Shown here: positions 1-64,000 of the stretch, in pieces | Numbering within the stretch: the stretch's first letter is position 1 | How the letters are laid out: each line of letters opens with the position of its first letter | Assembly (NCBI RefSeq): GCF_964340395.1 | Contig: NC_135562.1 | Span: 17,365,985-17,429,984, forward strand | Direction: 5' to 3' | DNA: 64,000 nt | Source of the DNA: Glandiceps talaboti | Lineage: Eukaryota; Hemichordata; Enteropneusta; Spengelidae | The notes under the pieces: model-generated | Seen by the model: only the letters and a program-made list of their open reading frames with translations | What the model was told of the DNA's origin: nothing | Database searches by the model: none | Program-made: the position numbers and the translations under genes

Positions 1-2092
1 GTTGTCTCAAAGGTTCAGTCAGCTGGGCCTTGTTTGGGATAAACGGTGATAAGAAGTTTATCATACCCAGGAATCGCTGCAACCCTTTCTTGTTTACTGG
101 GTCTGGCATGTTTTCTATGGCTTCTATCTTGCTTCTGTCAGGTTCTATACCATTTGCAGAGATCTTCACACCATGATATACCACTTCAGTCTTCTTAAAC
201 TGTAACTTCTTTACATTGAATTTGATGCCCGTTTCTTTAGCTCTCTCTAGAACTTTGTAGAGTGCGACATCATGTTGTTCTTCTGTCTCTGATGCTATTA
301 GCATATCATCTGCTATAATGTGAACGTTCTCTATGTCACCAAACATCTGGAATCCCTTCTTCTGTAGTACCTCACTAGCACTGGAGATACCAAAGGGCAT
401 CCTCTTGAAACGGAATCTTCCAAATGGGGTTTGAAATGTGGTAAGGTCACATGATTTCTCATCAAGCTCTACCTGCCAGAAAGCTGAGGATTGGTCAATT
501 ATCGTGAATAGCTTTGGCTTGCCAAGCTTTGCAACAACTTCTTGGAAGGTTGGTATCATGTAGTGTTCACGCTTTATGTATTTGTTCAGCCCTCTAGGGT
601 CAAGGCATAGTCGTAGGCTGCCATCCTTTTTCTCGGTGCATACCATACTGTTGACCCAATCAGTAGGGTGCTCTACTTCTTCAATGACATCTTGTTCTTT
701 CATTTCTGCAAGCTTTTTTTTCAGCTCGTCTCTGATTTTATGTGGTATTCGTCTTGGTGGGTTTATCTTTGGCTGGGCATCCTCTGACAAAGTTATCTTG
801 TACTGTCCAGGATACTTGCCAAGTTTGCCATCGAATACTGATGCGTAGTCATGTTTGATCTGTTCCTCAGTGGCACCTTTATATTCTGACTTGCTGAGTG
901 TACAGACGTAAGCACTGGAGTTTTCACCTCTCTTGATGAGTCCTAGGTCAATGGCTGTATTTAGACCTAATATTGGGCAGTTCATTTGCTTTGTGACGAA
1001 GACTTCAGCTATGGTTTGTGTCTTCTTTGCTTTGAAGGTGACCCTTGCTCTGCCTACCTGGTCAAGATTACCACCATCTAGTGTTTGTAGTATTACACCA
1101 GATTTGGTCAAGCGTGGTGTCGCTGACATTTTCCTCCATGTATCAAGTGAAATCAGATTAGCTTCTGCACCTGTGTCTACCTTGAAGTTTAACTGTGTCT
1201 CTGCAACTTGGACTGGTTCCATCCAGGCATGTTTGGTCTTGTTTATATGGCCAACCATGAGTACACCTCCCATTTCAAATAGGCTTTCCTGACTTGAGGA
1301 TATGTGTTGAGTGGCGTGTACTGTTTTACGTGGTGTAGAACTTCTGCATAATTTGGCAAAATGGTTCTTTTTGTGACATTTATGGCATTCTTTGCCATAT
1401 GCAGGACATCTTCTTGGCGCATGTGTATTGCCACAGTTACCACAGGTTTCCTTTCCCTTGTCAGCTTGGGTCATCCTTTCTTGTCGATATTTGGGTGTTG
1501 TCTTTTGTCTGCGTCTGGTAAAGGCTTCTATGTTTCTTTCATCAGTTGTCCCAGTAGCCATTTGCTTTACTTCTTTCCTTGTTGTCTCTGCTGCGATGCA
1601 CTTGTCGTGTACACTTTCTAGAGATAAGTCGTCAATTTCCAGGAGCTTCTCCTTCAATTCTTTGTCGGTCATGGAAAAGACAATCTTGTCACGTATCATA
1701 TTGTCTTTCTCTTTGAATTCACACTGGTCTGCTAGCCTCTGTAGCATTGTGAAATAGTTGACAAAGTCGACTCCTTCTTTCCACTGATGACTCCAGAATT
1801 TGTATCTGTTGAATACTATTCTCTTCTTGCCTTCGAAATGGGTTTCAAATTTCTTGAGTACGACCTCATATTTAGTTTTGTCTTCATCATCACCCCAGGC
1901 AAACTGGTTATATCGTTGACGTGCCTCAGAGCCTATTGTGTTCAATAGTCTAGCTATTTTTACTGCATCCGGCTTTTTATCAGCCTCTTGGGCCAGCAGA
2001 AAAATTTCGAAATCTTGTTTGAAACATCTCCAGTTTTCAGCTATATTGCCTTGAAGTGACAATGGTTCTGGTAATCTGAAGTCTGAAGGCAT
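1..2092 (-). CDS. Ty3/gypsy gag-pol polyprotein, 5' part, runs off the left edge
   Basis: Gag-protease-reverse transcriptase of a Ty3/gypsy LTR retrotransposon, resembling the K02A2.6-like family of invertebrates. The chosen ATG is at 2092 and begins MPSDFRLPEPL. Two CCHC-type zinc knuckles lie near 1340-1450 (CGNCGNTHAPRRC, then CHKCHKKNHFAKLC). The aspartic protease motif DTGAEA is near 1165. The RT palm shows SSAFWQVELD near 470, PFGRFRFKRMPFG near 400 and the catalytic IADD motif near 310. Gag start, knuckle, protease and RT all fall in one reading frame, so gag and pol appear fused with no programmed frameshift. RNase H and integrase would lie beyond position 1. I did not check every codon for stops. 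Confidence 0.88.
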   Translation of the reverse strand, partial: MPSDFRLPEPLSLQGNIAENWRCFKQDFEIFLLAQEADKKPDAVKIARLLNTIGSEARQRYNQFAWGDDEDKTKYEVVLKKFETHFEGKKRIVFNRYKFWSHQWKEGVDFVNYFTMLQRLADQCEFKEKDNMIRDKIVFSMTDKELKEKLLEIDDLSLESVHDKCIAAETTRKEVKQMATGTTDERNIEAFTRRRQKTTPKYRQERMTQADKGKETCGNCGNTHAPRRCPAYGKECHKCHKKNHFAKLCRSSTPRKTVHATQHISSSQESLFEMGGVLMVGHINKTKHAWMEPVQVAETQLNFKVDTGAEANLISLDTWRKMSATPRLTKSGVILQTLDGGNLDQVGRARVTFKAKKTQTIAEVFVTKQMNCPILGLNTAIDLGLIKRGENSSAYVCTLSKSEYKGATEEQIKHDYASVFDGKLGKYPGQYKITLSEDAQPKINPPRRIPHKIRDELKKKLAEMKEQDVIEEVEHPTDWVNSMVCTEKKDGSLRLCLDPRGLNKYIKREHYMIPTFQEVVAKLGKPKLFTIIDQSSAFWQVELDEKSCDLTTFQTPFGRFRFKRMPFGISSASEVLQKKGFQMFGDIENVHIIADDMLIASETEEQHDVALYKVLERAKETGIKFNVKKLQFKKTEVVYHGVKISANGIEPDRSKIEAIENMPDPVNKKGLQRFLGMINFLSPFIPNKAQLTEPLRQ

Positions 2093-2513
2093 CTTATAAA
2101 AAAGCTCTCGAACGAGGTTATCGTAAGTATATGATGTACTGCCTTGACGCGACGACTTTTGCTTGAAATGGCGAACTTCCGGTTCTAAGATTCACTGTGG
2201 AAATGTGACTGTTTGTATTCTAGCAAACGGAACTCTAAATACTGCTTACCAGTAGACTGTGTTAGTTTGTGATCGCCGTGGATCGACTTGTTACTGTTGG
2301 TGTCTTGGGGTTTTCTGTAACTCACTGTGGAAGTTGACGTCGGCTTGCTTTGAACTTCACAATTCCATCCATGTGATTGTGACTGTGACTGCACTGGGTC
2401 GTAGCTCTCGTCGCTGAAAGACGGCTAACTCTGTGCATACACCCGTTTTAGGACGTTCTGTTAACGTTTCCTGTTGTGGGTTCCTTGACGTTCCTTGTCG
2501 CTAACGGACTAGT

Positions 2514-2527
2514 CACTTCTGACACCA
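2514..2527 (-). other. Retrotransposon primer-binding site, tRNA-Leu type
   Basis: The minus strand reads TGGTGTCAGAAGTG directly after the LTR's terminal CA. This matches the 3' end of eukaryotic tRNA-Leu (CCA plus TGACA...) with one internal difference. It is where a host tRNA would prime minus-strand DNA synthesis. It lies about 420 bp upstream of the gag start. Confidence 0.7.
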
Positions 2528-2805
2528 TGTGATATGCGACAGACACAATGATTACAGAAGTAACGAACTTGCTTTAATAACAACATGGCTGAACTAGGTA
2601 GAAAGTACAATAACAACGATACGTCATAGAATGACAAATAATGCATGCAGGAGGGCGCTGTCCATTTAGGTACAACTTGGTAATGACAGATATTGTTATA
2701 ACGTCCGATAGATATATACTAGTGTCCATCTATATGATGTTAATACAGTGTCCACGAGTAGTTTAACCATATTCTATCACAGTCATCTCATGTAGTCATA
2801 TCACA
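2528..2805 (-). repeat. 5' LTR of the Ty3/gypsy element (right boundary tentative)
   Basis: The 278-bp segment begins TGTGATATG on the plus strand and ends CATATCACA, a perfect 9-bp terminal inverted repeat of the TG...CA type. The left boundary abuts the primer-binding site. A TATA-like stretch near 2710 reads toward gag on the minus strand. The right boundary falls inside the GTAGTCAT repeat, so the LTR could instead extend to about 3040-3120. The second LTR is outside the window, so length and target duplication cannot be confirmed. Confidence 0.55.
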
Positions 2806-3062
2806 TGTAGTCATCGCATGTAGTCATCTCAAGTAGTCATATCGCATGTAGTCATCTCATGTAGTCATATGCATGTAGTCATCTCATGTAGTCATATCGC
2901 ATATAGTCATTGCATGTAGTCATCACATATAATCAATTGCATATGTAGTCATTGCATGTAGTCATTGCAGTATTGCATGTAGTCATTGCATTATCGCATG
3001 TAGTCATTGCAGTATTGGATTTGCATATAGTCATTTCAGTATTGCATTTTCGAATATTGGCA
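2781..3062. repeat. Degenerate GTAGTCAT tandem repeat
   Basis: About 15 copies of the word TGTAGTCAT, spaced by short variable linkers such as CGCA, CTCA, TGCA and ATCGCA. The array overlaps or abuts the proposed outer edge of the gypsy LTR. The irregular linker length argues against a simple microsatellite. Confidence 0.75.
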
Positions 3063-3084
3063 TGCATTCTACGCCATAGACGTC

Positions 3085-3265
3085 AAAACAATGGCGCCCG
3101 CATGTCTGCCTCTGTGACATTCATTTGAACGGTTTATTTCATTTATACACAATGTAGCAAAGACAATAATATGTTGCTATTAAAGTGTAGCATGTACAGT
3201 TTCTTACTGGTTTCTGTGTGGTTGTATCAAACAGATAAGATGAACGGTATTTTGAAGACCACTGT
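3085..3265 (+). repeat. Dispersed repeat copy, family also at 28090-28440
   Basis: It shares CAGTTTCTTACTGGTTTC and GTGTAGCATGTACAG-like words with two further copies at 28090-28200 (inverted) and 28320-28440. It lies immediately outside the gypsy LTR region. Its class is unknown; the inverted pairing at 28 kb suggests a foldback DNA element. Confidence 0.6.
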
Positions 3266-3396
3266 AAGGCAAAACTGTGGTCATGGCAATTGTTGATTAC
3301 GACGGAATGAGGATACGTGTACTGTTCTTTCGCCTCTGAGAAAAATACCTTTTACGGGGCAAAATTTGCCGATAAAGTTTTCTTCTAGTAGCAAGC

Positions 3397-3963
3397 ATGA
3401 AGTGTAACGACTGTGGAACACGACGTGGAGTTCGTCTATGTAATGGGGATTTAGACCTCTGCAAAGACTGCAATGCAAAAAGATTCCCGACTTCGAACTC
3501 AACACCAAGTGTCAACATGGCTGTGGGTAATGATGATGCAACAGTCGACACCAAGTTTACCAGTATTCTTATGACTATCGATACCCTTTCAAAGAAAGTC
3601 GACAGCATAGGCATACTTCAAGGTAAAATTGACACTCTACAGAACTCTGGACAGTACCTGAATTCTTTTTTTTGAAGAATACCGAGAACAAATAGCGAAG
3701 GTCGAGAGCGAAAACAAAGAACTAAAACAACAGCTGTCAATGACGCAAGACAAATTATCGACGACCGAGCGAGAAATGCAGGACTTACAACAGTACACAA
3801 GGCGTAACAATTTAGGAATTCACGGTATCCCAGAGAACAGAAAGCGCAAGCAAGTAGGGTGGATATTTGCCTGGACACACAATGGTAATATTTATGTCAG
3901 GAAAGAAAAAGGACAACAACATCTCTGTATGAGGTCTGTCGATGATTTGCAGAATATCATCTA
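3397..3963 (+). pseudogene. LINE-type ORF1 remnant, frameshifted
   Basis: Begins MKCNDCGTRRGVRLCNGDLD with a Cys-rich N-terminus (CNDC, CKDC) that could bind zinc, followed by a heptad-rich coiled coil. The typical LINE ORF1 motif QYTRRNNLGIHGIPE follows. The frame breaks at the T-tract near 3665-3674 and resumes in the next frame at EEYREQIAKVE. After GIPEN the protein jumps to a VGWIFAWTHNGNIYVRK segment, the C-terminal motif usually separated from it by an RNA-binding domain, so an internal deletion is likely. It ends at the TAA at 3961-3963. No reverse transcriptase follows, so this is a dead fragment. Confidence 0.7.
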
Positions 3964-3965
3964 AT

Positions 3966-4420
3966 GGTACTCTGTATGTAGTTACTCAGTGTTTCAGGCT
4001 AATCTCATTGCACAATGTCAACTTTCTTTGAAAATACAGAGGATACTTATAAGTTAACTTGTCAATCATACTCTGTAGAAGATATTAATCGTTTTTATCT
4101 ACTAAATATCATCTTTTACATCTAAACATACGTTCCTTGAAGAAGAATTCTGATGACTTTCATTTATTTCACAACAGTATGACGCAGACAATATGAAATA
4201 AAAAAAGAAACCGTTCAAGGTCAGATACAATTAAGTTTGATTATTAACAACAAAGTTTCTATAGCGTCACAATGTTGTTAATTTTGATGAATAGTAAGCT
4301 ATATACATAGCCGTATGTATTGAACCAACTTATCTGCATGCATGATAAGAAATATGAAGCTGGCATTATACCTGAAAACAAAGTAATTAATTTTCCAATA
4401 AACAAAATAAGTAAGGATTG
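3966..4420. other. AT-rich sequence, presumed first-intron start of the gene at 4427
   Basis: I see no coding segment, hairpin or repeat family member here. On the minus strand it would be the beginning of the intron following the signal-peptide exon. Confidence 0.4.
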
Positions 4421-4426
4421 ACATAC

Positions 4427-4516
4427 CGTATAGGTGGAGTAATGCAGCAACACCAAACACAGAATAGCGCCAAAGTTCTTCATCTCTCCTATGCTTCTAG
4501 AGCTTGTGATGGACAT
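4427..4516 (-). CDS. Signal-peptide first exon of an unidentified secreted or membrane protein
   Basis: The minus-strand ATG at 4483 gives MKNFGAILCLVLLHYSTYT, a short basic N-region and a hydrophobic core typical of a signal peptide. An in-frame upstream ATG at 4516 would add 11 residues. The exon ends exactly in phase 0 at a strong donor (ACG|GTATGT; intron begins at 4426). A TATA box lies upstream at the right distance. The remaining exons must be at lower coordinates or beyond the left edge; I recognise none of them before the LINE and gypsy insertions. The product is unknown. Confidence 0.5.
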
Positions 4517-4534
4517 CGTCTGTCTACCAAGTGG

Positions 4535-4571
4535 TTCTAAGGCTATCGTGACTTGATGAGGTATTTATATT
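4535..4571 (-). promoter_or_regulatory. TATA-box core promoter for the signal-peptide exon
   Basis: The minus strand reads ATATAAATAC at 4570-4561, a good TATA box. A start site about 30 bp downstream (near 4535) would give a leader of about 20-50 nt before the ATG at 4516 or 4483. The pairing of TATA box, short leader, signal peptide and splice donor is what supports the call. Confidence 0.5.
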
Positions 4572-6200
4572 TAGTTTGCTTTCTTTAAAATTATTCACCA
4601 GGACATCTCGCTAAGCGCATTGTACTAATAAACGAGTTTCTATGAAAAGGCGTTATTTTCCCCTGGTACTTGTTCAGTCCCAGAATGAAAAAAAAAATGT
4701 ATTTTAAGAGAGAAAAACACTTTAGTTCCTAAGCATAATCACAAAGGAAATACTAGTATAGACAATATAAATATTCAGCAGAGCTCTATCATCCTGCCAT
4801 CGTTCTTTTGAATTTTAGCACATAATGTTCAGTTTCCCCTAGACTCCTCTATAATGTATACAATAACCTGTCATAATGTATACAATAATGTATGCACATC
4901 ATGTATACCTGTCTGCAATGTACAAAATGACCTGTCCATTCTCGTATTCATTCTAGTAGTGTTCTACCCCCAGTATTCGGTTTTTGAGCTTTTGTCTACA
5001 AACCCTGCATAAACATGGACATTTTTACATTGTTGAATCAAATTTCATAAATTCACTGATCGACTGCTATGCATGTTACATGTTGTATTGAAAAGTTGAA
5101 TACTAGTAGTTTCAATACACTTTATGAGTAGAAAAAGAAGCTGCATCCATTACTCAGAACGGCGATACTTAAAATAAATTTATTATAAATTACAGATATT
5201 GTCCTTTCCAGATCAATCACTGGACTCTTCATATTTGTCATTGATTTTGTCAAACCAATTGATCAATAAACTAGAACTTTCAGAATGTTTCAGGGAGAGA
5301 CCAGAAATTGAAGAATATATGGAACAAAGATACTCAAAAATTCTCATAAGTGGTCTGTGATTGGTGTACATATTCTATACACCAAAGTTGTGTCAGCTGG
5401 GCAATCAGTCTGTTTTACCACAGTGAATATTATCAGACTGGAGTTTGTGTACACACAGACCAAGAACCACAATTGGTACTTTGGAAAACTATTTAGGTAT
5501 TTTATCAGAATAGCAAAGAGGGTTTATCAAATTCAATAAAATATCAAACACAGTTTTTTGTACATATTTGGTTTCCTGTTCAATTTTTAAATATTTTTCA
5601 CTTAAATGCCGTGTGATTTCTGAAGAAAATCAGTCCCTTTGCTATCCCAGTGAATTAGCATACAGATACCATATAGTGTACCCACTGAATTTAAATCAAG
5701 AGAAATGACTCCAAATTGATTATAACTGACGGAACTGATGGAACTGAAATAGACATTAGTGACTCTGATGAGAGTGAATCCAATACTAGTGTAATAGGTA
5801 TTATTGAAAGTGATAGAAAAACTAACATTGGTGAAAGTACATTTGGTGATAGTGATTCTGAAGAAACGATTCCTGTACATGCTCGAGTGCAGGTTACTTG
5901 AGAAGCGGCAGGATTGCAATTAGTTTTTACATAGTTAAAAAGAATTTTATTTTTTCCATAACCCCCCCCCCCCCCACCAACTTAAATATTGTGGAAATTG
6001 TTTCTACCCCCTCCCCTAATTTTTCCTGGGTAAAATCTGTACACTCCCTAAGTCTTAGACAATTCATGGCTGGGAGAATAGTGTACAAAATTCTGGTTCC
6101 AGCCACTGGGAGAATAGCCTAAACAGTAAGAAAATGAGTTTTTCAATAAAGGCAGGCGAAATATATTCAAGTCAAAGCGTAGACAAGGAACACAACAATG
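4572..6200. other. Non-coding or unrecognised sequence
   Basis: AT-rich, with two weak plus-strand open stretches. One follows a TTACAG at about 5191-5196. The other (5716-5901) encodes an acidic, Ser/Asp-rich 61-residue peptide (DISDSDESESNTS). Neither has convincing splice sites or a family match. A C-tract at about 5961-5977 is followed by low-complexity sequence. Confidence 0.35.
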
Positions 6201-6239
6201 TAAAAAATAATGCCCAATTGTGCGTTGTAGCACAACTGT

Positions 6240-6500
6240 ATTTAGCTGATGCTATGTTTGTGCTCTTGTTGCTAGGCATGTTTGTATACAATTTTTGAAT
6301 CTTGATTAACTTGCCTGCCTTTCCCACTTTTCATTTTTGCAATATAAACCATCATTTGGCTGTTACTATGGGAGTAGTCCTGTTGCTAGGCATATTTGCA
6401 TACAAAAATTGAATCTGTATTCACTTACCTATCAATCGCTGTTGTTACCTTTGTAAGATGCATCATCATCACTGTTGCTAAGGGTGTGGTCATGGTTGCT
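6240..6500. repeat. GTTGCTAGG-containing repeat units
   Basis: At least four copies of GTTGCTAGG or GTTGCTAAGG, with partly repeated flanks (CATRTTTGYATACAAW followed by TTGAATCT). It leads directly into the 140-bp array at 6540 and is probably a diverged part of it. Confidence 0.5.
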
Positions 6501-6539
6501 AGGGCCAATTGTGTAATAATGTCTTCATCAATATCTGCA

Positions 6540-7215
6540 GAATAACACCTCAAGAAACATCCCCACAAAGTTTCAACCCTATTCACCATGCAATTTCAAG
6601 ATATAGCGGTAGGTTTTTGACCAATCTGATTAAAATCCGATGTAGATGTCGGCTAATCGTTCATTGTTATTTTACCTTCGTTATTTTGCCTGAATTGACC
6701 TTCTTTGTACATGTTTACATTTTTTAGCCTGATCGCCTCCTATCAGGCTAAAAACGTAAACAGGTACTACGAAGGTCAATTCAGGCAAAATAACGAAGGT
6801 AAGATAGCAATGTATGACTAGCCGACATCTACATCGGATTTTAAGCAGATTGGTTTTTGACCAAAATTGAAAATTTGGACCCATTTTGCATATCGCTGAT
6901 GGTATTGTCACGCTTCTTCTACACATGCCTAGATGCATCCCCGTTAAATTTCAGCCCAATCTGCTTGGCATTTTTTGAATTACTGATTTCTAACCAAAAG
7001 GCACATTTTTATACCTAATTAGCACATGACAGATGGGATGATCGTATTGTGAACAATTCTTAATCTAAACACCACTAAGAATGTTCCAATACATTTTCAA
7101 CCCAATCTGCTCAATTACTTTGGAATTACAGATTTTTGACAAAAAAGGACATTTTAGCCCTAATTTGTGTATCACTGTTGAAATCATCATGCAATGTCTT
7201 TTTATATGTAATTGA
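6540..7215. repeat. Degenerate tandem array, unit about 140 bp, interrupted by a MITE
   Basis: Three diverged units share, in order: CCCCRYNAARTTTCARCCC, ...TTTTTGACC or TTTCTAACC, an AARGGCAYATTTT-like word, ...GCATATCNCTGATGG and a GTATTGTCA-like tail. The CAACCC/CAGCCC anchor sits at 6574, 6952 and 7098. Removing the 240 bp of MITE plus target duplication from the first interval gives periods of 138 and 146 bp. It looks like an ancient satellite or a tandem repeat within a larger mobile element. Confidence 0.65.
6623..6851. mobile_element. 229-bp foldback MITE with an 11-bp target duplication
   Basis: The termini are AATCTGATTAAAATCCGATG on the left and the near-perfect reverse complement on the right. 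Arms of about 110 bp meet at a TTTTTAGCCTGATCG / CAGGCTAAAAA core. The flanks carry the direct repeat GGTTTTTGACC (6612-6622 and 6852-6862). Long arms and a 9-11 bp duplication suggest a Mutator-like origin. A half copy lies at 31648-31762. There is no coding capacity, so it would need a transposase supplied in trans. Confidence 0.85.
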
Positions 7216-7920
7216 TCAATGTTTAGCGAATAAATGTTTGGCTACTTAATGAAAAAAATGTCCTAGTTGCAGCTACTGCAGGTGTAAGAACTCACATGAC
7301 CTCAATATCTCGTATATATTTTTTTTACGAAAAAGAACGGGAACAAAAGTTGTTTCAATACAAGATGAACCAGACTTTGCAAAGTATACATAAATGACAA
7401 ACAATGCTACTAGATAATTTTGTATAATGTTTTATTTTTTTGTGATTTTGACGTTACCATTAAAACCACTAAACGTGAGTAAATGTCATCACCATTAGAA
7501 CAAAAACAAACATGAGGTTTTAGACTTCTGTCCAAAGAACTTTCGCTGTCAGTCTAGAGCTGCGGTGTTCAGAAATTATACTCTGAAATGAAACCAAAAC
7601 AAATACGCATGGGATAGTGCATGTGGTCTGATTTCTTATCTTGCAAGCGGCTCTGAAGAGTTTCAAATTATACGGCTTTTTACAACAATTCTCTGAATTT
7701 GAAACTTTTGAGAAAGATAGTCATGGTCATGGTGGCAATGTTGGGAATGCTTCCACTACATTGCACAGATAACACCATGGAACCCCTGATAAATTATACA
7801 CTGTTCGCTTCTCAAAGGCCAAAATAACACAAAAAGAAGACCAGTATAACTAATATAGATATTCAAAAGAACCTATGGCGCCACGCACCATGTTTGACTT
7901 TTCAACCTTGATGAAAAGAT
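7216..7920. other. No recognisable feature
   Basis: AT-rich sequence with T-tracts. A short plus-strand open stretch near 7727-7826 has no homology I recognise. No repeat family from elsewhere in the window is seen. Confidence 0.35.
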
Positions 7921-7923
7921 ATG

Positions 7924-8015
7924 TTAAAGTGGCCACATGGATGGGATTTCTTTTGCATATTCATAAAATAATTTCACTGTGTTTTTCTACTTCAAACATT
8001 AATGTCACATACCAT
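7924..8015 (+). mobile_element. Half copy of the TTAA-flanked AGTGGC MITE family
   Basis: Begins TTAAAGTGGCCACATGGATG and continues through a TTCATAAAATAATTTCAC-like stretch into CTACTTCAAACATTAATG. This parallels the left arm of the complete element at 26370-26706. The right arm is absent. Confidence 0.6.
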
Positions 8016-10832
8016 ATACCGAGTCCTTGTCTGTAACTCTTGGGTCAATAAATTGCATCAAGCTAGAAATTACATGAAAAGTTTGTTATTGTACGTACAA
8101 CAACAAACATTGTACACAGTTTTGCTTTTAATTTATGGCAATTGAGTAAAAAACAATGACTTGGTGTATGTTGTTTCACCTTGTTGTCTTCAACATTATA
8201 AATTTGGTGAATAGAAAATCCTAAATAAATAGCACTTTGTTATCCCTATCGAAACTTTGATGTTAAAGGTCAATACAAGTTCTATGATGAAACTTCTCTA
8301 CGAGAATTAACAAAACCACACACGTAATTTTTATTACAATTTTTCCCCAGTGCCCGCTCTAAAGTCTACAGTAATCTATGACACTGGCCCATCCATGCTA
8401 TTATACACACTGCCGCGTCCTCTACACGGAATGTTAAATTTACCCACCTTTACCCTACCTGTACCCACCTAACCACCATCTCTGTCCAGGGATAGTACGA
8501 TACGCAGTGCCACTTTTGACTGTCTACAACCTACCAGGTGAGAGAGCACAGGGAGGGGGGGGGGGGTAAATAAAGTCATAGGTGGGACTTCGTCTCATAC
8601 TCACCATATTTTCACACATTCGCTACTCAAACTTTACCCAGGTGGAAAGACATTGTCAAATATGACTTTTCATATAGTGGTCTATGATGCTATATTCTAC
8701 TATCAGTCGTATGTGTGTATTTATGGCCTGGTAGGGCTTGCATAGTAACTGATCGACAAGGGGCTTGGTTCACCATTCGCTAATATAACATTTGAAAAAA
8801 ACTTTCGCAAAAGTAAGATGTGTCTTAAAGATTTGCAATGTTTAACCCAATACATTAACACGAAACAAGTATCTGCGATATGATGGTAATTTGACAAAGT
8901 TTGATAACATGATTAGCGTATTTGACGATATTTTAACTTTTACACCATGTGAAAGGTGTTTTTTTTTTGTGTTTTTTTTTTTTTGGGGGGGGGAGGTGCA
9001 TAAATGAAACGTTTTCAACTGTCTGGATGAAATGTCTAATTAACAATATGATATAACAAGGTCAGCACTGGATGTCATTGCTGAAAAACTAAAATTTGAG
9101 TATATGCCTTTTTAATACAAGAATATGGTATACTTGTGTTTCATTTCGATGAAAACATTCAGATAATGATATTCAGACAAGCGTGGCAACTTTCTAGGAA
9201 TGGAATTTATTAGACATTGTTAGACCACATATCATGCAAATAGATGAATTGAAACTTACATGACTAGTTCTAAAATAGACAATGCACCGTTGCGTGTCTA
9301 ATATTTTTAAACATACCGACTAACCTCGGAGAAATGTAATGGTATCATGTTTACTGTTAAATTCACAATAGATTACAACACATAATAGTGTCTGAGTAAA
9401 TTGAGGGTAGGTATGATGAAACAGACACAAACTGACAGTCGTCAGTATACGTATGCAAATGAGTACTGCTGAAAACTAATATGTATCACTCATAGGTATG
9501 AAATGAAAAGGATCTTTTCTTACCTTGCCACGCTTTAGAATTGACAAAGTGTTTTGAATTAAAACGTTATTCAGTGACTTGAAATGAGAAAACAGTAATG
9601 TGTTATTACAAATGTATATAATACATTACTTTTAATTATATTCATCATCATGCCATAACTTGGGGTTAATGGCCTTTTTTGTAATGTCAACAATGCAGTA
9701 AGCCTTTTATCTTCTATCCACAGACCAACCGTTCATTTTTACGGGTTGGAGGTATTGTAGTTTCTTCTAAATTTCAGTAATTTAATTTTGATGACAAATT
9801 CTAAAATTCAACTTTAATTGTAAATTGTCTTATATTAAACTTTTGATCCAAACACAAAATTTTCGACAGCTAAAAATGTTTTGATGATCTTTTATCGTTG
9901 CATATTTACAAATGTCTGACATAATGTTGGTTGTCTGAAAGGGTACCGGCATACTAATAATCTATATGAAGTTAGGGAGCACAGTTGTCTGTTGAATTCC
10001 CAACATGATGACATGGTGTAGGTGATGAAATCTTTATTGGACTGTGAATTACTCGACTATCAATTATATTACCATTTCAAATAAACTTGATGGGTCACAA
10101 TGTGCCACGGATTACGTCTTCAATATTTGTGATGTTAGGGGTGAGATCAATAGTTCAATGTATGACAAAAAGCTAAATTCTTTTACTAAGGCCTCAGACC
10201 CATATCCCACCTTCTCACTAAATTGGTCAAAATTGAAAAAATTGTTTCAGATGGCAGTCAATTTCAAATTAGTGTGTAGTATGTAGAATCGTGAAAATAA
10301 AGCCAATGTGTAGTGAGTAGAAAGCTCTCTTACTGGCACTTTACTATATTTTAGTACCATGCATTTATCATAGCGAAAATTCTTCCATTTCTCGATTTTT
10401 TAAAAAGAAATATTTGTATGTAGCTATAGGTGAACAAAACAGATTAAAAAGTAAAGTCGTTTTGTAGGATGAGACCTCCCCCTCCCACACACACCCACAC
10501 AAATCCACCACAAACTACAAGAATCAAAGATTTTGTTGGGAGACCTAAATAATAAGGGGACAACAATTTTCTCACACTAACATTGGGTTCACTTTTATTG
10601 TCTTTATTTTACGAATGTCCAAGAGATTCTAGTGGTTACTGGTGGTACCTCTATATAAAAGTGACTGAAATTTGCAGTGATGGTGAGTATGAGTGGGCCA
10701 AGTAACATTTTATAGTATAGTATGGAGGACTAGACTGTGAGGTTAACCACAGTGTGAGTGAAGGTATAAATAGTAACGATACTGTATAGGAACTAGACAA
10801 CATTTAGTACAAACGACATGACACTAACTAAC
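8016..10832. other. Intergenic or intronic sequence without recognised genes
   Basis: Contains a G-tract at about 8555-8567, mixed T and G tracts at about 8959-8994 and otherwise AT-rich sequence. A possible minus-strand donor (CGTGGCAAG|GTAAGAA) is at about 9523, with a short open frame before it but no clear acceptor. If the dehydrogenase exon at 10833 belongs to a live gene, its downstream exons should be here or further left; I could not recognise them. Confidence 0.35.
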
Positions 10833-10957
10833 CTGCATTGTTAACCAGTACATCAACACCTTGTGGGTAGGTTTCCTTGATCTTTCTGCACATATCTTCG
10901 ATTTCTGAATACTCGTTCAGATCAGCCGGAACGTTATGTACACCAGCCTTTGACAGC
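10833..10957 (-). CDS. Short-chain dehydrogenase/reductase, single internal exon
   Basis: A 125-nt minus-strand exon. Its acceptor is ATCATAG|GCTGTC and its donor CAATGCAG|GTTAGT, leaving in phase 1. The peptide includes AGVHNVPADLNEYSEIEDMC, then KETYPQGVDVLVNNA and a split Gly codon. DVLVNNAG is the classical SDR strand-beta4 NNAG motif that stabilises the Rossmann core, and the D of PADL sits where the adenine-contacting residue is expected. It resembles 3-hydroxybutyrate dehydrogenase-like members, but one exon cannot set the substrate. The N-terminal TGxxxGIG and catalytic YxxxK exons were not found, so this may be a gene fragment. Confidence 0.7.
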
Positions 10958-11124
10958 CTATGATTATGATGGTAAATAACTCATAGAAAGGGACAAGTGT
11001 TATAAACGCGATGAAGTAGTAACTGTCAAATATTGGCATTCAGAAATACTAGTTCATGTTGGTCTGGAGACTTGTAAACGAGTTAAACCTACACTAGCTG
11101 TAACTGGGATTTTTTTCATGAAGT

Positions 11125-11280
11125 TAGGGACCGGTCAGTTTCTCCATCCTGGGGGGGGGGGGGTGGATTCTTAAATCGGGCCGACAAAATGTCACTGACC
11201 CTCCCCCCCATCTGTAAAACCAAAAACAATATGACCCCTAACACTTAATTCTAAAACATGATACCCCCCCCCCCCCCCAT
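11125..11280. repeat. GGGACCGG-led repeat with G/C homopolymers
   Basis: TTAGGGACCGGTCAG precedes a G-run at 11151-11162, then CCCTCCCCCCC and a C-run at about 11264-11278. The same lead-in (AGGGACCGGACAG followed by G-runs) occurs at 22471-22612, so this is a dispersed family with long homopolymers. Confidence 0.6.
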
Positions 11281-11394
11281 ATTTACTATTTACATGTACA
11301 TGACAGGTATTTTTTGATCGTGACTCAATTTGGACTGCTTGACTGTCGTGCATCTACTTTATAAGATCCCGGGATAGCAAAATTGAAGTCAGAC

Positions 11395-11573
11395 TGCATG
11401 TCTAGAACCGGACTAAGAGGCCATAGTAAGCAACTGTTTCAACATGCAAACGTAATCTGAGGAAGCACTCTTTTTCACAACGTATCATCACCACTTGGAA
11501 TAACCTTCCAGAATTAGTCATCAATGCGCCAACAGTTAACTCCTTCAAAAACTGCCTTGACAAACATTGGTAA
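11395..11573 (+). pseudogene. LINE reverse transcriptase C-terminal fragment (CR1/L2-like)
   Basis: The plus strand first encodes RGHSKQLFQHANVI, then after a frame change TTWNNLPELVINAPTVN followed by SFKNCLDKHW and a TAA. The pattern RxxxxWNxLPxxVVxAxSVxxFKxxLDxxW at the very end of an ORF is the usual C-terminus of CR1/L2-group LINE RT proteins. An in-frame stop and frameshift near 11460 show it is dead. Only the 3' end is present, the typical 5'-truncated state. Confidence 0.75.
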
Positions 11574-11647
11574 AATCAAGAACTAGTGTACTTAATCACA
11601 AAACAATAATTACAACTGGACTACAGAGAACAGTATTACAGAACAAT

Positions 11648-11915
11648 AATCCCCAAATTAAATGAAACTTACCTGAAAGTTGAAGTTTGGTAGGGATCTA
11701 TGTAGTCATCTTTAACACGAAAGGGATCACATGAGATTACACTGCGCATGTGTAGCTTCAGTCTTTAAAGATTGAATGAGCATGTCTAAAAAAACCATCT
11801 TCAAGGGAGGGTTAGTCTGGGTGATGGGTATGTGATCCCATTCGTGTTAAAGATGACTACATAGAATCCTTACCAAACTTCAACTTCAAGGTAGGTTTCG
11901 TTTAATTTGGGGATT
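11648..11915. mobile_element. 268-bp foldback MITE
   Basis: Left arm AATCCCCAAATTAAATGAAAC pairs with right arm GTTTCGTTTAATTTGGGGATT. Pairing continues through CTTTAACACGAAAGGGATCACA and TGTGATCCCATTCGTGTTAAAG, giving arms of about 85 bp around a 95-bp centre. There is no ORF. Target duplication is unclear. Confidence 0.75.
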
Positions 11916-12068
11916 TTATTACGTCATCACACTCCATGAATCACATGACACTTTAAAGCAAAGACATGCGAATGAAACGACACATTTCAAGGTGCTTTAA
12001 ATACTCAATAAATAATATAATAGTACACAGTTCACTTCTGTACGAATAAATAAACTTACATCAACACA

Positions 12069-12070
12069 CA

Positions 12071-12148
<78 letters not shown>
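12069..12148. repeat. (CT)n microsatellite
   Basis: About 80 bp of CT dinucleotides preceded by a short CA run. On the minus strand it directly follows the DIRS recombinase codons for SRAKQ, so it marks where the 3' end of that element is lost. Confidence 0.95.
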
Positions 12149-12152
<4 letters not shown>

Positions 12153-12205
12153 GGCTCTTGAAGTAACGGCAGCTCTTACACTGTGAGCTTTAAATACATC
12201 AGTAT
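12149..12205 (-). pseudogene. DIRS tyrosine recombinase, C-terminal fragment beyond the Academ insertion
   Basis: The minus strand encodes TDVFKAHSVRAAVTSRAKQ. HSxRAA is the HxxR box of the catalytic domain of DIRS-group tyrosine recombinases. It joins in frame to the recombinase part at 18759 and above once the 6550-bp insertion and one copy of its 3-bp duplication are removed. The part that would carry the nucleophilic Tyr is missing, replaced by the (CT)n tract. Confidence 0.8.
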
Positions 12206-12946
12206 TAGTCCATGAGCCAGACCCTGATTTTTAGCCAATTGGTACAAAATTGAGGTACCAAACGAAACATTACTTTTCTAAAACTATTTTTTCTGTAGAT
12301 TTCAAAAATGCTTGGTGGACATCTGTATTTGATAGCTTTCTAGTAGTAATTTTCGTTCAAAGTTTGATAATACAATGATAAAAAATTGAATTATCTGAGT
12401 GAGGTTTGGGAATGAGAACTAATAATTGAGTCGGTTTATGTACTTTAACATGTATGAAATAATAAAATAATTGTATAAAACTAAGTTACTATTCAAATAA
12501 TATAATGTGTCACCATTGAATATTTTTTTTTTGCATATCAATTAGCTGATTTGCATACATTTGCCATTTTGAAAATTTCCAATTTCCGGAAGTTGCTTGA
12601 AATATAACAAAAAAATTGGCATTTATGCTCCATACAATGATTGAAAACCCTGTATTTATGAATAATTGATATCATAACTATCTCCTGGTGAATTATGGTG
12701 CTAGTGATGATAAATTATGAAGGTAGATGAACAGTCAAGGTGGTGTAATCAGTTACGCTGAAAAAATACCCGATATACTAAGCTTTTCACATATGCCATC
12801 TCAAGTATATTGGTTGTGATGCAGCTTGTACTTTAAGGCTCATTATATATATCGTATATGCTTGTTAAGAAGATCAAATCAGTACTTGATTGATGTGGAA
12901 ATATTACCCACAATGCAATGCTACCTGAATTTTCAGGGGCAGCTGT

Positions 12947-13132
12947 TTAAGTAGATTCATCTTCATCCTCCTCGCCATCACTGATATCCTGTGATGAATC
13001 TTCTTCATCACTATCAATCATATTATTGCAGTCCTGGAGTGTGCATTCCTCTGTACATTTTAGACCATTAGATAAACACTGGCAAGCTGGGAGTGCACAA
13101 GTACGCCGACATTTGCAAGAAATGAATTCCAA
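12947..13132 (-). pseudogene. Academ-like transposase, C-terminal CXC zinc-binding tail (frameshifted off)
   Basis: Encodes FISCKCRRTCALPACQCLS followed by NGLKCTEECTLQDCNN, a tesmin/TSO1-like CXC arrangement of eight or more cysteines, then an acidic tail ending EEDEDEST. It belongs to the same protein as the ORF ending at 13140, but a one-base shift near 13150 puts it in a different frame. In the family this module follows a PAP-rich linker, also visible here. Presumed role: DNA end binding. Confidence 0.7.
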
Positions 13133-13139
13133 GAGAACT

Positions 13140-14486
13140 TCAGGTGCTGGGGCCTGCCATCCATTTCATATCCAGCTTTCCATCTTTCCCCTTTATCCAA
13201 CCATGGTGTTCTGGAGATGGAATATCATGAGCTGCAATCAAACTACGTCTCCACACAGCACTTTGGTTGAGGCTGTCTTCACATGGAGGCAGCTGTCCAG
13301 ACTCCACTGTCCCTTTCTTTGCGCACCATAACTTGTATCGAAGCTCATTAACATGATATATTTGAGAACGAGCAGCATACAATTTGCATGTGAATTCGTG
13401 TAGATGGCCGAATAGGTCTTGAGACATATGCCACTCTTGACCAAGTGTTGTGAAGGCATCTTTAAAAGCTTGGCTTTGGTGAATAAGTTTCAGTCCTTTG
13501 AGTTTGCCTTGCCCAGAGAAAGCACTGACTGTATCACATCCAGTGAAAGCGTGTAGACCTAAAAGAGCAGAGCAGACATCATGTCCCAATGTTGAAGCCA
13601 ACTTGTCAATACTGATGATCCTAGTCCTGTTCTTTGTTCCACACAATATATTAATTTCACATTCTATTTTGGAACTGAAGGCTAGGCATAATACCATCAC
13701 ATCCGTATCTTCAGCTACCAGTGTCACTGACTTGTAACCAGAGTTTGCTGCATGTTGGGCATGTAAAAGTAAACGTGTGTCTGCTTCTTCATGTGTGGAC
13801 TGAAGAGCTTCAATTTCGTGACCTTGGTCACTGGATATCATTACACATTTGCTCCCATAGGTTATGTATACTTCTTTCTGACCTAACTGTTCTTGTCTAC
13901 CTTTCCAGTCCTCTGCAAAGAAGTGGATCAGTTTTTCCTTGGTCACAGGACAGGACAAGGGTCGCCTCCAGTTCTTCACTCTGTGAGCTGCAAGTATTCT
14001 GGAAAATGAGATCCCATCTTTTGCACCCCTTTTCACTCGCTCTGCTTCCTTGATTGATGAATTCTTATATACATCAAAGACTACATCTATTCTACTACTT
14101 GTGGGCCATTTTCGTACAGCAGTTGTAAACAGCTGTTCAGATAACTCTGCAAATGTATGGTTATCACCATGTAGTTTCTGTACAAGTGCCATGCCATCAA
14201 TGATAGTGGCTGATGGTAAGGAAACTTCTGTCTCTGATGCCACTAGTTTCTCAAGATGTCTGGCCAATGCTGATTTGTTTGTCTTCTTTAGTGTACCATC
14301 ACAGTTTGCTAATGACCAGGGCATAGGTCCGAGAGGGTGTTGCAACTGGACTACTTCTTGTATATCCATCTTCCGAGTTGTAGCTATCAGAAGCATTCGA
14401 CCAAAAAGATGATGATCTGCTTTAAGAATGGTTTCTCTATTAGATTTGGTTTTGGTTTTTGCCTTCAAGTTGCTGAAAGACTTCAA
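13140..14486 (-). pseudogene. Academ-like transposase, XPG/FEN-like nuclease region
   Basis: 448 residues from the first Met; the frame really continues upstream to about 14636. Motifs: VDVVFDVYKNSSIKEAE, LQSTHEEADTRLLLHA near residue 230, LVAEDTDVMVLCLAF near 260 and LHAFTGCDTVSAFSGQGK near 315. The acidic clusters (EEADT, EDTD) and the following GCDxxxAFxGxGK resemble the metal-binding and H3TH-like parts of XPG/FEN nucleases. Homologous long proteins are common as uncharacterised entries in cnidarian, molluscan and fish genomes. The frame closes at 13140 because of an indel before the CXC tail. Confidence 0.7.
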
Positions 14487-14632
14487 CTTTAATTTCTGAA
14501 GTCTGTCATAGAATGAAGAGCCTGTCTTCAGTCTTGTTTCAAGGAACTCATGATAGGCAACCTCTCCTTGTTCTTGAGCTGTGAGCAGATCCTTTGTTAC
14601 ATCTGAAGGTGCAGCAATACCTGATGAAATGC

Positions 14633-15055
14633 TCAGCAGTGCGCATCACCAGTATTTGATTCAAAAGGATTTATCCAATTATTTTCGAGAATATCAACAA
14701 CTGATTGTACGTCTTCCTCATCCTTCTGGATACGTGATGCACCTAAATCAGGATGGCTGACATCATGTTTCTGCAAATTAGTTAAATTGCGAAGCTGCCT
14801 AAGACACACACTACGATATTCAGCTGTTAGATAGTACTTGGATACTGCATTTGGTTTGAGGCTGAAGCCCTTAATAGTACCACCAGGGGTCTGTGTATCT
14901 CTATTTACAGTCTCCTCAATGGTCTGGTCTACAGGTATTCTGCCAAATGGGTTGCTGCCACCCTTCTGAACTGTAAATCCACCATTCATTAAGTGTTGAC
15001 ACACAAATGGATGATCCTCTGATAGCCTTGTCATTTGTGCATGATATACAGACAA
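14633..15055 (-). pseudogene. Academ-like transposase, middle segment
   Basis: 140 residues starting MSVYHAQMTRLSEDHPFVCQ, with GGSNPFGRIPVDQTIEETVN, a conserved stretch of this transposase family. It overlaps the end of the 900-residue ORF by about 25 bp in another frame and closes near 14636 (GDAHC, stop). One base shifted, the downstream frame reads LLSISSGIAAPSDVTKD and leads into the nuclease region. Two more frameshifts are therefore needed to join the three parts. Confidence 0.7.
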
Positions 15056-17733
15056 TTCAAATACCGGGCATAGTTTTGTTTGTCATAAGCAAAACACCAT
15101 GGTATAAGCATGCGGATAGCATACAGATGAAGTTGCCAGTTCCCCTCTCTAGAAGCTCTCAGCAGTGCAGGCAAAATATCTACAATATCTATGTATGATA
15201 CCCAAAAAGAAGCCACAGGTCCTTTCCAATTTCGTAACTGCTTCAGATACTCATCAAACAAGACCAAGATACTTGTATGTGATATATCTTGGACGACAGC
15301 TGTAAGCGAAAGATGATCTGGTTTACTGCTGACTTCATTGACTTGGATTATACTATCCTGTAACTGTGGCAGTTCATTGGCATGATATTCTTCTATCCAT
15401 GGCTGGAATCCCTTCCATAACAGTCTAAGGAGACCTTCATAAATGATTTTGTGAAGTCTCACCCAACGGTTGTATTGCTTTCCATCAAGAACATGGCTAA
15501 TTGATCCTTCAGCAATCACACCAGCTTCTACTGCAAGATCACACAGACCTCCATCTCTGAAACGCTTACCAATTATTGAGAGAAGATTGCATATTGTGTG
15601 AAAGGCACCCATTCTGAGAACAACATCACTAAATTGGTCCTGGTTCATCCATACAATTTCTGCTGCTTTTGCATATAGAGCCTGATCAAACACGCAGACA
15701 ATTTCAGGAAGTTGTAGTGTATTCATTATTTTTTTTGTTTGGTCCAGTATTTGATACACTGTTGACATCTGAGTAGCTGGGGCATTAATGGTTGGAAGAT
15801 AACCAATTGTGTCTTGATTGACTGCTTTATGATCATTGGTCTGTATGTTAAAGCCAGTCCATGAACTGACAATCTGATTGGATGTGTTGCTCTGACGTGC
15901 AAGAAACCAAACAATATTTTTATATCTGGCAGAAGTTGCTTCCCTTATCTGTTCTCCAGTAAGGTGGAGCGGGGTGATTGGTGGGGGACTTCTTCTTTCC
16001 CCAGAGTTGTAGTGGGGTAGTATACTAGGATATGGAAGAATAGATCGTCTTTTGTCCTTCTGCATCTGGGCTTGCTGTGGTGGTAGTTGCGCTGCAGACA
16101 CTTGTGGCTGTACAATTATACCATTGACACGATGAGAGGTTCCACAACCACTGAGGGTTTCTTCCTGTCTGTCAATATTGTCATATGCTAACACAGTAGG
16201 AACTATAGGGTATATATTAGATGGTAGTACTACATCATTCTCATCTTGTGTTTGCAACTTCTGAATACATAAGGCTGTGTCTATCTCTTCCAATCTAGTA
16301 TATGATATGCCATGCCCATGACGATTCAAAATTCTTATGATCTCAACATTTCCAGTCAGGGTCTTCATAGCCCAGGGTAGTAGGATATGTTTAGATGTCA
16401 GTACCTTTCCAGCTGTTGCTCCATAGATAAGACCTTGAGAAAATGACCAAACCAACCTTTGGACACGGGGTGTGAAGGTAGAGGAATTGGTTTCACCCGT
16501 CAGCAGTGTTGATAGAAAGAGTTTGAGAATTGGGGGTGAATTAACATACTTGTCATCGCATGGAGATGGTAGCCAAGGTTGTTCATAATTGGCTTCCCTG
16601 ATTTCATTCCGTAGATGTAGTGCTGATTTTGAAATCAAGTGATCTAGTACCTTAGCCTGGCTGGTATAGCCATCTAGCTTCTCCTGTTTTCTGATATAAT
16701 CGCGAGCCAGATTTTCAATTGAAAGATTGTCTGGCAGTACAAGAAGTCTACCATTATCACTGGGGAATATATGGAGACTTGAACCAAATTCAGCTTCCAG
16801 ATTACGTCTCATGTGTTTCTTTGAGTGTGTCTTTACATCAGAGACACCCAAGGTATGCATGAAACAAATAAATGTATTGGTAAGATCTGTCATTCTTGCT
16901 ACATGTGGTTTTCCAATCAAGTTTGTCCTGATATAATCAAACAGTTTATTGTAGGCAGACGATTCGGACAAAGCATATGTCTCCTTATCTTCATGCTTGT
17001 GACAAGTAAATGTTATTTCTGGCCTTAGTCTGGTATAACTAATGTAGCATGATTTATGATAATGTGCCTCTGCTGCAACGATATCATGTGCTGTTAGGGC
17101 CAGTATCCGTTTGTCTAACTTCATCTCATCCTCTGTCCGCTCTTTCATTACCATTCTGGTTGCTGCATCTCGAATACTGCCGTCTGCACGCAAGTCAACA
17201 CATTGAATTATTTTTTCACGTATTCGACTACCTTTGGGATATTTGTTGGGTCGTTCGCAAAATATACACTTGGCTGGGTAAACTGTCTCCTTGTTACAAT
17301 CAGGCTGTCGTTGAGTACGTCTTAGTTCTTGACTGGAGTCAGTCGATCCAACACAGGATGCATTGGCAGCTTGTAATTTGTCCAATGACTTCTTATGTGT
17401 GAATTCTTTCCGACATTTAAGCTCATACAATATGTCAGGGATGTCATCAGTGCTTGTTTGGTATTGAAGTAATGGAGCAAACTTTCGTATTTTGGCAACA
17501 TCCAAAAGCTTAAGCCACGAAGACAAATCCTTTGGTTTAGTAAGCTCATTTCTTGGGACTTTGACGATTGCATAAAATGCATTTTTCTGTATCTTTTTTC
17601 GGTTTCTTTGCATTACTTGGCATCTCTGGATCATACTCACTATCTCCCAATTCCATGATTGGTTTTTATGTAGACCTATAACGTATATCTTTGTATATCT
17701 GGCTCTGAAACCAGGCAAAGAACGGAAACACAT
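15031..17733 (-). pseudogene. Academ-like transposase, N-terminal 900 residues
   Basis: The longest open frame in the window. A zinc-binding module near residues 155-235 shows CIFCERPNKYPKGSRIREK and later AHYHKSCYISYTR (CxxC...HxxxC). Downstream is a long helical region without motifs I recognise, including WFLARQSNTSNQIVSSWTGF and IVCVFDQALYAKAAEIVW. It ends in YARYLNCLYIMHK and a stop where the next frame takes over. The true start is uncertain; Met at residue 33 (MIQRCQ) is equally plausible. An hAT-like terminus lies just 9 bp upstream of the first Met, so the original 5' end may have been altered. Confidence 0.7.
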
Positions 17734-17741
17734 ATGCTATG

Positions 17742-17830
17742 CAGGGCTCGAAATAATGGCCATTTACTTGCCCAGGGCAAGTGATTTCAAGGCTTGGACA
17801 AGTTGTTTTGAAAAGTACTTGTTCCAAGGG
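17742..17830. mobile_element. hAT-like terminal fragment inside the Academ element
   Basis: CAGGGCTCGAAATAATGG followed by GCCCAGGGCAAGTGA matches the left terminus and subterminal motif of the 36824 hAT-like element (CAGGGCTCGAAATTC, GCCCAGGGCAGGTGA). I could not find a matching right end, so it may be truncated. Confidence 0.5.
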
Positions 17831-18740
17831 GCAAGGAGAATTTCTTATGATTATTGATCAGGGGTGTTTTTTTGCCTGTGCTGTACTTATCAAACACTGC
17901 ACATGGATAGGACTTTGGATACAATGTATAACCAAGGTGCCAACAAGTCTGGAAAATTATAACATTGTAGCGATATTGAGAAGACGTCTACAGAGAGAAT
18001 AACGTAGACTGTACATTCATCAATTGAAAGCATAGGCTTTAGAGTTCTCAGCTATTATAATATCAAATAAAAATCCTATTCTTCAGCCATTAACACATTA
18101 AGCCACTATATGAATTGCAATTGCAATTGCAATTCAGTTTAATATGCAAAGCAGAGAAATAACATGTAACATAGGTCGAAAACATTTATTGGAGGATGAA
18201 TATATGGTCTTGGAGGATCTACTGTAACCTTCATTCATTTTTGCACTTATTTTCATAATATTAATCTTATAAAGGATTTGTAAAATAGAGTCTATGTAAT
18301 CCTTACCTTAGTGTGATGTTATCTTTGAAAGAAAAACAAAGCCAACATGTCACTTTGATCACAAAAATGTACTATTATCCAAAGACAGGAAACTAGCACA
18401 TCCTTCCTTAGCGCATAATAAAAACGGAGGAAATAGCGCCCTCTATAGTCGATATCTTGTAGTATGTCATAAAACTCCCTATTATACAAACGATAATATC
18501 TACCAGTGTAGGTAATAACTGCAAAAGCCCAATAAATCTGGTAGGTAATGCCAAAATGAACACAATATAGGGACCATTTATTAATAATTGTGGAGTACTT
18601 GTACCTAATCTAAAAATCCGTATAACTTCTGAAAGCTACTCATTTGGAATGTCCACCAAGCATTTTTAACATTGCAACATCATTATTAGTGACGGGTAAA
18701 AATATCTATTGGTACCTCATTTTGGTACCAATCAACCCCC
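17831..18740. other. Academ 5' non-coding region (minus-strand sense)
   Basis: No open frame of note. It contains an AATTGCAATTGCAATTGC palindromic repeat near 18116-18135 and the inner part of the long imperfect inverted repeat (about 18600-18740). On the minus strand this is where the transposase promoter would lie. Confidence 0.5.
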
Positions 18741-18758
18741 CTGGCTCATGGACTATAT

Positions 18759-19740
18759 CTATTCCTGATCTAGTCATAACTTCACGAAGCCACAGACTTA
18801 CTGAAGCCTTCGATACAGCTTTATATGGCTTAACGTAACTTATAAGAAGTTGGTATTCATTAATGCGAGTACTCTAAGTACGTAATAAATATTCTTTCAA
18901 TGTATCACAGACACATATTCGTCTGTCTGGTTCATATGTATGCAAGACTACTACTGGGTTAGTAAATCCAGGTCGACTCTATTTGAGTAAAGTGTCATAA
19001 GTAAAGGTATATGAACCTTCATCCTGTGTCATGTATTTCAAGTTTAACAGCTGCAACGGCTGTCCACGTGCAGCTGTTACTAAAGCTAGTAACATAACTA
19101 GTTTCAAGGTAAGTGCCTTTAAGGTAAGTTCAGTTACTGGTGAACAGGTCTTGAGGTAATGCAATACCTTGCTAACATCCCAACACATGACGGAATCTGG
19201 AAACGGTAGGTCTAAGGTTAAAAACTCCTTTCATGAATCTAACAACAAGTGGGTGTGCCCCAATTGTTCTTTGCTGATTAGTTGAACACAATGCAGATAA
19301 CGCTGATCTTGCTGTGTTTAAGGCACTGTGACGTATTACAGAATTGAATAGTTCAGTTGAAAGTCCAGTACTTGTGTTACAGCTGGATGAAGTGGATCTG
19401 TCTTGATTTTACTACAAAACTGTAGCCACCTTCTGGTGTACGTTCCATGCTGTTTCTTGGTGCCCTGTCTCCAAGATGCCATGATGATCGAGGTTGCCCC
19501 TCGAGATATGTTTTGCTTTTCAAGTGATTGCCTGACACAAGACAAGCTATCAGTTGCAGTTTCTTCCGCAATGGGTGAAGTCTCTGAGAATTTGGAAACC
19601 TCAACAGGTTGTCCATTCTTGGTAGTAGAAGTGGATGATCCACTAACATTTGCAATAACTGTGTGAACCACGGTTGTGTTGGCCACAGTGGTGTGATCAG
19701 TATACCAGTTGCTTGGTCCACTGCAACTTTCTGTGTACAT
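18759..19740 (-). pseudogene. DIRS tyrosine recombinase, N-terminal and core part
   Basis: Starts within the RT-RH gene in another frame (MYTESCSGPSNWYTDH at 19740). The N-terminal DNA-binding part shows GTYTRRWLQFCSKIKTDP; after a frameshift near 19350 comes ELFNSVIRHSALNTARSALS. After another near 19215 comes CWDVSKVLHYLKTCSPVTEL and TAARGQPLQLLNLKYM, whose Arg is the first catalytic Arg. Two in-frame stops follow (after TYDTLLK and after KEYLLRT) before KPYKAVSKASVSLWLREVM. The Academ insertion cuts it after RSGID. Length and layout otherwise match DIRS recombinases. Confidence 0.8.
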
Positions 19741-21095
19741 CTTCCGATGACACTAAAGGGACGAAATGCATAAAAATAATGAGACTTCCAGTTAATTGTA
19801 AATGCATCTATATGCACTGCATCTGGGTCAGGTTTCCATGACACAAAGTGACGGAGCTGATTGTTCAATCTACTAGCAAACAAATCAATAGTGGGGAGCC
19901 CCCATTCCTTCATAATGAGTGCAAATATAGATGGATTAAGTTGCCACTCAGTTTGCGCATTGAATTGCCTTGATTCATAATCTATATTTAGTGACTCTGG
20001 TAAATGTGATGCTGTAAGCCATATGCCCCTTTCTTTGCACCAAAGCCAAATTGTTTTAGCAATATCTTTGCATTCTACTGACCGGACACCACCCATATTA
20101 TTAATATAGGCCACTGCTGTAGTGTTGTCACACAACACTTTCACATACTTGTTCATAAATGTTTGTTCGAAACACCTCAAAGCAAAGTATACTGCCAGTA
20201 ATTCTAAATAGTTAATATGGTGGTTGGCCTCCCAAGCCACCCATCTGCCCCCACCCTTTTTTCCTTCACAGCTGACTCCCCAGCCTAATGTGGAGGCATC
20301 ACTACAAATTGTGATGTCTGAATTTCCTTTACTGATGGAACGTCTTTCATGAGGCAGGTTTCGGACCCACCAGTCCAGATCTTTTTTCATATTAGAGGTT
20401 ATGGCCATACAAGCCTCAAAATTACCATTTTGCCATTGCAATGCTTTAATTTTTGCCATCTCGAGAGATCGGCAGTACAATGGTCCAAACTCGACACCAA
20501 GTATACTGGAAATCATAAGGCCTATGATCTTGGCAAACATTCGTATTGATTCGCTATCTTTTCTCGTTAACATATTACATTCAGTAATCATTTTCTCAAT
20601 TTTACCTTGTGTCAAGGTGACAGTCATTGATACAGAGTCAATATCAAACCCAAGAAAGGTAAGTTTTTGGGTAGGCACCAGTACAGATTTATCTGGGTGA
20701 TGAATAAACCCAAGCTGTGTCAATAGATTCACAGTATCAGAAATGTTTTGTTTACATTCATTGACACCACTCCCTACAAGAAGAGAATCATCACTATAGC
20801 CCATACTAGTATAGCCCAATTTCCTTAATGTAGCATACATTGGTTTTAGGAGTTTAGTAAACATACGAGGGGCTGATGCAAGCCCATTTGGCAAGCAGGT
20901 ATACTGAAACAATTGTCCTTTCCATAAGTATTTCTGGTGTTCCTTGGCTATGGGAACAGTATAATATGCATCTTTGAGATCAACAGATGCCATGTAGCAA
21001 CCAGGTGTTATCAGCCTTAAAGCTGTTTCTAATGTGTCCATTTTGAAATGATGATATTGCACATGATTGTTCAAACATTTCAGGTTAAGAATCAT
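19377..21095 (-). pseudogene. DIRS reverse transcriptase-RNase H
   Basis: 572 residues open from MILNLKCLNNHVQYHHFKM. RT motifs: VDLKDAYYTVPI near residue 40, LPNGLASAPRMFTKL near 68 and the catalytic MGYSDDSLLVG near 100. RNase H motifs: ICSDASTLGWGVSCEG near 265, ELLAVYFALRCFE and CDNTTAVAYINNMGG near 345. Upstream sequence (EFISPIFAVPK, 21140 region) is in another frame, separated by what looks like a 4-base deletion near 21110. The N-terminal half of the RT start is therefore encoded by the preceding ORF. Confidence 0.85.
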
Positions 21096-21404
21096 TCTAT
21101 GTGTACCACCTTAGGTACCGCAAAAATTGGTGAAATGAATTCACCCTCACAATGTTGTGATTCCACGATCACTTTCTTTGACAGAAACTTGTATATTTCA
21201 GTACTAATAATTTCTTCCTCAGCCACACTGAAGGATGATAAACTTGGTAAATAAAGTTGCACTGGTGGTTTATTATCAATAAACTCAATATGGGCATGTA
21301 TTGCAATATTAATTATTCTTTCATCATTGGTAATATCTCGCCATTGATACTCAAATTGTGTCAGTCTACCTGCTTGAAAAATAGCTTGTTTTGTAGTAGT
21401 AGTG

Positions 21405-21458
<54 letters not shown>

Positions 21459-21496
21459 CTTACAGGTAATACAGAAGTTGCACTTCCATTATCCAT
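21092..21496 (-). pseudogene. DIRS RT N-terminal segment carrying a poly-threonine microsatellite
   Basis: Encodes a 22-25 residue Thr run from a (CTA)n-type microsatellite, then KQAIFQAGRLTQFEYQWRD, an LPSLSSFSVAEEEIIS stretch and the RT lead-in EGEFISPIFAVPK. The frame is lost four codons later. The Thr run has no counterpart I know of in DIRS proteins and probably grew after the copy died, or is tolerated in a linker. Confidence 0.7.
21391..21460. repeat. (TAG)n trinucleotide microsatellite within the DIRS RT region
   Basis: About 70 bp of TAG/GTA triplets on the plus strand with one GTGG interruption. It is read as threonine codons on the minus strand. Confidence 0.95.
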
Positions 21497-22284
21497 TACT
21501 TGGAATGTTGCTTAACCTGATTTCTCTGGCCTTGTGAGTTGTTTTTTGATCTATCATATTGACCTCTGTGGTTTGTACGACCTCCACCTCTGTATCGAAA
21601 ACCACGGCCTCTAATTCTGCCACGGTAATTAGTGCCTCGTTGTTGCCAAGTACCAATTTGGTTACCTGCCTTGTTAACTTCTTGTATAATTATCTTAAAG
21701 TTTAACTCTTTTGGTGATATCGTCACCAAACAACGTTAACAGCTCTGAAAATGGCACTGTAGTTGAACACAGGTGTAGGTAATCATACTTTAGGTCTGCC
21801 TTCATACAATCCCCTCTTCTAAGGTTACATGTAATGAGGCGATTGGTATTGCCTAATAAGGCTAGCGAATATGTGCCAATGTCTAACAATTTCTGTAGTT
21901 CACTAACTGTCAATATCTGATGGGTGTTCTTTATACTTGGCAAGTGCACTAACCAGTTTAGCCACACAGGTTGAACCCTTGACAAGTGACGTTTGCACAG
22001 CTTGAAACTTAGTGTCCAAACTTCTAGTTTCGGGACGTATGATGTCCCAAATCAACTGGTTGACTCTATCTCACACTAGGCAGCCCTTGACAGTTCGATG
22101 GTCGATTGAACTTCCTAATCAAGTCATTATATTTCTCGTCAGAGATACCATCTCTGAATAGTGCATTTATCATTTCGGCAAAATCATCATATGTTGGCTC
22201 GTCACACTGTCCCTTCACAAGAAACTTGCTGGCGATATCTCTGAAGATACTTGAAGTTGACTTGTTTGTATTGACGTCACTCAC
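21496..22284 (-). pseudogene. DIRS gag-like ORF1, broken
   Basis: Begins MSDVNTNKSTSSIFRDIASK at 22284. Continues in another frame as LPSIKNTHQILTVSELQKLL and NTNRLITCNLRRGDCMKADL (21985-21695), and ends in an RGG-rich basic tail (RGRIRGRGFRYRGGGRTNHR, 21729-21496), the usual nucleic-acid-binding C-terminus of DIRS ORF1. At least two frameshifts separate the parts. Assigned by position upstream of the RT and by the RGG tail. Confidence 0.65.
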
Positions 22285-22470
22285 AGTGTCGTCGGTGGCT
22301 TCAAAACACTAGTAGCTTCGGACGCGTCCGAAACGTGACGTTAGTGACAACAGGCTCGTCAATGTCCTTTCCATTACTATTTAATATTACCTTCCATGTC
22401 GCCACCTTCATAGTAACAGTCAGTTTCTGGTCTATCCATTCGAGCGGTTAGCTTACCTTGACTGTCTTTT

Positions 22471-22612
22471 AGGGACCGGACAGAATTTACGGCAGGGGGG
22501 GGGGGGGCTGGGGAGAAATTGGGGGGGGGGGGCATGAAAAAAATGGGAGGCTTGAAGGGGGGACCATGAAAATTCTCATGGTTTGAAGGGGGGGGGGGGC
22601 GCGAAATATTTT
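22471..22612. repeat. GGGACCGG-led poly-G repeat
   Basis: TTAGGGACCGGACAG followed by four G-runs of 6-13 bp separated by short conserved words (CATGAAAA, TTGAAGG). Same family as 11125-11280. Confidence 0.6.
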
Positions 22613-22920
22613 GTCATTGAAAAAAATTAATATGTTAGAAAATTTAGCATTGCATGAGATAGCACTTGATATCACCTTCAATATTGAATGTCTACACTTT
22701 CATTTATGTATTAAAATGGAAGTGTGTACGTTTGTATGTACCTATTTAGTGAAGCATAAAAACACTACTCAAGATCAATTTGATACACCCTGAATTACTC
22801 TTATACTCCAAGTTGTTCACACACACACACTTACACACACACATATGTATACATACATACATACATTTTAGCACTGTGGAAACAGAAACAGGTTCAGTGT
22901 GTAATTACCATCAAGGATAC

Positions 22921-22995
<75 letters not shown>
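22921..22995. repeat. (AT)n microsatellite, left of the palindrome
   Basis: 75 bp of alternating AT directly abutting the palindromic element at 22996. A CA and ATAC microsatellite lies just upstream (about 22818-22865). Confidence 0.95.
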
Positions 22996-22998
<3 letters not shown>

Positions 22999-23244
22999 GT
23001 TTTGAAAATTTGAACCAAATTATATGCTATAGACCCTACAGAACTGTTTCGTGAGGTGCGTAGTCCTCACTCATCAGGGGTAGAATGGAATATAGTATCT
23101 GCGTTTCCTTACCGTTATACTTAATACTTAAGGAAACGCAGATACTATATTCCATTCTACCCCTGATGAGTGAGGAATAAACACCTCACGAAACAGTTCT
23201 GTAGGGTCTATAGCATATAATTTGGTTCAAATTTTCAAAACCTG
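22996..23244. mobile_element. 249-bp near-perfect palindrome with CAGG...CCTG ends
   Basis: The left end CAGGTTTTGAAAATTTGAACC pairs with the right end, and complementarity continues with only a handful of mismatches to the centre near 23120. Terminal CAG...CTG suggests an hAT-like origin, and TATATA flanks both sides. Arm identity is much higher than in the other foldback elements here, implying recent origin or arm homogenisation. Confidence 0.85.
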
Positions 23245-23305
23245 TATATAATTCGCTCTACTACCCGTATTGAGCACTTTTATGTGGTTTTATCTACATC
23301 CAGTC

Positions 23306-23308
<3 letters not shown>

Positions 23309-23372
<64 letters not shown>
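23309..23372. repeat. (AT)n microsatellite, right of the palindrome
   Basis: About 60 bp of alternating AT with one TT interruption. A further short AT run is at about 23397-23410. Confidence 0.95.
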
Positions 23373-23488
23373 CACATAAATTACAGGTCCTATGCTATAT
23401 ATATATATATGATTGTTTTTGTCTGAATAGACTGATATTGACATCAAATTTGGAATGTGTTACAATTTGAAGTTACCGGTGATGACAT

Positions 23489-23610
23489 GCACAATTATCA
23501 ATCAATCAATCAATCAGTGAATTTATAAAGTGCCAGTATCCACTATGATGTAGAGTTCAGAGGTGCTGTACAATTGTCCTTTGTACAACTGACTGTGAGG
23601 GCGCTGTTCT
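23489..23610 (-). repeat. LINE or SINE 3' tail with (ATTG)n end
   Basis: On the minus strand, GGATACTGGCACTTTATAAATTCAC runs into four ATTG repeats. A conserved 3' end with a short tandem tail is how CR1/L2-type elements and dependent SINEs terminate. Confidence 0.5.
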
Positions 23611-23619
23611 TCATGTCTG

Positions 23620-25409
23620 TGTATCCCAATGGGGGGGGGGGGGGAGGGGGTTACCTTTGCTATGTTACTACTTGTGCATGAAGCACTGCTTTGTCCTACA
23701 CTGGAAATGATAGGGATTTCAGGTCCACACATCAATATTACTATATACTACATAGTCTTGCTTTGGGTTAGAATGTGTGGGGGTGTATATATATGTGTGT
23801 GTGTGTATGTGTCCGACTACTAAATTTTGTACAAAGGCACAAATCTACAGTAATGTACAAGTCAAGCAAAAGTTCCACAAACTGTAGCACACTCCATACA
23901 CTTAACACAAATCAAGTCTTGGTACAACGATTAATGTTTTATTTACAAACAAACAGGTACTGATACATGTGTTTATTCATAAACAATGTCATTACATAGC
24001 ACGTCGTAAGCATTTTATCAGCAGTAAAGAGTAATCAATTGGGAGATTTACATGATTAGAATTTATCACCATTACTTTATGCAATTCACTGCCACAAGAC
24101 TTTTTCATTAACACTGTAGCTTTAAATGTTAAAGCCATGAAAATTGTAATTACCAGTTAACCAAGTTTTCTGAATCTGTTACGAGAGGGCGATGTCAAAA
24201 ACATATAAAAAATTATATTCCATGAAGCAAAAAAAAAAAAAAATAATTGTGTGTTTCCGATAACAAGGCCTCAGAAGATAGGGGAGGCAGGTCAGGATTT
24301 CATTTTATTTTATCTCTTTAATTGTTGAAAAATATTGGTCGGAATACCCCTTCTGTGATAGTTTGATGAAATATGTGTGGACATCACTGAGGATAGACGT
24401 GCATGAAGGTCAAGAAGACAAAGAATGTCTAATTGTTTTCTGTTCCACATGTATAAAAAAAAATGTTTAGGGTGATGGCTTAACCTAGGTTATTGGAAAC
24501 ACATTAGTTTTTATTTGGCCCAAGACAAATCGTGTAACCTCGAGAGGTAAAATACTGGCAAACTTGGGACATACCATGTCGCAATACTTGGAATCTGCAT
24601 TGTACCAATGGGTGCGCAGAAATATTTAGAGGGGTCAGCCTCTGTTACTTTGAGAAAGAGTATCATTCATTTATTTATTTACATACCAATAACCATGAAT
24701 ATTTAAATTAGCTGTCTTACACCTGTGTTAACTATAGAGGGCAGTATACCGGTACATTACAAGAGGAGTACTAAATACCTCCATCTTGAATAGCCAATAT
24801 TTCACTTTTCCTTCACTTCAACCTTTGCACTCTACTAACCTGATATTCATTGAACAGATGTAGTATACTCTCATATGGCATATTATCCTACAACCTAGTG
24901 GCCAATCAGACAGCTCCTCTTATAACAAGACCATTTCTACACTAGCATTACGCTTTGCATACCTAACAAATAGAAGCAACCATCTTGAAATGGAAGCCAC
25001 TAAAACAAATCCTCACATTGGGTAATATATGTATCTTATATGGATTGCTGCCAATCAGGCCAGCCAAGGCTTGAAGCACTGTAATACATAAAAATCAAAC
25101 CAGTTGATTGAAGTGTTGAAATAGAGTGAAAATGATGGCATCGTTGGTGATTCACGATAAGTTTTTATGAGGAACCACAGAATAGCACCGAAGGTCCTTT
25201 ATGTTGTTTGTAAAATGATAAATACTCCACAATGTAAGGCAACAACATATTTCATTTGAATAGGAGTCCAACATTGCTTTATACAAACTCAGAGTTTCTT
25301 GTCCATAGAAAACAGGAGCTTTGTCTCCGAGAACTATCACTCATTTTTCGCAATTATTTGTCAATTCTCACAACGTGCATTTACATTTCGTTGCTTCTCA
25401 GTATTACAG
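23620..25409. other. USP14 3' flank and probable 3' UTR
   Basis: G-run at about 23631-23643, a TGTG run near 23780-23815, an A-run at about 24229-24243, and otherwise unique AT-rich sequence. Minus-strand AATAAA candidates occur at about 23940 (AATAAAACATT) and at 24668 (AATAAATAAATG). Either could end the USP14 transcript; I cannot choose. Confidence 0.45.
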
Positions 25410-40084
<14,675 letters not shown>

Positions 40085-40389
40085 TTTGCTCAATTTCTCG
40101 GTTTTCAATGACTTTCAAAACTGCCAAATGCAGACAGGAAGTTGTCGTTTGTTTTCTACTTCTTTTCTCCAAGGAGATTGTACTATAAAACATTTCTTTT
40201 TTGTATTTGGCTTCTAAACGTTGATTTCATGATAAATTCACACAGCATCAAACACAAAATGTATCATTTGAAACTTAAAACTTGAATCATGAGGTGAAAA
40301 GCCAATATTTTTATTCAAACATTAACCTTGATTTTATAGTTACAATTCTTCTGAAGAAAATATTATGGGCTGCTAGGCACCCAATGACA

Positions 40390-40640
40390 GAAGTCACGTG
40401 ACGTACATCGGCTCGACAGAAACCACCCAAGGATCAAAACGCAGTCAAACCATTTCAAAAAATTTGGATTTTCGTGATAACCACATTCCTTATCTCATCG
40501 TCGTTCCAGTGTCCACTTCCAAACTAGACTCGCAACTTACAAGGCGTGAAACCGCTATTCTGTTCACGGAAAAGAAGTTTGGAAAGACTGCCATTCACAA
40601 CAGAAAAAGATACCGGTGACAACACATGAACTGCACGGTA
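40390..40640 (+). promoter_or_regulatory. Possible promoter region between USP14 and a divergent transcript
   Basis: CACGTGACGT at about 40396-40405 combines an E-box and CRE-like word 310 bp upstream of the USP14 ATG. On the plus strand a strong donor (GCACG|GTAAGTG) sits at about 40636, so a divergent spliced transcript may start here. A 73-codon open frame (40398-40619) precedes it but has no recognised domain. Confidence 0.3.
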
Positions 40641-40789
40641 AGTGTCCGCATGACACACTGCCTCCATCAGCTGTAGTTTACATAGCGACGGCATATATTG
40701 TATTTATCCATCCAGAACACAAGTTAGAAATTGTAGTAGACTTGGGTTTGATAAATTTCATGAGAGGTATTTCCTCATAATGATCACAT

Positions 40790-41119
40790 TTGACAGACAG
40801 TGTCGGTATTGGTTTGGTGACTCTTGCGAGTGTTACATTTTTATGGACTTTTCCGTGTTATTTTGAACAATTTTCTTGGCACGACTCGTTGATGACATCA
40901 CCAGCGAGAAGACAACGCGGGTCGGTCTTGTGGTCGGAACAAAGTGCACCAACGTCCACAGTCATTAATTTGATCAAGTCAGGCATGAATATACAGATTG
41001 TAACTATGTGTTACTGCAAACTGTGCAGGCAATGGCCTCCAGCAAGATGCATTGTTTTTAGGACCAACAATTTACAAGCCATACCTCGAGATCCCAAGCC
41101 TAATCTGACAGTCGGATAA
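40790..41119 (+). CDS. Unrecognised open reading frame
   Basis: 109 residues with one hydrophobic segment near the start (GIGLVTLASVTFLWTFPCYF) and a CYCKLCRQWPPARC cluster near residue 76. I do not recognise the family. It could be a chance frame; there is no clear acceptor, and it is near the USP14 5' end on the other strand. Confidence 0.2.
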   Translation: MTDSVGIGLVTLASVTFLWTFPCYFEQFSWHDSLMTSPARRQRGSVLWSEQSAPTSTVINLIKSGMNIQIVTMCYCKLCRQWPPARCIVFRTNNLQAIPRDPKPNLTVG

Positions 41120-41659
41120 CTGGACGTACCACTCAGTCAATAATTAGTTCTTTCCTTCCTAGGCACTTTAATTTAAGACTAACATATCAATGATTATACC
41201 CCTAGAGTTATTTTCCAATGACAAAACCAACAGCTTTTCATAAAAATTTCAATGACAGTTGAATTCTAATGAAACAGACTAGATAGCTGTATGTTGTCAT
41301 GGAGATAATTACTAAAATCACTAATACCTCCATTAGTGTACCCATTGTATTATTTTTACTAATTAGCTTAATTGAATAATTAATCAACAGCTTGTCAATG
41401 ACCTCTGCAATTTTAATAAACAGATTAAATAATAGTAATACCCCAGAATTTAAAGGATCATCAGTGAAATGAATTAAAAACATGAATTAATACATTCTCA
41501 GCTCCTCCACCCATTACCATCTAAGGTCACCACCATTTAAGAGAAGAATATATTAATGATGTCAGTTTTTTCTGGATTAATTAATGCTAGGACGAAAGTG
41601 AAATCACTTTATGATAATGATAAATTAAATACTTTACAGAATGTATTACTTACGTCATG

Positions 41660-41792
41660 CTATGGAAAGCATAGTATAGCGTAATATTTAAATAATAACA
41701 TGTCAGTGAGGCCAATATCACAATTCAGTGCTTGCAGGAAATGTCTCCCCAGACCCCAGGCCACTTCATTACGAACATTGTGCTTCGATTTT
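41660..41792 (-). CDS. Candidate exon of an unidentified minus-strand gene
   Basis: After a good acceptor (TTTGCTTTCAG|AAAATCG) one frame is open for 43 codons to TAG at 41662-41660. It encodes KSKHNVRNEVAWGLGRHFLQ and ALNCDIGLTDMLLFKYYAI. The composition looks like a real folded protein. A consensus donor (CATGAC|GTAAGTAAT) follows just after the stop at about 41654, so the true exon may be read differently or end earlier. Family unknown. Confidence 0.4.
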
Positions 41793-44700
41793 CTGAAAGC
41801 AAATAGGGTTATGTAAATTAACTAAGACTAACAGTAACAACGCTGATGGTGAAATTCCATGGGAGAACATGCAAAATGCTGCTGTATACATGAAGGTTTA
41901 CATTTAATTATTATACATGTACATGTAATCACCAACTAACAATCTACAGAAACATGAGTCCCTCCTACATGTACATCATCCTGGATTCATCGTATATGTT
42001 ATAGTTTGGTGATCATGCAAACTCTGGTAAAGTATATAGAAGACCATGAAAAGACTTATGATGTAAGCAGCTTGAACCATACCAGGCTAGAATCTCTTAC
42101 TTAGCCAACAACATTTCTGAAATAGTCAATTTAGAAAGTTAATATACATATAAATATGTGTATGATAGATTTTTGAGAATTATTAACAGCTGCATAATTT
42201 GAGTATGGAACCCTGGGAAAAAAATGTTATGAAACTTGATGGTTGATTTCACCTGCAGTTACTCACAAATACCTCCCACTGTTTATGACACTCATGTCAT
42301 TAGTAAAACTATAGCAGCTATGGAACTCAGATAGACTTTACCTACTCAGAACCTAGTTACAAATACACACTATAAAATATGCAGTTGTGATACCTTTCCA
42401 TTAGTTGCAAATCACACAACATGGAGACAGATTAATGTTGATAAAAAAGAAAATTACACTTTACTTTAGACCCATGGTTAAAGGTGCCATGGTGAATGAG
42501 AAATGTATCAGTTGCAAATTGCATTCCCCAAACTGTGTGTTTATCTGCAAAGTGATAATAATGAGGTTAAATTTTGAAGTAGGTTTTCAACAAAGCAATA
42601 TTACGACATGTTTTACTAAAGATGATTGATAAGGTGGTGGTGAATAGCAAAATATAAATGATGTAATGTAATATGTCATCCCATTGAATGATGATTGATA
42701 TTGCAATATGTAGATTTTTGAAAAATATAAATTTTGTCTGTAACTTAGCTATGTCATACCAGTGATATAATATTGCTGTGAATTTATTAAGTTATTAGAA
42801 TACTGTACAATGTAGTTAGTCTAAGTAGCTGTTTTTTCACATACATGTGCTGCCTGTTAATGACAAAATGATATTCTGGTAATAACTGTAAAGTGGCCAT
42901 TTTTATTCCGAAGCTTAGCTAGAGAGTTACAGATACCTTTGGGTTATTAAAGTTGCATGCAATTAGTGTGCCCTGATAGCCAAATTTTGTTGTTGTGGGT
43001 CAGTATGATAGAAACTGGCCTTTTAGTCACCAAATAGTAAGAGATAGGGGAACACTAAAATTTGGTGTTTCAACGTGGCACTTCAAATTGGCTTGGAGGA
43101 CACACTAAGGAGTACAGTACATAAAATAAATTAAAGATATATGCTTTATTACAACCATATAGAAAATTGACAATTCTATTTGGATAATTAAGTGTAATAA
43201 TGATATTAAGAACACTACAATGAAATAGGCCAATGTTGTAAGTGTATAAGTAAAACAATTTTCTTGATTGAATATTTTTACATGAGTTTAGATATACACA
43301 GAGAGCAATTATAATCTGTTTTGTTTTCATTACATTGTAAATTTGAATTCTTTCTTTTCTATACTATTGGATTCTGAAGTGATAATATAAATTACATTAA
43401 AGTAATTTATCTCTGCTTTGTACCGGTACAAATGTATATATAGTTTGTTATGTATCATGAATGGTGTTCTTCGTCTTGTTTTGTATTACAATTTCTACAT
43501 ACATGTAGTCTATTTTCAATTGTTTTGGGTTGGTATAATGTACATGTTCACATTGTACAAGTGTAAGACCCCAAATGTATATGTAACTCTGATTTATACT
43601 GTTGATAACAATAGGCACAGCCAATCAAAGATACTCTTGAATCATAATTTCATTGTTTATCTTTTTGATTTTTTGTGCAGTGTGTTTTGTTCATGAAGTT
43701 CCAATATTTAATCTTAAATGGGGTGAACTACATTATATGGTTGATAGTATGATCACTAGATCATAGCTTACACAGTAAAACGTACATGGGGTAAAGTAAA
43801 TATACTATCTGTAATGTAACATACAACTGTTAAAAGTTAAACAACACAGCCAAACATATAACAGCTGACTTTGGAGTGTGTTTGATCATAATTCTTATGA
43901 ACCTAGGAAGCACTCATCATAGCCTGCACTGTGCAGACACAATGTCAATATTTATCCCATGTCCACAAGATAGAGAACAATATGTGCAAGTCATTATGTT
44001 TTGATGTAACCATGGCAACTGACAATACATGTATGTATATTTATACACTTCCTGATATGATAGTGAGTCATAGGGTCTTAAGATTTACCTGTAGATTTTT
44101 ATTCCTTTACAGTTAGTATTGTATTTGTACATAACTGGTATGACAACTAACTAAAGCCCTGACCATATATCTGATCCAGATATCCAATTTGAATTAAACT
44201 GATCCAGATTACTTTATTCTACATCAAATCCACTTTCCGTCTACACTAAAAAAAAACTAAAAGATGGATTCGATTTGAATTACATTAGCGTACCTGTCCA
44301 CACATGTACCAGCTTCTATTCGGATTACTTATTATCAAGCTAATTTATTCGAATACGCACATACATGTACATGTCCTCACCAGACCTAACGGATCGTGAT
44401 CTGACTCGAATTACTTTGATCCTGATCGAAAACACCACCTAGAGTAGGCTTCAATCCGGATCAGTTAATTCAAAATAGATACAAAAATTGAAATTAACCA
44501 CAGGTATGGACAAGTAAATTGAATTGGATCGGGATCAGATTTTGACTCACCACACCAATGGTTTGGATGTTATCAGTTAGAATTTATCTGTCAAACAATC
44601 TAAATTCAATAATGGTCCCTGTATACCTATATGACAGCATGTGATAATGTTTTATCAAGTCAACAGGTTTACTTAATAGTTACAGTTAACACATTATTGT

Positions 44701-45050
44701 TCTATTGTTAGAATACACCAAGGTAGCATTACTGACATTAGGGTAGTACCCATATTTCATTCTGTGTTTTTCCTCATAAAACCCAGGTCCCTAAATTGAT
44801 GGGTTGGTCGGCCTGTAGAAAAAGATGTACATGTAAGTTTATGTATACATGTACATGATGTTGGTGATATTTTCATTCATAATCTTACTTTAACAGTCTG
44901 AATGACTGAATAAAGTCAGTAGGAAATTTTAATCATTTGTTGTAATTTTATTCAAAGTTCCCAAATGTCACTTATAAACAATTTTTTTTTTCTTAGATAT
45001 ATACATTCATCTGGTTTGCCATCATACTAGCAATGGTGTGATTTTCTCTT
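41793..45050. other. Non-coding sequence, several TACATGTA words
   Basis: AT-rich. A diverged element may lie at 44160-44560, where GGATCAG, ATCCGGAT and GATCCAGAT words recur in both orientations. 44745-44825 carries a conserved-looking GACCTGGGTTTTATGAGG-type repeat on the minus strand. No gene recognised. Confidence 0.35.
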
Positions 45051-45051
45051 G

Positions 45052-45429
45052 GGCCCAACAAAAAGAAAAATTGTTTGCTTCCGATTACCCGACCCCACCT
45101 AGTTTTTCACTGCCAACCCTAAACTTTTTTACATATTCGAGAGAAAAAAGTAAAATCGAAAAAATTGTGAAGTCTCACAAGAAATAGTGGATGCGGAAAC
45201 TGACATCAACTTAAAAAGATAATGTAAAACTGTTCTTCCAATCTGTAATGGCTGTACATCTGATGAGAAGAAACCAATAACACAGAGACCATATGGAAAA
45301 CAACGGTAAACATAACTACCTGAACTAGACACTCACACATGAAAAAAAAAATCCCAAACAATTCTACCTATCCCACCTATTCAAAAATTGAGTGTAATCA
45401 AAACTACACAAAATTGTTCTTAGGCCTAA
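45052..45429. mobile_element. MITE family 2, copy 2
   Basis: Interior matches the 39361 copy (TTGTGAAGTCTCACAAGAAA, TCTTCCAATCTGTAATGGC); right end TTCTTAGGCCTAA. The left terminus is diverged (GGGCCCAACAAAAAG). Confidence 0.8.
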
Positions 45430-45658
45430 TCCTGTTGGAGAAGGCATCAATTTTTTTTGTTATTTCACCAAAGGGAAGAAATATTGAGTCAGTCATATCA
45501 TAATGAACATAGAATTAAGAATGGTCGCCCTTAGCTAGGTTCTCACCTATGTAATTAATAGGAATGTATTCAGAAGGTGTACATGTAGATAGGAGATTTT
45601 ATGATGAAGTCTCATTTGAGCAGGTGATATATACATGTAGTTATAAATAAATTATAAA

Positions 45659-45823
45659 CATCCCTGAAGAACGATCTGTGGACTCAGTTTGAAAGGAAGG
45701 ATTTACCGGTATTTGAAGATCTTGGTTCAATACAAAATCTTGCTGTGTTTCTTTCATTTCTCTGTCAAATTGGTATTAGAGACTTTGTTTACGAATGGGT
45801 AGTCTCCCAGAATAAACATGGCA
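45659..45823 (+). CDS. Coding-looking segment, unidentified
   Basis: The plus strand is open from just after a TAA and encodes SLKNDLWTQFERKDLPVFED then LGSIQNLAVFLSFLCQIGIR and DFVYEW, followed by GTAGTC, which could be a donor. The residue pattern looks like a helical repeat protein, not chance sequence. No acceptor with a pyrimidine tract precedes it, so it may be a retrocopy or relic exon. Family not recognised. Confidence 0.35.
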
Positions 45824-46039
45824 TGTGAAGGAACAACTCAATTTAAACTTTTGTGTTCATTCTGCCATAACCATTCACTATTTGATACCATAGCCATGTA
45901 TTCAAATTCCACTGATGGTGACAAAGATATGTTTCTTATACTTCTTTCAAATTCATTCAATTTGCTATGTAAGGGAAGTCTTCAGGTGTACGTGGTTCAT
46001 TCATTTAGCTATTTAAATTTCAGTACTGATTATTAACTT

Positions 46040-47680
46040 TCCAATATGGCTAGCCTTGGCTACCTGTACGTGTAGCATTATACTGAAGTATACCATGCTG
46101 GCACCAACACCTCACAGACCTGTGTTTTGAAAATTACCAACTGAAAGGGCTAACACTAAACTGACATTTGGCTTCCAAAGTCTGAGAGGAATTCTATACT
46201 TTATTCAAAGTTCACTGACATCCATGCTACCCTCCAAAAAATCAATAATGTATAGTTTGAATTAAGATTAGCATGGGAAGCAAAATGGAGGAAGCCCTAT
46301 TGATTGTTGACTTAGCTTATAGTAATCATACATGTACAGTGTATTGTGTAACTTGCTGGAAAATTTCCTAAAAATCCTTCCAGTTATGTTTGTACAATGG
46401 CTAAACAGAAAGTATACATGCACATTCCTTTATTGGGATCCATTTGCCATTTTCTTTCCACCTGTAACCACCTGTATGGTAGTCTGTAAGATACAGACAT
46501 TAGTGCCACACTATATCAGCCAGTATTAAGCCTGATATGGCTGAACAATATATGATGTATGTTACAGTCTATCTGTATGGAGGCAGTCTGGAGTCCATCA
46601 AATCAGAACTCTTGTACAACATCCATTTGCTGTCTTCTCTGTTGTTTTCCTCTGAATGAAACCCAGCATGGATGTGGGCTTTTTTTTAACTCTCCATATG
46701 GACTCTGGAGTTCAACCCCCTAGTATTTTTTACCAAGCTTTTCAGAAACCAGGTAACATACTGAGTGTGATGGCAAAACTGTTCAGTTTCCACACTTTAA
46801 AACACATAATTTTGATGGGTAAAACAACTGGTGAAGTTGCGGGGATATTGTACATACTTAGATTTGTACTACCCTTGTAACATTATTCTTGTAGAGAACA
46901 CAATTGAATTAAGGCAAGTGTTTTAGCTCACACACTGAGTCAAAGTTCATGGCTAAGAAGTATAGTGGTGTACATGAACATGAACATGTAGTTCCGGGCT
47001 AAGAGACATGAGGCCCTTGTGTACCAAGAGTATTTTCACAACATTTCTTGCTTAAAATGAAAGTAGCATTTCAAACTTATGCAGTAAAATAAAATATGGA
47101 ATCAGATGCAAAAACTCAAAAACCACTCCACTTGCATTAATTTTACTGGTGCAACAATGTACTTCAATCAATAGCTTCATCTTAGACCAGAATGATATAC
47201 ATATAATAGTAATACATCTGTTCTGGCTTCATACATGTACCAGTGTTTCTGGAAGAATTCCCTAAACTCACTCTTGAAAGTAGTCCTTAAGCCGGGTACC
47301 CACTCATGAAAAAATACTTAACAAAAAAATCAGTAATGGTTGTATTTAAGTCTCTTCCAAACTACAGGTAGAAATTCTCAAGTGTTTACGAACAAGTAAA
47401 ACGCTGTTAGTGAAAAATGGTACCAGCCATAAAAGCTGAAATATTTTGTCAGAAAAATTTGCTGGCAAGGAATTTGATCCTTTCGGTGCTATACTGCTAG
47501 TACAAATGTTTCAACAACAAATGGGCCTGACAAATGACCTGTAGAATAGAGTTTGGAATGTAGATGAGCTAAGCTGATCACTGGCTTTATATGTACGTAT
47601 ACATTCCTGTGCTGTATTACTTTCTTTTGTTCAGTTCACTGTTGTTGCTGAAGAAATGAAACTTGCAGTACATGTACTAT
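46040..47680. other. Non-coding sequence
   Basis: No open frame with recognisable content. CATACATGTACAG-type words recur. 47275-47470 has a CCGGGTACCCACTCATGAAAAA segment that could be a diverged mobile-element end. Confidence 0.35.
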
Positions 47681-47682
47681 TT

Positions 47683-48065
47683 AGATGTTATTCCCAATTG
47701 AATAATTTTCTTCATTCAACCAAGGAAAATATGAGTAACCTGAGCGGGCTTTGTATCGACTCATCATGACAACCCTTAGGTCACGAATATTTTCTGGCTG
47801 AATGAAGAAATGTATTGGAGAAGAACATAATTATACCACTGCCAGTAATGTCAAAGAAAAATCGGGGAATTTGTAAGTAACTAATGGTAATTTTGAACGT
47901 TTTGACTCATATTTCGATATGAACATTTTGAACACAACAGAACCAATGACATACAATGTAGACATACATTGTTGTGACATAGGTGCATGTTGTCATGATG
48001 TAGAACGACAAGAGTATATATTCCATATATTTTTTCTAAATGTCTCGTGCATGGTATAATTGCTA
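47683..48065. repeat. Foldback family 1 copy
   Basis: AGATGTTATTCCCAATTGAA, CTTCATTCAACCAAGGAAAA, AGGTCACGAATATTTTCTGGC, GAACATAATTATACC, then the shared tail TAATTTTGAACGTTTTGAC. Confidence 0.7.
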
Positions 48066-48069
48066 GTAT

Positions 48070-51000
48070 AGACTTCAAATATTAGTCAACAACAAATGGG
48101 AATTGACAATAGGGAACTTGCAAACCCGCCATATTGAATGTTGCATCATGTGAAATGTGATATTAAATACTAACCAATTAGCATTGTAAACAATAATGTT
48201 ACATTGTTTGTAACCACAAATGATCAATTCATAGTTGCCCTGACCTTTGTGGGAGGTTTATTTTATCAGTTGCTCCAGATTAGGTATTACAATAACCACA
48301 GATAATCCCATAGGCCTTTGCATCTGAGCATGCTCAGTCTGGATTGCACATTCCCTATTGACTTGTAGAATAGAGTTTGGAATCTAGATAATCACTAGCT
48401 TACATGCACATATATAAATATATTCTTGTCGTTTGTTCAGTCCACTGTTATTGCTGAAGAAATGAAAGATAGTACATGTACATGTACGGTAGATACCTGT
48501 GGGCTATAACTTTTATTATATATGACTTTGTCCATTATGTTGATTTGAAAACGTATTACAATCGTGTATGAGTAATTTTGTTTAAAAGGCAATATATGAC
48601 ATGTATAACTTGGATAAGCACGCATTGTACTTCAATCACAAATACATGTATTGTCCTAAAATAAAATCTACCCCAGAGCCCAAGGTATTGATGTACTTTG
48701 TAATCAAATATGAATTTATTAATATTTTGGCAAATAAAAGCTAGATGACAAAGCCATAGTAATATACATGTAGTCAAAATATGATATGCTACACATGTAC
48801 ATATTTTTTTTATGAGTAGTGACAGATGTACATGTATGTAATACCATTTTAAACTCTGATATTTTATTTGTGCTTTTTGTTACGCTGTATGTTACGTATG
48901 TACATACATGACATACATGTATAACAGAACCACATGGCCTCACAATGGATGTTGGGACATAAAGGTGTTATTGAAAGTGTTAGAGAGTGTATCCTGCAGC
49001 TGTATTTTCAGAAGTGAAAACATAGCATAATACACCACGTCACAATTATTGAAATTTCTATTCACTGGAATGTACCTGAATGTATAATATCTGACTGCAT
49101 GGAGAATGGAATTTCAGAATCACTCTCCAACTAGTCAAGTAGCCTTGAGTTACATGTAGTGACGTATTACAGTTTAAAATAAACAGCAGTCTTCCACTAT
49201 TTTTTAGGGACGATCCCACAATGTCGTACAACCTCAATGAAAGAAATGTCAAACATCGTTTGTGTTGTATAACTACCCCCCCCCCCCCCCCCCGCCCGCC
49301 CGCCCACGGACAGCACATATTTACATTTGTATTGTATATATGATGTAATTTGGAAACCATGATGTAGCGATGACACCATTACCACCAAAACATGATGGTA
49401 AACACGAAGTTCCAACCTTATGTTATGAACCTGTTTACTGAGATGATGGTGAACAAATCAAAGTACTGCATATACTGTAAACCCAAACACTGAATCTCAC
49501 ATCAGAAGTAAATTTTTATCAACTTATCAACATCTCAGTAGTAAATACTGAAGCTTTTATTATTGAAGGCATGAAAGTTTTCAAAACTTGGTTAGAAGTA
49601 CATGTATGAAAAGGAAGTTCAGCAATCACATTGATGCCAGAACCCCCCCCCCAAAAAAAAAACAAACAACAAAAAACAAAAAAACAAACAAAAAAAACAA
49701 ACAACAAAAACGAACAAAGTTTGCTTGTTTCAAGCTTGTGTGACATTGTCTGATCATCCCTAACATCTCAGCAGCTTGATATCAAATCAGCTAGAAAGGT
49801 TAATATCTGCACCAGGTCATGTTAATAGCTAACAGCAGGCTAGCAATCCGATAAGGAGTTTGTGCATTGCATCAGTGTCAATCTAGATACATGATAAAAA
49901 TGAACAAGAGTGAGATCGATTGAAGATAAGATTTTCTTGCACATGTCAGCAATGAAATCTGTGGTTAAGGTGGAATGATATAGCTAACCGTCAAAGAGTA
50001 TTACAGCAGGTACAATATGTTTACTGTTGGTGGCTCTCAATTTTGTTATAATCACATTAGTTGGGGGCTGTGTCGTGACAAGTTTAACAGGAAATCGCAT
50101 CAACCTACCACATCTGAGTATATCTATTTCATTCAATTATTCTGTCACGATTATTGCAGAAATACGTACACAGCACTGTAATCTTGTTTGGTGATAAAAA
50201 CGTTCTAGCTGAAGCTGTTTCCGTTCTTTACTTGAAATTTAGACCCAGGTAACAGAGAAGGGGCAGAGTGTTTGTTAATTTTATGGAACCGTGCTAATGA
50301 TATACAGAAAGAGGATGTACAGTAAAAGTGGCATGGTTTTTGCCGTACATGTGTACATCAAATCACTGTTGTGACGTGAACTCTGGTAAAATGATCGAGG
50401 AACTCTTGTAGATTTAACTTACTGCCCTAACAAGAACATAGAGGGGAAAATATTAAACTTGCATTATCCAGAATTATTATTATTACCATTATTATCTATT
50501 CCTTCATTAGTCCTCAAAGAATACATAGTTTACAGCTCACAACTGCACAGAATAAATGAAAACAGTATAATACACAAAACAAATAAGTAACAAGTAAAAA
50601 CAAATACAACCTACACAATTACAACTTAGCATCAATTTGACGACTGAAGGGATAAAACTCTTTCTGTATCGAACTTTGGAGCATTTAAGACAGCGATGTC
50701 TTCAACCAGGTGGGAGAATATCAAAATATGCATTAAGTGGATGTTTTATTGCATACAGCAATCACACATGCCTTGCAGAATACTGCACAATCAATAAGTC
50801 GGAGTTAGCTAGAGTTAGGCAGGCTGTGTGGAAACTTGATTCTTGCTTCAATTTTATTTCACTCATGTAGGTGTGGTAGGGGAAGCCTTATAAAAAATAT
50901 CAGCTTTCTTCTGTCCAAATACATAGAATTTAAAAAGAACGTTTACAGTAAAATCTATGCATTGATGATAATACAATGCATTCATTCTATGATGCAGAGA

Positions 51001-51585
51001 TGAGATCTTTGTTTGAGCATGCTTAAGTGAGCTAGTAGGTCTTATGAAGTCAAGTGGTTTACCCTTTGACCCAGAGAGAGAGGGTTCATGTGAGGTGACG
51101 TGGCCAACCTTTTGAACTAAAAAACAGGTATGCCATACAGATTGTAGGAGTGATAACAAAATTTGTAAAAGAAAAATATTGGACAGCCGTGTACATCGAA
51201 ACGGTCCAAAATCTGAAAATGTGAAATATTGACAGTTACTTACATGTATGTTATCACAGAGCATCACTATGTAGTTGGAAAAGAACATGTAGTATATTTG
51301 ACACTTAATTTCACACCTGAAACTAAATCAACCTTTTCACACATCCAATTCTCTCTCGCATTTCCAAAACAATTAATGATAAAGTGACAATTCGCCAGAG
51401 TCCACAGATATTCATTCTCGCATTTTCAAAATTGTTAATAATGAAGTGAGAATTCGCCAGAGTTCATGAATATATAAAGTGACAATTCTTTGTATGGCAA
51501 AGTAAGGCCATTATTTATAGATTATTAATTTGAATATACATATTCTCAAAATCATTTGAGCTATTAAAGTAAGACATTTATAAGT
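48070..51585. other. Non-coding sequence with homopolymer and AC-rich tracts
   Basis: Contains a C-run followed by GCCC repeats at about 49277-49304, a C8A9 tract with AAACAAAC repeats at about 49644-49700 and many TACATGTA words. Open frames such as 50637-50870 and 50863-51288 lack splice context or known motifs. A short direct duplication (CATTCTCGCATTTTCAAAA) is near 51355-51430. Confidence 0.35.
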
Positions 51586-51588
51586 ACT

Positions 51589-51958
51589 TAGGCCTACAAA
51601 AAAACTGTTTCGTTCCCGGTTACCCAAACCCACCTATTTTTTCACACCGACGTTAAACTTTCTTTTACATATTCGAGAAAAACAAATAAAATCACGAAAA
51701 TTGTGAAGTCTGGCAAGAAATAGTGGATGTGGAAACTGACATTAACTTAAAAAGACAACATAAAACTGTTCTTCCAATCTGTAATGGCTGTACATCTGAT
51801 GAGAAGAAACCACTAATGCAGACACCATATGGAAAACAATGGAAAACATATATCTACCTGAATTAGACACTCACACATGACAAAAAAGGGAAAATCTTCC
51901 TTCCCCACCTATTCGAAAATTGAACGTAATAGGAACCACACAACTTTATTTTAGGCAT
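51589..51958. mobile_element. MITE family 2, copy 3
   Basis: Begins TAGGCCTACAAAAAAACTG, interior TCTTCCAATCTGTAATGGC, ends TTTTAGGCATA. Best preserved left end of the family. Confidence 0.8.
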
Positions 51959-52145
51959 ACGTAAGATATGTATTAAGTTAAGTACTTAATATTCAAACAT
52001 ACCATATTTCTACCATACTGTCTTAAACTCTTACGTCATAGCGAATTGTCAATTAATGTACAATTATAAACGGATGGGTTTTAACTTCTTAAGTAGATAG
52101 TGTGATGACATCAGTTAGGATATTGGAGTGTAAAATTACTTACTT

Positions 52146-52208
52146 TAATTTCCCATGAGGTTGTTCTGTCTGGCAGGTGTAGAGAGTAATATTCATCAAC
52201 AATTGCCT
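52146..52208 (-). CDS. Candidate 21-codon exon, unidentified gene
   Basis: The minus strand between acceptor ATACCTACAG|GCAATT and donor ATTAAA|GTAAGTAAG encodes AIVDEYYSLHLPDRTTSWEI plus K with no stop; both ends are in phase 0. The donor is near-consensus. It could belong to the same minus-strand gene as 41660-41792, although the phases require at least one exon between them. Family not recognised. Confidence 0.35.
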
Positions 52209-52744
52209 GTAGGTATGTAATATACATGTGTACTCGTACTCATAGATAAAAGGAATTATGGCTTTTCATTTTTATTATCTGCTGATAAATATCAAATGTA
52301 TTTTAGTTACTATATCTACAAAGTGCCATTATCATTTCATGTTATATTGTGTAGATTATATATGGAAAGATACAGCAAATTATTACCTTTACAAAAATGT
52401 ATGCGATATTTTTAGATTTTCATGAAGCAAATATGTAGATTATGTACTATGTGTTCTGACATGATTGATACATGTGCCACATATTTCACATGAAACATAC
52501 TATGATATTAATTCATTTTATGTATAAAAAAATAGAATCTGCTATAAATTAATATGTATTTGGTGTGTTTTCCATGCACTTGTATGCAAATTGACATGCA
52601 TACAATTGGTTAACTAGATTTATGTTTTCACACACATCCAACGTGTATATTTGTATAGTGTGCAACATGTTACATGATATATAAAAATGCTACATATTTT
52701 TATGCGATACATACATGTATACATACATGCATACTCTTACATAT

Positions 52745-53000
52745 ATTTGCTGGGTTGTCGGTGGTTGAGTGTTTACCTCGTACACCTTGTTGTACGTCTG
52801 CAGGCTTGGTTTGAACTCATCCAGCATCATTTCGGTGTGATTATAAAAACAAGTAACCCGGTCTGTATGTGAGAAGCCTGATGTTCAGTTTCACCCGACA
52901 GAATGCAGGTTTTCCCGGTTTCTTCCTACCTCACCAACACTGACTTTAACGCTGCTCTGTGGTGACCATCATTAGACAAATTTCTGAAATTATTTTAAAG
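52745..53000 (+). repeat. tRNA-derived SINE
   Basis: A-box-like GTGGTTGAGTGTTTACC and B-box GGTTTGAACTC are separated by about 40 bp, followed by a conserved-type body GCAGGTTTTCCCGGTTTCTTC CTACCTC. This is a pol III-driven short retroposon; the tail is AT-rich after 52980. Confidence 0.65.
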
Positions 53001-54769
53001 ATAATTTATTTAGAATGAGTATTTATCATTGATTTTAACATACTCACACATTTATAATTTGTGTATAGTTGCAGTGCTACTGTACTTGCCTACGATGATA
53101 CATAATTATGCAAATTAGCTTATTCAAATGTCACAATTTGTTGTACTGTAAACCCTTGTGTTAAAGTCATAATGGATGGATGTAAAACGGATAAATAGAG
53201 ATATGTCAGAAACACAGTAGACATTAAAATAGAAAATGTCAAGCAACCACATTTGATAAATAATTTAGTTAGGTAATGAATTCTTTTCCAGACAGACATC
53301 TTATGTACATGTAGAATGATGGTGTGGAAAATTCCCTAGCCTCAGGCAGTTGTCATAGTCTCATACTATCTTCCCACCACAAACTAATAATAGACACAGT
53401 CTTTTCTTTGTAAAAGTCAACACAGCTGTAGGAAGAGTACATGTACGCCTACATACTACAGAAGTACTTCTCAAGATGCATGCAATTATTTAGCAGAGAC
53501 TTGGCTATCTGACTTGACATACTGGCTTTACAGTACATGTACATGTATGTTCTGGTGAAGAAAAATTTTCAAGCCAGAGCAAGTCTTTGGGCAAAGGTAA
53601 TTTTAAATGTAAGGTATTTTAGTACTGAGTTGTACAATCATGTATTGTATTTTGAAAATGATTTTAACTTAGAAATAATGGCTATTAAATTTATTCTAAA
53701 TTGATAATTATTGCATTTCCTTCATTCGTCATATCATATCAGTTAAAAACTGAATCAGATTCAAACGTAAAAGTGAGTTGATTCGAAATCTATTGCCTAG
53801 ATTACTAGTGAGGGCCGAATTTGATTTCTAACCGACTTAACCGAGTCGATTCAGTTTGATTTGGTTTTGAATCGATTCAGATGTGGGCAGAGCTTACATT
53901 TATATGTGCCTAGATGTGTCAACCCAGCAATGTTTCTAAACTACATGTACGAGGTACATCAGTGAAAGACACACTGTATGCCAAACTATTAATTCCACAT
54001 GTTGCTCGTAAAGGGTCTCTGTCATCATTTAATAGGGGTATTAAAATTGATATATTTGATCACACACAATAGCCATACATGTACATATGAATTATGTACA
54101 GTCTGTTGGCTTGAAATCCATCTACATGTATCTTGTTGTCTACTGTTGTACATCAATACTTCTCTTTCCAATAAACTTCTATGTCATGTCAGGTCAGTTA
54201 AATCCCAGAGCTATTAGACCATGTAGGAGCATTTTGATCTTTCCACCCCCACCCTCTGCACTTCTCAGTAATACATGTACAATCTAACATGCTAAATCAT
54301 GGTTAGTCCACTTCTTGATATTATATAATGTAGCTCCAGTTTGCATGCGGTTTCCCTCATCTCCTCTCCTCCACACTTCCATGCATACATAATTGTGTGT
54401 GTGTCTGTGATCCAGGTTGGAGGAAGAGGGGAGAGGAGGGGGTGACATGGCCAAACCACTGTTGTTTCCATCCTTGGGCAACTTAGCCTGTTTGCAACTT
54501 GCTTACAGTATATTACATTCAATCTCTCATATCCTTGATTGAACAGAATATACCATAAAAAGGCTATGGCTACATGAAGTTGAAGTAATGGTTCATACAT
54601 GTATATTCTCCAAACCAGCTTTCTTTGATAACTGATTTTTTTAATGTACGCTTGTTTTAAAAGGTAATGCCAAGCAGTCAACTATAAATGTCAATGTACA
54701 CATGCAATTGTGCCATTATTTCATATATGATATGGAACATTCAAGTTACTTGACAGACAGGTGAAGCTT

Positions 54770-54925
54770 TATAAGAAAAAGGACTGCCTTATCAAATATT
54801 ACAACTTGACTACTTTGACATCCAACTGTGCACTTCACTAATTTGTTTCTTTTGCATTTAGAAGTTGTCTGAGAGTATGTAGAAAATGTCATGTCACATG
54901 AGTTAAACACCAAGCCTACATCAAT
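54770..54925. mobile_element. MITE family 3 fragment
   Basis: TTTCTTTTGCATTTAGAAGTTGTCTGAG then ATGTCATGTCACATGAGTTAAACACC and AAGCCTACATCAATTTA, matching the right third of the 34780 element; the left part is missing. Confidence 0.65.
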
Positions 54926-55284
54926 TTATATGAATGTGTATTAATTATTATTTAATTGAAACAGTCCCACTTGTCAACTAATTGTACTTGTTGCTATGGT
55001 TTTATTCAATTGTGAAATTTTTTAATTATCTAAGTGGTGTATTTTGAAGTGTCCTATGGGATAGTCTGATGTGTAAATGTCCAAAGTCCATAAATCATAA
55101 ATGCCTGACAAGTCAAGTGTATTCTTTACCTCTAGGCTATAGTCTAGTCCCAATAGGGAATTGTTACAATTCACATTTCAAGTTCCACTCACGTATAGTC
55201 AAAGTTGTTACTCTATAAGTCCTGAGATGAAATTTAAAATTCATCCACAGCCACCCACACAGTCATTAACATCATGTCTCTGTT

Positions 55285-55515
55285 AATCATTCACAAAATT
55301 CTAACCAATTGCACAGTTCCTCATAATTAAAGTTAGTGTTTACTGGGACAGTTATGTAATGTCCAAATATGGTATATTTGTCAGCTTAGGATGCTACTTA
55401 TACAATGTAGTCATACACTGTTTGTGTCAATATAACAGTTGGGGTTCACTGATTGGATGAACAACTTTTTGTGCTGATTGAGAGACTTTGACCAGACGTG
55501 GTTTAGTTAGAGACC
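55285..55515. repeat. Dispersed repeat family 6, copy 2
   Basis: ATTCTAACCAATTGCACAGTT, ATGTCCAAATATGGTATATT, CAGTTGGGGTTCACTGATTGG and ATGAACAACTTTT in the same order as at 32060. Confidence 0.7.
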
Positions 55516-56205
55516 ACTTTGGCATCCAGAGTGGTTTAGTTAGAAACTGTGTTGGCAACCAGAATTGTATAACAAGAGCATTACAAAAGTAATCAAAGCA
55601 CTCAGATTCTATTAATGACCAGTGATGAGATTTGGTACCACTATGTATATAATGTACATCCTGTTCAAAGGTCACTGACTTCTAATAATTTCATTCAGGT
55701 TAGGTGACCGACTGTGTTTGTACCTTATAGTTCTTGGGTCACATCCTTCTCATTCATACCACATCTCTCAGATGAGAATTTTCTGGCTCATTAGTCACAG
55801 AACATGTAGTCACAGGAGAGACTTGGGGTCAGTGTTCAACTGGTATTCCTTGTGGGAGAATAACTCAAGCATGGAAGACGGACTACTTTTGTGTTGTCCT
55901 AACAAAATATATCGTATATTTACATGCAGTTTACAGTACATTGTAACTGTATTGCCATAACCAAAGAACCATTGTTCAGAGCTTTTAAGAGGGACAGCTG
56001 TTTTTTTGAATGGAGATTGAGGGTTAAATGTGATTTACATGTATCCTCCAATGTACTACTCTGGCAATCGAGGTTTTTGGTCCATTAAGATGGATCGACA
56101 CAAACTAAAATTACATGTACTGTCAGTGTGGTGCAAAGTAAAATCATAGATCATTGTGTACACAGGCTATGGTATAAGATGTTGAAATCTGTATATTACA
56201 CTTGT

Positions 56206-56420
56206 ACCAGATTCCCCCACCCCCTTTCTTCTGTTACCAGACCCCCCCCCCTTCTTCTTAACAGATTCCCTCATCCCCTTTCCGACCAGATTGCTCACCC
56301 CTTTCATGTTACCAAATTCCCTCACCTCCTTCCTTCTGTTACCAGATTCCCTCATCCCTTTCCTACATGTTACCAGATTCCCCCACCCCTTTCTTGTTAA
56401 GTCCCCCACCCCTTTCCGTA
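56206..56420. repeat. Minisatellite, TTACCAGATTCCCYCACCC unit of about 30 bp
   Basis: About seven diverged units of ACCAGATTCCCYCAYCCCTTTC with linkers TTCTGTT, TACATGTT or CATGTT. Strongly pyrimidine-rich plus strand. Confidence 0.9.
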
Positions 56421-57306
56421 CATGCTTGTAGTTCCCAAATTCCTAAACATTGGCAATATCAATACTTGTCTCATTAAAATACAAAATTGAATGTACTTCT
56501 GATTATTACAGAGACTCAGTGTACTATTATATGTATACCAGTATATAACGTACATGTACATCACACTACAGTAAACTGTTCTAGATAACTGCAATTGCTG
56601 ACTGGATTGGCATTACGTTTAGCTTCGTACAATACATGATTGTACATTTAATGTAGATGCTAACACCAGGTCAACAGTCTGACACTACATGTACATTTTG
56701 TATAACACTGTACCAGTCCCATACATGCGTACATGTAGCGTGGAACCCATGCAGATGGGGATTTTAAATCGGAAACCAAAATTTAAAAGCCAGGCTAATG
56801 TACATGTGATGTACATGTAGTAAACTACATGTAGGGTAACACATGTCTAGTAGTAAATTGGGAAAAGACTACATGAGGCGTTGTACTGTATAGTGTCAAA
56901 AGGATTAATCATGGGGTTGCAGTTCACCAAGTCAACCATGAATCCTCGTTTCCTTTCCACCACAGGCATTGTACATTTACGTCATGCTCATAAAACATCG
57001 AAATAAGGTTTTAAAGAATCCAAAAGCAGCTGACAGGAGTACCGTAATAATACTAATACTAATACCAATTGTATACACTGATGTAAAGAAAGATTCCTAA
57101 GGGCTACATTGCAAACCACCTGCTTAGTACATGTGTATATTGGCTCACTAACAATTACCATCGCAATGCAAACCCTGCTAGCCTGTTTGCATCACGATCT
57201 GTGCAGTGCACCATGATTGTGCTCACCATCTCACTAACAGCTTGTAATGCTAGAGATCAAACCAGCACCTAGATCAATCTTTTGTCACATCATGGCTCAT
57301 GTTGTG

Positions 57307-57660
57307 TCATATATCATGTCATGTCATATCATGTCATATTATATTATATTATATCATATCTCATATCTCATATATCATATATCATATCATATCATATCAT
57401 ATCATATATCAAATCAAATCATATATATCAATATCATCATATCATATCATGTATCAATATTATCATGTATATCATATCATATTATACCGGTATGTATTGT
57501 TACATATCATATTGTCTACTAGGCATATTATATTATATTATGTATATATCGTACAATGTATCATGTCAAATTAGACTATGTATCGTAGTTAGTACAATGT
57601 ACATGTATATTATATCATAATACCGTATCATATATTATCATATATATATAAGTTGTATTA
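57307..57660. repeat. ATCAT/ATATC pentanucleotide-type microsatellite
   Basis: Interrupted TCATA, ATATC and TTATA repeats over about 350 bp; the apparent Ser-Tyr-His-Ile reading frames through it are artefacts. Confidence 0.93.
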
Positions 57661-58491
57661 TACCAGATATCATATAAAAATTGTCATGTATATGAATAAT
57701 GCTAACTTATTACATGAGCAAAAATACTGAGTTCCTGTTTTAAGATTTCACTGAGTCATTCATACACATCGATGGACAATGACTCAAATGAGTTCATGTG
57801 AGCTGTACATCTCTTGTTAGCCACAAATCCATTAGTCTGTCCCTCTCCTTATAAAAATGTTGTGTTCAGCTAATTGAATACGAGTTGAAGAGTCCTAAGA
57901 GAACTTTTATCCTGTATTGAGTACTCACACGTCATACACACTTGTGTATTGAATACCATCCCTAGTTCCAAATATTTGTAAAATTTATTCATAGTGTATA
58001 TACACTATACAAATGTACGCAAACCTTTAATTGGCATATTTCTAAAGGCTATGTCACAATGTCCATATTTGTAGAGTGTTGTCTATAGAATTGATTTCAT
58101 CACAAGAGAGTTTCAGAAGTAATTATTTGAATGAATAAATTAAAATACAATGTATATATACATCTCAGTGGTTGTTGGTAGAAGAATACAGGAAGAAACT
58201 GAAGAAAGTGTCAATTTTCACACCTCAATCATCCACCCTGTCAATCTATTTATCTCATACATTTACATCCCACTTGTGTACCTAAACCAACAATTATGTG
58301 TACCATACATTATATCATACACAAAGCAAGTTAAACAAAAAAAAAAATGAAATATATGCTCTGGTCATTCTATGTGACGACAACACGAGTCAACATGCTG
58401 GTTCTGCTGTGTTTAAAATATGACTTAAAACATTCAAAATTATCACTACTTTCTTAGATTTTTCTTTGATATTACTGGCGGCGGTATAATT

Positions 58492-58660
58492 ATGTTACTC
58501 TCCAATATTTTTCTTCATTCAGCCAGAAAATACTTGTGACCTAACGGTTGTCAGTACTCTTGTAGTGTGATGTACTTCTATCAGTTCGTAGTGACAACCC
58601 TTATAAGTACAAAAAATGTACATGCAGGTCACGGGTATTTTCTTTGGCTGGTGGTACATG
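58492..58660. repeat. Foldback family 1 copy, with a local duplication
   Basis: ACTCTCCAATATTTTTCTTC, then ATTCAGCCAGAAAATACTTG, and the inverse arm GGTCACGGGTATTTTCTTTGGC; AGTGACAACCCTTATAAG in the centre. Confidence 0.65.
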
Positions 58661-58859
58661 TATGTATGGTATTAATGTTATATGCACATATACACCATGC
58701 ACCCAATATACCCACTGGGTACCCACTTCAACCATCCCATTCCATCCCACTACCCTACCCTTTCCTTCAATCTCTTCCATCTATAAGCTACCCAACCATT
58801 TGAATCCATCCACGTAACCTGTATGTATCAATGTGTACATGTAAATATACATGTATGTA

Positions 58860-59215
58860 GATACAACCCAGCCCATAAACCCAAGAAACTGCACCTGGCC
58901 CACTGACCTGCCCAATTCAACCCAGCCCATCAACCCACCCAATTCTACCCAGCCCATCAACCCACCGAACAAACTCAACCCATCCAATCAACCCACCCAA
59001 TTCAACCCAGCCCATCAACCCAACAAACTCAACCTGGCCCACCAACCCACCCAATTCAACCCAGCCCATCAAGTTCAACCCACACAATTCATCCCAGCCC
59101 ATCAACCCACCCAACAAGCTCAACCCATCCCATCAACCCACCCAATTCAACCCAGCCCATCAACCCAACAGACTCAACCTGGCCCACCAACATACCAAAC
59201 ACATCTTCTCATCCC
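58860..59215. repeat. Minisatellite, AACCCACCCAATTCAACCC unit of about 28 bp
   Basis: Twelve or so diverged units built from CCCACCCAATTCAACCCAGC and CCATCAA, with higher-order alternation (AACAAACTCAACC variants). The 138-codon open frame across it is an artefact of a period near a multiple of three. Confidence 0.93.
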
Positions 59216-59794
59216 ATCCACACCAGCCATGCAATCTATCCACAACTCAACCTACATGTACATGTAGTACATATACAATTTTATGTATTGAAGGTTGAAC
59301 TTTGATATTTAGAAACTACAGTTTGCCTTGAGTATTTGCTCCTGTTTTGATACCAATCTGGTACCAACTAAAGCAAACTGATATAAGATATACAAAAAAA
59401 AATCATGTTATCAACAGAGAGCTCAGAAATCACAAGAGTGTGTCATTTAGGGTGAATGTTCGTTGCCTGCAGCAATTTTGCAAGATTTATTTTTAGTTTG
59501 TGTAAAGCAATCCTGACTTATTATGAGATCGTGATGCCTGTATTGTGTAGGCTGTAATTTCATTTCAACTACACCTGACTGCCTGTCGCCACACTATTAT
59601 ACTGAAAATAAACATTCATTATATCTAAATACAGTTTACTCCTTTCTCTACCGTATGGCTTTTTTGTGGCTTGATCATAGAGAGGGGTACAAAAGGGAGA
59701 TTTTTTTTGTATTTGTGTATATAAAATATTGCATAATGCTTTCATTGAAATATAATACCATACCTGCAGACATTTTACAGTAATTCCTAAGATA

Positions 59795-60110
59795 AATTGC
59801 GTGGTTCCGATTACACTCAATTTTAGAATAGGTGGGGTAGGTAGATTTTCATTTTTTAAATTTTTTTTCATGTGTAAGTCACTAAGTCAGGTGTGTCTAC
59901 TTCAGGTAGTTATGTTTTCCATTGTTTTCCATATGTTCTCTGTGTTATTGGTTTCTTCTCATCAGATGTACAGCTATTACAATTTGGAAGAACAGTTTAA
60001 TTTTATATTGTCTTTTTAAATTGATGTCAGTATCTGCATCCACCATTTCGTGAGAAACTTCTGATCACAATTTTTGCGATTTTATATTTCAGTAATCACA
60101 GTTCCTATCA
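59795..60110. mobile_element. MITE family 2, copy 4, inverted
   Basis: Reverse-oriented: GGTTCCGATTACACTCAATTTT, then CATGTGTAAGTCACTAAGTCAGG, ACAGCTATTACAATTTGGAAGA and CATTTCGTGAGAAACTTC correspond to the reverse complement of the 51589 interior. Termini eroded. Confidence 0.7.
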
Positions 60111-61136
60111 GTACGCATTAGTATTCAGTGCTGCGGAGCGAGGCGACAACTTTGTTTTAGATGAAACATAGCAAAAAAGGCACGAACTACTGTCGACAGT
60201 CTAATTGTGAACATAGGTCCTGCGATACACCATGTGACATGTGATACATTATATGATGTCATGATCGTATACAGTATACATATTGTGTGTATAAGTTATA
60301 CTACAGTAACATATGTTTTCAACTGTTGAATAAAGGCAGAATTTGACTGTATTGTCAGTTCTCTTATTACCTGTATGATACATGTACATGTAAATATGAG
60401 TACAAAAATGGCTGGTACATTTGTACATGTATCATAGACCAGTTTCATACCTCAATTACCCCTTTTCTAGTACACATAGTTTGATTTGAATTCATGGCTT
60501 GTTCAGTTTCCATATTACTGTTACGTAGTAGATTCTCATGGGTTCACAGTGTATGTGTATACCACAGAGTTTGAGATTCTCTTTCTGACTTGTATCATTC
60601 GTAATGATCTCCAAATGCTTCCCTATTACTAGTATTGCAAATAAGTAGTTCTTGTATCATGACCAAGGGTTCTGATTACTTATGAGTAGCGTTTTTGCTT
60701 GAATGTTCAAGTCCATGGGCTTTGACAAACTGTCTGTTTTTGATGGCTTTACCACTAGGTGTCATAGTGCAGCAAAGATGTGATCATGGAAATGATGTGT
60801 TTGGTACATTCATGTACATGTACATGGACATGGCTCCTTTATCTCTGTTCATGGTGTTGCCATTACATCTTTGTTTCTGATGTGGAGAGATTCTTTAATT
60901 TGCCAGGATAACTTGTGCCATTCACTGTCGATGATCTTTGCATAGTTCCAATCAATGGCGGGATTATTATCTGCAACATGGCCTTTAGTGTTTTACCAAC
61001 CCGATAAATATATTTAAGGATACTCCAGGGTTATTTTACCACAGAATACGAGAATTGATCAAAATTAATACGATAATTGATCAAAATATTTTATAATGTT
61101 GTATTAAATATAATGTTCATTTTTTGTCTCTTTCAG
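60111..61136. other. RAB23 upstream region
   Basis: A short GC-richer patch at 60130-60150 (GCTGCGGAGCGAGGCGAC) could mark a promoter or non-coding first exon, but I see no donor I can commit to. Otherwise AT-rich with TACATGTA words and a GATAATTGATCAAAA direct duplication near 61048-61090. Confidence 0.35.
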
Positions 61137-61259
61137 GTCTTGTGAAGACCTCCTCCATCACATAGTGAGTCAACAGCCAACCAGAAGCTTATTCCATAGA
61201 TAGAAATATATTATATATATATAAAAGTATTTAAAAGAACACTTGTCATTTTTACAATT
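61137..61259 (+). other. RAB23: RAB23 5' UTR, exon part preceding the ATG
   Basis: Acceptor TCTCTTTCAG ends at 61136 with a pyrimidine-rich tract; the sequence from 61137 to the ATG at 61260 would be 5' UTR, implying an upstream non-coding exon. It contains an AT-rich TTATATATATATAAAAG run. Confidence 0.5.
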
Positions 61260-61414
61260 ATGAGAGAGGAAGAAATTGAAGTTGCGATAAAGGTAGTGGT
61301 GGTAGGCAATGGAGCAGTGGGCAAGTCAAGTATGATACAGCGTTATTGTAAGGGAATATTTACAAGAGACTACAAGAAGACTATCGGAGTTGATTTCCTT
61401 GAAAGACAACTTGA
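61260..61414 (+). CDS. RAB23: RAB23 first coding exon (small GTPase)
   Basis: Rab-family GTPase that regulates ciliary trafficking and Hedgehog signalling. The exon encodes MREEEIEVAIKVVVVGNGAV then GKSSMIQRYCKGIFTRDYKK and TIGVDFLERQL. GNGAVGKS is the P-loop at residues 16-23 and TIGVDF the switch I Thr region. The sequence is the Rab23 type and not another Rab (GNGAVGKSSMIQRYCKG). 155 nt, donor CTTGA|GTAAGT, phase 2 out. Confidence 0.95.
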
Positions 61415-61734
61415 GTAAGTACTTTACTAGCATTTGTTGGACCTAGATGTAACAGTAAAGGTGCATGGAACTCAAATTTGTGTGGCTACCTGAAAAATCT
61501 AAAACATCACAAAGTACCATTTTTCATCAATTTCAAGTGAGAAAAAATAGTGATGAATGTATGGTTGGCCTTTATTATTCGTAGTAATAGTATTTTCATT
61601 ATGAGACAGACCCTATATAACTTATAAGTATGCTATCAGACCAAACAATTTTAATATGATGCCCTCATATATCGGTTGAATCAGAAAAAATCAGTGTCTC
61701 TAATGGCAAGATGACAATGCACCACACATGTGTA

Positions 61735-62060
61735 TTATGAGATAGAAATAGGTAGTGTCACCCCTATGAATACTGCCTCAGGATTTCCCTCTAGATAGAA
61801 ATAGGTAGTGTCACCCCCTGTGAATGCTGCCTCATGATGTCCCTCAAGATGGAAATAGGTAGTGTCACCCCCTGTGAATACTGCCTCAGGATGTCCCTCT
61901 AGATAGAAATAGGTAGTGTCACCCCTATGAATGCTGCCTCAGGATGTCCCTCTAGATAGAAATAGGTAGTGTCACCCCTATGAATGCTGCCTCAGGATGT
62001 CCTTCTAGATAGAAATAGGTACATGTAGTGTCACCCCCTGTGAATGCTGCCTCATGATGT
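61735..62060. repeat. Minisatellite of about 58 bp, five to six units, in RAB23 intron
   Basis: GATAGAAATAGGTAGTGTCA, CCCCTATGAATGCTGCCTC and AGGATGTCCCTCTA repeat head to tail with few differences (CCCCCTGTGAATG variant; one unit gains TACATG inside AGGTAGTG). High identity suggests length polymorphism. Confidence 0.95.
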
Positions 62061-62360
62061 CCCTCCTCTCCTTACTTTCTTTTGTGCAACCATTACTTGG
62101 AGAATTTACTGTCCAGAGAAATGCAGAAATTCCAAGTCATTTGTGGAGACATTCTCTGACAACTTCAACATACTTAAACAGTCAAATAGGCTATTGTTAT
62201 AAAACAAAGATGTGGAATGTGGTGTTAAAAAAAACATTCTGTCTAAACATTATGCAGTTTTCATTCAGTTAATGTTATTTTAAGTGGTATTTTATTGTCT
62301 AGAGTGCATGCTTTCATGACATTTGGTGAGATCGTTAAGTCGTCTCCTTTCTCTCTTTAG

Positions 62361-62446
62361 GGTCAATGGTGAAGACGTTCGGTTAATGTTATGGGACACT
62401 GCAGGGCAGGAAGAATTTGATGCCATAACTAAATCCTATTACAGAG
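62361..62446 (+). CDS. RAB23: RAB23 second coding exon
   Basis: 86 nt after acceptor TCTCTTTAG|GGTC; encodes [19 protein letters not shown] then DAITKSYYR with a split Gly. WDTAGQEE is the G3 box with the catalytic Gln. Donor AGAG|GTATGT. Later exons (NKxD and SAK boxes, prenylation tail) are beyond 64000 or unseen in the remaining 1.5 kb. Confidence 0.95.
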
Positions 62447-62542
62447 GTATGTCATTTATTAGGGACACAAACACTGCCACTTGTGAGCTAATATTTCATT
62501 CAAGGAGCTAATAAAAATATTCAAGGAGCTAATAATAATAAG

Positions 62543-62753
62543 ATTCTATTCCCAAGTATGGTCATAATAGTCAAAATAATGACGTTATTAGTTATTTACA
62601 AATATTCATAAAATACCATCACCAGTGTCTGCATTGTCATCATCACCAGAGTAAATTTTTTCCAATGCAGACACCGGTGATGAGTACTTTTCGAATATTC
62701 GTAAATACCTAATAACATCATTATTTTGTAGTATGACCATCCTTGAATAGAAT
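62543..62753. mobile_element. 211-bp foldback MITE, RAB23 intron
   Basis: ATTCTATTCCCAAGTATGGTC pairs with GACCATCCTTGAATAGAAT, continuing through GACGTTATTAGTTATTTAC / GTAAATACCTAATAACATC and ACCAGTGTCTGCATTG / CAATGCAGACACCGGT. Arms of about 95 bp. Confidence 0.8.
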
Positions 62754-63177
62754 AATTAAGGCACAAACTAAGTTTATATATTTTGGGGGATTTTTTTCTG
62801 CATATTAAAAGTACTCACGGTATTCTAATTGTATACATGTACTTAAACCATCACTTGAAATTAACTGAATTCAAAGCAGGTTTTTTTATGAAAGATTTGA
62901 AGACATAATTTATACATATCAAAAAATGTACAGTAACTCCCTACTATGCAATCAACAGTTCTAAAATGTCAGAAAACAAGTTGTAATGTCATAGAAAAAA
63001 AGGCAGGCATCAATATTAATACTATACACAAGAATAGTTTAATCAAAGTCTTTTGTAAGTATTTTCACTTGTCATAAGTATTATAAGTTCAATTTGTGCC
63101 ATTTTAGGGGTACATGACTGTAGTATTTTAGCTTCGAAATCTTGGCACACTATATTCTCTATATAGACATGAATTTA
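62754..63177. other. RAB23 intron, no feature seen
   Basis: AT-rich unique-looking sequence; no exon with consensus splice sites matching the next RAB23 segment. Confidence 0.4.
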
Positions 63178-63182
63178 TAATA

Positions 63183-63592
63183 CAGCTAAAAATGATGTAG
63201 GCTTTGTGTTTCACTCATACATCACGACATTTTATACACGCCCTCAGACGACAACTTCTAATGCGGAAGAAACAATTACATAGGTGCCATACACAGTGTG
63301 GATGTAGAAGTAGTCAAGTTTAATTGCTGATTATTAGTTAGAAAATAAACAATTGAAGCCATTAAAATCATCAAGTCCATGTGTAATGTTTTTATTAGAA
63401 GCCTGTTTTTACTGCACTTTGAAAGAATAGCAATGCTTATTAGTGTTCAATGTGATTGGGCAAAGGATCCTGCTGTTTGTTGGGTCAATGATATCGTTAG
63501 TCTATCGGTAGGGTCGAAATATGTCTAGCTCTGTGTCAAAAACGTAATGCCCCAAGAGTGCTCGAAACACCAAGCCAACATCAATTTAGCTA
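63183..63592. mobile_element. MITE family 3, inverted copy with 5-bp target duplication
   Basis: CAGCTAAAAATGATGTAGGC at the left, CCAACATCAATTTAGCTA at the right, 410 bp, reverse orientation of the 34780 copy (shared CAAGTCCATGTGTAATG, AAAGAATAGCAATGCTTA). TAATA flanks both sides (63178-63182 and 63593-63597). Confidence 0.82.
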
Positions 63593-63597
63593 TAATA

Positions 63598-64000
63598 GTA
63601 ACTTCTTGACTTTTCAAAGGGATAACACTAGGTGTCCACATCGCATGAATACAGATCAAAGGCTACTTTATTGTTAACCTCTTTGTGTGCAAGTCGTATA
63701 ATTACCATCTTTAGGAGATATCTGTGAATGACATGACCTTCATCCATTCATCAGATTAGTCCCAGTGTGGTTCACATCATTAATTCTCTTATGTTTGCAA
63801 GGCTAACAAGGACAATATTGTATGCATGAGGGAAGTTTTCCAAATCATTGGGTAGGTTAATACAGTTTAAAGTCAATTCCAAGGAGAAACTATTTCTCAG
63901 TAACTTGCGAGTCCATGTAAAGAAGGCAATGAATTAGTCCTGTCCAAGGAATTTTGAATTGGTTCCAAATTGAATTTAAAAAAGTTGGTTTTCCTGTCCC
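63598..64000. other. RAB23 intron to window edge
   Basis: No feature recognised; presumed intron sequence. Confidence 0.4.

Follow-up and report, generated by a model that had tools for sequence, protein, structure and literature searches.

The window, that is, the whole stretch of 64,000 nucleotides that was analysed, corresponds to C15:17365985-17429984 in the 590-Mb genome of Glandiceps talaboti (47 contigs). Within it lies a DNA transposon with inverted termini, seated in a DIRS-like retrotransposon whose reverse transcriptase/RNase H frame is found next to the insertion. The coordinates of the element, its coding pieces and its target are collected in Table 1, together with the sites at which a target-site duplication was read.

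Table 1. Features of the transposon and its target in the window, and duplication sites in the host genome.
Feature	Position	Strand	Basis or remark
Whole DNA transposon, 6550 bp	12206..18755	- (coding)	Termini, duplication, ends shared with other copies across the genome
Left terminal inverted repeat TAGTCCATGAGCCAG	12206..12220	+	15 bp, perfect; also in other copies
Right terminal inverted repeat, perfect reverse complement of TAGTCCATGAGCCAG	18741..18755	-	
Left TAT of the target-site duplication	12203..12205		Single TAT in three DIRS paralogs
Right TAT of the target-site duplication	18756..18758		Single TAT in three DIRS paralogs
Subterminal inverted repeat, left arm	12304..12322	+	19 bp, perfect
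Subterminal inverted repeat, right arm	18649..18667	-	
Probable N-terminal stretch with CxxC (CILC), different frame	17549..17656	-	Inferred from layout of 1553-aa relative
Zinc-binding-like module CIFC...HYHKSC (putative zinc binding)	17047..17268	-	Like module in 1553-aa relative
ORF piece A, 901 aa, with zinc module and N-terminal part of transposase-like core	15031..17736	-	
Candidate first catalytic Asp (YDNID)	16180..16182	-	Same in window and L041, aligned in L141
Candidate second catalytic Asp (VFDQ)	15685..15687	-	Asp in 6/6 lettered rows of alignment A3 (8 rows in total)
ORF piece B, 149 aa, with C-terminal part of transposase-like core, including invariant DxxxE	14633..15082	-	
Candidate catalytic Glu (DQTIE)	14915..14917	-	Glu in 7/7 lettered rows of alignment A3 (8 rows in total)
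ORF piece C, 501 aa between stops, carrying the nuclease	13140..14645	-	
XPG/FEN-like nuclease domain (IIDG, VFD, HEEADT, EDTD, TGCD...GK), limits approximate	13446..14213	-	Profile matches, acidic columns
CXC tail, 8 Cys, frame other than that of the nuclease	13028..13117	-	Pfam TCR E 8e-4, below Pfam cut-off
DIRS-like tyrosine recombinase region upstream of insertion, itself interrupted by stops	18756..19740	-	
Continued recombinase reading (DTDVFKAHSVRAA)	11997..12205	-	Enters CT repeat at 12073-12148
Reverse transcriptase/RNase H ORF of target element	19377..21095	-	Pfam RVT_1 E 2.7e-14
Duplication site, window	12206-18755		3 bp, TAT
Duplication site	C16:3025710-3032079		3 bp, TTA
Duplication site	C19:23069252-23075104		3 bp, TAC
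Duplication site	C7:7822916-7850635		3 bp, AAT
Duplication site	C16:10247299-10248727		3 bp, TAT
Duplication site	C6:685685-687524		3 bp, GAA
Duplication site	C8:1397875-1400603		3 bp, ATT
Duplication site	C9:20093548-20099478		4 bp, TGTA

The element is genuine, and its boundaries are precise. The perfect 15-bp inverted termini and the TAT duplication described in an earlier note on this DNA were both confirmed in the sequence, and a 19-bp subterminal inverted match lies about 100 bp inward from each end. Perfect inverted 15-mers spaced 3-12 kb apart are not rare in the window, where 49 were counted (6 of the 40 listed come from the element itself), so the terminal repeat alone is little proof and the proof lies in the copies across the genome. 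With the first 501 bases of the left end as query, 34 of the 39 matches besides the window began exactly at base 1, three more at base 2 and the remaining two at base 5, these counts being lower bounds since 40 matches were scored of 69 candidates. With the corresponding 501 bases of the right end (42 matches in total), 24 of the 41 matches besides the window stopped at base 501, 3 at base 499 and 14 short of the tip. Altogether 37/39 left ends fall at base 1-2 and 27/41 right ends within 2 bp of 18755, and although such end matches are not equivalent to independent events, some of them duplicating one insertion (e.g., three on C20 with like flanks), most other copies share the same end bases; copies ending elsewhere than 12206/18755 had been named in the earlier note as the evidence against these boundaries. 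Within the rest of the window, no second copy was detected by blastn (E ≤ 1e-3).

Target-site duplications were surveyed at the 15 sites where both ends were read, the window being one of them and the three C20 copies entering as a single site. A perfect 3-bp duplication was observed at 7 of the 15 sites, a 4-bp duplication at one, and none at the other 7, several of which have mutated tips. In the C7 copy, the two ends are separated by 27.7 kb, and their matching duplication was part of the reason for pairing them; excluding this copy leaves 6/14. By chance, a 3-bp match would be expected at about 1 site in 64, somewhat more often in A+T-rich DNA.

The target, identified as a DIRS recombinase gene in the earlier note, has the RVT_1 frame beside it; the region is presumably a tyrosine recombinase, as named from its HxxR context. 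The right flank had seven other matches in the genome, including two on C10 with 95% identity and one on C2 with 83% identity over the full query. Three DIRS paralogs (L210, L211 and L212) are continuous across the insertion point, where each has just one TAT, and since the alignments of L210 and L211, both on C10, are identical and may be one event, they perhaps represent two independent empty sites. At the empty site, the C10 paralog reads SGIDTDVFKAHSVRAAATSRAKQ, which we take to be a tyrosine-recombinase-like HxxR context. The flanks joined with one ATA read GI followed directly by DTDVFKAHSVRAA, and excision with one ATA removed had been claimed to restore the recombinase frame. The joined reading is indeed open, but it is open alike with 0, 1 or 2 copies of the duplication kept, and the target frame already carries stops further upstream in the window. 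Because a 3-bp duplication keeps the frame and these stops exist, the excision argument is weaker than claimed, and the paralogous empty sites provide the real test in its place. Chance inverted repeats are excluded by the genome copies and the empty sites, not by the repeats alone. Past SRAKQ, the recombinase reading in the window is replaced by a pure CT repeat (38 copies), where the paralog has SMVPIDHILARAGWS.

The motifs CIFC...HxxC, EEADT, EDTD and GCDTVSAFSGQGK, as well as the CXC tail, lie on the minus strand but are spread over several frames, in stop-to-stop pieces of 901, 149, 501 and 72 aa (the last at 13165-12947), and the domain order is zinc modules, transposase-like core, XPG/FEN-like nuclease and CXC tail. 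A protein combining these modules, and an ORF of 448 residues, had been described; the motifs are present, but the 448-aa ORF is only the nuclease part and the modules stand in separate frames, and that description passed over the transposase-like core that separates the zinc modules from the nuclease. In L041, all four pieces are found in one 1466-aa frame whose 5' end is cut by the contig (E 3e-94, 1e-25, 2e-77 and 2e-9; the first is the tblastn value of piece A), and in a 1553-aa relative on C4 (piece A, blastp E 6e-17) they are collinear with residues 152-878, 877-1009, 1010-1505 and 1511-1544. For the CXC tail, the Pfam TCR model stands for Tesmin/TSO1-like CXC, and its Cys pattern is like that of LIN54/Tesmin CXC domains, from which the element differs in having a single tail module, in a separate frame in the window copy. 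The sequence points clearly to three frameshifts in the window copy, near 15055, 14640 and 13150, with a fourth probably near the N terminus. Introns in place of the frameshifts were rejected, because the pieces abut or overlap within 14 bp at the three breaks and leave no room for them. The window copy is a structurally complete DNA segment whose coding frame is not intact, and the word "complete" used for it earlier applies to the boundaries and not to the coding region.

If the shifts were assembly errors, the copy would be coding-intact and autonomous. The shifts do separate long open frames (901, 149 and 501 aa) and the termini are perfect, but there are three clear shifts and a probable fourth, and recent activity of the window's own subfamily is unsupported, with the nearest left ends over the full 501 bases being 77-78% identical among the scored matches (shorter left-end matches reached 92%) and with most of the transposase region unmatched in the parts of the near copies that were read. 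On the same grounds a recent burst of this subfamily is not supported, and assembly error is considered unlikely; the copy is read as one broken by frameshifts.

The transposase-like core contains an Asp after a hydrophobic stretch, GxxH and DxxxE, which are invariant in the lettered rows of the alignment (6 or 7 of 8); in the column of the first candidate Asp, the rows other than the window, L041 and L141 are without coverage. Academ is counted among the DDD/E superfamilies in the relevant part of PMC9587614, and the same part describes a C/DxxH motif, placed after the second Asp and before the last Glu, as common to five superfamilies, Academ not being among those it names; the GxxH of the element is similar to this signature, not identical. 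The transposase alignment matched no solved transposase in the PDB (three unrelated chains were returned), and no Pfam transposase model matched the window protein. One divergent relative, L161, matched Pfam DUF6589 (E 3e-12) and the CXC model TCR (E 2e-5), both above the Pfam cut-off, and L041 matched DUF6589 weakly (E 0.003, below the cut-off), while the window pieces and L141 gave no DUF6589 match at E ≤ 1. These matches suggest that a portion of such transposases may be covered by DUF6589, a family for which a literature search returned nothing.

The nuclease alignment consisted of eight members (the window, L041 and six host-genome relatives) and was trimmed to the domain. At E ≤ 10, all 18 PDB matches of the trimmed profile were EXO1 (5; E 4e-6 to 2e-4) or FEN1 (13; E about 0.5), the 18 sequences being many entries of few proteins. 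The 17 matches of the untrimmed alignment were five EXO1 chains (best E 1e-4), ten FEN1 chains (E about 1), LIN54 (E 0.014), in keeping with the CXC tail, and an unrelated chain (E 1.3). The assignment to an XPG/FEN-like nuclease made in the earlier note is thus supported, as the profile of the region leads to XPG/FEN-family nucleases, which make up all 18 trimmed-profile matches. Six acidic columns follow in order (36, 82, 206, 230, 232 and 308 of alignment A6), all Asp save one Glu in the 6 to 8 of the 8 rows with a letter there, and we take them to correspond to the FEN1 active-site residues; the EE of EEADT is not retained in L151. In comparison with EXO1, the ordered motifs VFD...S.K..ER.RR and GCD..S...G.G align. 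By these profile matches, the nuclease region is remotely homologous to EXO1/FEN1, from which it differs in lying within a large transposon protein and in a likeness too remote for Pfam models, the Pfam XPG model giving no match in the window protein or its 7 aligned relatives (E ≤ 1). The window sequence alone matched only two unrelated PDB chains (best E 0.016), and in two AlphaFold models with mean pLDDT of 35.5 and 38.1, both below 40, the fold is not visible. Searches of PHROGs, of "phages" by tblastn and of viral contigs with the 448-aa ORF and the GCD motif gave no useful match, and a scan of viral contigs with alignment A1 returned 63 stretches, none of them a relative.

A genome search with the nuclease piece gave 28 matches including the window, four of which lie in 1553-aa open frames with 32-33% identity; of these frames, that of the C4 relative was read throughout and the other three are as reported by the search. 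The four relatives are mutually 99.4-99.8% identical over the 3' 3.56 kb and 98.7-100% identical over roughly 0.47 kb of the 5' end, and diverge past their common 3' end. With lengths of 5550, 5551, 5553 and 5553 bp, they start with TAGTGCAGCAG, have perfect 11-bp inverted termini and are flanked by 3-bp duplications (TTA, CAA, GTA and TAA), perfect in 4/4. To judge by these sequences, they show recent movement in the host genome. The window pieces are 19-37% identical to the C4 protein, and the window element is a different family having the layout and the tip TAGT in common with the 5.55-kb relatives. It is conceivable, and put forward tentatively, that the 5.55-kb family is actively moving with a transposase-like core and an XPG/FEN-like nuclease as one protein, while the window element and its shortened kin are older and possibly mobilised in trans.

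The copies across the genome also bear on whether a host or domesticated gene simply lies between chance inverted repeats. Its domains are known from cellular proteins (EXO1/FEN1-like, CXC) and Pfam recognises no transposase in it, but the common ends genome-wide, the duplications, the empty sites and the four near-identical relatives with their own duplications make this extremely improbable, and at the window locus a host gene is rejected by the paralogous empty site.

Additional divergent members of the same protein kind were observed in the host genome (L161, C7:8362772-8366722; L164; L145; L151), suggesting several Academ-like lineages. Loose pattern scans returned 14 and at least 117 loci, and among the 131 pattern-scan loci listed, the clear relatives by tblastn were L041 and L071 only. 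Both L041 (JAJRVU010000273.1; Planctomycetota MAG) and L071 (NZ_CAHJWD020000426.1) are contigs filed as bacterial that encode this animal-type transposon protein; they are probably eukaryotic contamination, and L041 is probably animal DNA.

In AcademX transposons, the nuclease is of the XPG type and is accompanied by a zinc finger of the Cys8 kind. We read the element as an AcademX-type cut-and-paste transposon inserted in a DIRS-like recombinase gene with TAT duplicated, at a probability of about 0.88, the name resting on the length of the duplication, the fused nuclease and the size, all judged against descriptions of Academ in the literature. In the part of PMC10045372 concerned, AcademX is given 3-4 bp duplications and a nuclease, and AcademH, a sister lineage of the same superfamily, 9-10 bp duplications and a helicase; the element is likewise nuclease-encoding with 3- or 4-bp duplications, and differs from AcademX in that the window copy, likened to it by description, is frameshifted. 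AcademH is ruled out by the 3-4 bp duplications and by the helicase, since the Pfam scans found no helicase catalytic family and the sole helicase-related name was a DExH14 plug domain in L151 that fell well short of the cut-off (E 0.12). The relevant section of PMC10294476 describes Academ as amplified in bivalves with a mean curated length of 5565 bp, to which the 5.55- and 6.55-kb lengths are close. The element could instead belong to a superfamily other than Academ that resembles AcademX only in its nuclease fusion and short duplication; the transposase alignment without a solved transposase and the DUF6589 match of L161, a family without a named function, are compatible with this, but the 3-bp (one 4-bp) duplications, the nuclease in place of a helicase and the two lengths fit AcademX/Academ in the parts of PMC10045372 and PMC10294476 just mentioned, and such a separate superfamily appears distinctly unlikely. 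For the name "Academ-like" given earlier, the duplications, nuclease and inverted termini stand in its favour, and an AcademX-type element is of a known and well-documented kind.

In its intact form, the AcademX-type element would encode a single protein of about 1,500 residues and, by cut-and-paste transposition, would have inserted into the DIRS-like recombinase gene with duplication of 3 bp (TAT). The N-terminal zinc modules and the C-terminal CXC domain may bind DNA, and the DDE-like core, judging from its conserved D, D and DxxxE with GxxH between, would cut and join the ends. The XPG/FEN-like nuclease may trim or resolve strands in excision or integration. With at least three shifts disrupting its frame, the window copy would now need help in trans and could be mobile only through a related protein acting on its ends. 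Large animal proteins of this kind are readily mistaken for host genes, and here boundaries, duplications and empty sites demonstrate mobility; for the window element itself, this amounts to careful annotation of a known kind, and the intact-looking relatives in the same genome open the role of the fused nuclease in transposition to direct testing.

In addition to the transposon, six self-reverse-complement matches with 70-88% identity were observed in the window (22917-23361, 26370-26706, 6620-6854, 11648-11915, 30749-31033 and 62543-62753); these long palindromes are perhaps fold-back or MITE-like elements, and the first is flanked on either side by AT repeats within the stretch, which explain part of its self-match. 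An interspersed repeat of about 300-360 bp is present in four copies with 77-82% identity (39360-39649, 45066-45428, 51600-51959 and 59786-60084), and a minisatellite array (58864-59191) lies inside a plus-strand open frame of 138 aa with a high content of Pro, Gln and Asn.
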